Assembly: GCF_900698905.1 (NCBI RefSeq)
Contig: NZ_LR217707.1
Location: 248,001-312,000 of the forward strand
DNA: 64,000 bases
Direction of reading: 5' to 3'
Source: Buchnera aphidicola (Cinara kochiana kochiana)
GTDB taxonomy: Bacteria; Pseudomonadota; Gammaproteobacteria; Enterobacterales; Enterobacteriaceae
The notes beneath the pieces were generated by a model, which saw nothing but the letters and a program-made list of their open reading frames with translations, did no database searches and was not told where the DNA came from. Of this stretch, positions 1 through 64,000 are shown in pieces. The first letter of the stretch is position 1. The number at the start of each line of letters is the position of its first letter. The position numbers were made by a program, and so were the translations under genes.

Positions 1-114
1 ATTTAATCTTAATACAGTAGCTCCAGATTGTATCATTTTTTTTAAAACTTGCTTATCATCAGTTGAAGGTCCTAATGTAGCAACAATTTTTGTTCTTCTA
101 ATAAAATTAGTCAT
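1..114 (-). CDS. pykA: Pyruvate kinase, N-terminal fragment (cut by window edge)
   Basis: Only the first 38 codons lie in the window, read leftwards from an ATG at 114-112. The peptide begins MTNFIRRTKIVATLGPST, and the RRTKIVxTLGPxT segment is the conserved N-terminal strand of pyruvate kinase, closest to the PykA (type II) form. The enzyme converts PEP and ADP to pyruvate and ATP. It is divergent from zwf across a 414-bp spacer, the same arrangement as the pykA/zwf pair of E. coli. The rest of the gene lies outside the window, so completeness cannot be judged. Confidence 0.9.
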   Translation of the reverse strand, partial: MTNFIRRTKIVATLGPSTDDKQVLKKMIQSGATVLRLN

Positions 115-528
115 TTAATACTTCCTTAAATACATATATATTATATATAATTGTTTTTAGTAGAATAATTATTCTAATTAAAATATAAAAACACTATGCC
201 ATGATAATATCAATAATTTTATTTGTACTACAATATATTAATATATATAAAATTTACCATTAACTAAAATTATTATTTTTTATATATATGTTATATACTC
301 CATTATACATATTGTTTTATAACATTCATTACATATATAAAATAATTTTCTAATTAATAAATTAATTTTGTATATTTACAAAAAACAAAAATATATCTTT
401 AAATTTTAAAAATTTTTAATTATAAATATTCGAATTAATATCAATGAATATAATTTATGTATAATTCATGTATTATTTTATTCATAATAAATTTATATTA
501 TATAAATATTACAATAATAAGGTCTATC
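115..528. other. Non-coding spacer between divergent pykA and zwf
   Basis: 414 bp of very AT-rich sequence with no supported gene. It must carry the divergent promoters of pykA and zwf, but TATAAT-like strings are so common here that I cannot single out one. An in-frame ATG at 457 precedes zwf but has no homology behind it. Confidence 0.6.
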
Positions 529-1995
529 ATGACGTCAAAAAAAAAAAATTATAATTTATTTATCTTTGGCACTAAAGGTGATTTAGTTCAAAGAAAAATA
601 TTTTCAGCTTTATATCGATTAGAAAAAAAAAATAAACTTACAAATAATGTACAAATTATCGGTATTAGTCGCTCTAGTTCTAGTAATAAGGAGTATATAA
701 ATATTATTTATAATGCCTTAAAAAAATTCTTAAATGAAACTATAAAATTATCTGTATGGAATAAATTTAAAAAACGTTTTATCTTTTGTAAAATAAATAT
801 CAATAAAATTCAAAATTTTAAAAAATTAATTGTTTTTATTAAAAACAAATATGATATTTTAATTCATTATTTTGCAGTATCATCTGATATGTTCGTAAAA
901 ATCTGTAAGGGATTAGCCTCTATCCAGTGTAACAAAGATAACTCTAAAATTATTATAGAAAAACCAATTGGAAAATCGTTAAATACATTCTATGATATTA
1001 ATCAATCTATTAAAAAATATTTTTCTGAAAAACAAATATTTCGTATTGATCACTATTTAGGTAAAGAAGCAATATTAAATCTTATTTCATTAAAATTCGC
1101 TAATCCATTATTTTACAATATTTTGAATAAAGATTATGTAGATCATGTACAAATTACCTTATCAGAAAGTATCGGAATAGAAAATCGATGGAATTATTTT
1201 GATCAAACTGGACAAATTATAGATATGGTACAAAATCATATTTTGCAAATTATTTCTATTTTTGCAATGAATACCCCCAAATCACTACATAAAAATCATA
1301 TTTACGACGAAAAAATAAAAATTTTAAAATCTTTGCGTAATATTAATAAAAATAATATACATAAATATGTATCATTAGGACAATATTCTAAAGGAATTAT
1401 TAATAATCAACCTGTGCTCGATTATTTACATGAAAATAAAGCTCAAAAAAATAGTATTACTGAAACATTTGTTGCTATGAAACTATATTTAGATACCAAA
1501 ATATGGAAAAATGTTCCTTTTTATATTCGAACAGGAAAAAGATTAAAGAAAAAATGTTCAAAAATTGTTATTTTTTTAAAAAAAACAAAAAATATGCTTT
1601 TTAATAATATACAGTCACAAGATAAATTAAATCGTATTACTGTAGACTTACAGTCAACTTCTAAAATCGCTATAAAATTATTTAATAAAATTCCTAAATT
1701 AGATTCAAGCTTTAAACTAAAACCTTTAGAGTTATCTTATGATTATAAAAAATTTTTTCCACACCACTACATACCTGAAGAATATGAACGATTATTAACT
1801 GAAATCATGCAAAATAACAAATTCTTGTTTGTTCATCAAAAAGAAATTATATATTCTTGGAAATGGATTGATCCAATTATACAAGCATATCAAGAATATC
1901 CGTCTCTATTGCAATATTATTCTGCAGGTACTTGGGGACCAGAATCATCTCATAAATTAATACAGCAAGATAATAAAAATTGGGATAATCATTAA
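529..1995 (+). CDS. zwf: Glucose-6-phosphate 1-dehydrogenase
   Basis: Oxidises glucose-6-phosphate to 6-phosphogluconolactone and makes NADPH, the entry to the oxidative pentose phosphate pathway in the cytosol. The N-terminal nucleotide-binding motif appears as FIFGTKGDL (about residues 12-20). The substrate-binding motif RIDHYLGK is intact at about residues 172-179. The C-terminus ends in YSAGTWGPESS, as in Zwf. From the ATG at 529 the protein is 488 aa, against 491 in E. coli. That start is preceded by an AAGG-type ribosome site at about 519-522. The in-frame ATG at 457 would add 24 hydrophobic residues with no counterpart in the family, so I reject it. rpiA later in the window acts in the same pathway. 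Confidence 0.96.
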   Translation: MTSKKKNYNLFIFGTKGDLVQRKIFSALYRLEKKNKLTNNVQIIGISRSSSSNKEYINIIYNALKKFLNETIKLSVWNKFKKRFIFCKININKIQNFKKLIVFIKNKYDILIHYFAVSSDMFVKICKGLASIQCNKDNSKIIIEKPIGKSLNTFYDINQSIKKYFSEKQIFRIDHYLGKEAILNLISLKFANPLFYNILNKDYVDHVQITLSESIGIENRWNYFDQTGQIIDMVQNHILQIISIFAMNTPKSLHKNHIYDEKIKILKSLRNINKNNIHKYVSLGQYSKGIINNQPVLDYLHENKAQKNSITETFVAMKLYLDTKIWKNVPFYIRTGKRLKKKCSKIVIFLKKTKNMLFNNIQSQDKLNRITVDLQSTSKIAIKLFNKIPKLDSSFKLKPLELSYDYKKFFPHHYIPEEYERLLTEIMQNNKFLFVHQKEIIYSWKWIDPIIQAYQEYPSLLQYYSAGTWGPESSHKLIQQDNKNWDNH

Positions 1996-3027
1996 TGGAA
2001 ATTTACAAACACATAAATAATAATTATTTATTATAATATTTTATATTTCTTTTGAAATAAAGATATTATTTAAAATTTTTATATCGTAAGTATATTGAAA
2101 GTTTTATAAAATATATAAATATTTTTATATTCTTTAATAATTTTTTTTAACATGTAATATAATACATGTTCTTGTATAATATAAATTAGTATTTATATTA
2201 ATAATTATAATTAAATTGGGATAATATATATCCTTTTAATATTAAAAAATTAATCAAAATAATTAATTTTTATTAAAAATATAATTAATAGTTATTATTA
2301 TTAAATTATTTTTTTTAATTAAATTTAAATATTTAAATAATTAATTTAAAATTATTAAATAAAAAATTAGAATTATATATTTAATAAAAACTAAATTATT
2401 ATCAATAATATGTAATATTTTAAATATTTAATTAAATATAATTTGTAAAATATTTATAAAATACATTAAAAATATTTATTTATCTGTTTTAATAAAAAAC
2501 AACTTGAATTATTAAATTGAATATCTATATAATTATTAAATAATAATAAAAAATTCTATATTAAGTATAGTTTTTATTTATTTAAATTATTTATTTTATC
2601 AATATAAACATATATATCAATGATTAATTATTAATAAAAAAAAATTTATTATTAATAATATATAATTTTACCGTATAAAATAAAAAATTTTTATTATATA
2701 AATGACACTCTTATTGATACATAAACTATAAATATTTATATATAGATAATATCTATATATAAATATTATAAATAATACAATTATTATTAATTGATATATA
2801 AAATTAATTTATATATATTAAATACTAATTTTATAAAAAATAATTTTTATTTTTAATAAATCATTTAATATAAAATATATTGTAATATATAAAATAATTT
2901 TTTAATAAAAATATTATATTTGCATTATTACAATAAAATCGATAAATTGTATATATTTAATAAACAAAAATATATACTTTTTAATTAATTTTAATGATAT
3001 TTAATATCTTTTTTGGAGTATTTTTTT
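1996..3027. other. 1.0-kb gene-free AT-rich desert after zwf
   Basis: About 1,030 bp almost entirely of A and T, with no open frame carrying recognisable protein and no tRNA. From memory, other Buchnera carry htpX and a small cold-shock gene (cspC) between zwf and the yoaE-like gene. Neither is detectable here, so this looks like fully eroded gene remains. No convincing hairpin terminator follows zwf. Confidence 0.6.
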
Positions 3028-4605
3028 ATGTATTTTTTTTTAGATCCATCTGCTTGGGCGGGTCTGTTTACATTAATATTTTTAGAAATAATTTTAAGTG
3101 TTGATAATATAATATTTATTGCTATTTTATCTAAAAAATTACCCTATAACCAACGTAATCAAGCAAGATATACTGGTTTAATATTAGCTTTATTTATGCG
3201 TTTTGGATTATTAATTATTGCATCACGATTAATAAATTTAACTAAACCTATAATAGTCAGTAAATTTTTCGTTTTTTCTATCAAAGAAATTTTATTATTA
3301 ATAGGAGGAATATTTTTATTTTTCAAATCAATATTTGAATTAATCAATAATATTAAAAATATTGATTCAAAATCTAAAACAAATAAAACAACACAAAATT
3401 TTTGGTATATAGTGTTTCAAATTGTAATATTAGATGCAATATTTTCTATTGACTCTATTATGATAGCCGTAGGAATGATAAATAATTTGCTAATTATGAT
3501 ATCTGCGGTTACTATTTCCACAATATTAATGATATTTTTATCTCAATTATTTATTAAATTTATTAATTCACAAAAAAATATAATAATTTTATGTTTAAGT
3601 TTACTATTAATGATTAGCTTACATTTAATTACAGAATCGCTAGGATTATATATCCCAAAAGAATATTTATATACAGCTATTATATTTTCTTTATTTGTTG
3701 AACTTATGAATCAAATAAGAATTAGAAATATAACTATTCAACAATCAAAAAAACCTTTTAGAAAAAAAATATCACATGCTATATTTAAAATAATTAAAGA
3801 AACTATTCCAAATAATCAAAATAAAGAAAAAAATTTAATTCCTTCCAAATATATTAAAAATAACAGTAAACTTTACTTAAAAAATACAAGTTATTCTAAA
3901 GAAATGCAGAATAAAGAAATCAATATTATTACTAATGCATTAAAATTAAGTAACTATTCAATTAATGATATTATGATTCCTAAAAAAGATATTGTATGGA
4001 TTGATATTACAAAAGATTATGAAAATATAAAAAATACTGTAGCAAATACTTCATATAGTACTCTACCAATATGTCAAAATAAATTAAACGAAATTATTGG
4101 TGTAGTTCCGACAAAAAAATTAATTAAAATTATTAATAATAATGAAGACATACATAATTTTGCAATACAGTATCCGCCAATAATTATTTTAGATATTTTA
4201 AATATAATAAATGTATTACATTTATTGCGTTATTCACAACACAACATGATTATAATCAGTAATGAATCCGGAATTATACAAGGTATAATAAAACCAGTAG
4301 ATGTATTTAAAAAAATTGTAGGAAAATTCTTAGATTCAAGTTATAAACCTGAAGTTATTATTAATAAAGATAATTGGATTGTGCAAGGTACTACGCATTT
4401 AAATAATTTAAGAAAAATATTAAATATTGATTTTATATCATCCAATAATAGCTGTAATTCAATAGCTGATTTTTTAATAAACAAACATAAAAAAATTCCT
4501 GTAACGGGAACAATTCTTTATTATAAATATTATTACTTTCATATACTAAAATCTAGTTCATATCAAATACTTTTAATAAAAATTACTAAACATAAAATAA
4601 TTTAA
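3028..4605 (+). CDS. yoaE: TerC/YoaE-type inner-membrane protein with CBS and CorC/HlyC domains
   Basis: A 525-aa integral membrane protein. The first ~230 residues form a TerC-like block of about seven hydrophobic segments, including the signature EIILSVDNIIFIAILSKKLP and a second acidic DAIFSIDSI motif. A linker follows, then a CBS-domain pair (about 300-425; NDIMIPKKDIVWID is a typical start) and a C-terminal CorC/HlyC domain. This architecture is that of E. coli YoaE/YegH (UPF0053). Function is not firmly known; metal-ion export or tolerance is suggested for relatives. The ATG at 3028 is chosen because GGAG at 3015-3018 is correctly spaced; a TTG at 3013 overlaps that ribosome site. The last ~25 residues diverge from the family. 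Confidence 0.85.
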   Translation: MYFFLDPSAWAGLFTLIFLEIILSVDNIIFIAILSKKLPYNQRNQARYTGLILALFMRFGLLIIASRLINLTKPIIVSKFFVFSIKEILLLIGGIFLFFKSIFELINNIKNIDSKSKTNKTTQNFWYIVFQIVILDAIFSIDSIMIAVGMINNLLIMISAVTISTILMIFLSQLFIKFINSQKNIIILCLSLLLMISLHLITESLGLYIPKEYLYTAIIFSLFVELMNQIRIRNITIQQSKKPFRKKISHAIFKIIKETIPNNQNKEKNLIPSKYIKNNSKLYLKNTSYSKEMQNKEINIITNALKLSNYSINDIMIPKKDIVWIDITKDYENIKNTVANTSYSTLPICQNKLNEIIGVVPTKKLIKIINNNEDIHNFAIQYPPIIILDILNIINVLHLLRYSQHNMIIISNESGIIQGIIKPVDVFKKIVGKFLDSSYKPEVIINKDNWIVQGTTHLNNLRKILNIDFISSNNSCNSIADFLINKHKKIPVTGTILYYKYYYFHILKSSSYQILLIKITKHKII

Positions 4606-4647
4606 AAATATTAATATTTATTAAATATCATAAGGATGACATTGAAT

Positions 4648-5322
4648 ATGAATTTTAACAACACAATTCTAGCTTTAGATACTACTTTATATTCTTCTTC
4701 TGTATCTTTATTACATCACGAAAAAACATATAGTTTATTTAAACTATGTGTTAAAAATCATGAAAATAAAATACTTAATATGATTAAAAAAATTCTAAAT
4801 AAAGCAAATATTACATTAAATAATATTGATTATATCACGTGTACAATAGGACCCGGAAGTTTTACTGGAATTAGAATATCTATAGGAATTTCGCAAACAA
4901 TATCTATTATTTACAGAATTCCTATTATTGGTTTTTCTACATTACAAATTTTGTCAGAACAGAGTTGGAAAATTAATAAAATAAAACGTGTTTTAATTGC
5001 AATTCAAATCTCTAAAAATCAAATCTTTTGGGCCAAATATATCAAAAATAAAATAGGTTTATGGGTTGGCGGATATACCGAAAAATTATTTAAAAATATT
5101 AACATAATTAAAAAAAAAATAATGAAATGTTCAGGCGTGTGGTCTGCAATTGGATTAAATATACATACAAAAAATTTAAAAAAATCTATTAAATTATTTT
5201 ATACACATATTACTACTCCACATTCTAAAGATATCATTTCTTGTGCTATAAAATATTTAAAATATTATAAATATTCCCCAATAACACAAATATATCCAAG
5301 ATATTTACATACAATACGTTAA
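4648..5322 (+). CDS. tsaB: tRNA threonylcarbamoyladenosine biosynthesis protein TsaB
   Basis: TsaB (YeaZ) is the pseudo-kinase partner of TsaD in making t6A at position 37 of ANN-decoding tRNAs. The N-terminus ILALDTTLYSSSVSLL matches the ASKHA fold start, and GPGSFTGIRIS (about residues 70-80) is the family signature. The length is 224 aa, against 231 in E. coli. The ATG at 4648 is preceded by TAAGGA at 4631-4636. An ATG at 4636 overlaps that site and is less likely. It lies 42 bp after the yoaE-like gene, and they are probably cotranscribed. It is convergent with minE. Confidence 0.9.
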   Translation: MNFNNTILALDTTLYSSSVSLLHHEKTYSLFKLCVKNHENKILNMIKKILNKANITLNNIDYITCTIGPGSFTGIRISIGISQTISIIYRIPIIGFSTLQILSEQSWKINKIKRVLIAIQISKNQIFWAKYIKNKIGLWVGGYTEKLFKNINIIKKKIMKCSGVWSAIGLNIHTKNLKKSIKLFYTHITTPHSKDIISCAIKYLKYYKYSPITQIYPRYLHTIR

Positions 5323-5350
5323 ATAATATAATTGTTAATTATATTATAAT

Positions 5351-5593
5351 TTAATATGAAGGAATATTAACTTTTAATACATAAATATTGTTATTTCGTC
5401 CTATATGAACCAATATTTTTTTTGGTTCAATGTTGACATACTTCGCAATTACTAATAATAAATCATTTTTTAATTGCGGAAAATAATGCGGTTCATATCC
5501 ACTTTTTTGTTTTTGCTGAATTACTATTTTTAATCTTTTTTTAGCTAAATTAGCTGTATATTTTTTTTTAGACAAAAATAGATCTAATAACAT
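5351..5593 (-). CDS. minE: Cell division topological specificity factor MinE
   Basis: MinE displaces MinD from the membrane and drives MinCD oscillation so that division occurs at mid-cell. The 80-aa product (88 in E. coli) keeps the N-terminal membrane-binding segment (LLDLFLSKKK), the MinD-activating helix (TANLAKKRLKIVIQQK) and the C-terminal topological domain (YFPQLKNDLLLVIAKYV). It starts 5 bp after the minD stop. Its AGGAG ribosome site overlaps the last codons of minD, so the two are translationally linked. It is last in a minC-minD-minE operon. Confidence 0.95.
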   Translation of the reverse strand: MLLDLFLSKKKYTANLAKKRLKIVIQQKQKSGYEPHYFPQLKNDLLLVIAKYVNIEPKKILVHIGRNNNIYVLKVNIPSY

Positions 5594-5598
5594 TATAT

Positions 5599-6411
5599 TT
5601 ATCTCCTAAATAACCATTGTAAAAAACTTTTTTTTTCCTCTAAAAGAAATCGAAACGGGACGTCAATCCCCAATAATCGTTGCACTGTATCGGAATATGC
5701 TTGTCCAGCAATAGACGTAGTGTCCAATATAACAGATAATCCTTGATTAGAAGATTTTAAAATAGAACAATCTTCCGGAATTACTCCAATTAAAGGGATT
5801 TGTAATATATCTATGACATCTTCCATACTTAACATATCACCCTTTTTTACTTTTTCTGAATTATATCTATTCAAAAGTAAATATTCTTTTATTGGGGTAT
5901 CATTATTTTCAGATCTTTTTGATTTAGATGATATTATCCCTAATATTCGATCAGCATCTCGAATAGATGAAATTTCTGGATTAGTTACGATAATAACTTC
6001 ATCAGAAAAATAAAATGAAAGAATTGCACCATTTTCTATACCAGCAGGGGAATCACAAATAATAAAATCAAAACCCATTTTTAAAAGTACATGTAACACT
6101 TGTTCTACTCCAGATTTTGTTAGGGAATCTTTATCTCTTGTTTGAGATGCTGGAAGTAAAAATAAATTTTTTATACGTCTATCTCGTATAAGAGCTTGGT
6201 TTAAAGTGGATTCTTTTTTAATTACATTAATAAAGTCATATACTACGCGACGTTCACAACCCATAATTAAATCTAAATTTCTTAATCCAATATCAAAATC
6301 AATTACTACGGTTTTTTTTCCGCATAACGCTAAACCAGTAGCAATAGAAGCGCTAGAAGTTGTTTTTCCAACACCTCCTTTACCAGAAGTAATAGTTATG
6401 ATTCGAGACAT
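5599..6411 (-). CDS. minD: Septum site-determining ATPase MinD
   Basis: A ParA/MinD-family ATPase that binds membrane in the ATP form, recruits MinC and is released by MinE. It is exactly the E. coli length (270 aa). The deviant Walker A motif GKGGVGKTTS is at residues 10-19 and switch-like FIICDSPAGIE near 117. The C-terminal amphipathic membrane-targeting helix is retained (EEKKSFLQWLFRR). It is one of the best conserved proteins in the window. It sits 37 bp after minC. Confidence 0.97.
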   Translation of the reverse strand: MSRIITITSGKGGVGKTTSSASIATGLALCGKKTVVIDFDIGLRNLDLIMGCERRVVYDFINVIKKESTLNQALIRDRRIKNLFLLPASQTRDKDSLTKSGVEQVLHVLLKMGFDFIICDSPAGIENGAILSFYFSDEVIIVTNPEISSIRDADRILGIISSKSKRSENNDTPIKEYLLLNRYNSEKVKKGDMLSMEDVIDILQIPLIGVIPEDCSILKSSNQGLSVILDTTSIAGQAYSDTVQRLLGIDVPFRFLLEEKKSFLQWLFRR

Positions 6412-6448
6412 ATAATTAATACCTTTATTTTATAAAATAAATAAATAT

Positions 6449-7171
6449 TTATTTTAAATTTTTAATAAATAAAATTTTTTTTATTAAACTAATTTCAACA
6501 CTTTTACCTAAAAACTTAATTGGTATTTGTTCAATAGTCAGATATTCTCCCGCAATAGCAATTAATTCTGCAAATAAAGATGTACAAAAAATTTTTCTAG
6601 TAACGTCTCCATTTACTCCCGCTAACACTCGACCTCGCATTACACCATATATATGGACATTACCACCTGATATTAATTCAGCACCTGAACTAACATTATT
6701 AGTAATTATTAAATCATTATATGGCGAATAAACTCGTTGACCAGAACGTATTATAGAGTCAATTATATCACTTTGATAAGATGATATCTGGGATAATGAT
6801 AAATGTATAGATTTTTTATTGTATTGATCACTATTAAAATTTTTATATAATTTTGATATTATGATTTTTGATTCAGATAAAATAGGTATTCCTGACTGTA
6901 AAATTATTTTTTTTAAATTTTTGTCTTTACAACCAATAATACCAATTAAAAACAAACCAACAGATAAAATAAAATTTTTTACATGAATCCAATCTAATGA
7001 ATAGAATAAATTTTCTATGTTTAGTACAACAGGTATATTTTTAAAAAAAGAAGGAGATTCTTGAATCTGTTGATATAAAAAATTTTTAAAAAAATCAAAT
7101 TTTATTTGATTTAAGCAAATCACCAAAATAGTGAAATTTTTTTTTTTAAAAGTTATTTGTTTATTTTTCAT
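6449..7171 (-). CDS. minC: Septum site-determining protein MinC
   Basis: Inhibitor of FtsZ polymerisation targeted by MinD. The C-terminal beta-helix domain is clear (about residues 140-235), including the MinD-contacting region SGGNVHIYGVMRGRVLAGVNG. The N-terminal FtsZ-inhibiting half (1-120) is much more divergent and Lys/Phe/Ile rich, but of normal length. The total is 240 aa, against 231 in E. coli. It is the first gene of the leftward min operon and is divergent from rsmC across 247 bp. Confidence 0.92.
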   Translation of the reverse strand: MKNKQITFKKKNFTILVICLNQIKFDFFKNFLYQQIQESPSFFKNIPVVLNIENLFYSLDWIHVKNFILSVGLFLIGIIGCKDKNLKKIILQSGIPILSESKIIISKLYKNFNSDQYNKKSIHLSLSQISSYQSDIIDSIIRSGQRVYSPYNDLIITNNVSSGAELISGGNVHIYGVMRGRVLAGVNGDVTRKIFCTSLFAELIAIAGEYLTIEQIPIKFLGKSVEISLIKKILFIKNLK

Positions 7172-7418
7172 ATTTTAACTCAGTTACTAATAAAATTATT
7201 ATAAATCAATTATTATTATAAATAAATATTTATATATCAAGATATGTATATTTCAATAATATTAATATAATTGTATAATCATACAATAAATAAAAAATTA
7301 ATATCTGTCAAAATAATTGCTCATATAATTTTTAATAAAAATAAATATTTTATTAAAAATTAAAAAATTAATTTCAAAAAAATCACTAAACTTTTTAATA
7401 ATTATATTATTAACAATA

Positions 7419-8450
7419 ATGAATAAAAAAAACAAAAAATATTTAAAAATCTCCAAAGAGCATAAATTATTAATAAAAAATTCTCAAATATTAGACAATA
7501 ACACTACTATTTTATCAGGATTCATTCCAGAAGATATATGTTATACAAATTTATTTAAAAAATTTATTATATATACTCAATATTATAATTTATATGAAAT
7601 AAAATCAAATACAATAAAAAAAAATATAATTTTTAATTATTACGATAATCCAAATAAAATATATAAATATCAACAATTAATTTATTTTTGGATAAAAGAC
7701 AAAAAAGAATCTCAGTTACAACTAACATATCTATTAAAATGTATCTCTAATAATTGTATTATATATGTAATTGGTAGAAAAAAAAGCGGAATTAATAGTA
7801 TTAATAAAATATTTTTTAATTATATTAAATTCAAAAAAATAGATTATGCTAGAAACTGCTGTTTATATCAAGGATATGTATTAAAAAAACCAAAATTTTT
7901 TTTTCAAAAATTTATAAAAAAATATATTTGGAAAAATACAATTATTTATAGTTTACCAGGAGTATTTGGATATAAAACAATAGATACAGGTAGCAAATTA
8001 TTAATATCAACATTTAATAAACGTATCAAAGGAAAATTATTAGATATAGGGTCCGGGACGGGAATTTTAGGTATTACATTAGCAATAAAAAATCCATTAA
8101 TAGATTTAACATTAATTGATATTTATAATTCAGCAATATGGTGTAGTAAAAAAAATTTAATTAAAAATCATGTTTCAGGAAGAGTACTATTTAGTAATAT
8201 TTATTCTAAAATAAAAGAAAATTATAATTTAATTATATCTAACCCCCCTTTTCATGATCATTTGAATATTAATTTAAATACAATCACTAACATAATAAAA
8301 AACGCAAAAAATTATTTAAAAAAAAAAGGTGAATTACGTATCGTGATTAGTTCTTTTATATCATGTAATTATATTTTTAAAAAATATAATATAAATTATA
8401 GTATTTTATTAAAAACATATGATTATAAAATATATCAAATAATTAAATAA
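7419..8450 (+). CDS. rsmC: 16S rRNA (guanine1207-N2)-methyltransferase RsmC
   Basis: Methylates G1207 of 16S rRNA in the 30S subunit. The 343-aa length equals that of E. coli RsmC. The C-terminal SAM-dependent domain shows the glycine motif LLDIGSGTGILG (about 207-218) and the catalytic motif SNPPFHDH (about 272-279). The N-terminal half is a degenerate methyltransferase-like domain, as in the family, and is highly diverged here. No clear Shine-Dalgarno precedes the ATG at 7419. It ends 15 bp before the oppositely oriented tRNA cluster. Confidence 0.9.
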   Translation: MNKKNKKYLKISKEHKLLIKNSQILDNNTTILSGFIPEDICYTNLFKKFIIYTQYYNLYEIKSNTIKKNIIFNYYDNPNKIYKYQQLIYFWIKDKKESQLQLTYLLKCISNNCIIYVIGRKKSGINSINKIFFNYIKFKKIDYARNCCLYQGYVLKKPKFFFQKFIKKYIWKNTIIYSLPGVFGYKTIDTGSKLLISTFNKRIKGKLLDIGSGTGILGITLAIKNPLIDLTLIDIYNSAIWCSKKNLIKNHVSGRVLFSNIYSKIKENYNLIISNPPFHDHLNINLNTITNIIKNAKNYLKKKGELRIVISSFISCNYIFKKYNINYSILLKTYDYKIYQIIK

Positions 8451-8465
8451 AATAATTAATACTTT

Positions 8466-8550
8466 TACCCGGAGCGGGACTTGAACCCGCAAAGCCATAA
8501 AAGCCGAGGGATTTTAAGTCCCTTGTGTCTACCGATTTCACCACCCGGGC
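8466..8550 (-). tRNA. tRNA-Leu (UAA)
   Basis: Cloverleaf of about 85 nt with acceptor GCCCGGG/CCGGGT, a long variable arm and the anticodon loop CTTAAAA, giving UAA. The discriminator is A73, the leucine identity base, and CCA is not encoded. It is last in a leftward Ser-Cys-Leu cluster. Cys followed by Leu(UAA) matches the cysT-leuZ order of E. coli; the glyW that precedes them there is absent here. Confidence 0.96.
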
Positions 8551-8594
8551 AATAAATTATTATTAAAAAAAACAATAACATTAAACTGTACTGA

Positions 8595-8665
8595 AGGCGC
8601 GTCCCGGAATTGAACCGGGTTACACGGATTTGCAATCCGCTACATCACCAATCTGTCAACGCGCC
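8595..8665 (-). tRNA. tRNA-Cys (GCA)
   Basis: 71-nt cloverleaf with acceptor GGCGCGT/ACGCGCC, anticodon GCA in GATTGCAAATC and discriminator U73, the cysteine identity base. No encoded CCA. It is the middle gene of the leftward Ser-Cys-Leu cluster. Confidence 0.96.
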
Positions 8666-8689
8666 ATATTAAATATATGTAGATTAAAT

Positions 8690-8774
8690 TGGAGGAAGAG
8701 GGATTCGAACTCTCGGATAATTTCTCATCGACGGTTTTCAAGACCGCTGCCTTAAACCACTCAGCCATTCCTCC
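8690..8774 (-). tRNA. tRNA-Ser (UGA) with A73
   Basis: Cloverleaf of about 85 nt with acceptor GGAGGAA/TTCCTCC, a long variable arm and the anticodon loop CTTGAAA, giving UGA. The base following the acceptor stem is A on the tRNA strand (T at 8690 on the + strand). Serine tRNAs of E. coli carry G73. CCA is not encoded. Confidence 0.94.
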
Positions 8775-9195
8775 TAATATGAATATATCAAAATATATTA
8801 TACTAAGAACTAAAAAAAAAGTAAAGTAATTCAAAAACGTTTTTTTAAAACTACATATATTTAATATTAATTTATATATATATTTTAATTAATAATTGTT
8901 TAATATACAATAAATAATTGCTAATTAATAATGACTAACTTTTATTTAAGTATTTAAGAATTCAAATATTGTTAATAAATATATTATTAAAAAAAATTTA
9001 TCATATATATTCATTGTAGAATTAATAGTAATTAAAAAATTTTATCTTTTTAATAATAAAATTCTATTATTTTATATATGTAGTTTATGATATATATTTA
9101 TATATAATTTGAAATTAGTTAAATAAAAAATATTATTTTTATATTTTTAATTTTCTATCAAGCTTCTATATATAGAATAATTCTATATTACTTTT
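8775..9195. other. Gene-free spacer upstream of the tRNA cluster, downstream of ompA
   Basis: 421 bp without a supported gene. It must hold the promoter of the leftward tRNA cluster and the end of the ompA-like transcript. An OmpA C-terminal domain would need roughly this much DNA, so the spacer may be its eroded remnant, but no residual reading frame is visible. Confidence 0.5.
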
Positions 9196-9843
9196 CTAGA
9201 TATTAGAATTCTTGATTTTAATATGAGGATATAATTTCCATGATATTCCTACATTTATATTATTTAATAAACTATTCAAACTTTTAAAATTTACTTGATT
9301 TAATTTTTTATTGATATTAACGTGCACATCACAATGTACATATTGATTTATTAAATATTCCATACCAACAGAAAAAATTGGATAAAACTGTTTATATTTT
9401 TGTAACATAAAAATATCTGTTAATTTGTTATTATTTATTTCAGCCGTTAATTGAGCTCCAATTTTAGTATAAACATTAATCTTATCTTTAATTGGATGAA
9501 TAATATTCGCAGCATATTCTATGTTAGAAAAATATGTACTGAATGTATTATGCTTAATATCTTTAATAACATTTTCCAATATATTAGATTTTAACTCTAT
9601 ATTGAAATGAGGATTAAACTGATATTTTGAAAAAATACCAGGACGTAGTGCAATAATACCTTGTATTATATTATTATAATTCAAATAATCTAAATTCTTG
9701 TATTTATTATATAATTTTATTGGATGCAATGCATGACATTGAATTCCAAAATTCCATTTTCCTGACCTAGATATAGATTTTGCATGAGCTGTTGAAAAGA
9801 AACTAGTTACAAACAAAATACATATAATAGCAAATTTTTTCAT
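9196..9843 (-). CDS. ompA: OmpA-like outer-membrane beta-barrel protein, barrel only
   Basis: A 215-aa protein with a clear Sec signal peptide: MKKF, a hydrophobic core to about residue 18, then an AHA-type cleavage site near 20-21. The rest alternates polar and non-polar residues as amphipathic beta strands. It ends with a strand VGISWKLYP that resembles the last strand of the OmpA eight-stranded barrel. Its place between the tRNA cluster and the flagellar locus agrees with my recollection of Buchnera ompA. The periplasmic peptidoglycan-binding domain of E. coli OmpA (about 150 residues) is absent. The ATG at 9843 is preferred because GGA precedes it at good spacing; the ATG at 9849 abuts that site. 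Assignment rests on architecture and context. Confidence 0.65.
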   Translation of the reverse strand: MKKFAIICILFVTSFFSTAHAKSISRSGKWNFGIQCHALHPIKLYNKYKNLDYLNYNNIIQGIIALRPGIFSKYQFNPHFNIELKSNILENVIKDIKHNTFSTYFSNIEYAANIIHPIKDKINVYTKIGAQLTAEINNNKLTDIFMLQKYKQFYPIFSVGMEYLINQYVHCDVHVNINKKLNQVNFKSLNSLLNNINVGISWKLYPHIKIKNSNI

Positions 9844-11043
9844 ATACATTCCATTCTTTTATGTAAAAGTATAAAAATAATTCATATGCCTTAATGTCAT
9901 TGACATGAATTATCAAATCAATAAACAATATTCATAATATTAAAATAATTAAATTTTAATTATATAAAAATTATATAATTTTTTAATACATTGTAATTAT
10001 ATTAATAGGATTATTAATCATAAAAAAATAATGTTGTATTATAATTAATGATAATATTAATACAGTTGAATAACATTAATAATATTATTTTTAATTAAAA
10101 TGTTTAATATACTTATCAAGAATAATTAAACATAATTATAATTTCAACGATGTAATTATAAATTACCGTATAATTAATATTATAATTTATCACTCAATAG
10201 ATTTCATTAGTTAATTATTATAACAGCATTAATATTATAAAATAAAATTTATAAAAATAAAAATAATAAAATATTTAAATTGTAATAATAATTACAATTA
10301 TAATATAATAGTAAAAATATATTTATATCCTAAAAATAAAATAAAATAGTTATTAAAAATAATTAATATTAATAATTTAAAAATTTATAAATTAAATAAA
10401 AAAGTTAATATTTTAGTTAATTATTTAAATATTTTGAAAATTAATGTACATACTATTATTGTGTTCAAAATAAGAATATAAAAGATATATTTTTTAAAAA
10501 ATTTATATATATTGTATATATATACATATATATAAATTTAAATATGTAACATACAAATATTACCTGCTTTATTATATCATACATATAATAAGATTTATTT
10601 ATTTCAAATAAAAATAAATAACTAAATTATTTGTACAATATAAAAATATTGATACACATAAAAATTAAATATTTTAATATATAAATTTTATTAAAAATTG
10701 AATTTTATATGGTATATATATATTAATAAATATTCAATATTTGTATATTAAAAAAACAATAATTTATATTTTTAATAAAAAAACATTAAATAAATATTAA
10801 ATTTATTAATAAATTTAATATTTATATGGTATAATTATTAATCAATATAAAAATATATTTTAATTAAAAATATATTTGATATATTATTGTTAATATATAT
10901 ATTTTTAATTTTATTTATTATTTAAAATTAAAAGTAAAAATTTTAGTAACATTAATAAATAATTAATTAATTTAATTATTACTATATCTTAATATTTTTA
11001 TAGATTAATAAAAATATTATATCTTTAAAAAACGGAGATTTCG
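9844..11043. other. 1.2-kb gene desert at the position of the flagellar flg cluster
   Basis: About 1,200 bp of almost pure A/T with no recognisable reading frame. Related Buchnera genomes carry flgN and flgA-E here. Since flgF follows directly, this stretch is probably the fully eroded remains of those genes plus the upstream regions of ompA and flgF. Confidence 0.6.
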
Positions 11044-11745
11044 ATGAAAACTACAATACATTCAACTACTATTTTAAAAGACAAAAATATAATAAGCAAA
11101 AAAACTATAAATAAGAAAAAAAATGACCAAGTAAATACAGATTTTAACAAACAATATATATATAACATTAAAGTATTATCTGACGCTAGAAAAATAATAA
11201 AAAAACAAGATATAGAATCCGATTCTATACATATTCGACCATCTAATATCGATTCTTCTTCTATTAATACAGAAGATACAGAAACTGGTTGGTTTTCAGT
11301 ATTAGATGATCAAGGTTATGAAAGATTTATACGTGATGGTCATGTAACTATAAACGAAAATAGAGAAGTGGCTATGGACAACTATACCGCACTAAACAAT
11401 CACGACCAACCAATTGTTGTTCCTAAAAATCAAAAAATACTTATAAAAGCTGGCGGAGTAATTGTAATAAAAGAAGATATTCATAAAAAAGGTCATGAAC
11501 CAGTATTTTTAGGACAATTAAAATCTACATCATTAAGTGATGACGATGTAATAGCACGTCATGACAGCAAAATGTATGATTTAAATGCATCAGGGTTAGA
11601 AAAATATAAAAAAAATGATTTAAAACTTAAATCTAAGGATATGTCAAGGGATATGTTGATTAAAAATTACAAAAAAACAACAACCAAATTAATAAATGCA
11701 ATAAATATAATTCGATTGATTGAATCAGATATGGCGATAGATTAA
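11044..11745 (+). CDS. flgF: Divergent flagellar basal-body rod protein, probably FlgF
   Basis: A 233-aa protein whose middle (about residues 80-180) follows the FlgF core: a TGWFSVLDDQGYERFIRDGH segment corresponds to the family's DGWLAVQ-DGSEGYTRNG, then QPIVVPKNQKILIKAGG and LGQLKS, like PIAVPEGAEITIAADG and VGRLKL. The usual N-terminal rod motif (ASNLANASTPGFR) is not recognisable; it is replaced by a Lys/Asn/Ser-rich stretch. The C-terminal polymerisation helix is also degenerate. The start is convincing: ACGGAG lies just upstream of the ATG. A strong hairpin terminator follows at 11757. No other flg gene surrounds it. It could be another rod protein such as FlgG, but FlgF fits best. Confidence 0.62.
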   Translation: MKTTIHSTTILKDKNIISKKTINKKKNDQVNTDFNKQYIYNIKVLSDARKIIKKQDIESDSIHIRPSNIDSSSINTEDTETGWFSVLDDQGYERFIRDGHVTINENREVAMDNYTALNNHDQPIVVPKNQKILIKAGGVIVIKEDIHKKGHEPVFLGQLKSTSLSDDDVIARHDSKMYDLNASGLEKYKKNDLKLKSKDMSRDMLIKNYKKTTTKLINAINIIRLIESDMAID

Positions 11746-11756
11746 AGCATTAATTG

Positions 11757-11783
11757 TAGAAACTGGATTTCAACCAGTTTCTA
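11757..11783 (+). terminator. Intrinsic terminator after flgF
   Basis: A perfect 10-bp stem (TAGAAACTGG / CCAGTTTCTA) with a 7-nt loop, followed by TTTATATA, beginning 12 bp after the flgF stop. Its GC content stands out from the surroundings. Confidence 0.75.
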
Positions 11784-11885
11784 TTTATATAGTATTTTGT
11801 TAAATATTAATTTAATTGTTAATTAAAATAAAAATAAAATATTTATTTTTTATAATATTACAAACATTTTATATATATAACTACA

Positions 11886-11923
11886 TTATTTACGTCGTTA
11901 ATATATTAACGACGTAAATAATT
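11886..11923. repeat. 38-bp perfect palindrome
   Basis: Every base from 11886 to 11923 pairs with its mirror partner around the axis between 11904 and 11905. The arms contain the relatively GC-rich core TTTACGTCGTTAATA. It lies between the flgF terminator and rluC. As RNA it would fold into a hairpin on either strand, which fits a bidirectional terminator between the former convergent flg and rne transcription units. Confidence 0.85.
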
Positions 11924-12338
11924 ATCAATCCAGATTATTTCATTAATTATTAATATAATTTATTAAAAAATAAAATTTTTTATAAAAAATATATATTTAT
12001 AAAAATAAACATATTACTAAAATTAAATTCATATATTTAAATTTAATTTAAAGTTATTTTTATAAAAATTTATTCTATTAATACTTATAAAAAATTAACT
12101 TAAAATAATTAAATTAAACAATAATTATAAAAAATTTTAATAAAAATTATTACAATTATTTATAAGATTATATAGATAAAATATCTAATAAACTATTTAT
12201 TAATAATATCTCTGTTATTTAATTGCTTTATAAATAAAATTATATAAAAATATCATTAAATACTAATAAATCAATAGATTTACCAAAAATAATATATAAT
12301 TATATATATTAAATAATTTTTATTATAAAGATTAATAT
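11924..12338. other. Gene-free spacer upstream of rluC (usual site of rne)
   Basis: About 415 bp of A/T-rich DNA with no gene. In E. coli rne lies next to rluC and is divergent from it. No trace of RNase E coding sequence is visible here. Confidence 0.55.
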
Positions 12339-13288
12339 ATGAACATTATAAACTCTATAAATACATCTATTGTAATTACAAAAAATATGTCAGAACAAAG
12401 AATTGATAATTTTTTATTTAAATCTTTAAAAAATCTACCAAAAAGTATGATATATCGTAGTTTAAGAATCGGAAAAATAAAAATTAATAAAAAAAAAGTA
12501 CATCCTTACTATAAATTAAAAGTTAATGACTGCATTACACTATATTCTATTTCAGTAGAAGTAAAAAAAAAAATATTTTTTTAAAAAAATCAGTAGTTAA
12601 TCTGTTTTTAAAAAATATTTTATTTGAAGATAAATATTTAATTATCTTTAATAAACCACACGGAATTGCTGTGCACGGGGGTAGTGGAATTAATTACGGA
12701 GTAATAGAAATATTTCGAAATATCCGTAAAGAATTAACATATTTAGAACTTATTCATCGCATTGATAAAGAAACATCTGGCATATTAATGCTCGCAAAAA
12801 AACGATCTATATTAAAAATAATGCATGAAAAATTACGAAATAAAACAATACATAAAGAATATTTAGCATTATTGCACGGTCATTGGAATAAAAAAAATAC
12901 TACTATTAATCTTCCATTACTAAAAAAAAAAGGTATAAATCAAAAAAAAAAAGTATGTATTCATAAAAACGGAAAATCCGCAATAACTAAATTTAAAGTA
13001 CGTCAATATTTTTATAATACTACTTTAATATCTATTGTCCCTATAACAGGTAGAACACATCAAATTCGAGTACACACATCACAATTTGGACATCCTATTA
13101 TTTTTGATCAAAAATACGGAAATCATAAAATAGAAAAAAAAATAATTAATAAAAAAAATAATAGATTACTCTTACATGCTTATAAAATTTTATTCTTTCA
13201 TCCTAAAAACAATAAAAAAATTTTTATAACAGCACCATTAGATGATCAATTTAAAAATTTATTAAAAATTTTTTCAAAAAAAAAATAA
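12339..13288 (+). pseudogene. rluC: 23S rRNA pseudouridine synthase RluC, frameshifted in a poly(A) tract
   Basis: RluC makes pseudouridines 955, 2504 and 2580 in 23S rRNA. The first frame (12339-12584) encodes the S4 RNA-binding domain (SEQRIDNFLFKSLKNLPKSM) and stops at 12582. The catalytic domain continues in another frame from about 12575 to 13288, with the catalytic-aspartate motif HRIDKETSGILML and the GRTHQIRVHTS motif intact. The break lies at a run of 11 A (12563-12573). One extra A would join both parts into a protein of normal length (316 codons), with no other lesion. This is either a sequencing indel, a recent pseudogene, or a gene rescued by slippage at the A tract. Confidence 0.88.
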
Positions 13289-13399
13289 ATTCTATAATTT
13301 TAAATTTAAAAAACATTATATTTTATTAAAAATAATTAAAAATATTAAAAAATATTTTTATAAAAATAAAATTATTATTAATTAAATGAAGGAAAAAAA

Positions 13400-13588
13400 A
13401 TGGCAGTACAAAAAAGCAAACCTAGCCGATCTAAAAGAGGTATGAGACGATCTCATGATCATGTTTATAAAAACAAAATTTCTATCGAAAGAACCTCTAA
13501 AGAATTACATATTCGACATCATGTTACACAAAAAGGTTTTTATAAGGGTAAAAAAACATTTTTATTTTATAAAAAATCCGAACAATAA
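13400..13588 (+). CDS. rpmF: 50S ribosomal protein L32
   Basis: The N-terminus [20 protein letters not shown] is the L32 signature. The length is 62 aa, against 57 in E. coli, with a slightly extended C-terminus. AAGGA at about 13389 lies upstream of the ATG. It occupies its usual place between rluC and the fatty-acid genes; plsX and fabH, which separate rpmF and fabD in E. coli, are absent. Confidence 0.96.
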
Positions 13589-13792
13589 TATTTTAAAAAA
13601 ATTTATATATATTGAATATATTCAATTTTTAATATTTATTATTATAGAAGATAATCACAAAATTCATGATGATATCAATAAATAATAACATTATTATTAT
13701 GTCATTTTTAATAATTAAATTAATAATATTAATAATAAAAATATTGTTCTATGTACAATATAGTATATAGAGCAAAACGGTAATCTTAATTT

Positions 13793-14761
13793 ATGCATAA
13801 AATTTCATTAATTTTTCCCGGATATGGACTACATAATATAGAATTTTTAAAATCATTTATTAAGAATCACATTACTATCAAAAATACATTTAATGAAGCT
13901 TCAGATATATTGCATGATAATATTTATTATAATTGTTTTAAAAAAAAAAATAATTCTATTTATTTAAATAAAAATATGTACTTATTAACCTTTATTTCAT
14001 CTATAGCAATATATAGATTATTAAGTCAAGAAATATCCATTAAACCTACAATTATAGCGGGACATAGCTTAGGACAATATTCTGCTCTTGTATGTAATGG
14101 TAATATATTGTTTCAAGAAGCATTAAAATTTATTAAAATACGTAATAAAATTATGTTATTAGCTGTTAAAAATGTAAAAATATTAACATTAGTTATTATT
14201 GGACTAAACTACATTTTAGTTAAAAAAATTTGTTCATTAATTTCTACTAAAAAAAAAGTATTTATTTCAATTATAAATTCAAATGAACAAGTAGTAATTA
14301 CAGGAAATTATTCTGCTGTTTATAGTGCTGGTTTAATATTTAAAAAACAACTACATGTGAAAGTAATCCGATTACCCATGTTAATTACACCACATTGCCT
14401 ATTAATGAAAAACCATAAAAAAAAATTTTCTCATTATTTAAATAAAATAACAATTTTAAAAGGAAATTATCCAATTATTAGCAATCATAAAGCTACTATA
14501 TTATATTCCAAAAAAGATATATATTGTTCATTAGTTAAACAATTATATAAAACAATACAATGGGAGAAAAGTATAATAAAAATTATTTCCATGGGAGTAA
14601 ACCTTTTTATTGAAATAGGTCCGGGACAAATATTAACTAATTTAAATAAAAAATATTTAAATATCTCATCATATTCTACTAACAGTGATCAAAAACTATC
14701 ATTAGTTATGGATATACTTAAAAATTATGAAAAAAAAAATTGCTTTAGTAACAGGAGCTAA
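13793..14761 (+). CDS. fabD: Malonyl-CoA:ACP transacylase FabD
   Basis: Transfers malonyl from CoA to acyl carrier protein for fatty-acid synthesis. The nucleophile elbow GHSLGQYSALV is intact (serine near residue 93), and the second catalytic region appears as ITPHCLLMK with its histidine. The N-terminal FPGQGSQ motif is altered to FPGYGLHN. The length is 322 aa, against 309 in E. coli. The excess comes from the C-terminus, which runs 35 bp into fabG in another frame; family homology ends at about the fabG start. A GTAATC stretch is the only weak ribosome site. It is first in a fabD-fabG-acpP-holB-tatD string. Confidence 0.9.
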   Translation: MHKISLIFPGYGLHNIEFLKSFIKNHITIKNTFNEASDILHDNIYYNCFKKKNNSIYLNKNMYLLTFISSIAIYRLLSQEISIKPTIIAGHSLGQYSALVCNGNILFQEALKFIKIRNKIMLLAVKNVKILTLVIIGLNYILVKKICSLISTKKKVFISIINSNEQVVITGNYSAVYSAGLIFKKQLHVKVIRLPMLITPHCLLMKNHKKKFSHYLNKITILKGNYPIISNHKATILYSKKDIYCSLVKQLYKTIQWEKSIIKIISMGVNLFIEIGPGQILTNLNKKYLNISSYSTNSDQKLSLVMDILKNYEKKNCFSNRS

Positions 14762-15464
14762 TAAAGGTATTGGTAAAAAAATTTCATTAGAATTAGCAAA
14801 TTTAGGAATATATGTAATAGGTACAGCTACTACTGAAATAGGAATAAATAAAATAAAAAAAATATTAAAAAACAAAGGAATCGGTATACTAATAAATTTT
14901 ATTGATATACCCGCAACAAAAAAAAAAATTAAAAAATTAATCAGTAAATATAAAATTATTGACATATTTGTGCATAACGCAGGTATTATCAATGATAATT
15001 TACTAATAACAATGCCAGATATAAAATGGAATACTGTTATTGATATTAATTTATCTACAATATTTCATATAACTAAAATTATTATACCGCCTATGATGAA
15101 ACAAAAATACGGGCGTATTATCGTAATTAGCTCTGTTATAGCATGTATCGGACAAAAAGGACAGACAAATTATGCTGCATCAAAATCTGGATTAATTGGA
15201 TTTTCTAAATCTTTAGCATTAGAAGTAGCATCACAAGGCATTACTGTTAATTTAGTGTCCCCCGGATATATAATAACTGATATGACAAAAAAAATATTAT
15301 CTTTACAAAAAAACAAAATCATCAAAAAAATACCCATGAAAAGATGTGGAACACCTCAAGATATTGCATATGTAGTATCTTTTTTATCATCAGAACGATC
15401 ATCATATATAACTGGTCAAAATATTCATGTTAATGGAGGAATGTATATTGACCTTGCCACATAA
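14727..15464 (+). CDS. fabG: 3-oxoacyl-ACP reductase FabG
   Basis: An NADPH-dependent short-chain dehydrogenase that reduces 3-ketoacyl-ACP. It shows the cofactor motif TGANKGIG (residues 9-16), the catalytic serine in VISSV and the YAASK catalytic motif, and it ends with HVNGGMYID, typical of FabG. The length is 245 aa, against 244 in E. coli. The usual NNAG motif reads VHNAG. The start lies inside the 3' end of fabD with no own Shine-Dalgarno, suggesting translational coupling. Confidence 0.95.
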   Translation: MKKKIALVTGANKGIGKKISLELANLGIYVIGTATTEIGINKIKKILKNKGIGILINFIDIPATKKKIKKLISKYKIIDIFVHNAGIINDNLLITMPDIKWNTVIDINLSTIFHITKIIIPPMMKQKYGRIIVISSVIACIGQKGQTNYAASKSGLIGFSKSLALEVASQGITVNLVSPGYIITDMTKKILSLQKNKIIKKIPMKRCGTPQDIAYVVSFLSSERSSYITGQNIHVNGGMYIDLAT

Positions 15465-15540
15465 AATTATTAATATACATAAATAAACTATTTCAATTAA
15501 AATTATTATTATTTTTATTAACTAAAATAGAGATTATTAT

Positions 15541-15786
15541 ATGAATAATATCATTAATCGCATAAAAAAAATTATTAAAAATCAATTCAAAGAAAAAAAA
15601 ACAAATATTTCATTAAATAGCGAATTTAAAAAAGATTTACAAGCAGATTCATTGGATTTTATAGAACTGATTATGTTATTAGAGGAAGAGTTAAAAATTG
15701 AATTATTTGATATGGAAACAGAAAAAATAAAATCTGTACAAGATCTTATCACGTTTATTATGCAAAAATTTAACAAGAAAAAATAA
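15541..15786 (+). CDS. acpP: Acyl carrier protein
   Basis: 81-aa ACP (78 in E. coli) with the phosphopantetheine attachment motif ADSLDFIEL (Ser37) followed by the acidic helix LLEEELKIELFDMETEKI. It is more basic at both ends than E. coli ACP. AGAG lies 10 bp upstream of the ATG. It carries growing acyl chains for FabD and FabG encoded just upstream. fabF, mltG and tmk, which lie between acpP and holB in E. coli, are missing; only 12 bp separate acpP from holB. Confidence 0.96.
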   Translation: MNNIINRIKKIIKNQFKEKKTNISLNSEFKKDLQADSLDFIELIMLLEEELKIELFDMETEKIKSVQDLITFIMQKFNKKK

Positions 15787-15798
15787 TATTTTATATAT

Positions 15799-16779
15799 AT
15801 GAATATATATCCTTGGATAATACATCAATATAAAGATTTAATTAATAAATATGATAAAAATAAACTACATCCAATAATTTTAATACAATCAATAATTGGT
15901 GTTGGAACTTCACAATTAATTTTAAATATATCCAAATGGATATTATGTTCTAATAAAAATAGATACGCTCATTGTAATAATTGTCAATCATGTTTATTAT
16001 TTAATCAAAAAAATCATCCCGATTTTTATAATTCTTATAGTATTCCTAAAAATAAATATATTGGTATAAATATAATTCGCAAAATTATCGAAAATATATA
16101 CAAAACATCCCAACAAGGAGGAACAAAAATAGTATATTTTCCTAATATTAATATTTTTACTACTGAATCAAATAATGCTTTGTTAAAAACTTTGGAGGAA
16201 CCTCCAAAAAATACTATATTTTTTTTACGTACTACAAATATTACAAAAATTATTCAAACTATTAAAAGTAGATCTACTCTTTATTATATTGGTTATCCTA
16301 AAGAAATAATATCTATAAAATGGTTAAAAAAAAAAAACCAGTATTACTCTTATGTACAATTATTAACAGCGTTACGTATTAATAATAATTCTCCAATATC
16401 TACACATAAATTTTTAAATAATCATGCATTTAAAAAAAGAAACATATTTATGCAAGAAGTTTATAAATTTGTTAATAACAAAAACAATAAACTATTAAAT
16501 ATAGCGCTTCAATATGATTCATTTATAATAACAAAATATATTTGTTACTTACTATTAGACGTAATAAAATATCGAATATGTAAAAAATATAAAATTAAAA
16601 ATTTAGATCAAATACAATTAATCAAAAAAATTGCTAATATTACTAATAACCAAATATTGATAAATAATTTAATTGCCTGGACTCAATATACGCAAATATT
16701 ATCTAATTCATATAAAATTGATAAAAAATTAATATTTATAGAGCTTATTTTGTCTTGGATGAACACACTATGTATTTAA
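15799..16779 (+). CDS. holB: DNA polymerase III delta-prime subunit
   Basis: Clamp-loader subunit of the replicative polymerase. It keeps the zinc-module cysteines (HCNNCQSC, about residues 56-63), the NALLKTLEEPPKNTIFFL block and the SRSTLY region typical of delta-prime. The degenerate P-loop (IIGVGTSQL) is expected because delta-prime does not bind ATP. The length is 326 aa, against 334 in E. coli. The C-terminal half is poorly conserved. It contains an in-frame run of 12 A at 16326-16337. Confidence 0.9.
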   Translation: MNIYPWIIHQYKDLINKYDKNKLHPIILIQSIIGVGTSQLILNISKWILCSNKNRYAHCNNCQSCLLFNQKNHPDFYNSYSIPKNKYIGINIIRKIIENIYKTSQQGGTKIVYFPNINIFTTESNNALLKTLEEPPKNTIFFLRTTNITKIIQTIKSRSTLYYIGYPKEIISIKWLKKKNQYYSYVQLLTALRINNNSPISTHKFLNNHAFKKRNIFMQEVYKFVNNKNNKLLNIALQYDSFIITKYICYLLLDVIKYRICKKYKIKNLDQIQLIKKIANITNNQILINNLIAWTQYTQILSNSYKIDKKLIFIELILSWMNTLCI

Positions 16780-16810
16780 TATATAGTTTTAACAAAAATA
16801 AGGATATCAA

Positions 16811-17620
16811 ATGTTCTTAATTGACACTCATTGCCATATTAATTGCTTAAATTATAATAATCAATCACTAAAATTAAATTCTATATTAAAAAAAGCTTAC
16901 AAAAAAAATATAAAACTGTTTTTATCTATTTCTACCTCTATACAAGATTTTTATCATTTATATAAACATACATATTCATATAAAAATATATTATTATCAT
17001 GCGGATTACATCCTAATTATAAACATACTGATAATGATTTAAAAATTATGAAATCATTAGTAAAAAACGATAAAGTTATTGCTGTAGGAGAAACAGGATT
17101 AGATTTTTATAAAAATAAACAAAAAAAAAAAGAACAAATAAAATTATTTGAATACCACATATACATATCTAATAAAATAAAAAAACCTATTATTATTCAT
17201 AATAGACAAGCTGATAATGAAATATTGAGCATACTTAATACTAATAAAAATAAATTATGTTCCGGAATAATACATTCTTTTACAGGTAATATAGATTTAG
17301 CAAGAAAATTACTAAATATGGGATTTTATATATCATTTTCTGGAATTATTACTTTTAAAAAATCAAATAATTTAAGATCAATATTAAAATTTATACCATT
17401 AAATAGATTATGTATAGAAACGGACTCTCCATATTTATCTCCTGAACCATATCGCGGAATACCAAATCAACCGTATTTATTATATTATATCGCTAAAAAT
17501 ATCCAAAAATGTCTCAAAATAGATTTTTTAAAATTTACTCATATATTAAATAAAAATTTTTTTACACTTTTTAAAATTAATAAAAATATATATAATATAA
17601 TAAATTTTAATGATTATTAA
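16811..17620 (+). CDS. ycfH: TatD/YcfH-family metal-dependent hydrolase
   Basis: 269-aa TIM-barrel hydrolase (265 in E. coli YcfH). Metal ligands are visible: DTHCHIN at residues 5-11, the GETGLDFY glutamate near 98, HNR and HSFTGN histidines, and ETDSPYLSP near the C-terminus. Family members act as 3'-5' DNA exonucleases or D-aminoacyl-tRNA deacylases; the role here is unproven. AAGGATAT precedes the ATG. Its position after holB matches E. coli. ptsG, the next gene there, is absent, and asnS follows convergently after 23 bp. Confidence 0.92.
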   Translation: MFLIDTHCHINCLNYNNQSLKLNSILKKAYKKNIKLFLSISTSIQDFYHLYKHTYSYKNILLSCGLHPNYKHTDNDLKIMKSLVKNDKVIAVGETGLDFYKNKQKKKEQIKLFEYHIYISNKIKKPIIIHNRQADNEILSILNTNKNKLCSGIIHSFTGNIDLARKLLNMGFYISFSGIITFKKSNNLRSILKFIPLNRLCIETDSPYLSPEPYRGIPNQPYLLYYIAKNIQKCLKIDFLKFTHILNKNFFTLFKINKNIYNIINFNDY

Positions 17621-17643
17621 TTTTTTACTAATTAAATAATCAT

Positions 17644-19044
17644 TTAAAAATCTGCATGTCCTACTGTTCGTGGAAATGGAATGGCTTCTCTAATATTTTT
17701 AATACCTGTAATAAACACAATTAATCGTTCTAACCCTAAACCAAAACCAGCATGAGGAACTGTTCCATACCTTCTTAAATCTTGATACCATTCATAATCT
17801 TTTTTATTTAATCCCGTTTGATCTATTCTAGAATCTAAATATTTAATTCTATCTTCTCGTTCAGATCCACCGATAATTTCACCAACCTCCGGAATAAGTA
17901 TATCAAAAGCAGCAACTGTTTTATTATCGCTATTTACTTTCATGTAAAATGCTTTTAATATTTTTGGATAGTTTATAACTATAATAGGCGCTTTAAAATA
18001 AATATTTACTAAATATTTTTCCTGATTAGAAGATAAATCTTTTCCCCATACAATTTCATCATCAATAACATCTTTATTGTTCAATAAAATATTAATAATT
18101 TCAGTATATTCTATAACTATAAAATCAGTATTTATAAAACTATTAAGACGATTAACAATATTTTTATCAATTGTTTTTTGTAAAAATAGTAATTCTGAAA
18201 TACAATTATTTAATACACACAAAACAGAATTTTTTAATAATTTTTCTGCAAAAATATATATATCGTTAATATTTGAAAAAGATTTTTCTACTTCTAACAT
18301 CCAAAATTCTGTTAAATGTTTTTTTGTATTAGAATTTTCAGCTCTAAAAGTAGGACCCAAAGAATAAACTTTTGATAAAGCACAAGCATATGCTTCTAAT
18401 GTTAATTGACCAGAAACGGTTAAAAATACCTGTTTTTTAAAAAAATCTGTTTTTTTATTACTATCGTTATTTTTAATTTCTCTATGATTATCAATATCTA
18501 ACATAGATACTTTAAACATAGATCCTGCTCCTTCTGCATTAATACTCGTAATAATGGGAGTTGATACCCATAAGTATCCATATTTATCAAGAAATTGGTG
18601 CAATGAGTGAAAAACGACATTTCTAATTCTAGAAATAGCTCTTATTAAATTGGTACGTGGTCGTAAATGACAAAAATTTCTAATATGTTCGATGGTATGT
18701 TTTTTAGCAGAAATAGGATATAAATTAGGATGATCGATCCATCCAAGAACAGAAATATGTTTTGCTTTAATTTCGTATATTTGTAAACAACCTTTAGATA
18801 AAATCAAAATACCTGAAATCACAACAGAACAACCGATGGTTAATTTTATAATTTCAGTATAATAATTAGATAAAAATTTTGATGCAATAATTTGTACAGT
18901 ATGTATAGATGAACCATCATATACTGTTAAAAAAGATATTCCTATTTTAGATATTCTATTATTACGTACCCAACCATGAATAGTAATAAATTTATTTATA
19001 TAATTATTTTTAGTATAAATATCAGATATAGATGTTTTTTTCAC
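17644..19044 (-). CDS. asnS: Asparaginyl-tRNA synthetase
   Basis: Class IIb synthetase charging tRNA-Asn, identical in length to E. coli AsnS (466 aa). The N-terminal OB-fold anticodon-binding domain starts with FITIHGWVRNNR. The class II core has motif 2 FRAENSNTKKHLTEFWMLE and motif 3 GFGLGLERLIVFITG, and the protein ends in IREAIPFPRT, as in the family. It is transcribed leftward and is convergent with ycfH. Confidence 0.97.
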   Translation of the reverse strand: MKKTSISDIYTKNNYINKFITIHGWVRNNRISKIGISFLTVYDGSSIHTVQIIASKFLSNYYTEIIKLTIGCSVVISGILILSKGCLQIYEIKAKHISVLGWIDHPNLYPISAKKHTIEHIRNFCHLRPRTNLIRAISRIRNVVFHSLHQFLDKYGYLWVSTPIITSINAEGAGSMFKVSMLDIDNHREIKNNDSNKKTDFFKKQVFLTVSGQLTLEAYACALSKVYSLGPTFRAENSNTKKHLTEFWMLEVEKSFSNINDIYIFAEKLLKNSVLCVLNNCISELLFLQKTIDKNIVNRLNSFINTDFIVIEYTEIINILLNNKDVIDDEIVWGKDLSSNQEKYLVNIYFKAPIIVINYPKILKAFYMKVNSDNKTVAAFDILIPEVGEIIGGSEREDRIKYLDSRIDQTGLNKKDYEWYQDLRRYGTVPHAGFGLGLERLIVFITGIKNIREAIPFPRTVGHADF

Positions 19045-19211
19045 AATTATGTCCTATTTAATATATAAAATATATATTTTTATTATTAAAAATATTTTTT
19101 TATATCTAATTAATTTATAGTAAAATTAAATAAAATTATTAAAATAATAAAAAAATTTTAATTTATATTTATGTCTGTATAATTTAAAAATAATATTACT
19201 ATATTAAATAC

Positions 19212-20159
19212 TTATTTATATAAAGTATTTTTACATGTCAAACAACAACATGAATTTAATTTAATTGAACATGTTCGACACTGAATAAATAAACGATGAC
19301 AAAAATCATTAAAACAATTTATGTGTACACGATCCGTATATTTTTGACAGTTCATACACTTAGATAAAATATCATCTGTAATTTTTTCCGATAAACGAGC
19401 ATCAAAAACAAAAATTTTTCCTTTAAAATAATTAGGTAAATTATACTTTTTAACTTGTTTAATATAACTTAAAATTCCACCATATATATGATAAACATGA
19501 GGAAATCCATAATATTTTAATAACGCAGTAGATTTTTCACAACGAATACCACCTGTGCAATACATAATAATTTTTTTATTTTTATGTAAATCTAAATATT
19601 TTGGTAATTTTTCTAATTGTTCGCGAAATGTTTGAGCAGGTAAAGTCATAGCGTTACTGAAATGCCCAATTTCATATTCATAACTATTACGCATATCTAA
19701 AAATATACAATTTGGATCAAAAAAATATTTATTTACTAACCACGCGTTTAAATAAATGCCTTGATTACGCCCATAAAAAGAAAAATTTTTAATTTTATTG
19801 GATACAATTTGTTTTTTAAATATTATTTTTAAATCCCAAAAAGCTATTTTTTTATCTTCAATAGTGTAATTCATATACATTCGTTTAGTGTTTTTATTAA
19901 TATTTTTAAAAAAATGTTTAATATACTTATACTGTATAATAGGAATACTAATTAATGCATTAATTCCTTCTTCTGAAATATAAATTCGACCTAAAATATT
20001 TTTTTTTTCTAATTTTATTTTAATTAAATTTAATAATTTTTTAGGATCATTAACAAAAAAATATTTATAAAAAGATAAAATCATATGTTTACGACTAATA
20101 GAATGTAAATAAATTTTTTTTAAATTAGTTTGTGAATTTTTTTTTATTATCTGATACAT
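19212..20159 (-). CDS. trhO: tRNA uridine-34 hydroxylase TrhO (YceA), rhodanese family
   Basis: TrhO makes 5-hydroxyuridine at position 34 of some tRNAs. The order is an acylphosphatase-like N-terminal domain (EEGINALISIP near residue 60), then a rhodanese domain with FLDMRNSYEYEIGHF and the active-site loop YCTGGIRCEKS. A cysteine-rich C-terminal tail (CMNCQKYTDRVHINC onward) probably binds zinc. The length is 315 aa, against 350 in E. coli; the shortening is at the ends. It is an unlinked single gene between asnS and valS. Confidence 0.9.
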   Translation of the reverse strand: MYQIIKKNSQTNLKKIYLHSISRKHMILSFYKYFFVNDPKKLLNLIKIKLEKKNILGRIYISEEGINALISIPIIQYKYIKHFFKNINKNTKRMYMNYTIEDKKIAFWDLKIIFKKQIVSNKIKNFSFYGRNQGIYLNAWLVNKYFFDPNCIFLDMRNSYEYEIGHFSNAMTLPAQTFREQLEKLPKYLDLHKNKKIIMYCTGGIRCEKSTALLKYYGFPHVYHIYGGILSYIKQVKKYNLPNYFKGKIFVFDARLSEKITDDILSKCMNCQKYTDRVHINCFNDFCHRLFIQCRTCSIKLNSCCCLTCKNTLYK

Positions 20160-20274
20160 AATTTATAACCAATTTTATTGTAATAAAATATTAATTAATA
20201 CAAAAATTATAGATAAAAATAAATAAAATTCATATAATAAATTTATTTAAAATAAAAAATTTATAATTTTTATA

Positions 20275-23142
20275 TTAATAATATTTTAAATAATCTTTTT
20301 TCTGACTAATAATCTTTTTTAAAGAATTTTTGAGATTAATTAATAACAATTTTTTTTCTGATATAAAACATGATGGTGCTTTATTTAAGAAATTTTTATT
20401 TAATAATAAAAACCTGATTTCTTGAATTTTTTTGTTAATTGATATAATTTTTCTATTAATACGATTCAATTCTATATTAATATTAAACTGTGAATCAATT
20501 AAAATAAATATTTCGACATTATCAATAACTCGCATAATATATGAAGAACGATTATCTAAATCTGCAATTTCTATTAAACCATTTAAATAAGCAATTTTTT
20601 TTAATAAAAAATTATTTTCATGTAAAAAAATTCTTTGAGTAAAAGAAATATTTTTCAAATATACTGTCAATAGTTTTGTATGTCTAACTCTAGTATCTAC
20701 TCGAATACAACGCAAAATAGAAATAATTTTTTTAAACCACGACATAAATTCAATAATATATCTATTGCAAAATGCAATATTATATTGTGGAAATGAATTT
20801 AAAAAAATATTAGAATTAAACTCTGCATTTAATTTACATAAAATATTCCAAATGTATGTCGTAATAAACGGCATAATTGGATGTATTATTAATAATAATG
20901 AACCTAATATATTTAATAAAGTATTTTTAATTTCTTTTTTTTCATAATCCAAACCAAATTGTAAAATTGGTTTTATCATTTCTAAATATTGATCACAAAA
21001 TGTATTCCAGATAAATTTATACAATAGTACCGATAAAAGATCAAACCGGAATAATTTTATAAAATTATGATATTTCTTAATAACATTGTTAAATTTAATA
21101 TAAATCCATTGATCTAATAAAAGAGTAGGGATATTTTTTTTTCGATATATATTATTTTTTACATTTTTAATTACAAAACGACTAGCATGCCAAATTTTAT
21201 TACAAAAATTTTGATATCCTTTTAAACGATTCATATTCCAGTTAATATTTCTACTCATAGTAGCTAAAGATATAAAAGTATATCTTACTGCATCAACACT
21301 ATGAGTACTAATACCATTTGGAAAATTTTTTATAGTGTTAATTTTGACTATTTTAGATGTTTTATTATTAATTAAATTTTTCGTTCTTTTTTTAATTAAT
21401 TCTATTAAACTAATTCCATCAATCATATCTAAAGGATCTAAAACATTTCCGTGAGATTTTGACATTTTTAAACCATCTTCATCTCGTATTAATCCTGTTA
21501 CATATACTGTTTTAAAAGGAATTTGAGAATTTCCATGTTTATCTTTTATTATATGCATAGTAATCATAATCATACGAGCAATCCAAAAAAAAATAATATC
21601 AAAACCACAAACTAAAATATCAGTAGGATGAAACATAGATATTTTTTTTTTATTAATAGGCCAACCTAAACCGGCAAATGTCCACAAACTCGAAGAAAAC
21701 CAAGTATCTAATACATCCGGATCTTGATTAAGTATAATATCTTTATTTAAAGAATATTCTTGTCGAATAGATTTTTCGTTTTCTCCTACATATATATTAT
21801 CTTGTAAATCATACCATACTGGAATTTGATGTCCCCACCATAATTGACGAGAAATACACCAATCTTGAATATTATTCATCCATGATAAAAACATATTTGT
21901 ATATTGTTTAGGTACAAAAACAATTTTTTTTTCTTTTACTGCATTAATCGCTACGCTGGATAATGATTTAGTACTCAAATACCACTGATTCGTTAATTTT
22001 GGTTCTAAAATCACACCACTTCTGTCACCGTACGGAACACTATTCGTACATACAATAGATTTTTTTAATAATCCTATTGTTTTTAAAATTAATAAAATTT
22101 TTTTACGCACAACAAAACGATCAAGAGACCGTAAATCTTCAGGAACAAAAGAATGAAATATTTTCGTTTTTTTACCAGCATGATCAAAAATATTTAATTT
22201 ATTTAATATTTTAGCATTTTTTGTAAAAATATTAATCATTGGTAATTTATTACGTTGACCAATATCATAATCATTAAAATCATGTGCCGGAGTTACTTTC
22301 ATACACCCTGTTCCTTTAGATATATCAATAGACACATCGCTAATAATAGGAATTATTCGATTTATTATAGGAACTATAACAAAGCAACCGATATATTTTT
22401 TATATCTAATATCATCTGGATGGACAGCTAATGCAGTATCTCCTAATAATGTTTCAGGTCGAGTTGTAGCGACTACTATTTTTTTTTTATTAATAAATTT
22501 AACACGATTACAATCGTATGTTAACAAATATTCAATATACCACATCGTATTATTACCGATACGATTTTCTACTTCTAAATCAGAAACTACGGTCTGTAAT
22601 TTTGGATCCCAATACACTAATTTTTTTTTTCTATAAATTAATCCGTCTTTATACAACATAATAAAAACTTTTCTAACTGCAATAGAAAAATCAGAATCTA
22701 ATGTAAAACGAACTTTATCCCAATTAATCAAATGACCTAATCGTTTAATTTGATTAAACATAATAGATTCAGATTTTTTTTTCCAATCAAAAATTTTATC
22801 AATAAATTCTTTTCTAGAATATAAATTTTTATTTTTACCCTCCTTTTTTAACAAATGTCGTTCAACAATCATTTGTGTTGCAATTCCGGCATGATCAGTA
22901 CCCATTTGTAATAAAGTATTTTTACCAGACATACGATAATATCGTATCAAAACGTCCATAATGGTTTGTTGAAACGCATGTCCCATATGTAAATATCCAG
23001 TTATATTAGGTGGCGGGACCATTATACAAAAATTATTATTTTTAATTTTATTTTTATTATCGTGATTACAAGAATTTTGATTATTTTTACAGAATTTTTG
23101 TATTTTTTTTTCTATTATAGAAAAATTATAATTTTTATCCAT
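20275..23142 (-). CDS. valS: Valyl-tRNA synthetase
   Basis: Class Ia synthetase of 955 aa, against 951 in E. coli. The HIGH motif appears as PPNITGYLHMGHAFQ (about residues 43-57) and the KMSKS loop as DGLKMSKSHGNVLDP. The CP1 editing domain shows the conserved TTRPETLLGDTA and GTGCMKVTPAHDFNDYDIG blocks. The C-terminal anticodon-binding and coiled-coil arm regions are present but diverged. In E. coli it follows holC and pepA; neither is found upstream here, where an 837-bp gap lies. Confidence 0.97.
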   Translation of the reverse strand: MDKNYNFSIIEKKIQKFCKNNQNSCNHDNKNKIKNNNFCIMVPPPNITGYLHMGHAFQQTIMDVLIRYYRMSGKNTLLQMGTDHAGIATQMIVERHLLKKEGKNKNLYSRKEFIDKIFDWKKKSESIMFNQIKRLGHLINWDKVRFTLDSDFSIAVRKVFIMLYKDGLIYRKKKLVYWDPKLQTVVSDLEVENRIGNNTMWYIEYLLTYDCNRVKFINKKKIVVATTRPETLLGDTALAVHPDDIRYKKYIGCFVIVPIINRIIPIISDVSIDISKGTGCMKVTPAHDFNDYDIGQRNKLPMINIFTKNAKILNKLNIFDHAGKKTKIFHSFVPEDLRSLDRFVVRKKILLILKTIGLLKKSIVCTNSVPYGDRSGVILEPKLTNQWYLSTKSLSSVAINAVKEKKIVFVPKQYTNMFLSWMNNIQDWCISRQLWWGHQIPVWYDLQDNIYVGENEKSIRQEYSLNKDIILNQDPDVLDTWFSSSLWTFAGLGWPINKKKISMFHPTDILVCGFDIIFFWIARMIMITMHIIKDKHGNSQIPFKTVYVTGLIRDEDGLKMSKSHGNVLDPLDMIDGISLIELIKKRTKNLINNKTSKIVKINTIKNFPNGISTHSVDAVRYTFISLATMSRNINWNMNRLKGYQNFCNKIWHASRFVIKNVKNNIYRKKNIPTLLLDQWIYIKFNNVIKKYHNFIKLFRFDLLSVLLYKFIWNTFCDQYLEMIKPILQFGLDYEKKEIKNTLLNILGSLLLIIHPIMPFITTYIWNILCKLNAEFNSNIFLNSFPQYNIAFCNRYIIEFMSWFKKIISILRCIRVDTRVRHTKLLTVYLKNISFTQRIFLHENNFLLKKIAYLNGLIEIADLDNRSSYIMRVIDNVEIFILIDSQFNINIELNRINRKIISINKKIQEIRFLLLNKNFLNKAPSCFISEKKLLLINLKNSLKKIISQKKDYLKYY

Positions 23143-23979
23143 TTTTTTTATTTATTTATATTGGTTTGTTTAATTTAATATTGTTTATATAATTATATTT
23201 TTAAAATTTTAAACTGATTGTAAAAATATATTTTTAATTATATTGATATATCAAAATATATAAACATAATTATTAATATTATATATGTTAAGATAATTAT
23301 TTTTATTCAAATATTATAAAAAACAATATTGTTTAATACCATATTGGTATATATGATATTTATCACAAAGTGTGATACTCATTAATTTATATAATATTTA
23401 TTAGTATAAGCTATATTAAATATATATTTAGTTAAATTTATTAAATAAAATATATATAAAATTATTACATAAATATAACAATAAGAATTATTCCTGAAAA
23501 ATAATAATTATATTTTTAAGAAAAATAATTCATTTAAAATATAAATATAGTAATTATAATTAACAATTTAAAATATACAAAAATTATGTTACATTAACAT
23601 AATTGAATAATACTTAAATATACATTGTAAAACATAATTTTATTATTATCAATTAAATTTAAATATAACTGGGTAGATTTAATCATATTAAAATTAATTA
23701 ATTTATTAAAATACATTTAAGTAAAAAATAAAATTTATATATAAAATATTCATATATTTAGTATGTTAGAATTAACTATATATAGAATATATCTTGATTT
23801 ATAATTAATTAAAAATTAATGTTTTAACGAATCAATTAATACAATTAATAATTAAATACTAATTTTTTATTAAATATATTTTATATACTAAAAATTCATT
23901 TAAAAATGACATAAAGTATCATTTATATAAAAATTAAATTTTAATCAGTAAAAATCAATTTATATGTATGAGAATTTAT
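23143..23979. other. 0.84-kb gene-free region between divergent valS and argI
   Basis: No open frame with recognisable protein. pepA, expected between valS and argI in related genomes from memory, is not detectable. The only distinctive element is a 7-bp perfect hairpin (TATCACA / TGTGATA, 3-nt loop) at 23361-23377, of unknown meaning. The promoters of valS and argI must lie here. Confidence 0.55.
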
Positions 23980-24993
23980 ATGAAAACATTATATAAAAAA
24001 AGTTGTTTAAAATTATCAAATTTTACATGCGAAGAAATATTTTATTTAATACAATTATCGAAATTTTTAAAAAAACATAAACACAATAAAACAGAAAAAA
24101 AATATATACAGGGAAAAAATATAGCGCTAATTTTTGAAAAACAATCTACTAGAACAAGATGCGCCTTTGAAGTTGCTGCGCATGATCAAGGAGCACATAC
24201 TACATATATAGGACCTAATGATACACATATCGGATATAAAGAATCTATTGAAGATTCTGCTAAAATATTAGGCACCATGTACGATGGTATCCAATATAGA
24301 GGATTTAGTGATACAGTACTTAAAGATCTTAAAAAATATTCAAAAATACCTATTTGGAACGGTTTAACGGATAAATTTCATCCTACTCAAATTCTAGCAG
24401 ATTTATTTACTATAATAGAAACTTTTCCTAAAAAATCATTAAAAAAAATTCACTGCGCATATGTAGGAGATGCTCAAAATAATATCGCTAATTCATTAAT
24501 TGAAGCAGCCAATATCATAAATTTTAAATTAAACATTGTTGCTCCTAAGTCATATTGGCCTCAGAAAAAACTATTAACTAAAAATTATTCTTTGAATAAC
24601 AACCAAAAAAATATTTTTTATACTGATAAAATTCAAGAAGGTGTAAGAAATGTTGATTTTATTTATACAGATGTATGGGTATCTCTAGGGGAGAGTGATG
24701 ATGTGTGGGGTTCACGAATAGAAGAATTATATCCATATCAAATAAACAAAAAAATGTTAAATATGACTAATAATCCTGATGTAAAAATATTACATTGTTT
24801 ACCTGCATTACATAATAAAAAATCTTTAATAGGATTAAAATTACATAATAAATTTAAAATTAACAATGGATTAGAAATTACCGATGATATTTTTAATTCT
24901 AGTATTAATCTTAGTTTTCAGCAATCTGAAAATAGATTACATACTATTAAATCTTTATTAGTATCGTGTTTGTCCGAAGAAAAAATTTTTTAA
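23980..24993 (+). CDS. argI: Ornithine carbamoyltransferase
   Basis: Forms citrulline from ornithine and carbamoyl phosphate in arginine synthesis, an amino acid supplied to the aphid. The carbamoyl-phosphate motif STRTRCAFE is at about residues 55-63. HPTQ and the ornithine-binding cysteine motif HCLPALH are present. The length is 338 aa, against 334 in E. coli. The ATG at 23980 aligns with the E. coli N-terminus; an in-frame ATG at 23968 adds four residues and cannot be excluded. No ArgR box is recognisable upstream. E. coli has two near-identical copies, argF and argI; the neighbouring valS supports argI. Confidence 0.94.
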   Translation: MKTLYKKSCLKLSNFTCEEIFYLIQLSKFLKKHKHNKTEKKYIQGKNIALIFEKQSTRTRCAFEVAAHDQGAHTTYIGPNDTHIGYKESIEDSAKILGTMYDGIQYRGFSDTVLKDLKKYSKIPIWNGLTDKFHPTQILADLFTIIETFPKKSLKKIHCAYVGDAQNNIANSLIEAANIINFKLNIVAPKSYWPQKKLLTKNYSLNNNQKNIFYTDKIQEGVRNVDFIYTDVWVSLGESDDVWGSRIEELYPYQINKKMLNMTNNPDVKILHCLPALHNKKSLIGLKLHNKFKINNGLEITDDIFNSSINLSFQQSENRLHTIKSLLVSCLSEEKIF

Positions 24994-25084
24994 TAAAAAA
25001 TTTTAATTAATGATTTAAAAAATTATATTTAATTATATTTTTATAAAAAACTTTAATATTTATAAATAAAAAATTGAGCTCTAT

Positions 25085-25462
25085 ATGTTAAAAGAAAAAT
25101 GTACATTCAAAAAACCGTTTGGACCATATTCACCTATTCTAAAGATAAATAATTTATTTTTTATTTCCGGGCAAATTCCAGTAGACCAAAATACAGGACT
25201 TATACCAAAATATTTAACTGAACAAACAACTTTAGTGTTAAATAATATTAACACACTATTAAAAGAAAATCAGTTAAGTGTCAAAAATATTATTAAAACT
25301 ACAATTTTTACAACAAAAATAAATAAATTAAAAGAAATCAATTTATTCTATCAAAAATTTTTTGATAAACATACTACAATATATCCAACACGATCATGTA
25401 TTGGTATATCAGAATTGCCCAAAAAAGTATTCATAGAAATTGAAGCAATAGCATCTATATAA
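25085..25462 (+). CDS. ridA: RidA family reactive imine/enamine deaminase
   Basis: 125-aa RidA (YjgF) trimeric deaminase that hydrolyses reactive enamine/imine intermediates released by PLP enzymes such as threonine dehydratase. Key features are FISGQIPVDQNTG near residue 20 and the C-terminal active site TRSCIGISELPKKVFIEIEAIAS with its Arg, Cys and Glu. GAGCTC lies just upstream of the ATG. It follows argI by 91 bp and ends in a hairpin shared with deaD. Confidence 0.94.
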   Translation: MLKEKCTFKKPFGPYSPILKINNLFFISGQIPVDQNTGLIPKYLTEQTTLVLNNINTLLKENQLSVKNIIKTTIFTTKINKLKEINLFYQKFFDKHTTIYPTRSCIGISELPKKVFIEIEAIASI

Positions 25463-25478
25463 TAAACATAAATAAAAA

Positions 25479-25497
25479 TATGCCACTTCGTGGCATA
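25479..25497. terminator. Hairpin terminator between convergent ridA and deaD
   Basis: An 8-bp perfect stem TATGCCAC / GTGGCATA around a TTC loop, flanked by A-rich sequence on both sides. It can work in both directions between the two convergent genes. It is clearly more GC-rich than its surroundings. Confidence 0.65.
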
Positions 25498-25548
25498 AAA
25501 TTAATATTTTAACCAAAATTAAACCAAATTAATCACACCACCTGAATA

Positions 25549-27294
25549 TTAAAAATTATTTGTTTTATAATTTTGACGATTTCGGGATATAAATTTTTTT
25601 TTATTTTCACGAAATCCAGCTTGTGTTATTAATTTAATATTAATGGGTTTATTTAAAATACGCGTACGTGATAAACAAATTAGCAATCGATTAGAATGAT
25701 TCTGTGGTAATTCAACTGTAGAATAACTAGTAAATAATCGGATATTTCCAATTAATCGACTACTAATATCTCCTTCATTTGCAATAGCTCCTACGATGTG
25801 ACGAACTTCTATTCCATCATGACGACCTACTTCAATACGACATAATACCATATTATCTAATTTTTTACGATCTGACATAAAACGAGAGTTTGAATATATT
25901 TTATTAACAATAAATTTCTTTCTATTAGCCATAATAAATGAAGAATTATTTTTAAAAGATATAAATGAATATTTTTTATCCGGCGGTATAATTAATGGAC
26001 GCTCTCCCTGTACTAATCTTAATAATGCTGCCGATAATTTTTCAAAATCCAAACTATCTTTTAAATTTAATTTATATAATAATAATTTATATGATTCTAA
26101 ATCAGAACTATCTAATTGATTTTGTATTTTTTCCGAAATAACTTTTAATCGGCATTGCGCTACAAGTTCAGATTTCGGTAATTCTATTTCTTGAATAGAG
26201 TGCTTTATAATTCTTTCAATATTACGTAATAATCTACGTTCACGATACTCTACAAACAGCAATGCTCGGCCTGCTCGGCCTGCTCGACCTGTACGACCAA
26301 TACGATGCACGTATGATTCAGCATCCATTGGAATATCATAGTTAATAACAAAACTAATTCGATCTACATCTAATCCTCTAGCAGCAACATCTGTAGCAAT
26401 TAATATATCTAATTTTCCTGTTTTTAATCGTTCTAATGTTTGCTCTCTTAATAATTGGTTCATATCACCATTTAATGCAGCACTATTATATCCATGCTTT
26501 TCTAATGTTTCAGATACTTCCAAAGTAGCACTTTTAGTACGTACAAAAATAATAGTTGCCGAAAAATCTTCAACTTCTAAAAATCGAATTAAAGCATCAG
26601 TTTTTTTGCCACGTACTATCCAATAACTTTGTTGTATATCAGGACGTGTCACTCCGGTAGATTGTATCTTAACTTCTTTAGGAAAATTCATAAAGCGTTG
26701 AGATATCCTACGAATCATATTAGGCATTGTAGCCGAAAATAATGCAGTCTGATGTTTTTTGGGAATTTTTGACATAATATTTTCTACATCTTCTATAAAT
26801 CCCATACGCAACATTTCATCTGCTTCATCTAAAACCAAACTGTGTAAATGTATTAAATTTAAAGTACCTCTTTTTAAATGATCTAATAATCGACCAGGAG
26901 TTCCTACAATAATTTGAGGACCTTTTCTTAGTGTTTGTAATTGAATTTCATATCTTTGACCGCCATATAATGCTAATACTTGCGTTCCCATAAGATACTG
27001 AGAAAAATCAAAAAATGCTTTTGCTACTTGTATAGCTAATTCTCGAGTTGGTACTAAAACTAAAATTTGGGGAGATTTTAAAGAAATATCAATATTATGT
27101 AACAACGGCAATGCAAATGCAGCTGTTTTACCGCTACCCGTTTGAGCCATACCTAATACGTCTTTTCCGGATAATAAATAAGGGATACAAATAGATTGAA
27201 TTGGTGAAGGCTTTATATATCCTAGTTTTTTTAGAGATTTCAATAAAACAGGATTAAGTCCAAAAATAGAAAAAGAATGATGAATTTGAGTCAT
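25549..27294 (-). CDS. deaD: ATP-dependent RNA helicase DeaD (CsdA)
   Basis: DEAD-box helicase of 581 aa (629 in E. coli) acting in ribosome assembly and RNA decay. All core motifs are intact: Q motif, [26 protein letters not shown], and [14 protein letters not shown]. After the core comes a DbpA-like RNA-binding domain (about residues 460-560, with [18 protein letters not shown]). The Arg/Gly-rich tail of E. coli DeaD is shortened. The upstream region contains a probable leader ORF. The adjacent pnp lies in the same orientation; nlpI, between them in E. coli, is absent. Confidence 0.96.
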
Positions 27295-27316
27295 GCAGAG
27301 TATAAGCCTCTTTATG

Positions 27317-27400
27317 TTACAACCATGCCAGTCTACTACATAACTCGTAATGAAAATTTTTTATATTTTTACGAAAGAGTATGAACAGGCTAAATTGCAT
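27317..27400 (-). CDS. yrbN: Putative 27-aa leader peptide upstream of deaD (YrbN-like)
   Basis: A short ORF (ATG 27400-27398, stop 27319-27317) 22 bp upstream of deaD in the same direction. Its C-terminal part reads [14 protein letters not shown], which resembles my recollection of the FHxELCRLA core of YrbN, the small protein encoded between nlpI and deaD in E. coli. The surrounding 100 bp is visibly less AT-rich than the other spacers, which suggests selection. It may couple to or regulate deaD translation. No alignment could be run, so the name is tentative. Confidence 0.5.
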
Positions 27401-27551
27401 GTATATAATTTTTTAAAAATAGCAGAGTTTTCAATAAAAAATATAAATATTAAAAATATTTTATTTTTATAAATAAAATAATAAAAATTCATTATACAAT
27501 AAATGTTAAAAATAAGATAGTCAATATAAATTATAAAAATAAATAGAATTT

Positions 27552-29651
27552 TTATAATTTATCTAATAAATTGGTATCTTTCATGCTTAAACGAATACGA
27601 CCTTGTCGATCTACTTCTAATACTTTCACAAAAATGACTTGATCAATTTTTAAATAATCAATAACTTTATCTACTCTTTTATGTGAAATTTGTGAAATAT
27701 GTATTAATCCTTCTCGCCCAAAACCAATAGAAACAAAAGCTCCAAAATCTAAAATACGTGTTACTTTACCGGAATAAATCTTTCCAATTATAATATCTTC
27801 AGTAATTTCTTTAATTCTACGAATAGCATGCTTCGCTTTGTCTCCTGCCGTAGCTGAAATTTTAACTATTCCATCATCTTTAATTTCAATAACTGTACCC
27901 GTTTCTTCAGTTAACATTCTGATAATAGAGCCGCCTTTACCAATTACATCTTTTATTTTTTCTGGATTAATTTTCATAGTATATATTCTGGGAGCAAATT
28001 TAGAAATATCACTTCTAGGAATATGTAACGTAGTTTCCATAATATCTAAAATCTTTAATCTTGCAGATTTTGCGTGATATAATGCTGCTTTAATAATATC
28101 ACTAGTAATATCGGAAATTTTTATATCCATTTGTAAAGCAGTAATACCTATCCTGCTACCAGCTACTTTAAAATCCATATCTCCTAAATAATCTTCATCT
28201 CCTAAAATATCTGATAAAATTATATAAGAATCTTGTTCTTTTATTAAACCCATAGCAATTCCAGCAACAGCTGACTTAATAGGAACTCCGGCATCCATTA
28301 AAGCTAAAGAAGCACCACAAACAGAAGCCATAGAAGACGAACCATTAGACTCAGTAATTTCAGAAACTAAACGAATAGTATATGGAAATTCCTCAATATT
28401 CGGCATAACAGCCAAAAAACTACGTTTAGCAAGTTTACCATGACCAATCTCTCTTCGTTTTGGTGATCCTACTACTCCGATCTCACCAACAGAATATGGA
28501 GGAAAATTATAATGAAATAAAAAATTATCAGTTCTGTCTCCTAGCAAATCATCTAAATTTTGTGCATCCCTAGATGTTCCTAGGGTAGCTGACACTAATG
28601 CTTGCGTTTCTCCCCGGGTAAATAAAGCAGATCCATGAACACGAGGAAGAATTCCTGTTCTTACATCAATTGGTCTAATCTCATTATTCGTACGTCCATC
28701 AATTCTTAGCTTACCTTTTAAAATACGTTTGCGAACAATATTACGTTCTAATAAGTAAACTGCTTCTTCAATTTTAGAACTAGTTAATAAACTATCGTGA
28801 TCTAATAAATCTATAATTAATTTTTGTTTAATTTCGTTTAATTTATTTAATCTCTCTTTTTTTGTAAAAATATGATATGCATATTTAATATCTTTTTTAG
28901 CTCTTTTAGAGACTAAGTTATATAAAATATTATCAGCAGTATATAAATCATAACTAACATTAGGAGTTTTATTTGCTTTTTCAGAAAAAAAACAAATATT
29001 ATCAATCAATGATTTTTGATTTTCATGTCCAAACAAAATAGCGTTTAAAATATCTTCTTCAGATAAAATATGTGCTTCAGCCTCAACCATTAAAATAGTA
29101 TCTTTAGTTCCTGATACTACTAAATCTAAACAACTTTTTTTAATTTTTTCTATTGATGGATTTAAAATATACTGATTATTTAATAATCCTACTCGAGCAG
29201 CTCCTACAGGACCTGAAAAAGGTAATCCGGATAAACATAATGCAGCCGATACTCCAATAATAGAAATTATATCAGGATTAATTTGAGGATTTACTGAAAT
29301 AACTGTTGCAATAATTTGAACTTCATTCAAAAAATCTTTAGGAAACAATGGACGTATTGGTCTATCAATTAATCTAGAAATTAAAATTTCATTCTCACTA
29401 GGACGTCCTTCTCTACGAAAAAACCCACCAGGAATTCTACCTGCAGCATAAGTACGTTCTTGATAATTAACAACTAAAGGAAAAAATTTTTGTCCAGACA
29501 ACACGGGAGCGCCGCTAACTATAGTTACCAGTACAGTAGTATCGTCCATACTAGCTAAAACTGAAGCAGTAGCTTGTCGAGCAATTACCCCTGTTTCTAA
29601 AACAATAGAATGCTGACCATATTTAAATTTATGTATAATTGGTTTTAACAA
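27552..29651 (-). CDS. pnp: Polynucleotide phosphorylase
   Basis: Phosphorolytic 3'-5' exoribonuclease of 699 aa (711 in E. coli). Two RNase PH-like domains are clear. The second carries the catalytic segment [15 protein letters not shown], followed by a KH domain ([20 protein letters not shown]) and an S1 domain ending in [13 protein letters not shown]. The start is a TTG (29651-29649) preceded by AAGGAT. The peptide from it, [15 protein letters not shown], aligns to the first residue of E. coli Pnp, so a rare TTG start is retained. The C-terminal tail after S1 is trimmed. Confidence 0.97.
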
Positions 29652-29771
29652 AATTAATATCCTTAAATAAAAATAATTTAAAAAATATTTATATATTAAT
29701 AAAAACAGTATAATATAAAATATTTTTTTAAAAATTAAAATTATATTAGTAATAAATATATAAATACATAG

Positions 29772-29794
29772 AAAAGAGCTATAATAGCCCTTTC
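29772..29794 (-). terminator. Hairpin between rpsO and pnp
   Basis: On the minus strand a 9-bp stem GAAAGGGCT / AGCTCTTTT with two or three G-U pairs surrounds a 5-nt ATTAT loop. It lies 67 bp after rpsO and 121 bp before pnp. In E. coli this intergenic region holds the rpsO terminator and an RNase III site; this hairpin may be the equivalent. Confidence 0.5.
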
Positions 29795-29860
29795 CTGTAA
29801 ATAAATTATACTCTATTTTTAATAAATTTTAATGCTATAAAATAACTATTTTACGACAAC

Positions 29861-30130
29861 TTAATAGCGTAAGCTGAGCTCTTTAATTAAAGAAAGATAG
29901 TGTTGATGTTGATGAAACTTAATATAATCCAATAATTTTCTACGTCGAGAAACTAGTTTTAATAAACCCTTGCGACCACAATGATCATTACGATGCAAAA
30001 TAAAATGTTTTTGTAAATAATTTATTTTCCATGTTAATAATGCAATTTGTACTGACGAATTGCCAGTATTACTATTCGAATTTCCATATTTTAAAATCAA
30101 ATCTTGTGTTGCTGATGTATTTTTTAACAT
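29861..30130 (-). CDS. rpsO: 30S ribosomal protein S15
   Basis: 89 aa, the same length as E. coli S15, with the conserved DHxGRKGLLKLVSRRRKLLDYI core that binds 16S rRNA. The start is the ATG at 30130-30128, preceded by AGGAG. An in-frame upstream start at 30157 would add nine non-homologous residues and overlap the ribosome site. It is cotranscribed with truB upstream and pnp downstream. Confidence 0.96.
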   Translation of the reverse strand: MLKNTSATQDLILKYGNSNSNTGNSSVQIALLTWKINYLQKHFILHRNDHCGRKGLLKLVSRRRKLLDYIKFHQHQHYLSLIKELSLRY

Positions 30131-30195
30131 AAAAACTCCTATATATAAATTTACCAAAAATAAAAATCAAATATGTTATTTTTAATTCATTACAA

Positions 30196-31131
30196 CTAAC
30201 TTTGTAAAATACATTTCGGAACCAATAATCCTAATTTATTTATTTTTCCAATTCCTAAAAACATATTATTTATACCCGCTACAACTCGTACCAAGCCAAT
30301 TTTAGAAAATAAAAACACAGATATACATATTTTTTTTTTAAAATTTTCTATATCTTTATTAAATAATTTTATCTGAGGATATTGTAAAAACATAGAACTT
30401 ACAGGTAATAAAAATGTTTTTAACATATTTTTTTTATAAAAACGATATGTTTGTTTCGTGTATTTATTTTCAACAAAATATAAATTCGACAAATTCACTA
30501 GCTGTGATGAATAATATGGTCCAATTTGTAAGCGACGTAAAAAAACAACATGTGCGCCACATTTTAAAATATTACCAATATCATATACTAAACTACGAAT
30601 ATATGTTCCTTTTGAACACAATACTGTAAATTCTAAAAATTTGTCAATTCTCTTAATAAAATTTAATTGATAAATAATAACTGTTCGTGGATACCGAGAT
30701 ATAACGATTCCTAATCGAGCATATTTATATAATGGAGTTCCATGATATTTAATAGCTGAAAACATAGGTGGAATTTGTTTTACTGCACCGATAAATTTAT
30801 TTAAAATATTAATAATATTGTTTGTGCTAACATATACTGAACGAGTATATAATACTTCACCTGATAAATCTCCAGTATCTGTAACTACACCTAATTTTGC
30901 AATTACATGATATTTTTTTATTGAATTTGTTAAATATTTTGAAAATTTTGTTGCATTATTAAACAAAATAGGTAAAACACCAGTAGCTATAGGATCTAAT
31001 GAACCAGTATATCCGGCTTTATGTCCATAAAAAATTTTTCTAACATGCTGTAATACACCATTAGATGAAATATCTTTTGGTTTATCTAGTAATAATATTC
31101 CGGAATTATTTTTAATATTTTGATAGGCCAT
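30196..31131 (-). CDS. truB: tRNA pseudouridine-55 synthase TruB
   Basis: Makes pseudouridine 55 in the T loop of tRNAs. The length is 311 aa, against 314 in E. coli. The start GILLLDKPKDISSNGVL and the catalytic-aspartate region GHKAGYTGSLDPIATGVLPI (Asp near residue 46) are intact, as is SKGTYIRSLVYDIG. The C-terminal PUA-like part is weakly conserved but present. It is followed by rpsO and preceded by rbfA, as in E. coli. Confidence 0.96.
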   Translation of the reverse strand: MAYQNIKNNSGILLLDKPKDISSNGVLQHVRKIFYGHKAGYTGSLDPIATGVLPILFNNATKFSKYLTNSIKKYHVIAKLGVVTDTGDLSGEVLYTRSVYVSTNNIINILNKFIGAVKQIPPMFSAIKYHGTPLYKYARLGIVISRYPRTVIIYQLNFIKRIDKFLEFTVLCSKGTYIRSLVYDIGNILKCGAHVVFLRRLQIGPYYSSQLVNLSNLYFVENKYTKQTYRFYKKNMLKTFLLPVSSMFLQYPQIKLFNKDIENFKKKICISVFLFSKIGLVRVVAGINNMFLGIGKINKLGLLVPKCILQS

Positions 31132-31174
31132 TGTAAAACCTAAATATATAAGATTTTATAATATATTTGGTCAC

Positions 31175-31534
31175 TTATTTAAATTTAATATTTTTAATTA
31201 AATTAGAAACAAACATTCCTGTAGTATAAGACGTATCATAAATAAAATTCAGTTTAGGAATAACACGAATCAGAACATTTTTATTAATAAGCGAACGAAT
31301 AAATCCTTCTGATTTCTGTAAAATCTTTAATACTAATTTAATGCGATGATTATCTTGACAATTTAAACATGTAAAAAATATTTTAGCATAACTTAAATCT
31401 GAAGATAATTTTACTTCTAATATTGTAATCAAAAAATTTAATCTTGGATCTCGTAAATATCTTTGAACAATTATAGCAATTTCTTTATGTAGAATACGCT
31501 CTAACCGTATTAATCGACTAAAATTCTTTAACAT
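31175..31534 (-). CDS. rbfA: 30S ribosome-binding factor RbfA
   Basis: Single KH-domain maturation factor for the 30S subunit, needed for 16S 5'-end processing and cold growth. The length is 119 aa, against 133 in E. coli, with a shorter C-terminus. Recognisable family features are RLERILHKEIAIIVQRYLRDPRL at the N-terminus (first 20: RLERILHKEIAIIVQRYLRD) and the strand SSDLSYAKIFFT. It lies between infB and truB in the conserved order. Confidence 0.9.
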   Translation of the reverse strand: MLKNFSRLIRLERILHKEIAIIVQRYLRDPRLNFLITILEVKLSSDLSYAKIFFTCLNCQDNHRIKLVLKILQKSEGFIRSLINKNVLIRVIPKLNFIYDTSYTTGMFVSNLIKNIKFK

Positions 31535-31611
31535 ATTATTTTCCGATAATAATAAATATCAATATATATATCAGAGAATACTTATCATTTAATTTCAATA
31601 TAAAAGATTAT

Positions 31612-33771
31612 TTATTTTAAAAACTGAAATACTTCAATCATATCTCCTATACGGACATCATTATAATTTTTAACCCCAATACCACATTCAATACCGCTAC
31701 GAACTTCTATAACATCTTCTTTAAAGCGACGTAGTGACTCTAGTTCTCCCTCATAAATTACAATATTATTACGCAACACTCTTATCGGATTATCTTTTTT
31801 AATAACTCCTTCTTTTACCATACATCCTGCTACTAAACCGAATTTAGGAGTTTTAAATATACTTCTAACTTCTGCTAATCCAATTATTTTTTGTTTATTA
31901 ATCGGTACCAATAAACCGGACATAACAACTTTAATATCATTAATTAAATTATATATTATTGAATAATATCGAATATTTAAATTCTCTGATTCTATAATTT
32001 TTCTTGCAGAAATATCTGCACGAACATTAAATCCTATTAAAGTGGATGTAGTGGTGATACTTAAATGAGCATCTGTTTCTGTAATTGATCCTACACCTGA
32101 CATGATAATATTAATTTTAATAATTTTATCAGATATTAAATGTAATGAATCTAATATTACTTCTAAAGAACCCTGCGTATCTGTTTTTAAAATAATATTT
32201 AAATCAGATATCTTTTTTGAACTAATTTGATCAAATAAATTATTCATATCAAATTTTTTTTTGTTTAATAATTTAATATCTCGATATTTTATTTTTCGAT
32301 ATAACGATAATTCTCTAGCTTTTTTTTCATTACGAACTACAACTAATGTATCGCCTGTTTTAGGTACACCAGATAAACCAAAAACTTCTATTGGAATTGA
32401 TGGTCCAGCTAAAGAAATATTTTGATGAAATTCATTTCTAAGTGATTTAATTTTACCGTATTCTATTCCACAAATAACTACATCGTGTATATGTAAAGTT
32501 CCTTCATTTATTAAAACTGTAGCTACCGGTCCTCGTTGAGTATCTAAAAAAGATTCAATTACTATACCTGTAGCCATTCCTGTGTGTACTGCTCTTAATT
32601 CTAGTATTTCAGCTTGTAATAAAATCGCAGATAATAAATTATTAATACCAAAACCTGTTTTAGCTGATACTAATACAAATATATTTTCTCCGCCAAATTC
32701 TTCAGAAATAACAGAATACTTCATCAATTCTTTTTTTATTTTAATTATATTAGATTTTGTTTTATCAATTTTATTAATAGCTACTATAATTGGTACATTT
32801 GCATTTTTAGCATGCTGAATAGCTTCTATAGTTTGAGGCATAACCCCATCATCTGCTGCTACTACTAAAACTACTATATCAGTAATTTTAGTTCCTCTTG
32901 CTCGCATAGCAGTAAAAGCAGCATGACCCGGAGTATCAAGAAATGTAATAATACCCTGAGGTGTTTTAACGTGATACGCACCAATATATTGCGTAATACC
33001 TCCTGCTTCTTTAGACACTACTTTAGTAGATCGAATATAATCTAATAATGATGTTTTGCCATGATCTACATGCCCTACCAAAGTAACAATAGGCGACCTA
33101 GTTTTTTGTATACCATCACCAAAATCACGATCTTGCATTAAAGAAATTTCTAACATATTATCTGGTTGTATATACGCTTTATGACCCATTTCTTCTATTA
33201 TTAATTGAGCGGTATCTTGGTCTAAAATTTGAGTAAAAGTTGCCGAAATACCTAAATTAAGTAACATCTTAATAATTATAGAATGTTTAACTGCCATTTT
33301 TTTAGACAATTCTAATACTGATATAGTGCTACCTATACTAATTGTTTTATTTAAAATTTTAGTAGGTTTGTTAAATTTTTGATGTAAAATAGAATTTTTT
33401 ATTAAATATGCTTTATTTTGTTGTTTATAATTCGAAAATCTTTTTTCAGACCCTTTTACAGAAAATATATTATTTTTTTTTTTAATAATTTTATTTTTAA
33501 CAAATCTAATAGATTTTTTATTATCAATATAATTACTCGTTACACTATTCAAATCTTTTGTATTATTTGTTTTTTTATCATTCAAAGGTATCGTAGAATT
33601 AGAATTATTTTGTTTAATCATTAATGCATGATTTTTGTTTGTCTGATTACAAATTATATTTTTTTTAGATACAAATTTTTTAAATACATTATTTGTATTT
33701 ATCAATGTTTTTTTATGATCTTTAATTAATAATTTATTATCATGTTTATCTCTTATTTTTTTAAATTTCAC
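31612..33771 (-). CDS. infB: Translation initiation factor IF-2
   Basis: GTPase that places fMet-tRNA on the 30S subunit. The G domain is intact: [12 protein letters not shown] (about 229-240), [12 protein letters not shown]. The domain II-IV region continues to the C-terminus. The N-terminal region is strongly shortened (719 aa, against 890 in E. coli) but retains one IF2_N subdomain ([20 protein letters not shown], near 145-165) after a Lys/Asn-rich stretch. The reading frame opens with GTG at 33771-33769 and no good ribosome site, so the exact start is uncertain. Confidence 0.94.
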
Positions 33772-34105
33772 TGGTAAAATTATCTCTTTTATTTTAAAGG
33801 TACATTCAATTAAAAATTAATATTATAAAATTTATTTTATCAAAGATATAAACATATATTATGTATATTATTCTTAAATGTTTAAAGTAATATTATTTTA
33901 AACAATTGTTTATATTATTATTAATATATATACTATATATAGTACATATATAATATTATTAATAAATAATAATTAGAATATTAATAATAATATATGTAAT
34001 ATTTTAAGTTAATAAATATTATATAAATTTCTTAAAAAATGATTTAATATTTTTTAAAAGATTTATAATTATGTTTATAATAGATTTCATATTTTATACT
34101 CCATA
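33772..34105. other. 334-bp spacer between nusA and infB
   Basis: No gene is visible. In E. coli nusA and infB are almost contiguous, so this is an expansion of very AT-rich spacer within an operon. It may contain a start region or promoter for infB, but none can be assigned. Confidence 0.5.
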
Positions 34106-35593
34106 TTATTTATTTTCATGAAACCAACAAATATTTCTAGCTTCCATGATTAATTTACCGGCTTGTGTAGATGTTAACGCCGCAATATCATTTAAATCAT
34201 CAATACTTTGTTCGGCAAGATGCTCTACCGTATATATTTTTTTTTCTATTAACTTTTGAACAACAATTTTATTAATATACTTTAAATGCAATAATTCTGA
34301 ATCAATATAATTTTTGTTAAAATGTTTAACTAATTTTACTGGATCACTTTTCAAGATAAACATAGCTTTTCTTTGTACATTTAATATTACATCATTTTTA
34401 ATACCCGTAATAGATAATAAAGTATGTATTGATGCATTAGCAATAGCTTGTATTGAAGAAAATCCTGCACTAATTAATATTGAAATATCATTATCAGTAA
34501 GTTTCAATTCGTTTTTAAAAATCTGAAAAAATTCATTTTTTTCTAATTTATTAGTTTTTTTCAAATCATTTGAAGTCATAATATTGAGTTCCCATCCTGT
34601 CAATTGTGATGCTAAACGAACATTTTGTCCATTCCTCCCAATTGCTTGAGCTAAATTACAAGATTTAACAGATATATTGATAGTATGAGTATTATTATCT
34701 AAAATAATTGATGATACATCAGCAGGAGACATAGAATTAATTACAAATTTTTCTGGATTATTATCCCATAAAATTACATCAATTCTTTCGCCGCATAATT
34801 CACTAGAAACTGCTTGTACTCGAGCTCCTCTCATACCTACACATGCTCCTACAGGATCAATTCTACCGTCATATGTTGTAACAGCTATTTTAGATCGCGA
34901 TCCAGGATCACGTGCAATAGCTTTGATTTCTATTAATTTTTCTCCAATTTCAGGAACTTCAATACGAAATAATTCAATTAACATATCAGATCTAGATCGA
35001 CTCATCAATAATCGAGCACCATGTGTTTCATTAGAAATATTATACAATAAACCTCGCACTCTATCATTAATTCTAAAATTTTCTCTGGGGAGCATGTCTT
35101 CTCGCGTAATTATGCCTTCAACACTATTACCAACATCTAAGATGATGTAATCTCTGCTAATTTTTTTCACCGTTCCTACAATAATATGACCTTTTTTTTT
35201 ATAAAATTGATTAATACTAATTTCTCGTTCAGCTTCTCTTACTTTTTGTATAATAACTTGCTTCGCTATTTGAGTAGCAATACGATCAAAAGTTACTGAA
35301 TTAATACAGTCTTCCATATAATCATCTAATTGTATAGTATTATCTTCAAAACGAGCCGCTTCTAATGTAATTTCTTTAGTTGGATTAGATACAATATTTA
35401 CTACTAACCATCTTCGATATGTATTAAAACTACCGTTTTTTCGATTTATACATACTCTAATATTAATATCTTGATCATATTTTTTTTTAGTAGCAATAGC
35501 TAAAGCGCTTTCTAACGCTTCAAAAATTTTTTCTCTTGGAATAGATTTTTCGTGTGAAACAGCATCTACTACAGATAATATTTCTTTGTTCAT
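34106..35593 (-). CDS. nusA: Transcription termination/antitermination factor NusA
   Basis: RNA polymerase-binding elongation factor. From the ATG at 35593 it is 495 aa, equal to E. coli. Domain order is N-terminal RNAP-binding ([12 protein letters not shown]), S1 (about 135-200), two KH domains ([15 protein letters not shown] and [15 protein letters not shown]), then two acidic C-terminal repeats containing helix-hairpin motifs. AAGGA lies before this ATG. The upstream in-frame ATG at 35641 is unsupported. rimP, which precedes nusA in E. coli, is absent, and the gene lies 188 bp after a terminator hairpin. Confidence 0.96.
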
Positions 35594-35780
35594 ATCAGTT
35601 ATCCTTAAATTAAAAATGGATATATTCAACCAAATAAACAATTCAAAAGAAAAATAAATTTTTATTAATCCAAATAAATAATAATATTTTATGTATAAAA
35701 TTAATTTTAATCATATTTAATAATTTTTGTAGTAAATATTACTAATCAAAAACGGTATATATAAAACATTTATAACAAAA

Positions 35781-35801
35781 AACCCCGAGCTGTTCGGGGT
35801 T
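35781..35801 (-). terminator. Rho-independent terminator after tRNA-Leu(GAG)
   Basis: On the minus strand an 8-bp stem AACCCCGA / TCGGGGTT with a 5-nt loop is followed by a run of six T. This is a textbook intrinsic terminator, ending the tRNA-Leu transcript and isolating nusA, which must have its own promoter. Confidence 0.88.
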
Positions 35802-35879
35802 AAAATATTAAATATCTACTGTAATACAAATAAATGCAATTTAAAAATTAAAAAAGAAAGAAAAAAGAAACATAATTTA

Positions 35880-35968
35880 TGCCGAAGACGGGACTTGAAC
35901 CCGTATACTTATTTTAATTAAGTACTACCCCCTCAAGATAGCGTGTATACCTATTTCACCACTTCGGC
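35880..35968 (-). tRNA. tRNA-Leu (GAG)
   Basis: Cloverleaf of about 89 nt with acceptor GCCGAAG/CTTCGGC, a long variable arm, the anticodon loop TTGAGGG giving GAG, and A73. It lies between secG and nusA, the position of leuU in E. coli. CCA is not encoded. The anticodon stem contains one G-U pair. Confidence 0.96.
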
Positions 35969-36116
35969 TAAAGTTTTTATACTAGTATAATTTATAAATT
36001 TATACTAAATAAATAAAATAATTAAAAATAAAAATATTATTATTATCTGTTATTACTATATAAAATATTTGTATTACTTAAATTGATAATATGTAATAAA
36101 AATTATTTATCAATAA

Positions 36117-36365
36117 TCATATATGTAAACTACTATTTGCCCATATACTAAACCTACATAGTAGTACACTCACTATAAAAAATAGGACTATTAATACTAA
36201 TATTATGTATATAATTGCATGACTTTTTGAATGTTCAGTAAACAATTGAGATGAATAATCATTAGTATTAGCAGATAAATTATTACCTGAACTATATTGA
36301 AATATAATAGTAGTAATTAATAAAAAAGAAATAACAATAAACATAATTAATAAAAAAAAATGCAT
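36117..36365 (-). CDS. secG: Protein translocase subunit SecG
   Basis: 82-aa protein with two transmembrane segments (about residues 3-22 and 50-70) separated by a polar loop following YSSGNN, which corresponds to the QQGKGA loop of E. coli SecG (110 aa; the tail is shortened here). SecG is the small accessory subunit of SecYEG. Identification rests on topology plus the conserved position next to tRNA-Leu(GAG) and nusA. Confidence 0.8.
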   Translation of the reverse strand: MHFFLLIMFIVISFLLITTIIFQYSSGNNLSANTNDYSSQLFTEHSKSHAIIYIILVLIVLFFIVSVLLCRFSIWANSSLHI

Positions 36366-37250
36366 AACAACACCGTATATATTATTATAATATTGATGAT
36401 ATTATAATTAATAAATATAAATATTTATTTATATATCTAATCACTCAATAATCATATTATTTATTATTACATATATTGTACAATAATATACTAAAATAAA
36501 ATACTATATATAAAGATTTTTATATTTAAATAACTATATGTAAAAATAATTACTTATATATATATCAGAAGTAATTATTTTGTCTATAAAAAATTTAAAA
36601 AATATTATATAAATTTAATTATATTGCCAATATTTTAATTAAATATATATGAAAATATTATATCATTTATATATATCTATTATTTATAGTAATACCTAAA
36701 AAGATATATACACAGATAAATTAAAAATTTATCTTTATTGACTATTTACAATTTATATTAATATAATAATCATCAATTCATATATTATTCATAATATTAT
36801 AGTTAATAATTTTTATTTTTAGTTAATTTTAAAAACATAAATTCATGTACATATATTAATATATCTAATTTAAATGATGTTAAAATATATAAAACAATAA
36901 TAAGTATTATAATTACAAATAAAATATATAAATATCAAATATTATATAAATTATATTTATATATGGGGCTTAAATTACATATACAAATTAATATATTTAA
37001 ATATATTACATATTAAATATTTAAAATACAATCACGTACTATTTTAAATACACTAATGATATCTATCGTTTTAAATAGATACCATTATATTACAACATAT
37101 TAATAATATACAAATAAATGTAAAAAAATATTTTTTTAATAACCACTTAAAAAATAAAATACTAGCTATTGCAATAAAATAATTTATATAAATCACATAT
37201 AAAATATAAAAATTAATAATTTAAATTTTTGTACATAATAAAAATTATTT
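36366..37250. other. 0.89-kb gene-free region between ftsH and secG
   Basis: In E. coli folP and glmM occupy this interval; neither is detectable. Two hairpins occur: AGATAAATT/AATTTATCT at 36714-36734 and TATCTAT/ATAGATA at 37060-37081. The second could end the leftward ftsH transcript, but such AT stems arise easily by chance. Confidence 0.5.
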
Positions 37251-39080
37251 TTATCGTAAATTCCATCCTTCCGGTTCACGAACTGTTTTTCTAGACATTA
37301 AATCATCAATTTGTAATAAATTAATAGTTTCATATTTTATTAAAGCATCCTTCATTGCATGTAAAATATCAATATTTTCATTTAAAATTTTTTTTGCACG
37401 TTGACAATTTATTTCAATTATTGATTTTACTTCTTCATCAATAATCTGAATAGTTTTATCAGAAAAGCGTTTTAATTGAGATCCAGATTTTTCTAAAAAA
37501 AATTCTTTATCTTCATTCATATATAATATCGGACCTAATTTATCCGAAAAACCCCACTGAGTTACCATTTTTCTAGCTAAATCAGTAGCTATTCTAATAT
37601 CGTTAGACGCACCAGTTGATACTTTATCTGATCCATAAATAATTTCTTCTGCTAAACGTCCTCCATATAATGTAGCAATCTGGCCTTCTAACTTCTGACG
37701 ATGTGTAACTAATACATCAATATCATTTGTTGGCAAAAATAACGTAATACCTAAAGCTTGTCCTCGAGGAATAATTGTAACTTTATGTAACGGATCATGA
37801 CTGGGAACTAGTCTTCCAACAATTGCGTGCCCAGATTCATGATAAGCGGTAGATTCTTTTTGATGTTCAGTCATAACAATAGATCGTCTTTCAGATCCCA
37901 TGATTATCTTATCTTTCGATATTTCAAATTCTAACATAGTAATTGCTATTTTATGACAGCGAGCTGCTAATAAAGCTGATTCATTTACTAAATTAGCTAA
38001 ATCAGCTCCAGAAAATCCAGGAGTACTTCTAGCAATTACTATCGGTATTACATCATTGGCAACAGAAACTTTACGCATATGAATTTTTAAAATTTCTTCT
38101 CGGCCAAGCAGATCTGGCAATGATACTACTACTTGACGATCAAATCTACCAGGCCTTAATAAAGCTGGATCTAGTACATCCGGTCGATTTGTTGCTGCAA
38201 TTAAAATAATTCCTGTATTAACTTTAAATCCATCCATTTCAACTAATATTTGATTTAAAGTTTGTTCACGTTCATCATGATTGTTTCCTACACTTGTACC
38301 TCTCTGTTTACCAACAGCATCAATTTCATCAATAAAAATTATACAAGGAGCATATCTTCTTGCATTTTCAAACATATCACGTACTCGAGAAGCTCCGACT
38401 CCTACAAACATTTCTACAAAATCAGATCCTGAAATTGTAAAAAAGGGAACATTAGCTTCACCTGCAATTGCTTTAGCTAATAAAGTTTTTCCGGTACCCG
38501 GAGGACCAACCATCAATATGCCTTTAGGTATTTTTCCTCCTAATTTTTGAAATCTTCCCGGCTCCTTTAAATATTCAACTATTTCAGACACATCTTCTTT
38601 TGCTTCTTTACATCCAGCAATATCTGAAAAAGTAATATTAATCTTACTATTAGATAACATTTTAGCTTTACTTTTACCAAAAAATAATGCTCCTTGTCCA
38701 TTACTATTAGATATTATTTTTGTTAAAAAGAACCACATTATTGTTGATAAAAAACCAGGAAAAATAGATGACAACGTAGATATTAAAAAATTAGATGCTT
38801 GCGGAACAGGTCCAGCAATAATAACGTTTTTTTCTAATAATGAGTGCAGTAATTGGGGATCATGAAAAGGAATATACGTAATATACTTCGTCATATCTTT
38901 TTTAGTAACTTCTACTTTTTTATCATTAATTTGAATTTTAATAATATTATCATTATTAACGTCTGATAAAAATGTAGAATAATTAACACGAGAATTATTT
39001 ATAGAATATATATTTAAATGATGAAACAATAATATTGATATAATTGAAACAAAAAAACAACAAATTAAATTTTTAACCAT
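37251..39080 (-). CDS. ftsH: ATP-dependent zinc metalloprotease FtsH
   Basis: Membrane-anchored AAA+ protease degrading misassembled membrane proteins and regulators. The length is 609 aa, against 644 in E. coli. An N-terminal transmembrane segment (about 4-22), a periplasmic domain and a second transmembrane segment (about 100-120) precede the ATPase: Walker [14 protein letters not shown] (near 192), Walker [12 protein letters not shown] and [22 protein letters not shown]. The zinc site HESGHA is near 415. The C-terminal tail is slightly trimmed. Confidence 0.97.
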
Positions 39081-39130
39081 ATTAATTAAACGATAACCTC
39101 ACTTTACACTAATATTAAAATCAAAAAAAA

Positions 39131-39760
39131 TTATATTTTAATTCTACGAGCTATAATGAATACTTCTCGAGAGTTAACACGCGAAGAGCGTGGCTTATAA
39201 ATTTTTACTATTTTAAACATATTAAAAATTTTCTGTACGTGTTCATTAAAACCATAACCTTGAAATAATTTCATTACTAAACATCCATGCATTGATAATA
39301 CAGATGTAGAAATTTTTAATACAATATTGCTTAATTTAAACATATTAACATTATCTACAATAGAACAACCGCTAATATTCGGCGATATATCAGACATAAT
39401 AACATTCCAAGAATATTTTTTTAAACTAATAAAAATTTTTCGTTGAACCAATATATTAGCGATATCTACATGAAAAAAGGTTACATTTTTTAATGGACGC
39501 ATCGGTAAAATATCATACGCAAAAATCATTCCCGATTTTCCAATTTTTTCAAGAGCATACTCTGACCAACCACCCGGATTAGATCCTAAATCTATAATTT
39601 TCATTCCAGTATGAAAAATTTTTTCTGATTCATTAATTTCTTTTAATTTAAACCATGCTCTAGATCTTAATTTTTTTCTATTTCTTTCTTTGACATAAGG
39701 ATCAGAAAAATGACGTTTCAACCAATTTTTGGATTTATTTGATCTTTTTATTGAAATCAT
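39131..39760 (-). CDS. rlmE: 23S rRNA (uridine2552-2'-O)-methyltransferase RlmE
   Basis: RrmJ/FtsJ heat-shock methyltransferase, the same length as E. coli (209 aa). The SAM motif IIDLGSNPGGWSEYAL and the K-D-K-E tetrad regions are present (RSRAWFKLKEI, SDISPNISG, MKLFQGYG, SREVFIIA). It is adjacent to and in the same direction as ftsH, as in E. coli where the two form an operon. Confidence 0.96.
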   Translation of the reverse strand: MISIKRSNKSKNWLKRHFSDPYVKERNRKKLRSRAWFKLKEINESEKIFHTGMKIIDLGSNPGGWSEYALEKIGKSGMIFAYDILPMRPLKNVTFFHVDIANILVQRKIFISLKKYSWNVIMSDISPNISGCSIVDNVNMFKLSNIVLKISTSVLSMHGCLVMKLFQGYGFNEHVQKIFNMFKIVKIYKPRSSRVNSREVFIIARRIKI

Positions 39761-40023
39761 AATCTCGTTTTATACAAAAAATAATAAAATATAAAATTAA
39801 ATAAAAAAATTTAAAAAATACAAATAAAATCATTAATTTATATAAATATTAAATAATTATTTAATTATTAAAAATATGTAAAATATATCTTTATATATAT
39901 TTATAAATTAAATAAAATTATCTGATATAAAAAAAATCTATCTTTAATTTACTTAAAAATTTACTGATTCAAGCAAATCAATACTTTAATAAAAAATATT
40001 CTATCAAATATAAATATATCTTT

Positions 40024-40503
40024 TTATATATACTCAATTTTTTTAATTAAATATTCTACAGAACCTGAAGGAGTTTTTACTGTTACAATATCTTTTTCTT
40101 TTTTTCCAATTAATGCTCGTGACATAGGCGAATAAATAGAAATAGAACATTCTTTACAGTTTGCTTCATCGTCACCAACAATAGTATATATAAAAATTTT
40201 ATTAGTACGTATTTGCGATACTACTACAGTAGATCCAAAGATAACAATCCCTTTAAAAGGTATTTTAGTAACATCAATAATTTCCGCGCATAATAATTTA
40301 TTTTCAATTTCGCAAATTTTATTTTCACAAAAACTCTGTTCTTCACGTGCAGCATGATATTCTGCATTTTCTTTTAAATCACCTAATTGTCGAGCATTAG
40401 AAATTGCCTCTACAATAGATGGTCTTGTAACATACTTTAGTTTTTTTAATTCAGATTTTAATATATTATAACCCCGTAATGTCATTGGAACTTTATTTAA
40501 CAA
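40024..40503 (-). CDS. greA: Transcription elongation factor GreA
   Basis: Stimulates transcript cleavage by stalled RNA polymerase. The length is 159 aa, against 158 in E. coli. The N-terminal coiled coil keeps the tip acidic pair in LGDLKENAEYHAAREEQ (Asp and Glu near residues 41 and 44), and the C-terminal domain ends in VKTPSGSVEYLIKKIEYI. A GGGGGAATA ribosome site precedes the ATG. Confidence 0.96.
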   Translation of the reverse strand: MLNKVPMTLRGYNILKSELKKLKYVTRPSIVEAISNARQLGDLKENAEYHAAREEQSFCENKICEIENKLLCAEIIDVTKIPFKGIVIFGSTVVVSQIRTNKIFIYTIVGDDEANCKECSISIYSPMSRALIGKKEKDIVTVKTPSGSVEYLIKKIEYI

Positions 40504-40854
40504 TCTTATTCCCCCTTTTATATCAACATATCATGATTAAATATAAATTATCTATACATATATATAATAAAAAAATTATTATAATAAATAATATTATCAA
40601 CAATATAGATTATTATTGAATATTTAGATACTATATATTATATATAATATATAGTAATATATATATTTTGTTATCTAATAAATTAAATTATTATCGATCT
40701 ATTTAATGTATGTTATGATTATTTAAATTTTAAAAATATTCACATATATAAAGATATATTCATGTTAATATATATTATACCTATAAATCAGTAATCATAG
40801 ATAGTTACTAATTATTAATAAATTAAATTAATATTTCACTATTGAGTTAAAACT
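40504..40854. other. Spacer between divergent greA and ibaG
   Basis: 351 bp of A/T-rich DNA with no gene; it must contain the two divergent promoters. TATA-like repeats around 40630-40670 are simple-sequence rather than a recognisable motif. Confidence 0.5.
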
Positions 40855-41103
40855 ATGGATTCAGATAAAATCTGCACTATAATTAAAAAAAAATTAAAAT
40901 TAAAAAAAATATTTATATCAAAATATAATAATAATATCTCTATTACTGCAATAGGAGATTTTTTCATAGGAATGAATTCTTTAGAGAAACAAAAACATAT
41001 ATACACAATATTAATGCCATATTTTATCAAAAAAAAAATTCATGCTATTACAATCAATACATATACGATATCTGAATGGAAAAAAACTCACATTAAGGAA
41101 TAA
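40855..41103 (+). CDS. ibaG: BolA-family protein IbaG (YrbA)
   Basis: 82-aa BolA-like protein. The family features are FISKYNNNISITAIGDFFIGMNSLEKQK (GxxFxGMSxxKxQ equivalent) and HAITINTYTISEWK at the C-terminus, matching E. coli IbaG. BolA proteins pair with monothiol glutaredoxins in iron-sulfur handling. In E. coli murA follows directly; here a 363-bp empty spacer follows. Confidence 0.88.
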   Translation: MDSDKICTIIKKKLKLKKIFISKYNNNISITAIGDFFIGMNSLEKQKHIYTILMPYFIKKKIHAITINTYTISEWKKTHIKE

Positions 41104-41466
41104 AAATATTATCTATTATAAATAGATAACATTAATTATTATTAGCTAATACTTAAAAAACATATATAATTATTACATGTGATCTACTATATGATATATT
41201 TATATTAAAAATAAAATATTTTATTAAAAAATACGATAATTTTTTAAATATTTTAATAATTATTAATATAATCTTTATAAATTAATATAAAATATTAACT
41301 AAATTAAATAAACATATTTATATATAAAGTATATATTTTATTTATACAAAAATATATTTTTATTTTTAAATATTTTATAAATATTCATTTATTCAAGACA
41401 TATTTTTTAAAAAATATATTATAATAAAAATATTTTTTCAATTTAAAAGCGCACAGAGAAAAAATT
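41104..41466. other. Spacer between ibaG and rplU, usual murA position
   Basis: 363 bp with no coding sequence. murA (UDP-GlcNAc enolpyruvyl transferase), adjacent to ibaG in E. coli, is not detectable. The region should contain the rplU-rpmA-obgE promoter. Confidence 0.5.
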
Positions 41467-41778
41467 ATGTATGCTATATTTTTAGATCGTAATAAACAAT
41501 ATAAAGTAAAATTTGGCGAAATTATTAGACTAGAGAAAATAAATATAAAGATTGGAGAAATTATCATTTTTAAAAAAATAATACTGTTATCCAGTAATCA
41601 AAAAATATCTATTGGACAACCAATACTACAAAATATTTCTGTAGAAGGATTAGTATGTAATCACGGTAGATATAAAAAAATAAAAATTATAAAATTTAAT
41701 CGTCGTAAACATTACAAAAAAAGTCAAGGACATAGACAATACTATACAGAAATTAAAATTAAAAATATAAAATATTAA
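41467..41778 (+). CDS. rplU: 50S ribosomal protein L21
   Basis: 103 aa, the same length as E. coli L21. It starts [20 protein letters not shown] and ends with the KGxRHRQxYTEIKI element ([17 protein letters not shown]). It is first of the rplU-rpmA-obgE operon; rpmA follows after 22 bp. Confidence 0.95.
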
Positions 41779-41800
41779 AAATATAACTGAGGAATATAAA

Positions 41801-42064
41801 ATGGCTCATAAAAAAGCAGGAGGTTCTTCTAGAAATGGTAGAGATTCTCACTCAAAAAGATTAGGTGTCAAAAAATTTGGAGGAGAACACGTATATCCGG
41901 GAAACATTATAATTAAACAAAGAGGCACTAAATTTCATCCTGGTTATAACGTGAAATGTGGTAAAGATCATACTTTATTTTCTGTTATTAAAGGATTAGT
42001 AAAATTTACAAAAAAAGGTTTACTAAAAAAAAAATATGTAAATGTTATAAGCACAACAGAATAA
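41801..42064 (+). CDS. rpmA: 50S ribosomal protein L27
   Basis: 87 aa (85 in E. coli). The very conserved N-terminus [20 protein letters not shown] reaches the peptidyl transferase centre and needs no cleavage in Proteobacteria. TGAGGA precedes the ATG. Confidence 0.97.
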
Positions 42065-42069
42065 TATAA

Positions 42070-43116
<1,047 letters not shown>

Positions 43117-43243
43117 AATAATAAAAAATATTTTTATATCGATAAAAATACTTATCAATATAAATTTATTAAAAATTTATTAATTATATATTCATTAAAC
43201 TAGTCTATAGTTACAAATACCGTACACCAATACATCTTATTAT

Positions 43244-43278
43244 AAAGAAACCCGGATTAAAAACACCGGGATTTCTTT
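43244..43278. terminator. Bidirectional terminator between obgE and rpsI
   Basis: AAAGAAACCCGG pairs with CCGGGATTTCTTT (one bulged A) around a 10-nt loop. A-tract on one side and T-tract on the other allow termination of both the rightward obgE and the leftward rplM-rpsI transcripts. It begins 15 bp after rpsI. Confidence 0.8.
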
Positions 43279-43292
43279 ACTTTAAACATTAA

Positions 43293-43685
43293 TTATCTTT
43301 TAGAAAACTGAGTTTTCTTTCTAGCTTTACGAAAACCAAATTTCTTGCGCTCTACTTGTCTAGAATCACGTGTTACAAAACCTTCTTTTCGTAAAATATC
43401 TCTTAATGTGTTGTCATAATTAATTAATGCACGAGTAATTCCTTGTCTAATAGCTCCAGCTTGTCCAGATATTCCACCGCCTTTTACCGTGATATAAAAA
43501 TCAAATATATTTAACATATTTACTACATCTAATGGTTGTTGAACTATCATACATGCGGTTTTCCTACCAAAATATTCTTTTAAAACACGCTTATTAACAA
43601 AAATTTTTCCTGCTCCTTTACGTAAAAATACACGCGCAGAAGAACATTTGCGACGACCTGTACCATAATTTATGTACTCAGACAT
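43293..43685 (-). CDS. rpsI: 30S ribosomal protein S9
   Basis: 130 aa, the same length as E. coli S9, with [19 protein letters not shown] at the start and the Lys/Arg-rich C-terminus [18 protein letters not shown] that contacts P-site tRNA. It follows rplM by 26 bp. Confidence 0.97.
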
Positions 43686-43711
43686 ACTATAAATCCTAAT
43701 ATTTATATATA

Positions 43712-44140
43712 TTAAATATTTAAAAAAACTGGTTGTTGTGCATTTAAATTATGCTCGTGAAATGGAAATACTTTTAATTTTTTAAAAATTGATCGACCTA
43801 AAGAACCTTTGGGTAACATTCCTTTAACAGCTCTTGCAATAACTCTTTCGGGATGATGTAACAACATATATTGCAAAGTATATTTTTTTATTCCACCTAC
43901 ATAGCCTGTATGATGATAATAAAATTTATTAAGAATTTTCTTACCAGTAACAATTATTTTTGATGCATTTATAACTATGATATAATCACCAGTATCAACA
44001 TGAGGAGTATACTCGGGTTTATGTTTTCCGCGCAGACGTAAAGATATTTGAGTTGCAAAACGACCTAAAATTTTATTTGTACCATCAACGTAATACCAGG
44101 ATTTCTTAATATTGTTAACATTAGCTGAAAAACTTTTCAT
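43712..44140 (-). CDS. rplM: 50S ribosomal protein L13
   Basis: 142 aa, the same length as E. coli L13. Features are [37 protein letters not shown] and [13 protein letters not shown]. It is the first gene of the leftward rplM-rpsI operon and is divergent from pheA. Confidence 0.97.
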
Positions 44141-44294
44141 AATATCTTTTACCTGATAGATATAGTTATAAAAATTAAAAAAATTTATTGATTTTATCTA
44201 ATCAATAATATTTATTATTATAAATATAGCATATATACTAAAAAATATTTATTTATTATAAATATAAACAAAAACAAAACTGGAATGTTATAAC

Positions 44295-45449
44295 ATGGAT
44301 AAAAAAAGAATATTAAATTTTTTACGCAAAAAAATTGATTGTATTGATTATAAAATAATTAAACTACTCTCATCTAGAGAATCTCTTTCAATCAATATAT
44401 TAAAAAATAAAATATATAATAAATTTAACGTACGAGATAAAAATCGTGAAATAGAACTATTCCAAAATTTATATCAATATAGTAAAAAAAACAAAATTAA
44501 TCCAATATTTATTAAAAAAATATTTAAAATAATTGTTGAAAATTCTGTTATCATCCAAAAAAACTATAAAAATGAAATATTAAAAAATCAAAAAAAATAT
44601 TTATGCGCCTACTTAGGACCTATCGGTTCATATTCATCTGCTCTTTTTAATAGAATTTCTAATAATAAAAAAAAATTATTAATACCAAATGAACATAATA
44701 CTTTTAATTCTGTAATAAAATCCCTCAAAAATGATAATTGTAATTTTGCATTACTCCCTATTGAAAATAGGGTATCAGGAATTATTCCAGAAGTATACGA
44801 CATACTAAAAAAACATAAAAAAATATACATTATTAAAGAATTTTATGTAAAAATTGAACATCATTTATTTGCAAATAAAAATTGTTTTTTTAATCAAATT
44901 AAACAAGTATATAGTCATATACAACCATTTAAGCAATGTAGTATTTTTATAAACAAATTTCCAGAATGGAATAAAAAATATTTTAATAGTACATCTGCAG
45001 GAATGAAACAACTGGCCGCAGAAAAACAAAAAACATCAGCTGCAATTGGAAACTCAATAGGTGGTTCTTATTATAATTTAAAGAAAATTGCTATTAATAT
45101 ATCCAATATAAATAACAATATAACTAGATTTATATTAATAGCAAAAAACCCAAAAAAAATAAATTCTACCATGTCTGCTAAAATCACTATTATTATAAAA
45201 ATAACTAACCATAAAATAAATAAAAATAAAATATTAGAAATATTAAAAAAAAGAAAAATTAAAATTCTAACAATGATTTTGATAAAAAAAACATCTAATA
45301 TAATTGAGGCAACGTATTTATTAGACATAAAAGCATATATTGAGTCTGAAATAATACAAAATACATTATTAGATATAAAAAAATATACAAAATATATAAA
45401 AATATTAGGATGTTATCCTATTGAAAAAAATATAACAAAATTATATTAA
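44295..45449 (+). CDS. pheA: Bifunctional chorismate mutase/prephenate dehydratase (P-protein)
   Basis: Makes phenylpyruvate from chorismate, a host-provisioning step for phenylalanine. The length is 384 aa, against 386 in E. coli. The AroQ-type mutase occupies residues 1-90 and the dehydratase about 100-285 (YLGPIGSYSSALF, LPIENRVSGIIPEVYD, TRFILIAKNP). The C-terminal ACT-like region is present and ends LGCYPIEKN, but the two motifs that bind feedback phenylalanine in E. coli (GALV and ESRP) are replaced by unrelated Lys/Asn/Ile residues near 305 and 327. No phe-rich attenuator leader is visible in the 154 bp upstream. Confidence 0.96.
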   Translation: MDKKRILNFLRKKIDCIDYKIIKLLSSRESLSINILKNKIYNKFNVRDKNREIELFQNLYQYSKKNKINPIFIKKIFKIIVENSVIIQKNYKNEILKNQKKYLCAYLGPIGSYSSALFNRISNNKKKLLIPNEHNTFNSVIKSLKNDNCNFALLPIENRVSGIIPEVYDILKKHKKIYIIKEFYVKIEHHLFANKNCFFNQIKQVYSHIQPFKQCSIFINKFPEWNKKYFNSTSAGMKQLAAEKQKTSAAIGNSIGGSYYNLKKIAINISNINNNITRFILIAKNPKKINSTMSAKITIIIKITNHKINKNKILEILKKRKIKILTMILIKKTSNIIEATYLLDIKAYIESEIIQNTLLDIKKYTKYIKILGCYPIEKNITKLY

Positions 45450-45552
45450 TAATATAAATATGTTATTAATATAACTAATATACTTTTATTATAAAAAATA
45501 ATATTATATTAATTTAAATTTATTAAATATAAAAGGATTTTTACTAATAATC

Positions 45553-46899
45553 ATGTTCAATAATTTAACAAAAAAAATAACTAATATTTTTGAAAAAATT
45601 TCACACCATGGACATTTAAAAGAAAAAAAAATAAAAGAAACAATGCAAAAAATAAAATTAGCGTTATTAAATGCAGATGTTTCATTAACAGTAGTACGAT
45701 TATTTTTAAAAAAAATAAAATCAAAAACATCAGAAATATATATAAATAAAAACTTTAGTCCTAGTCAGAATTTAATAAAAATTGTATTACAAGAATTAAC
45801 TTTAATGATGGGTAACAATTGCTATTTATTTAAATTTTCTCTAAATCAGTTAGCTATCTGTACTATTATCGGTCAACCTGGATCCGGAAAAACTACTAGT
45901 ACAGCCAAATTAGCTTATTTATTATCCAAACAATATAAAAAAAAAATACTTGTTGTATCTATTGATATATATAGACCAGCAGCTATCTTACAATTAAAAC
46001 GATTAATACAAAAAACTAAAGCTAATTTTTTTCAATCTAACTGTAATCAAAAAATTATCAAAATAATTAAATCAGCAATAATCGAAGCAAAAAAAAAAAA
46101 ATATGATGTACTATTAATAGATACTGTAGGCAGCATACACACTGATCCATTTAAAATACAAGAATTAAAAAAAATACAAGATTATATTCAACCGCAAGAA
46201 ACACTATTTGTTATTGATGCAATGACTGGACAAGATTCTATTCATATAATTAACGAATTTAATAAAATGTTTAAATTATCTGGAGTAATTTTAACAAAAC
46301 TGGATAGTGATACAAGAGGAGGAGTCGCATTATCAGTACGCACTCTCACAGAAATACCAATCAAATATATCGGTATTGGAGAAAAAATTTATGATTTACA
46401 AATTTTTCATCCCGAAAGAATCGCTAAAAGAATTTTAGGAATGGGAGATATGTTATCTTTAATGGATGATATTCAAAATAAAATAAAAAATAAGGAATTA
46501 AATTTACTTAAAAATTCCAATAAAAAAGGAGATAAATTTAATTTAAATGATTTTTTATTACAAGTTAAACAAATCAAAAAAATAGGAGGGATTAATTCAT
46601 TAATAAACAAATTACCAATTAATATGTATTCTAATAATTCTATTTTAGAAAATATTGATGATAAATCTTTTATAAAAATTGAAGCCATGATTAACTCCAT
46701 GACAGAAAAAGAAAAAAAAATCCCATCTATAATAAAATATTCAAGAAAAAAAAGAATATCAAAAGGATCTGGAAATACTATACAAGAAATTAATATTTAT
46801 TTGAAAAAATTTGAACATATGAAAAAAATAATGAAAAATATAAAAACAAATAAAAAAAATAAAATATTTGAAAAAATAAAAAATTATCTGATAAAATAA
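45553..46899 (+). CDS. ffh: Signal recognition particle protein Ffh
   Basis: SRP54 GTPase guiding membrane proteins to FtsY and SecYEG. The length is 448 aa, against 453 in E. coli. NG domain: N-terminal helices with ALLNADVSLTVV (ALLEADV motif), P-loop GQPGSGKTTSTAK, TKLDSDTRGG and GIGEKIYDL. The G3 motif, normally DTAGR, reads DTVGS (about residues 190-194). The M domain binds 4.5S RNA through RISKGSGNTIQEIN, near 408-421. It contains an in-frame A13 tract at 46089-46101. Confidence 0.95.
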   Translation: MFNNLTKKITNIFEKISHHGHLKEKKIKETMQKIKLALLNADVSLTVVRLFLKKIKSKTSEIYINKNFSPSQNLIKIVLQELTLMMGNNCYLFKFSLNQLAICTIIGQPGSGKTTSTAKLAYLLSKQYKKKILVVSIDIYRPAAILQLKRLIQKTKANFFQSNCNQKIIKIIKSAIIEAKKKKYDVLLIDTVGSIHTDPFKIQELKKIQDYIQPQETLFVIDAMTGQDSIHIINEFNKMFKLSGVILTKLDSDTRGGVALSVRTLTEIPIKYIGIGEKIYDLQIFHPERIAKRILGMGDMLSLMDDIQNKIKNKELNLLKNSNKKGDKFNLNDFLLQVKQIKKIGGINSLINKLPINMYSNNSILENIDDKSFIKIEAMINSMTEKEKKIPSIIKYSRKKRISKGSGNTIQEINIYLKKFEHMKKIMKNIKTNKKNKIFEKIKNYLIK

Positions 46900-46978
46900 T
46901 ATATATAGTACTTAACATACTTATAAAAATATAAATAATATTTTTAATAACAGTTTTGAAAATAAAATAGGAAACATA

Positions 46979-47224
46979 ATGATAAAAATTAGACTCGCGC
47001 GACACGGATCAAAAAAAAAACCATTTTATCAAATTGTAGTATCTGATATAAGATCAGCGCGTAATGGAAAATTTATTGAACGTGTTGGATATTTTAATCC
47101 ATTTGCCAAAGAAAATGAAACAACAATATCTCTATCTATTAAACGAGTTCAATATTGGTTACACAATGGAGCAAAACAATCAAAAAGATTTTTAAAGTTA
47201 TTTAAACAATTTACAAAAAAATAA
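46979..47224 (+). CDS. rpsP: 30S ribosomal protein S16
   Basis: 81 aa (82 in E. coli). It starts MIKIRLARHGSKKKPFYQIV and contains RNGKFIERVGYFNP. It is first of the rpsP-rimM-trmD-rplS operon, in the same order as E. coli, and lies 79 bp after ffh, which precedes it in E. coli too. Confidence 0.97.
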   Translation: MIKIRLARHGSKKKPFYQIVVSDIRSARNGKFIERVGYFNPFAKENETTISLSIKRVQYWLHNGAKQSKRFLKLFKQFTKK

Positions 47225-47261
47225 TTCTAATAAATAACATAAAAATATTAAATTATAAATT

Positions 47262-47765
47262 ATGATCATAATAGGAAAAACAGGACATCCATACGGAATA
47301 TTAGGATGGATGCATATAATTTCATTTACTGAAATAAAAAAAAATATTTTTAATTATTTTCCATGGATTTTAGAAAAATCACGTATAAATTTATATAAAA
47401 ATGATATGATCATGTACCGAAAACATATAAATCATTTTATAATAAAATTAAAAAATATAAATAACAGAAATCAAGTATATAATTTTACTAAACAAAATAT
47501 ATTAATTCAATCAAATCAATTACCTATATTAAAAAATACGGAATATTATTGGCATAATATTTTATATTGTCATATTTTTAATCTAAAAAATGAAAAAATA
47601 GGCTTAGTATCAGAGATACTAGAAAACAAAATTTATAATACATTAAAAATACTTGCCATTAAAAAAAATAAATATATATATATTCCATTCATACAACCGG
47701 ATATCATTAAAGAAATAGACATAAACAATAAAAAAATAGTAATTAATTGGACTCAATATATATAA
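47262..47765 (+). CDS. rimM: 16S rRNA processing protein RimM
   Basis: 30S maturation factor that binds S19. The length is 167 aa, against 182 in E. coli; the shortening is at the N-terminus. Recognisable parts are IIIGKTGHPYGILGWMHI at the start, the EYYWHNILYCHIFN segment opening the PRC-barrel and IPFIQPDIIKEIDINNKKI near the end. It is strongly diverged but in perfect context between rpsP and trmD. Confidence 0.92.
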   Translation: MIIIGKTGHPYGILGWMHIISFTEIKKNIFNYFPWILEKSRINLYKNDMIMYRKHINHFIIKLKNINNRNQVYNFTKQNILIQSNQLPILKNTEYYWHNILYCHIFNLKNEKIGLVSEILENKIYNTLKILAIKKNKYIYIPFIQPDIIKEIDINNKKIVINWTQYI

Positions 47766-47794
47766 ATATATATATTACAAAATAAGACAAGAAT

Positions 47795-48487
47795 ATGATA
47801 AAATTTAGTATTATTACAATTTTTCCACAAATGTTTGATAACATATTTCAATATGGAATCATAAATCAAGCTATTAAAAAAAAAATAATTAATATTAATA
47901 TTTTTGATCTAAGAAATTATAGCACATACAAAAGAAAAAAAGTAGATGATAAAATCTATGGAGGCGGTTCAGGAATGCTACTTATGTTTTTACCTTTATT
48001 TCGCGCAGTTAATCATATAAAAAAAAAATTTAAAGAACCATCTTTAGTCATTTATTTAACTCCACAAGGGAAATTACTTAATTATAATAATGTCAAAAAT
48101 TTTATAAAAAAAAAACATTTAATATTTATTTGTGGGCGCTATAAAGGTATCGATGAACGTTTTTTAAAAACTCAAGTAGACGAAGAATGGTCAATTGGAG
48201 ATTATATATTAACAGGAGGAGAAATTCCTGCCATGGTATTTATAGATACTATTACTCGCATGATTCCTAGCGCATTAAATAATAAAAATTCTTTATTAGA
48301 AGAATCATTTAATAATAAATTATTAGATTATCCAAATTATACACGACCAAAAAAAATTAATAATAAAATTGTGCCAAAAATTTTATTATCAGGTAATCAT
48401 GCAAAAATAAAAAAATGGCGACTAAAACATTCAATTAAAAATACCATTTTAAAAAAACCGCATCTTTTAAAAAATAAATTTAAATAA
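47795..48487 (+). CDS. trmD: tRNA (guanine37-N1)-methyltransferase TrmD
   Basis: Makes m1G37 and prevents +1 frameshifting. The SPOUT knot motifs are intact: DDKIYGGGSGML, FICGRYKGIDERF and EEWSIGDYILTGGEIPAM, followed by SGNHAKIKKWRLK. The length is 230 aa, against 255 in E. coli; the C-terminal tail is trimmed after the last conserved block. It is in the conserved operon between rimM and rplS. Confidence 0.96.
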   Translation: MIKFSIITIFPQMFDNIFQYGIINQAIKKKIININIFDLRNYSTYKRKKVDDKIYGGGSGMLLMFLPLFRAVNHIKKKFKEPSLVIYLTPQGKLLNYNNVKNFIKKKHLIFICGRYKGIDERFLKTQVDEEWSIGDYILTGGEIPAMVFIDTITRMIPSALNNKNSLLEESFNNKLLDYPNYTRPKKINNKIVPKILLSGNHAKIKKWRLKHSIKNTILKKPHLLKNKFK

Positions 48488-48566
48488 AGTTAAAAATAAA
48501 AAAATTATATCAAAATAAAACTAATAAAAATATTATTATCAATTAATTGTATGAGATATTAAAAAT

Positions 48567-48914
48567 ATGAATAATTCCATCTACTCAATCGAAAATCAAT
48601 ATAAAAAAAAAAATATTCCATTATTTAATTCAGGTGATTCTATAATCGTAAAAATATGGATATTAGAAGGAAACAAAAAACGCATACAATCTTTTGAAGG
48701 AATTGTAATCGCCAAAAGAAATAGAAATCTTAATTCATCCTTTACAGTTCGCAAAATATCCAACGGAGAGGGAGTAGAAAGAACCTTTTTAATTCATTCT
48801 CCTAATATACATGAAATAAAAATTATAAAAAAAGGATTAGTTAAAAGAGCAAAATTATATTATTTACGTAACCGTACTGGTAAATCAGCAAGAATCAAAG
48901 AGCGTTTAAAGTAA
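48567..48914 (+). CDS. rplS: 50S ribosomal protein L19
   Basis: 115 aa, equal to E. coli L19, with [40 protein letters not shown] and the C-terminal [14 protein letters not shown]. It is last in the rpsP operon. A convergent terminator hairpin follows at 49001. Confidence 0.97.
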
Positions 48915-49000
48915 CTTATATACTATTTATTATGTTAATACTAAATTAACAAAATATTTAAACAAATAATTAAAAATAATAAATTTATTTATATAAATTA

Positions 49001-49030
49001 TGCAGTCAGAATATAATAAAATTGACTGCA
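49001..49030. terminator. Hairpin between convergent rplS and tldD
   Basis: An 8-bp perfect stem TGCAGTCA / TGACTGCA around a 14-nt AT loop, between the two convergent stops. It could terminate both transcripts. Confidence 0.6.
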
Positions 49031-49052
49031 CAATATATCATTAATTAATTTT

Positions 49053-50492
49053 TCAACATGTTCCGCTAATAGTCATTTTATCTACTTTAATGGTAGGTTG
49101 ACCAACATTTACAGGTACAGTTTGCCCATTTTTTCCGCAATTACCTAATCCGCTAGCCATTTGCAAGTTATTTCCTACCATAGATATAGACTTCATTACC
49201 TCAATCCCTGACCCAATTAACGTAGCTCCTTTTAATGGATGAAAAATCTTTCCATTTTTTATAAGGTACGCCTCTGAAGTAGAAAAAACAAAATTTCCAG
49301 AAGTAATATCTACTTGACCACCACTAAAATTAACAGCATATATACCATAATCTACACTATTAATAATATCTAAATGATTATCGGAACCTGATAATAAATA
49401 TGTATTTGTCATACGAGGCATGGGTAAATGAGCATATGATTCTCGTCGACCATTTCCAGTACTTTTTTGATACATAACATGTGCATTTAATTTATCTTGC
49501 AAAAAAGATTTTAAAACCCCATTTTTAATTAAAATATTATATTGGCCAGGTGTTCCTTCATCATCGATATTAACTGAACCCCTACTGCCGTGTAATGTTC
49601 CGTTATCTACAATTGTACATAAATTAGAAGCAACTTTTTGACCAATTTTTTTAGTAAAAATAGATGTTTTCTTGCGAATAAAATCTCCCTCTAAACCATG
49701 TCCAACCGCCTCATGAAATAAAATACCAGGCCATCCTGGACCCAAAACAACTGGAAAAGAACCAGCTGGAGAAATTTTAGCAGATAATGTAGTTAACGCA
49801 ATACGAACTGCTTCTTTAGTCCAAAAGTCTATTAACATTTCATTATTGGTTTTTTTTTTAAAAAAATCATTTATTTTAAATCTACCGCCCCCGCCATGAA
49901 AACCTTTTTCTCTCTTATTATTTTGCTCAACTATAATTTCAATAGTTATATATACTAAAGATCGAGCATCACTAGCTGGTACCATGCTGTCAGTAGATCC
50001 AACTAAAATTTCTTCTTGTTCACACGTTAATACAGCCTGAACATCAATGACACGATAATCTTGGCTTCTAGCTAAATTGTCAATATAATTTAAAATATAA
50101 ATTTTTTTTTCAACATAATTATCATCTATTAAATTAAATGAAGAATATGCATTTACAGAATGTAAATATACTTGTTTATTAATAATATTACCTGTTTTTA
50201 CATTAGACAACATTTTACATACTGTATCAATAGAATTATTTAAATTATTTAATTTAATGGAATTCGTATATGAAAAACTAGTAGAAGTATTTTTTATAGC
50301 TCGTATTCCTACTCCTTCATCAAAAAAGTAAGTACCCTTTTTAATAATTTTATTTTCTAAAACCCATATTTCTTGTTCTTTTGATTGAAAATAAATATCT
50401 CCAAAATCAATTTTTTTATCTAACATATTATCTAATAAAATAGAAATATTTTTTTTATTAATATTATACTTATTTAATAAAATATCTATCAT
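49053..50492 (-). CDS. tldD: Metalloprotease TldD
   Basis: 479 aa (481 in E. coli). TldD is the zinc-binding half of the TldD/TldE protease, known for microcin B17 processing and CcdA degradation. The HEAVGHGLEGD motif (HExxxH, about residue 263) supplies the metal ligands, and the C-terminal cysteine in MTISGTC is retained. The partner tldE (pmbA) is not in this window. Persistence in a reduced genome suggests a housekeeping peptide-turnover role (inference). Confidence 0.95.
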   Translation of the reverse strand: MIDILLNKYNINKKNISILLDNMLDKKIDFGDIYFQSKEQEIWVLENKIIKKGTYFFDEGVGIRAIKNTSTSFSYTNSIKLNNLNNSIDTVCKMLSNVKTGNIINKQVYLHSVNAYSSFNLIDDNYVEKKIYILNYIDNLARSQDYRVIDVQAVLTCEQEEILVGSTDSMVPASDARSLVYITIEIIVEQNNKREKGFHGGGGRFKINDFFKKKTNNEMLIDFWTKEAVRIALTTLSAKISPAGSFPVVLGPGWPGILFHEAVGHGLEGDFIRKKTSIFTKKIGQKVASNLCTIVDNGTLHGSRGSVNIDDEGTPGQYNILIKNGVLKSFLQDKLNAHVMYQKSTGNGRRESYAHLPMPRMTNTYLLSGSDNHLDIINSVDYGIYAVNFSGGQVDITSGNFVFSTSEAYLIKNGKIFHPLKGATLIGSGIEVMKSISMVGNNLQMASGLGNCGKNGQTVPVNVGQPTIKVDKMTISGTC

Positions 50493-50721
50493 TATAAAAA
50501 ATCTCTTTATAAAGCTATAAATTTAAAAATAATAAAATAATATAAATATTTTTATAAATATTTTTAAAAATATTTAATGAAATTATTTATATTGTTTTTA
50601 TATAAAAAATATTGATAATAATTACTATAAAATAACTACATAATAATTTTATAAAATGTTATTATATATATAATAAAATTAATATTATTTTAATTAAAAA
50701 TTTATATTATCGAGGTTGCTA

Positions 50722-51171
50722 ATGAGTAATAAGTTTCAAATTTTATTAATTAACGGACCTAATTTAAATTTATTAGGTACACGAGAAACTAAGATATACG
50801 GTACAGAAACATTACCTCAAATTATTAAAAAAATAAAAAATATAGGACAACGTTTAAACGCTGATCTATATGACTTTCAGTCTAATGCAGAACATAAAAT
50901 AGTAGAAAAAATACATGAAAGTAAAAAAAATAAAATACAATTTATCTTAATTAATCCAGGAGCATTTGCTCATACCAGTGTATCTATACGAGATGCTTTA
51001 TTAGCCATACAAATTCCTTTTTTTGAAATTCATATTTCCAATATTTTTTCTCGAGAAAACTTTCGTTCACATTCATGGATATCTGATATATCTAATGGTA
51101 TTATATCTGGATTTGGACCTGACGGATATACATGGGCACTACATACAGCTATAAAGATATTGTCAAAATAA
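50722..51171 (+). CDS. aroQ: 3-dehydroquinate dehydratase, type II
   Basis: Third step of the shikimate pathway, feeding aromatic amino acid supply to the host. 149 aa, typical for the dodecameric type II enzyme. It shows ILLINGPNLNLLGTRE with the catalytic Asn/Arg, QSNAEHKIVEKIHE, LINPGAFAHTSVSIRDAL and HISNIFSRENFRSHS. The ATG at 50722 follows CGAGG at 50711-50715. A TTG at 50716 is adjacent to that site and less likely. Many Enterobacteria use type I AroD instead. Confidence 0.96.
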   Translation: MSNKFQILLINGPNLNLLGTRETKIYGTETLPQIIKKIKNIGQRLNADLYDFQSNAEHKIVEKIHESKKNKIQFILINPGAFAHTSVSIRDALLAIQIPFFEIHISNIFSRENFRSHSWISDISNGIISGFGPDGYTWALHTAIKILSK

Positions 51172-51199
51172 TATATATATAAAAATATAAAAATAATAT

Positions 51200-51508
51200 T
51201 TATCTAGTAAAATTATTATTTTGATAATATAAATTTAATTTTTTTCTCAATGTTCCGCGATTAATCCCTAAAATTAAAGCTGCTTTTGTTTGATTACCTC
51301 GTGTATATTGCATAATACTATCAAATAATGGTTTTTCAATTTCAGATAAAAACATTTGATATAAATTATTTTCTGTTTTTTCAATGACGATTAAAAAATA
51401 ATTTTTTAAAGCGATTTTAATATAATTAATTAAAGGAGTATAAAATACTTTTTCATTAATAATATTTGATACTATAAACTGACTAGAAATTTTTTGATTA
51501 TTAAACAT
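51200..51508 (-). CDS. fis: DNA-binding protein Fis
   Basis: 102 aa (98 in E. coli). The C-terminal helix-turn-helix is well kept (GNQTKAALILGINRGTLRKKL, about residues 72-92; shortened here to GNQTKAALILGINRG). The dimerisation helices around PLFDSIMQYT are recognisable. The N-terminal beta-hairpin arm is diverged. Fis bends DNA and modulates rRNA, tRNA and recombination sites. It is convergent with aroQ. Confidence 0.93.
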   Translation of the reverse strand: MFNNQKISSQFIVSNIINEKVFYTPLINYIKIALKNYFLIVIEKTENNLYQMFLSEIEKPLFDSIMQYTRGNQTKAALILGINRGTLRKKLNLYYQNNNFTR

Positions 51509-51664
51509 ATAGTTGCTTAGTTAATTTTATAGAGTTTATTTTGAAAAAATATATATAAAACATATTTTTATTTTAAATATCCTATAATCTTTTACAAAAT
51601 CAACCAGAATATAAGATATATCATATGAACAAAAAATAAATTAAAATAATTAACATTATATATA

Positions 51665-52629
51665 TTATTTCATATCTTCTGAATATAAAGAATGTAATAA
51701 TTGTACCATATCTATTGGAGGACTAACCATCCAATTTTGCAATTTACGTGTAGAAGGATGCAAAAACTGTAACATACTAGCATGTAAGGCTGGTCTAGAA
51801 AATTTTAATAAAAAATTATATGTTAATTTAGAATAACCTAAAAAATTTGGTTTAATACCTCTAGAATATACATGATCACCAAATATTGGATGTAAAATAG
51901 AAGAAATATGTACTCTAATTTGATGCATTCTACCTGTTTCCATAGAAACACGAATATGTGTATAATTTCTAAAAATAGTAATTACTTTATAATATGTAAC
52001 TGCTGGTTTGCCACCAATACCTACAGACATCATCGTTCTATTATGGATATTTCTTTTAATAGGAACATTAATAGTTCCATCATATTCAATACGGCCAATT
52101 ACAATTGCATCATATTCTTTAATTACTTGACGTTGTTTAAATAAATTAATTAAATAATAATACGCAAAAATTGTCCGAGCTACAACTAATAAACCGGAAG
52201 TATTACGATCTAAGCGATGAACTATACCTGCTCTCGGTAACATAAAATTATTTTTATAATGAAAAATTAAAGCGTTTAATAATGTGCCTGAAGTATGCCC
52301 ATAACCTAAATGAACAACTAAATTAAACGGTTTATTTAAAATAATTATTTCAGAATCTTCAAAAATAATATCTAAAAATATATTTTCTTTTTTTATTTCA
52401 ATAAATTGAAAATCTTTTACTACATTAACTGAAATATAATCATTAAAAAAAATTTTTTTTTTGGAATAGTAACGATAACATTATTGACAGATACATATCC
52501 TAATAAAATCCATTTTTTTATACAAGAACGAGAAACTAAAGAAGTATTCTGAACTAAAATTTTATCTAATCTAGAATATTTTAATTTAGACAAAGAAACC
52601 AAAAAATTCAATTTAATCAAATTACACAT
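51665..52629 (-). pseudogene. rluD: 23S rRNA pseudouridine synthase RluD, frameshifted in a poly(A) tract
   Basis: RluD makes pseudouridines 1911, 1915 and 1917 in helix 69 of 23S rRNA. The N-terminal S4 domain is read from 52629 (RLDKILVQNTSLVSRSCIKK, VSVNNVIV) and stops at 52420. The catalytic domain continues in another frame to 51665, with ILNKPFNLVVH, the catalytic aspartate in AGIVHRLDRNTSGL and GRMHQIRVH. The break lies at a run of 10 A on the coding strand (T at 52453-52462) followed directly by 8 T. One additional A restores one continuous frame of about 321 codons with no other stop. Same lesion type as rluC. Confidence 0.88.
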
Positions 52630-52913
52630 ACTATACTCACTAAATTATTATTTATTAAATAACATATAAAATATATTTATATTATTTTAACATAAAAACA
52701 TGATAATATTATCATATAATAATTACTTATTATCTATTATTTCAATTAAAATTGAAAATTTTATATATATAAAATTATTTATATATATAAATCAATAAAA
52801 ATGTCTTATATAAAATAATTATTTAATATCAAAATATAATTCATAGATACATACTATAATATGTCACAATCATATTATTTTATTCTATTTATATTTTATA
52901 GGCATACAAATAT

Positions 52914-55571
52914 ATGAAAACTGACAAAATTCGTACCTTATTTTTACAATTCTTTAAAGAAAAAAATCATAATATTATTCCAAGTAGCTCCTTAATTCCT
53001 AAAAAAGATAATACATTATTATTTACAAACGCGGGAATGAATCAATTTAAAGATATATATTTAGGATATAAAAAAAGCAGCACATCATCTTTTGCTAGCG
53101 CTCAGTATTGTATACGAACGGGAGGTAATCATGATGATTTAAAAAAAGTAGGTTATAAACCTTACCATCATACTCTATTTGAAATGCTAGGAAATTTTAG
53201 TTTTGGCGAATATTTTAAAGAAACTGCTATTACCTATGCATGGGAGTTTTTAACAGATAAAAAATGGCTTAATATACCTAAAAAAAAATTATGGGTTACA
53301 TACTATTATCGTGATATTGAAACAAAAAAAATTTGGTTAAATATAATTAATATTAAACCTAATCATTTAATTACAATATATGATAAAAATAATACAGAAT
53401 ATAATTCTGATAATTTTTGGAGAATGGGAGATTCAGGTCCGTGCGGTCCGTGTACAGAAATTTTCTATGATCAACGATCATATTACAAAAAAATTGATAT
53501 AGTTAAAGATTATCATCAATTTAAAAAATATTTTGTAGAAATTTGGAATTTAGTGTTTATGCAATTTAATCAAATTAAATCTAATAAACTAATCGATCTA
53601 CCAACTCCATCAATAGATACAGGTATGGGATTAGAACGTATATCTGCAGTTTTACAAAAAGTTTCTTCAAGTTATCAAACAAATAACTTTACTCAACTAA
53701 TGCAATCTATTAAAAAAAAATTATCAATCAAAAAAAATAATCATATTTCGTTAAGAATTATTACAGATCATATCCGTACATCTACTTGTCTAATTGCTGA
53801 AAATATAGTTCCCGGTAATGAAGGCAGAAATTATATTCTCAGAAAAATAATAAGACGCGCATTAAGTCATGGATATTTTATAGGTTTACATAAACCATTT
53901 TTTTATAAATTATCTAAATTTGTCATTAATAGTATGAAACAAATTAATATTGATTTTAATCTTCATAAAAAAATAGACATTATAAATAAAATATTATTTT
54001 ATGAAGAAAAACAGTTTCACTACATATTAAAGATAGGATTAAATAAACTCCAAGAAGAAATTAAAAATCATAAAATATGTACAAAAAAAATATTTTATTT
54101 ATATGAAACATTTGGTTTACCTATCGAAATAACCTTAGATATTTGTAAAAAAAACAAGATTTCAATTAATTTAAATAAAATAAATAAGTTAATAAAGTTA
54201 AAAACAAATAAAAAAAATAATAATAACGTTAAAATAATAAAAGATAATTCATATTTAACATTAATTACAAAAAAATCTATTTTTGATGGATATGATACAT
54301 ATATAAAAAAATCAAAAATTACTCAAATCATTTATAATAATAAAATTGTATCTCACTTATCTAAAAAAAATATAGGAATTTTAATATTAAATATTACACC
54401 TTTTTATAGCGAATCAAGCGGACAAATAGGAGATGTAGGAAAAATAATTAATAATAACGGAATATTTATTGTAGAAAATACAAAAAAAATTGGAAATTTT
54501 ATTGTACATATAGGGCAAATGGAAAGAGGCATTTTAAATTTACATGATATAGTCACCGCAAAAATAAACATAAAAAAAAGAAAAAAAATACAATCCAATC
54601 ATACATCCACTCATTTATTACATGCAGCACTAAATAAAGTTTTACAATCAGAAATAGTACAAAAAGGATCCTATATTGATGATAAATATCTAAGATTCGA
54701 TTTTATTTATAACCATACCATCACTGAGCAAAATATCTATGAATTAGAAAAAATAATAAACAAAAAAATACAAAAAAATATATTAATCAATACTATTATT
54801 ACACCTTTTAATAAAGCAAAAACATATAATGCTGTATACTTACATTCAAAAAAATATAAAAAAATAGTTCGTATGATTTGTATTAATAACTTTTCCATTG
54901 AATTATGTAATGGTACTCATCATAATACTACCGGTCAAATTGGATGTTTTAAAATTATTTCGCATAAAAACATCGGAAATTCAACAAAACGTATTACTGC
55001 AATAACCGGCTTACACGTTATAAACTATATAAATAAAAAAATAAAAAAAGAGAACAAGATAAAACGTCTATTTACAAATAGCCAAAATAATATTTATAAA
55101 TCAATAAAAAAATCACTTAATGATATTTATAATATAAAAAAAGAAAATCTACAATTAATAAATCAAAATATTTTACAAATTTCCAAAAACCTGAGATCAA
55201 CAGCATATACTATTAATAATATACATATTATTATTGAACCTTTATCTAATATAAAGCAAAAAATCCTTAGAAGTATATCCGATAATATTAAAAAAAAATT
55301 AAAACATGTAATTATTATATTAATCAGTAAAAATATTACAGTATTACAATTTTTAATTAATATTACAAAAAAAATAATCAAAGATATTAATGCATTAGAT
55401 ATTATGAAAATACTATTCTCTACATTATCCGGTCAAGGCGGCGGCAATAAATATCTGGTAGAAGGTAAATTAAACAATAATAAGTTTACTTCTAATAATA
55501 TAAATACTATTAAACAAAAAATTATAAATAAAATCAAAAATAATATAAAAAAAAATAATGTTGTTATTTAA
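52914..55571 (+). CDS. alaS: Alanyl-tRNA synthetase
   Basis: Class IIa synthetase of 885 aa (876 in E. coli). The aminoacylation core has LFTNAGMNQFKDIYLG and GDSGPCGPCTEIFYD. The editing domain keeps the zinc ligands as HTSTHLLHAAL and CNGTHHNTTG, and the protein ends with the C-Ala domain (SGQGGGNKYLVEGK). The central region is Lys/Asn/Ile-rich. In E. coli csrA follows alaS, as here. Confidence 0.97.
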   Translation: MKTDKIRTLFLQFFKEKNHNIIPSSSLIPKKDNTLLFTNAGMNQFKDIYLGYKKSSTSSFASAQYCIRTGGNHDDLKKVGYKPYHHTLFEMLGNFSFGEYFKETAITYAWEFLTDKKWLNIPKKKLWVTYYYRDIETKKIWLNIINIKPNHLITIYDKNNTEYNSDNFWRMGDSGPCGPCTEIFYDQRSYYKKIDIVKDYHQFKKYFVEIWNLVFMQFNQIKSNKLIDLPTPSIDTGMGLERISAVLQKVSSSYQTNNFTQLMQSIKKKLSIKKNNHISLRIITDHIRTSTCLIAENIVPGNEGRNYILRKIIRRALSHGYFIGLHKPFFYKLSKFVINSMKQINIDFNLHKKIDIINKILFYEEKQFHYILKIGLNKLQEEIKNHKICTKKIFYLYETFGLPIEITLDICKKNKISINLNKINKLIKLKTNKKNNNNVKIIKDNSYLTLITKKSIFDGYDTYIKKSKITQIIYNNKIVSHLSKKNIGILILNITPFYSESSGQIGDVGKIINNNGIFIVENTKKIGNFIVHIGQMERGILNLHDIVTAKINIKKRKKIQSNHTSTHLLHAALNKVLQSEIVQKGSYIDDKYLRFDFIYNHTITEQNIYELEKIINKKIQKNILINTIITPFNKAKTYNAVYLHSKKYKKIVRMICINNFSIELCNGTHHNTTGQIGCFKIISHKNIGNSTKRITAITGLHVINYINKKIKKENKIKRLFTNSQNNIYKSIKKSLNDIYNIKKENLQLINQNILQISKNLRSTAYTINNIHIIIEPLSNIKQKILRSISDNIKKKLKHVIIILISKNITVLQFLINITKKIIKDINALDIMKILFSTLSGQGGGNKYLVEGKLNNNKFTSNNINTIKQKIINKIKNNIKKNNVVI

Positions 55572-55671
55572 ATTATAAAAATTTATTAAAAATATATACA
55601 AATATATTATATTATTTATATCTTCATATTTTAAAAAAAATAAATGTTTGTTTTAAAAAGGAATTAAAAGA

Positions 55672-55857
55672 ATGCTTATTTTAACTCGTCGAATTGGCGA
55701 AACATTAATAATCGGCGATGAAATAACAATAACAATTTTAGGAATTAAAGGAAATCAAATTCGAGTAGGTATTGACGCTCCTAAAAAAATATCTGTACAT
55801 AGAGAAGAAATCTACAAAAGAATTCAGTTAGAAAAAAAATTCACAAAAAAAAAATAA
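55672..55857 (+). CDS. csrA: Carbon storage regulator CsrA
   Basis: 61 aa, the same length as E. coli Csr[21 protein letters not shown], the [16 protein letters not shown] core and the RNA-binding Arg44-equivalent are intact. An AAGGAATT ribosome site precedes the ATG. CsrA binds GGA motifs in mRNA leaders. Its regulatory small RNAs are not visible in this window. It is followed by a strong hairpin. Confidence 0.97.
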
Positions 55858-55870
55858 AAAATAAAATATT

Positions 55871-55902
55871 TACTGTATTTTGTTTATTAACAAAATACAG
55901 TA
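55871..55902. terminator. Terminator hairpin after csrA
   Basis: A 12-bp perfect stem TACTGTATTTTG / CAAAATACAGTA, extendable by two A-T pairs, beginning 13 bp after the csrA stop. The T-run after it is weak, but length and position fit a terminator or 3'-end stabiliser. Confidence 0.65.
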
Positions 55903-56025
55903 TTAACAATACAATTGATTATTGATTGTAATATCATAATAATTACAATAAAAATTATTAATTTTTATTAAAAAAAATCTATTTGACTCTTTTTATAAAA
56001 ATTAGTATTATATGTATTATATATA

Positions 56026-56112
56026 GGTGAGATGGCCGAGTGGTTTAAGGCGCTCCCCTGCTAAAGGAGTATGTACTAATCTGCATCGAGGGTTCAAATC
56101 CCTCTCTCACCA
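56026..56112 (+). tRNA. tRNA-Ser (GCU) with A73
   Basis: Cloverleaf of about 87 nt with acceptor GGTGAGA/TCTCACC, a long variable arm and the anticodon loop CTGCTAA, giving GCU. The base after the acceptor stem (56112) is A, not the G73 usual for serine tRNAs. No encoded CCA. It is followed 16 bp later by tRNA-Arg, the same serV-argV order as E. coli downstream of csrA. Confidence 0.95.
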
Positions 56113-56113
56113 C

Positions 56114-56216
56114 AATAATATTATTTATGCATCCGTAGCTTAGTTGGATAGAGCACTCGGCTACGAACCGAGAGGTTGAAGGTTCAAATCCTTCCGGATG
56201 CATAAATAATATTATT
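56114..56216. repeat. 15-bp inverted repeat abutting the tRNA-Arg acceptor stem
   Basis: AATAATATTATTTAT at 56114-56128 is the exact reverse complement of ATAAATAATATTATT at 56202-56216. The arms directly extend the 7-bp acceptor stem of tRNA-Arg to a continuous 22-bp helix that includes the discriminator base. Confidence 0.85.
56129..56202 (+). tRNA. tRNA-Arg (ACG)
   Basis: 74-nt cloverleaf with acceptor GCATCCG/CGGATGC, the anticodon loop CTACGAA giving ACG (A34 is normally deaminated to inosine by TadA), and A73. CCA is not encoded. It is flanked by a perfect inverted repeat that pairs with the discriminator (see the separate entry). Confidence 0.96.
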
Positions 56217-56299
56217 AATAATATGTTTATTAAAAATAAAAATTTAATTTGCATAAAAATAGTTAAATAATAATTATTACGACATAGGATTTTTATATT

Positions 56300-57016
56300 G
56301 TGTATGTCCCTAGAATTTATTGTAATCAATTAATAAAAATTAACACAATTATTCCATTAAAAAAAAATACTATTCATTATTGTATAAATGTTATAAGATT
56401 ACAAGCAGGAGATTTAATTCATATATTTAATAATACAAATAATATATTTATATCCAAAATATTGGATATCAATAAAAACAATATTTTTATTAAAATAATT
56501 AAAAAAAAAAAAGAAAATAAAGAATCACCAACTAACATTCATTTAGGGCAATGTTACTCTAAAAGAATGAAATTTACGATAGAAAAATCGGTAGAATTAG
56601 GGATTAAATCAATCACCCCTATCATTATCAATAAACCATCCATTATAACTAAAATATCAAAAAAAATATGTTATTGGAACAAATTAATTATTTCTGCATG
56701 TATGCAGTCACAAAGAAATATTATTCCTAAATTAAACACACCATCTACAATATATCAATGGTGTAATTCTATACCTCAAAAATCTACTAAAATAATTTTC
56801 AATATAGATGCAAAAAAAAATATATGTGACGTTTCTAATAAATATAACAATATTTATATATTAATTGGATCTGAAAAAGGATTTAATAATAACGAAACAA
56901 AATATACAAAAGAAAAAAAATTTTTAAATGTAAAATTAGGACCTAGAATATTACGAACAGAAACAGCTAGTATTGTAGCCATTGCAGCACTACAAGTACA
57001 TTTAGGAGATATATAA
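56300..57016 (+). CDS. rsmE: 16S rRNA (uracil1498-N3)-methyltransferase RsmE
   Basis: SPOUT methyltransferase for m3U1498. 238 aa (243 in E. coli). The N-terminal YVPRIY matches the PUA-like start and HIHLGQ-like NIHLGQCYSKR opens the SPOUT domain. The SAM knot is seen as ILIGSEKGF (usually IGPEGG) and LGPRILRTETASIVAIAALQ. The start is a GTG at 56300, which aligns with E. coli residue 1 and follows AGGAT. The IGPEGG to IGSEKG change is notable but conservative in position. Confidence 0.92.
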   Translation: MYVPRIYCNQLIKINTIIPLKKNTIHYCINVIRLQAGDLIHIFNNTNNIFISKILDINKNNIFIKIIKKKKENKESPTNIHLGQCYSKRMKFTIEKSVELGIKSITPIIINKPSIITKISKKICYWNKLIISACMQSQRNIIPKLNTPSTIYQWCNSIPQKSTKIIFNIDAKKNICDVSNKYNNIYILIGSEKGFNNNETKYTKEKKFLNVKLGPRILRTETASIVAIAALQVHLGDI

Positions 57017-57081
57017 AATTTATTTTACTAAAAAAATTTATTTATTTAAAATATAATACTTAAAAGAACAATTTTTTATAT

Positions 57082-57375
57082 TTATTCTTTATTTAAAGCA
57101 GTATCCATCATTTTATTTAACGCTAACATTCTAGATTTTATATGTTTTATACAATGAACAGATTTTTGTTTTTCTAATTCTAATTCATGACAAATATTTA
57201 AAGAAGTTATAAAAATTAATTGTTCTATATTATAAGCACCCGTTTTTTCTTTTAGTTCTTCTAAACGTTTATTCAAAACATCAGCTGCATAATATAACTC
57301 TGCAGAATTTTGATCGGGACAACTAACCCGTATAGAACGCCCTAAAAGCTCTACATCAATAGATGGTGATGACAT
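57082..57375 (-). CDS. zapA: Cell division protein ZapA
   Basis: 97 aa (109 in E. coli). VELLGRSIRVSCP at the N-terminus and the coiled-coil AADVLNKRLEELKEKTG plus EQLIFITSLNICHELE identify ZapA, which bundles FtsZ filaments. AAGAG precedes the ATG. The 6S RNA gene, adjacent to zapA in E. coli, cannot fit in the 104-bp spacer before rpiA. Confidence 0.92.
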   Translation of the reverse strand: MSSPSIDVELLGRSIRVSCPDQNSAELYYAADVLNKRLEELKEKTGAYNIEQLIFITSLNICHELELEKQKSVHCIKHIKSRMLALNKMMDTALNKE

Positions 57376-57479
57376 AATTTATTCTCTTATAATAGTAAAT
57401 TTTTAAAAAATCTATATAATAATAAAAATTATTATTAATATAGTCGTTTATTAATCAAAATGTTAAATAAAATTCAATA

Positions 57480-58133
57480 TCAAGATATTATTTTTACTCC
57501 ATCAATATAACTGACTAATAATAAATCTGCTTTTCTGTTACAAAATAATCCGACAGAAACTATACCCGGGATATTATTTATATGTTTCTCCAAATTAACA
57601 GGATTTTTAATACATAGATTGTATATATCAATAATATTATTACCATTATCTGTAATAAAATTTTTCCTATATTGCGGTATACCACCTAATTTTTTAATTT
57701 CTCTAGATACACTCCGTGTAGCCATAGGTATAACTTCAACTGGTATAGGGAAATTATCAAATTTAGGTATATATTTTGATTTATCAACTATACATAAAAA
57801 TTTTTTAGAAACAGACGCAATAATTTTTTCTCTAGTAAGCGCTCCGCCACCTCCTTTTATCATTTCCATAGAATAATTAACTCGATCAGCGCTATCAATA
57901 TAAATATCTAATGAATCTAGTGTATTAAGATCTATAACAGGAATATTATACGTGTTTAACCACTTTTCTGAAATACAAGAACTAGATACAGCTCCTTTAA
58001 TATATCTTGAAATAGTTGACAATTCTTTAATAAAGAATTTTATTGTAGAGCCCGATCCAATTCCAATAATTGAATTTTTTGGAATATAATCTAATGCAGC
58101 TCTTGCTACAGATTTTTTTAACGCATCTAACAT
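57480..58133 (-). CDS. rpiA: Ribose-5-phosphate isomerase A
   Basis: Interconverts ribulose-5-P and ribose-5-P. The length is 217 aa, against 219 in E. coli. Motifs: IIGIGSGSTIKFFI (near 22-35), DSADRVNYSMEMIKGGGGALTREK (active-site Asp and Lys/Glu; first part DSADRVNYSMEMIKGGGGAL) and DNGNNIIDIY. GGAGAATAT precedes the ATG. It works with zwf in pentose supply. Confidence 0.96.
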   Translation of the reverse strand: MLDALKKSVARAALDYIPKNSIIGIGSGSTIKFFIKELSTISRYIKGAVSSSCISEKWLNTYNIPVIDLNTLDSLDIYIDSADRVNYSMEMIKGGGGALTREKIIASVSKKFLCIVDKSKYIPKFDNFPIPVEVIPMATRSVSREIKKLGGIPQYRKNFITDNGNNIIDIYNLCIKNPVNLEKHINNIPGIVSVGLFCNRKADLLLVSYIDGVKIIS

Positions 58134-58287
58134 ATATTCTCCATAATATATTAAAATTATTAAATAAAATATAGATATAATCGTAAAATAATCCGAAACT
58201 ATAAATAAATGTTTCGATATACTAAATATATATTATTATAAATATTAATATTTAATGAATAATATTATTAATCCAATGATATTTTAT

Positions 58288-58359
58288 CTGGGGTACCTGG
58301 ATTCGAACCAGGGATGCCGGTATCAAAAACCGGTGCCGTAACCTCTTGGCTATACCCCA
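58288..58359 (-). tRNA. tRNA-Gln (UUG)
   Basis: 72-nt cloverleaf with the U1-A72 pair typical of glutamine tRNA, the anticodon loop TTTTGAT giving UUG, and G73. It is last of a leftward Met-Leu-Gln cluster that matches metT-leuW-glnU of E. coli. Confidence 0.96.
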
Positions 58360-58403
58360 AAAAAATATATCTTTTAAAAATTTTAATTAATGAAGATTAA
58401 TCG

Positions 58404-58485
58404 TACGGAAGGCGAGATTTGAACTCGCAAACCTTACAGTGCCAGAACCTAAATCTGGTGCGTCTACCATTTTCGCCACTTCCGC
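58404..58485 (-). tRNA. tRNA-Leu (UAG)
   Basis: Cloverleaf of about 82 nt with a long variable arm, the anticodon loop TTTAGGT giving UAG, and A73. The acceptor is GCGGAAG against CTTCCGT, so the first pair is G1-U72 instead of G1-C72. CCA is not encoded. Confidence 0.95.
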
Positions 58486-58507
58486 AAAAATAAACAAACA
58501 ATCTCAA

Positions 58508-58581
58508 TGGCTATAACGAGAATCGAACTCGTGACCTCAGCGTTATGAGTGCTGCGCTCTAACCAACTGAGCTACATAGCC
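58508..58581 (-). tRNA. tRNA-Met (CAU), elongator type
   Basis: 74-nt cloverleaf with the anticodon loop CTCATAA giving CAU and A73. It has a normal G1-C72 pair, so it is not the initiator, and resembles E. coli metT. It is first of the leftward Met-Leu-Gln cluster. Confidence 0.94.
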
Positions 58582-58769
58582 GAATTATTAATTAAAATAA
58601 TATTTATATAATAATTTTACACAAATATTTTTTTTTTACAATAAAAATTTATAAATAAACTATTTTTACTGTTAAAAATAATTTTTTTTTTAAAAAAACG
58701 TGATATTACAGTAAATTTTTAATAAAATATACATACTTTATATATAAACTTATTAAGGATATTTTAATA

Positions 58770-60419
58770 ATGACAGATGTAAAAAATAATTTTATCAATA
58801 AAATAATAAACCGTTCAATATTAAGAAATCCTAATCGTAAAATAAGAACACGATTTCCTCCAGAACCTAATGGTTATTTACATATCGGACACGCGAAATC
58901 TATTTTCTTAAATTCTAATATTGCTAATAAGTATAACGGTACATGTAATCTTAGATTTGATGATACAAATCCTAAAAAAGAAAATATAAAATATATTAAT
59001 GCAATCAAAAAAGATATAAAATGGTTAGGTTTTGAATGGTATAAAAATCCAAAATATACTTCAAATTATTTTCAACAACTATATCAGTATGCTATTCAAT
59101 TAATTGAAAATAACTTAGCATATGTAGATGAACTAAATATAAAAGAAATAAAACAATATCGCGGAACATTAAAAAAAAAAGGAAAAAACAGTCCATTTAG
59201 AAATCGATCTATCGAAGAAAATTTAATATTATTTGAAAAAATGAAAAATGGAATATTTATAGAAGGGTCAATGTGTTTACGAGCAAAAATAAATATGAAA
59301 TCTCCATACATTATTTTACGTGATCCTGTTTTGTACCGAATTATTTTTTCTGAACACCACCAAACAAAAAAAAAATGGTATATTTATCCAATGTATGATT
59401 TTGCCCATTGTATTGCAGATGCCTTAGAAGGAATTACACATTCTTTATGTACATTAGAATTTATAGATAATCGTCAATTATATATATGGATATTGAAAAA
59501 ATTAAATTTTATCCAAAAACCTCCTAAACAATATGAATTTTCTAAACTAAATTTAGAAAATACCATTTTATCTAAAAGAAAAATACAACAACTAATAGAC
59601 GCTAAATTAGTAAATGGATGGAATGATCCAAGACTACATACAATATCAGGCTTAAAAAGTAAAGGATATACAAAAAATTCTATAAAAATGTTTTGTCAAA
59701 AAATTGGCATTACCAAACAACAAAATATGATAGAATTATCCTTATTAGAATCTTGTATAAGAAAAGATCTAAATATGTCGTCTCCTAGACGAATGGCAGT
59801 AATTAATCCAATTAAATTGATTATTACAAATATTAATGAACATCATACAGAATATTTGCATGCTCCCAATCATCCTCATATAAAAAAAATGGGTACTAGA
59901 AAAATTCTATTTTCTAATGAAATATATATTGAAAAAGAAGATTTTTGTAAAAAACCAAATAAAGATTATAAAGGATTAATTTTAGGAGAAAAAGTTCGAT
60001 TAAAATATTCTTATGTAATTCAAGCAAATAAAATTTTAAAAAATAAAAATAATAAAATATCATGTATTTTATGTACATGTGATTTAAACAAAAAAATTAA
60101 ACAAAAATATAATATAATTCACTGGATATCTATAAAAAACTCTACTAAAGTTAAATTTAATTTATTTAATGTTTTATTTAAAAATAAAAATGCCGAACAA
60201 GAAAATAATATTATAGAAGCATATAATCATAACTCATGTATAATTAAAACAGGATATATTGAATCTATTATAAGTAGTGAAAAAATTAAACATGCCTATC
60301 AATTCGAAAGAATAGGGTATTTTATAAAAACAAAAAAAAAAAGTAAACATGATACAATCATATTCAATAGAATTGTTTCTTTAAAAAATAAATATAGAAA
60401 ATTTTCTAAAATAAATTAA
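58770..60419 (+). CDS. glnS: Glutaminyl-tRNA synthetase
   Basis: Class Ib synthetase of 549 aa (554 in E. coli). The HIGH motif appears as PPEPNGYLHIGHAKS (about residues 29-43), then LRFDDTNP and DFAHCIADALEGITHSLCT. The KMSKS equivalent is LSKRK. The C-terminal anticodon-binding barrels are present and Lys/Asn-rich. AAGGAT precedes the ATG. It is divergent from the tRNA cluster that includes its own substrate tRNA-Gln. Confidence 0.97.
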   Translation: MTDVKNNFINKIINRSILRNPNRKIRTRFPPEPNGYLHIGHAKSIFLNSNIANKYNGTCNLRFDDTNPKKENIKYINAIKKDIKWLGFEWYKNPKYTSNYFQQLYQYAIQLIENNLAYVDELNIKEIKQYRGTLKKKGKNSPFRNRSIEENLILFEKMKNGIFIEGSMCLRAKINMKSPYIILRDPVLYRIIFSEHHQTKKKWYIYPMYDFAHCIADALEGITHSLCTLEFIDNRQLYIWILKKLNFIQKPPKQYEFSKLNLENTILSKRKIQQLIDAKLVNGWNDPRLHTISGLKSKGYTKNSIKMFCQKIGITKQQNMIELSLLESCIRKDLNMSSPRRMAVINPIKLIITNINEHHTEYLHAPNHPHIKKMGTRKILFSNEIYIEKEDFCKKPNKDYKGLILGEKVRLKYSYVIQANKILKNKNNKISCILCTCDLNKKIKQKYNIIHWISIKNSTKVKFNLFNVLFKNKNAEQENNIIEAYNHNSCIIKTGYIESIISSEKIKHAYQFERIGYFIKTKKKSKHDTIIFNRIVSLKNKYRKFSKIN

Positions 60420-60624
60420 CAAAATTAAAATTAAATAATTTTAAAAAAAATATAAATATTAATATTCATGCTTATGACAATCAATCTATAAAACAAGTAA
60501 TTAAAATATACATATCTATATTTAAATAAATATATATCAAATATATTAATGACTCCCATTAATAATATTTTATACCTAAAAATAAAATATAATTATAAAA
60601 ATTTTTTATAAAAAAGGATAAAAA

Positions 60625-61929
60625 ATGTCAAAAATTAAAAAAATATTTGCTAGAGAAATATTAGATTCACGCGGTTATCCTACAGTTGAAGCTGAAGTTC
60701 ATCTTAAAAGTGGACATATTGGGTTAGCCTCTTCTCCTTCCGGAGCATCTACAGGATCCAAAGAAGCATTAGAATTAAGAGATGGAGATAAAAATCGTTT
60801 TTCGGGAAAAGGAGTAAAAAAAGCAGTAAATTATATTAATAAAAATATTTCTAGAGCATTAATTAACAAAACATCTGATAATCAAAAAGAAATTGATAAT
60901 TATATGATCCAATTAGATGGTACCCCAAATAAATCAAAATTTGGAGCTAATGCTATATTGGCTGTATCACTTGCGCTTGCAAAATCTGTTGCATTAGAAA
61001 AAAATATTCCGTTTTATTCTTATATTTCTCAACTGAATCAGTCTAATGAGAATTTTTCTATGCCACTTCCAATGATTAATATTATTAACGGTGGAATGCA
61101 TGCTAATAATAGTATTGATATTCAAGAATTTATGATCCAACCTATAGGAGCTAAAAATATCAAACAAGCTATTCGAATGGGATCGGAAATTTTTCATACA
61201 TTAGGAACTATTTTACAAGATAAAGGATATTCAACTTGTGTTGGAGACGAAGGAGGATATGCTCCAAATTTACACTCTAACGAAGCAGCATTATCTATGA
61301 TTAGTTTAGCTGTAGAAAAATCTAATTATAAATTAGGAACAGATATTACATTCGCAATAGATTGTGCTGCATCAGAATTATTTGACAAACAAACCAAAAA
61401 ATATAAATTAATACATGAAAATAAAGTATTTTCTTCACAAGAATTTACACACTATCTAGAAAAACTTACTTCTAAATATCCAATCTTATCTATAGAAGAT
61501 GGACAACATGAGGATGATTGGGATGGTTTTATATATCAAACACATGTTTTAGGTAAAAAAATCCAATTAGTAGGTGATGATTTATTTGTTACAAATAAAA
61601 AAATTTTTAAATACGGAATTAAAAAAAAAATCGCTAATGCAATTTTAATAAAACTAAATCAAATAGGAACATTAACTGAAACATTAGAAACTATCCAGTT
61701 AGCTAAAAAATATAAATATTCTGTAATCATATCTCATCGATCTGGAGAAACAGAAGATACTAGTATTGCTGATTTATCAGTAGGAACATCTGCAGGACAA
61801 ATAAAAACCGGATCTATGTGTAGATCAGATCGAACAGCAAAATATAATAGATTAATTAGAATAGAAGAATATTTAAAACAGGAAAATATCCCTTTAACAA
61901 ATAATTTAAATACATTTACTAAAGATTAA
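60625..61929 (+). CDS. eno: Enolase
   Basis: 2-phosphoglycerate to phosphoenolpyruvate in glycolysis. 434 aa (432 in E. coli) and strongly conserved. [50 protein letters not shown] and [10 protein letters not shown] contain the catalytic Glu/Lys and Mg ligands. The variants SLxQ and HGKA seen elsewhere are not disturbed in the catalytic blocks. AAAAAGGAT precedes the ATG. The neighbouring pyrG of E. coli is absent. Confidence 0.98.
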
Positions 61930-61976
61930 GCAAATTAAAATTATTTAAAATATATAAAATCGTTCATTTGTAATTT

Positions 61977-62000
61977 TAATGGGGGAATTTACCCCTATTA
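61977..62000 (+). terminator. Probable terminator after eno
   Basis: TAATGGGG pairs with CCCCTATTA (one bulged T) around a short loop, followed by AAAATTTTAT. It lies 48 bp after eno and is the only G/C cluster in the spacer. Confidence 0.55.
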
Positions 62001-62191
62001 AAAATTTTATTTATAAAAAAAATAATTATATTTTTAAATAAATAGATAATTAATATCTATAAATTTATCTTTATAATAAAATATTATTAATATATAAAAC
62101 AGTTTATATATTAATATTAATAATAAAAATACTATAAATATGTATAATATTTAAAATATTATACATATAATATAAATAAATCAGGATATAC

Positions 62192-64000
62192 ATGGATAAA
62201 AAAACAATAATATTAATAGATGGACATTATTGTCTATATCAAACACATTTTTCATTTTTAAAATTAAAAAATAATAACGGAGAGCCTACTGGAGTAGTAT
62301 ATGGTTATATTAAAATATTTAATAAATTAACGAAAATATTCAATCCAAAAAAAATAATAACTATATTTGATACTCCAACACAAAATTTTAGACACAAACT
62401 ATATACACAATATAAAAATAATAGACCACCAATACCTGAAAATTTAAAAAAACAAATACAACCATTACAAGAAATAATCAGAGCATTAGGTATACCTATC
62501 GTAAGTATAAATAACATCGAAGCTGATGATATAATAGGCACGTTATCAAAACAATTCAGTAAAAAAAAATATTATGTATTGATATATAGCGCTGATAAAG
62601 ATTTAATTCAATTAATTAATAAACAAGTTTCTATTATTCCAGGAAATTTTAAAAAAGAAATATTAAACAAAAATAATGTATATAAAAAATATGGAATATC
62701 ACCAACATCTATAGCAGATTTCTTAAGTTTAGTTGGAGATTCATCTGACAATATCCCTGGAGTACCCGGAATAGGAAAAAAAACTGCTATGATTCTTTTA
62801 AAACACTTTGTTAGTATTAAAGATATATACAATAATATCGAAAAAATTTATGATTTACCTATTAAAAACATAAAAAATATTACAAATAAATTAAAAGAAA
62901 ATAAAAAAATAGCTTTTTTATCATATCATTTAACAAAAATTAATAAAAATATTTTAATAGATAATTTTATTACTACAATTAAATATTATCCAGCAAATAT
63001 ACCGCTATTATTACAAAAATTTAAATATTATCAATTTAACCAATATATTGAAAATATATATAATAATCAATTCCCCATCATTAATATGTACAAAAAAAAA
63101 AAAAATCATAATAAATGTATTGAAATTATTAATTTAAATGTTCTTTCAGAACTAATAAAACAAATAATTAAAAAAAAAATATTTTCTATAGCTATGTTCA
63201 CGGCTACTGTAAACAAAAAAAATAATATTTTTTCTATGTCTATTTCTACTAAAAATCATACAACATGGTGGTATGTTTCTAATCAAAAAAAATCTAATAC
63301 TAAAAGTATTAATAAAATTATAATTCTAAATACTATTAAATCTATTTTAGAAGACGAAAAATACCGCAAGATAGGTACAAATTTAAAAAATATATTTCAT
63401 TTATTAAAAAAATTTAATATTACATTAAATGGAATGTATTTCGATACATCAATCGCATGTTATAATTATAAACTAAGTAATACATATAAAAACTATCAAA
63501 AATATCTTATTAATACACATCCTATAAAATATACAAGTTATAATTTAGAAAAATTAATTCATAATATTACTCAAGAATCTTTAATGTCATTAAAAATATA
63601 TTTAAAGACTAAAGATTATTTCAGTATAAAAGATAAAAAAAAAATCTTTTATTCTATTGATATGCCATTATTACAAGTGTTATCAACTATGGAAAATAAT
63701 GGTGTTTTAAAAAAAAAAAAAATATTAAAAAAACAAAAAAAAAAAACTATAAAAACATTAAATAAATTAAAAAAAAAAATATATTATATAACTCAAGAAA
63801 AATTTAATATTAAATCTAATAAACAAATACAATATATACTATTTAAGAAATATAATTTTCCACATATTCAAAAAACAAAAAGTGGTAATATTTCTACTAA
63901 TGAAAAAGTTCTTTTGGAATTATCTAAAATTCATAAATTACCAAAAATTATTTTACAATATAGAATTCTAAGCAAATTAAAAAATACTTATTTAACAAAA
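62192..64000 (+). CDS. polA: DNA polymerase I, N-terminal two thirds (runs off the window)
   Basis: Open for 603 codons with no stop before the window end. Residues 1-300 form the 5' nuclease domain: LIDGHYCLYQ, NNRPPIPE, IEADDIIGTL, YSADKDLIQLI, LVGDSSDNIPGVPGIGKKTA, with the acidic metal ligands present. Residues about 330-495 align with the 3'-5' exonuclease domain but lack its catalytic acids (AMFTATVN instead of the DxE motif). The polymerase domain begins with IDMPLLQVLSTMENNGV and reaches ILQYRILSKLKNTYLTK at the edge. It contains an in-frame A14 run at 63709-63722. An ATG with AGGATA upstream supports the start. Confidence 0.95.
   Translation, partial: MDKKTIILIDGHYCLYQTHFSFLKLKNNNGEPTGVVYGYIKIFNKLTKIFNPKKIITIFDTPTQNFRHKLYTQYKNNRPPIPENLKKQIQPLQEIIRALGIPIVSINNIEADDIIGTLSKQFSKKKYYVLIYSADKDLIQLINKQVSIIPGNFKKEILNKNNVYKKYGISPTSIADFLSLVGDSSDNIPGVPGIGKKTAMILLKHFVSIKDIYNNIEKIYDLPIKNIKNITNKLKENKKIAFLSYHLTKINKNILIDNFITTIKYYPANIPLLLQKFKYYQFNQYIENIYNNQFPIINMYKKKKNHNKCIEIINLNVLSELIKQIIKKKIFSIAMFTATVNKKNNIFSMSISTKNHTTWWYVSNQKKSNTKSINKIIILNTIKSILEDEKYRKIGTNLKNIFHLLKKFNITLNGMYFDTSIACYNYKLSNTYKNYQKYLINTHPIKYTSYNLEKLIHNITQESLMSLKIYLKTKDYFSIKDKKKIFYSIDMPLLQVLSTMENNGVLKKKKILKKQKKKTIKTLNKLKKKIYYITQEKFNIKSNKQIQYILFKKYNFPHIQKTKSGNISTNEKVLLELSKIHKLPKIILQYRILSKLKNTYLTK

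Follow-up and report, generated by a model that had tools for sequence, protein, structure and literature searches.

A one-sign frame change at the same lysine codons of rluD recurs in symbiont-type bacteria and is probably corrected during expression

The gene for the pseudouridine synthase RluD is interrupted by a change of reading frame at a run of A in the 64,000-nucleotide stretch of the Buchnera aphidicola (Cinara kochiana kochiana) genome analyzed here (the window). Is such a gene being lost, or is it still read into a complete protein? The locus (51665-52629) lies on the minus strand and is split at a CC-A10-T8 run. In the order of that strand, the A10 run at 52462-52453, which carries the codons P-K-K-K and is the point of the frame change, is followed by a T8 run at 52452-52445, whose length differs among relatives. 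The upstream frame (52453-52629, minus strand) encodes the N-terminus and most of the S4 domain (Pfam S4 in residues 20-58 of 59, profile positions 2-40 of 48). Its zero-frame reading into the A10-T8 sequence is P-K-K-K-F-F, and the S4 open reading frame as a whole, 52420-52629, ends in ...IPKKKFFLMIIFQLM followed by a stop. The downstream open frame (51665-52477, minus strand) comprises the tail of S4 and the catalytic domain (Pfam PseudoU_synth_2 in residues 44-192). It has no internal stops from 52477 to 51668, with the stop codon at 51665, and is reached through a net +1 in the RNA or a -1 shift of the ribosome. The original prediction of a break at the A10-T8 junction that one added nucleotide would correct is thus borne out. 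Its placement of the break in the linker between the S4 and catalytic domains is not: in the intact relative G011, S4 spans residues 22-67 and the site corresponds to K59-61, at about position 40 of the 48 in the S4 profile.

The downstream piece scores above the cut-offs of TIGR00005, the RluA family pseudouridine synthase model (227.6 bits versus 192.7), and of PF00849 (102.3 bits versus 26.8), and RluD is the top-ranked NCBIfam family for both pieces. The cut-off of 351 for the RluD equivalog NF008385 is missed by the downstream piece (263.3 bits) and also by the divergent intact copy of G011 (290.9 bits). Runs of A10 are common in the window, with 78 overlapping 10-mer matches versus 22 expected. 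The run itself is therefore unremarkable, and it is the frame change there that exceeds chance.

The window contains a second gene of the same kind. The rluC locus (12339-13288, plus strand) is split at an A11 run, at 12563-12573, with a sign identical to that of rluD. Its upstream frame (12339-12584) encodes the S4 domain, and its downstream open frame (12530-13288) carries the catalytic domain (Pfam PseudoU_synth_2 in 12671-13285). The rluC site lies past the S4 domain, and alignment of the two proteins places the two sites about 20 residues apart. The likeness between rluD and rluC is one of architecture and sign, not of homologous position; the direction that the two genes were predicted to share is confirmed, and extends to 45 rluD genomes, whereas the shared position holds only loosely. 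The statement that two of two large-subunit Rlu genes are affected is likewise correct within the window but not for the genome, in which a third PF00849 gene (L003, 246 aa), taken for rluB by its form, is intact.

The sequence of the site was read in 16 genomes of Buchnera from Cinara and other Lachninae, including the window genome (442,301 bases in 3 contigs) and the Buchnera of C. cedri (G010), C. pseudotaxifoliae (G012), C. fornacula (G013), Tuberolachnus salignus (G015) and Nippolachnus piri (G009). Over its first 2500 bases, the larger plasmid of the window genome has 83% identity with that of C. pseudotaxifoliae. The comparison of the run among sister genomes, which had been suggested beforehand, shows rluD interrupted at identical Lys codons in 14 of the 16 and rluC split in 11, with one sign throughout. 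The catalytic open frames of rluD found by a PF00849 search are 266-277 aa long in these 14 and reach 323 aa in G011 and 357 aa in G014. The rluC gene is in frame in G004, G010, G011, G014 and G015. A tree built on 8651 aligned residues of 21 ortholog groups, rooted by choice on G009 and G015, has the two genomes with intact rluD, G011 and G014, as sisters. The remaining 12 genomes of the Cinara group make up one clade, and every member has rluD split, in the same phase. Part of this conservation is simple inheritance within clades.

The split is not confined to Buchnera. The intact G011 protein was used as the query against 36 small genomes, 23 more of genus g88 (the symbionts of reed beetles, Donaciinae), three of the genus of G105 and 51 others, which with the first 16 make 129. 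Among these 129 genomes with a listed RluD match, 45, from seven genera, carry the rluD split at these Lys codons, with a single sign in all 45. Genus g88 accounts for 23 of its 24 genomes. Eight genomes from five further genera are split at these codons (G032, G072, G226, G242, G313, G261, G329 and G385), the last six being judged from printed frames. The diversification of the Donaciinae spans 75-100 million years and the chromosomes of their symbionts measure 453,917-516,927 bases, according to the part of the reed-beetle genome report that was available (PMC7289800). The one g88 genome with rluD in frame, G164, is grouped with the split G163 when a tree is built from the catalytic part (support 74), so that the frame may be regained, if rarely.

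Among the 84 other genomes, 76 have an rluD open frame of at least 304 aa. In the remaining eight (G063, G091, G197, G263, G073, G224, G364 and G416) the gene is otherwise short or broken. The lesion of G263 is elsewhere in the S4 part, and this genome was left out of the 45. The four genomes of genus g59 (G073, G224, G364 and G416; loci L192, L260, L261 and L262) have a catalytic part but lack a recognizable S4 part ahead of it, and G416 has an undetermined base in that region; a catalytic-only RluD may persist in this genus. The surroundings of the site were fetched for 40 loci, all but one (L193, of g88) from outside the two large genera; G114, G063 and G388, in which the anchor had no match, were left unread.

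Genes that neighbor rluD and rluC in Buchnera do not behave in this way. Across 65 kb of synteny, about one seventh of each of the 16 genomes, 57 ortholog groups including rluC and rluD were compared, some of them absent from some genomes. The frame is shifted in 14 genomes for rluD, in 11 for rluC, in five for group 56 and in four for tatD, and no other group exceeds five; rluD and rluC thus make up 25 shifted gene copies, compared with at most five in any other group. The two most-affected of the 57 groups are both of the S4-bearing RluA paralogues, for which the chance is 1 in 1596. The same 16 regions hold 1412 runs of A or T of at least 9 within open ORFs that were called mechanically and span 90 aa or more, so that long runs alone are not the cause of the pattern. 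The changes in group 56 (five genomes, mixed sign) and group 26 (one genome) lie at the N-terminus of the reference and were treated as artifacts.

The sign of the changes is also uneven. Single changes near a run of at least 9 in well-covered genes amount to seven events after related genomes are merged by eye: fabD in G007, fabD in G013, holB in G014, tatD in G003/G005/G012, group 0 in G009, group 54 in G014 and group 59 in G006/G008. All seven have the sign found in the rlu genes. This count leaves out changes with no run of at least 8 nearby (group 2 in G011, of opposite sign; groups 18 and 33 in G011 and group 30 in G012, of the rlu sign) and the low-coverage fragments of group 0 in G001 and G013. 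In the apparently decaying tldD, G001 and G006 have four frame changes apiece, two of the eight having the rlu sign and six the other. The difference in sign between the seven run events and tldD gives a Fisher p of 0.007, and the one-sign pattern is consistent with a correction that works in one direction.

Three of these groups can be located on the window. The tatD group, syntenic to 16811-17620, has a clade-specific change near an A11 run. The fabD group, syntenic to 13793-14761, has its single changes near A11 and A9 in two genomes that are not sisters. The tldD group, syntenic to 49053-50492, is intact in the window and serves as a contrast case for decay.

The constraint on the split proteins was estimated in six pairs of Lachninae Buchnera with intact neighboring genes as controls, for which the median dN/dS is 0.15-0.20 and the range over all pairs 0.02-0.53. 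The catalytic parts evolve like intact genes in these pairs, with dN/dS of 0.14-0.25 for RluD and 0.13-0.21 for RluC. The S4 part of RluC has values of 0-0.25. The S4 part of RluD, 54 codons long, has values of 0.22-0.48, which exceed the control median in each of the six pairs and, in one (G003-G012), also the top control gene (0.43), making the constraint on this half weaker or less certain. Extra stops and further junctions were sought in the 14 split rluD genes of the genus and none was found, the catalytic frame being open and the junction single in each. Multiple inactivating changes and relaxed selection, the usual marks of pseudogenes, are absent, the S4 half of RluD being somewhat above the control median.

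These results bear on the two least probable explanations of the split. Were rluD and rluC pseudogenes whose modifications are vanishing, both would be interrupted, as they are, and the somewhat faster S4 half of RluD could reflect it; in an ant symbiont a fragmented rluD is indeed treated as lost and counted among the putatively inactivated genes, to judge from the part of that paper accessible to us (PMC12779916). However, the single junctions without additional stops and the catalytic dN/dS of intact genes make ongoing loss very improbable, and what appears to be true decay looks different nearby, where tldD has its mixed-sign changes in two relatives. The original prediction had left a choice between expression tolerated through slippage and joint loss of both modifications; the first is now favored, and the decay in related genomes that would have spoken for the second is absent. 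An error of sequencing or assembly is a natural suspicion, since long homopolymers are error-prone in some technologies. It is hardly credible for a phase that is the same in 45 genomes of seven genera, among them separately published aphid and reed-beetle symbionts, when so many other long runs stand inside open ORFs of the 16 regions. Moreover, the reed-beetle genomes were obtained by Illumina sequencing and their reference by PacBio corrected with Illumina, as stated in the available portion of their description (PMC7289800).

The protein still appears to be under selection where this was tested, and so the frame is probably corrected when the gene is read. We consider it probable that full-length RluD and RluC are made through frame correction at the run, most likely by slippage of RNA polymerase. 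The two would then be functional genes that lack, in the DNA, one step of the frame at a long A run, and the complete enzyme would come from the share of messages or translations that regain this step at the run, most likely by the polymerase adding a nucleotide while copying it. Such a lesion would be old in at least two lineages and would have originated repeatedly at the same RluD codons. It would be kept since the corrected product suffices, possibly also with the reduced output being favored. That the frame is corrected at all, that this happens in the RNA, and any advantage of it are inferences.

For 50 split genes, copies of rluD and rluC, the site sequence and codons were tabulated and compared. 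The run is at least 9 long (9-15) in 48 of them; the other two have A8 and A7. Both exceptions are reed-beetle symbionts, G182 (L228), which keeps the split with A7 followed by G, and G179 (L231), with A8 followed by G. Runs of this length are short for polymerase slippage, and the two genomes count against it and speak for the ribosome, which makes them the best natural cases for telling the two mechanisms apart. In Buchnera transcripts, 151 of 157 insertions and 16 of 57 deletions were found in homopolymers; this concentration of insertions fits the single sign of the lesions. The same study, in the part available, reports no transcription error that restores a frame, and overall rates of insertion and deletion that are similar (PMC5574713).

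The signals around the run bear on the choice between polymerase and ribosomal slippage. Programmed -1 frameshifting of the dnaX type proceeds in the -1 direction on a heptamer of the type A-AAA-AAG. The rluD and rluC sites share both features: as read from their codons, each of the 50 split genes has a heptamer A-AAA-AAA or A-AAA-AAG in phase, the sign is always that corrected by a -1 shift, and G182 and G179 keep A-AAA-AAG in spite of their shortened runs. With a faithful message the ribosome could then slip back by one. However, such a heptamer is nearly automatic where Lys-Lys precedes a lesion of this sign, and the sites differ from dnaX in lacking a Shine-Dalgarno-like word at the usual spacing, a consistent downstream structure and a conserved end of the short product. 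The words GGAG, AGGA, GAGG and AAGG, sought within 30 bases upstream in 56 sequences, occur once, at -30 in G184. Downstream folding is inconsistent, with a mean z of -0.3 over the 50 genes; only four rluD values are below -2 (G004, -4.4; G001, -4.1; G179, -3.0; G012, -2.4), and all 11 values for rluC are negative. The distance from the start of the run to the zero-frame stop varies between 4 and 29 codons, and this wandering shows that the tail of the short product is not conserved, which argues against a conserved function for it. Ribosomal frameshifting as the source of the full-length enzymes thus appears rather unlikely. Still less probable is a gene divided into two separate proteins, S4 and catalytic, the second made by internal initiation. 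Both pieces are conserved, and the four g59 genomes have the catalytic part but no recognizable S4 part. A start codon (ATG, GTG or TTG) of the catalytic frame lies at least 37 codons ahead of the PRAG/LELVHR anchor, early enough to include the NK strand, in 14 of the 50 genes; in the other 36, by a tally made by reading in which rarer start codons were not counted, there is none, and the upstream frame stops at variable places.

Correction by RNA polymerase, which we prefer, has precedents. Slippage is described as rescuing poly(A)-tract frameshifts of Buchnera and Blochmannia in cell-wall genes and a histidine gene, with 12-50% of the transcripts corrected (Tamas 2008, as cited in the accessible parts of PMC5009743 and PMC3017870). 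Those cases resemble rluD and rluC in having a single indel in a long A run of an otherwise intact gene of an AT-rich insect symbiont. They differ in that corrected transcripts were measured there, whereas rluD is known here from DNA, at one site in seven genera, with a second site in the paralogue rluC. Ancient homopolymer frameshifts that are conserved between species and kept by selection have reportedly been described in Blochmannia by Wernegreen, Kauppinen and Degnan in 2010. The rluD lesion is likewise an old homopolymer frameshift, to which it adds convergence across genera at one set of codons. Convergent homopolymer frameshifts are also recorded in Buchnera, for example in murF, and the authors raised a possible regulation, as far as the available part of their article goes (PMC3164680). 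There, too, one gene was hit independently in several lineages; the murF cases are described in that part as independent inactivations, whereas rluD is affected at the same codons, with one sign, in most species of two genera. Frameshifts rescued by slippage, and frameshifts kept for long, are therefore already known in organisms of this kind, and what appears to be new is the convergence on one site in one enzyme. This recurrence of rluD and rluC was not found in the literature on frameshifts and slippage in these symbionts, a coverage that did not extend to the texts of Tamas 2008 and Wernegreen 2010. The words rluD, frameshift and slippage do not occur in the main texts, as accessible to us, of the reed-beetle symbiont genome (PMC7289800) and transcriptome (PMC12508126) papers. 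In symbionts, a frameshift at a run of A is commonly scored as loss of the gene or as noise that is passively tolerated. A recurring one-sign lesion in rluD, whose protein is constrained where tested, makes adaptive recoding in reduced genomes testable with existing RNA-seq, and gene-content tables in which rluD of such symbionts is entered as lost should be re-examined.

It is conceivable, if doubtful, that the shifted frame is itself a selected regulatory device, a repeatedly evolved recoding site that keeps the synthase low at a level set by the run. Tentatively, this would apply to rluD in AT-rich symbionts and, in Lachninae Buchnera, to rluC as well. If it is true, the shifted phase is favored over the in-frame state and has persisted for most of the 75-100 million years during which reed beetles have diversified. 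The retention of phase was set against intergenic runs, aligned between orthologous flanking genes in six pairs of genomes; these are not independent of one another, and filtering on the flanks favors runs that are conserved. Intergenic A or T runs of at least 9 differ in length in 2/4, 5/8, 2/4, 2/4, 1/3 and 0/2 cases, 12/25 in total. At this rate about 9.9 changes (5.3-16.8) are expected over the 12-species tree, whose length is 1.82, and none is seen in rluD. For runs of at least 10, with two of 10 changed, the expectation is 3.2 (0.5-10), which is so low that the retention is not clearly more than inertia. An earlier, larger estimate of about 27-29 changes, which used the two closest pairs only (7 of 12 runs of at least 9 changed), was lowered by the recount over all pairs.

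Runs in coding sequence changed in none of 656 comparisons, a set that excludes shifted genes by construction. Polarization with three taxa gave no polarized change in 10 runs. The intergenic control for the reed-beetle symbionts has few runs, and some of its intervals contain part of the S4 region of rluD; both samples are too small to carry weight. The case for selection of the shifted state, as judged from the retention of phase, is suggestive. A neutral ratchet, with the in-frame and shifted states equally fit and mutation biased toward deletion, may instead account for it.

Elsewhere in the window, an ORF of 217 aa with a signal-like N-terminus is located at 9196-9849. The members of its ortholog group are from 208 to 485 aa long, and the G015 reference of the group matched only four of the 16 genomes. 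In the other genera, second RluD-like matches, which are presumably rluC, are mostly open over more than 300 aa. Those of G022, G138, G217, G248 and G295 are short or interrupted; they are probably rluC and might be further split copies.
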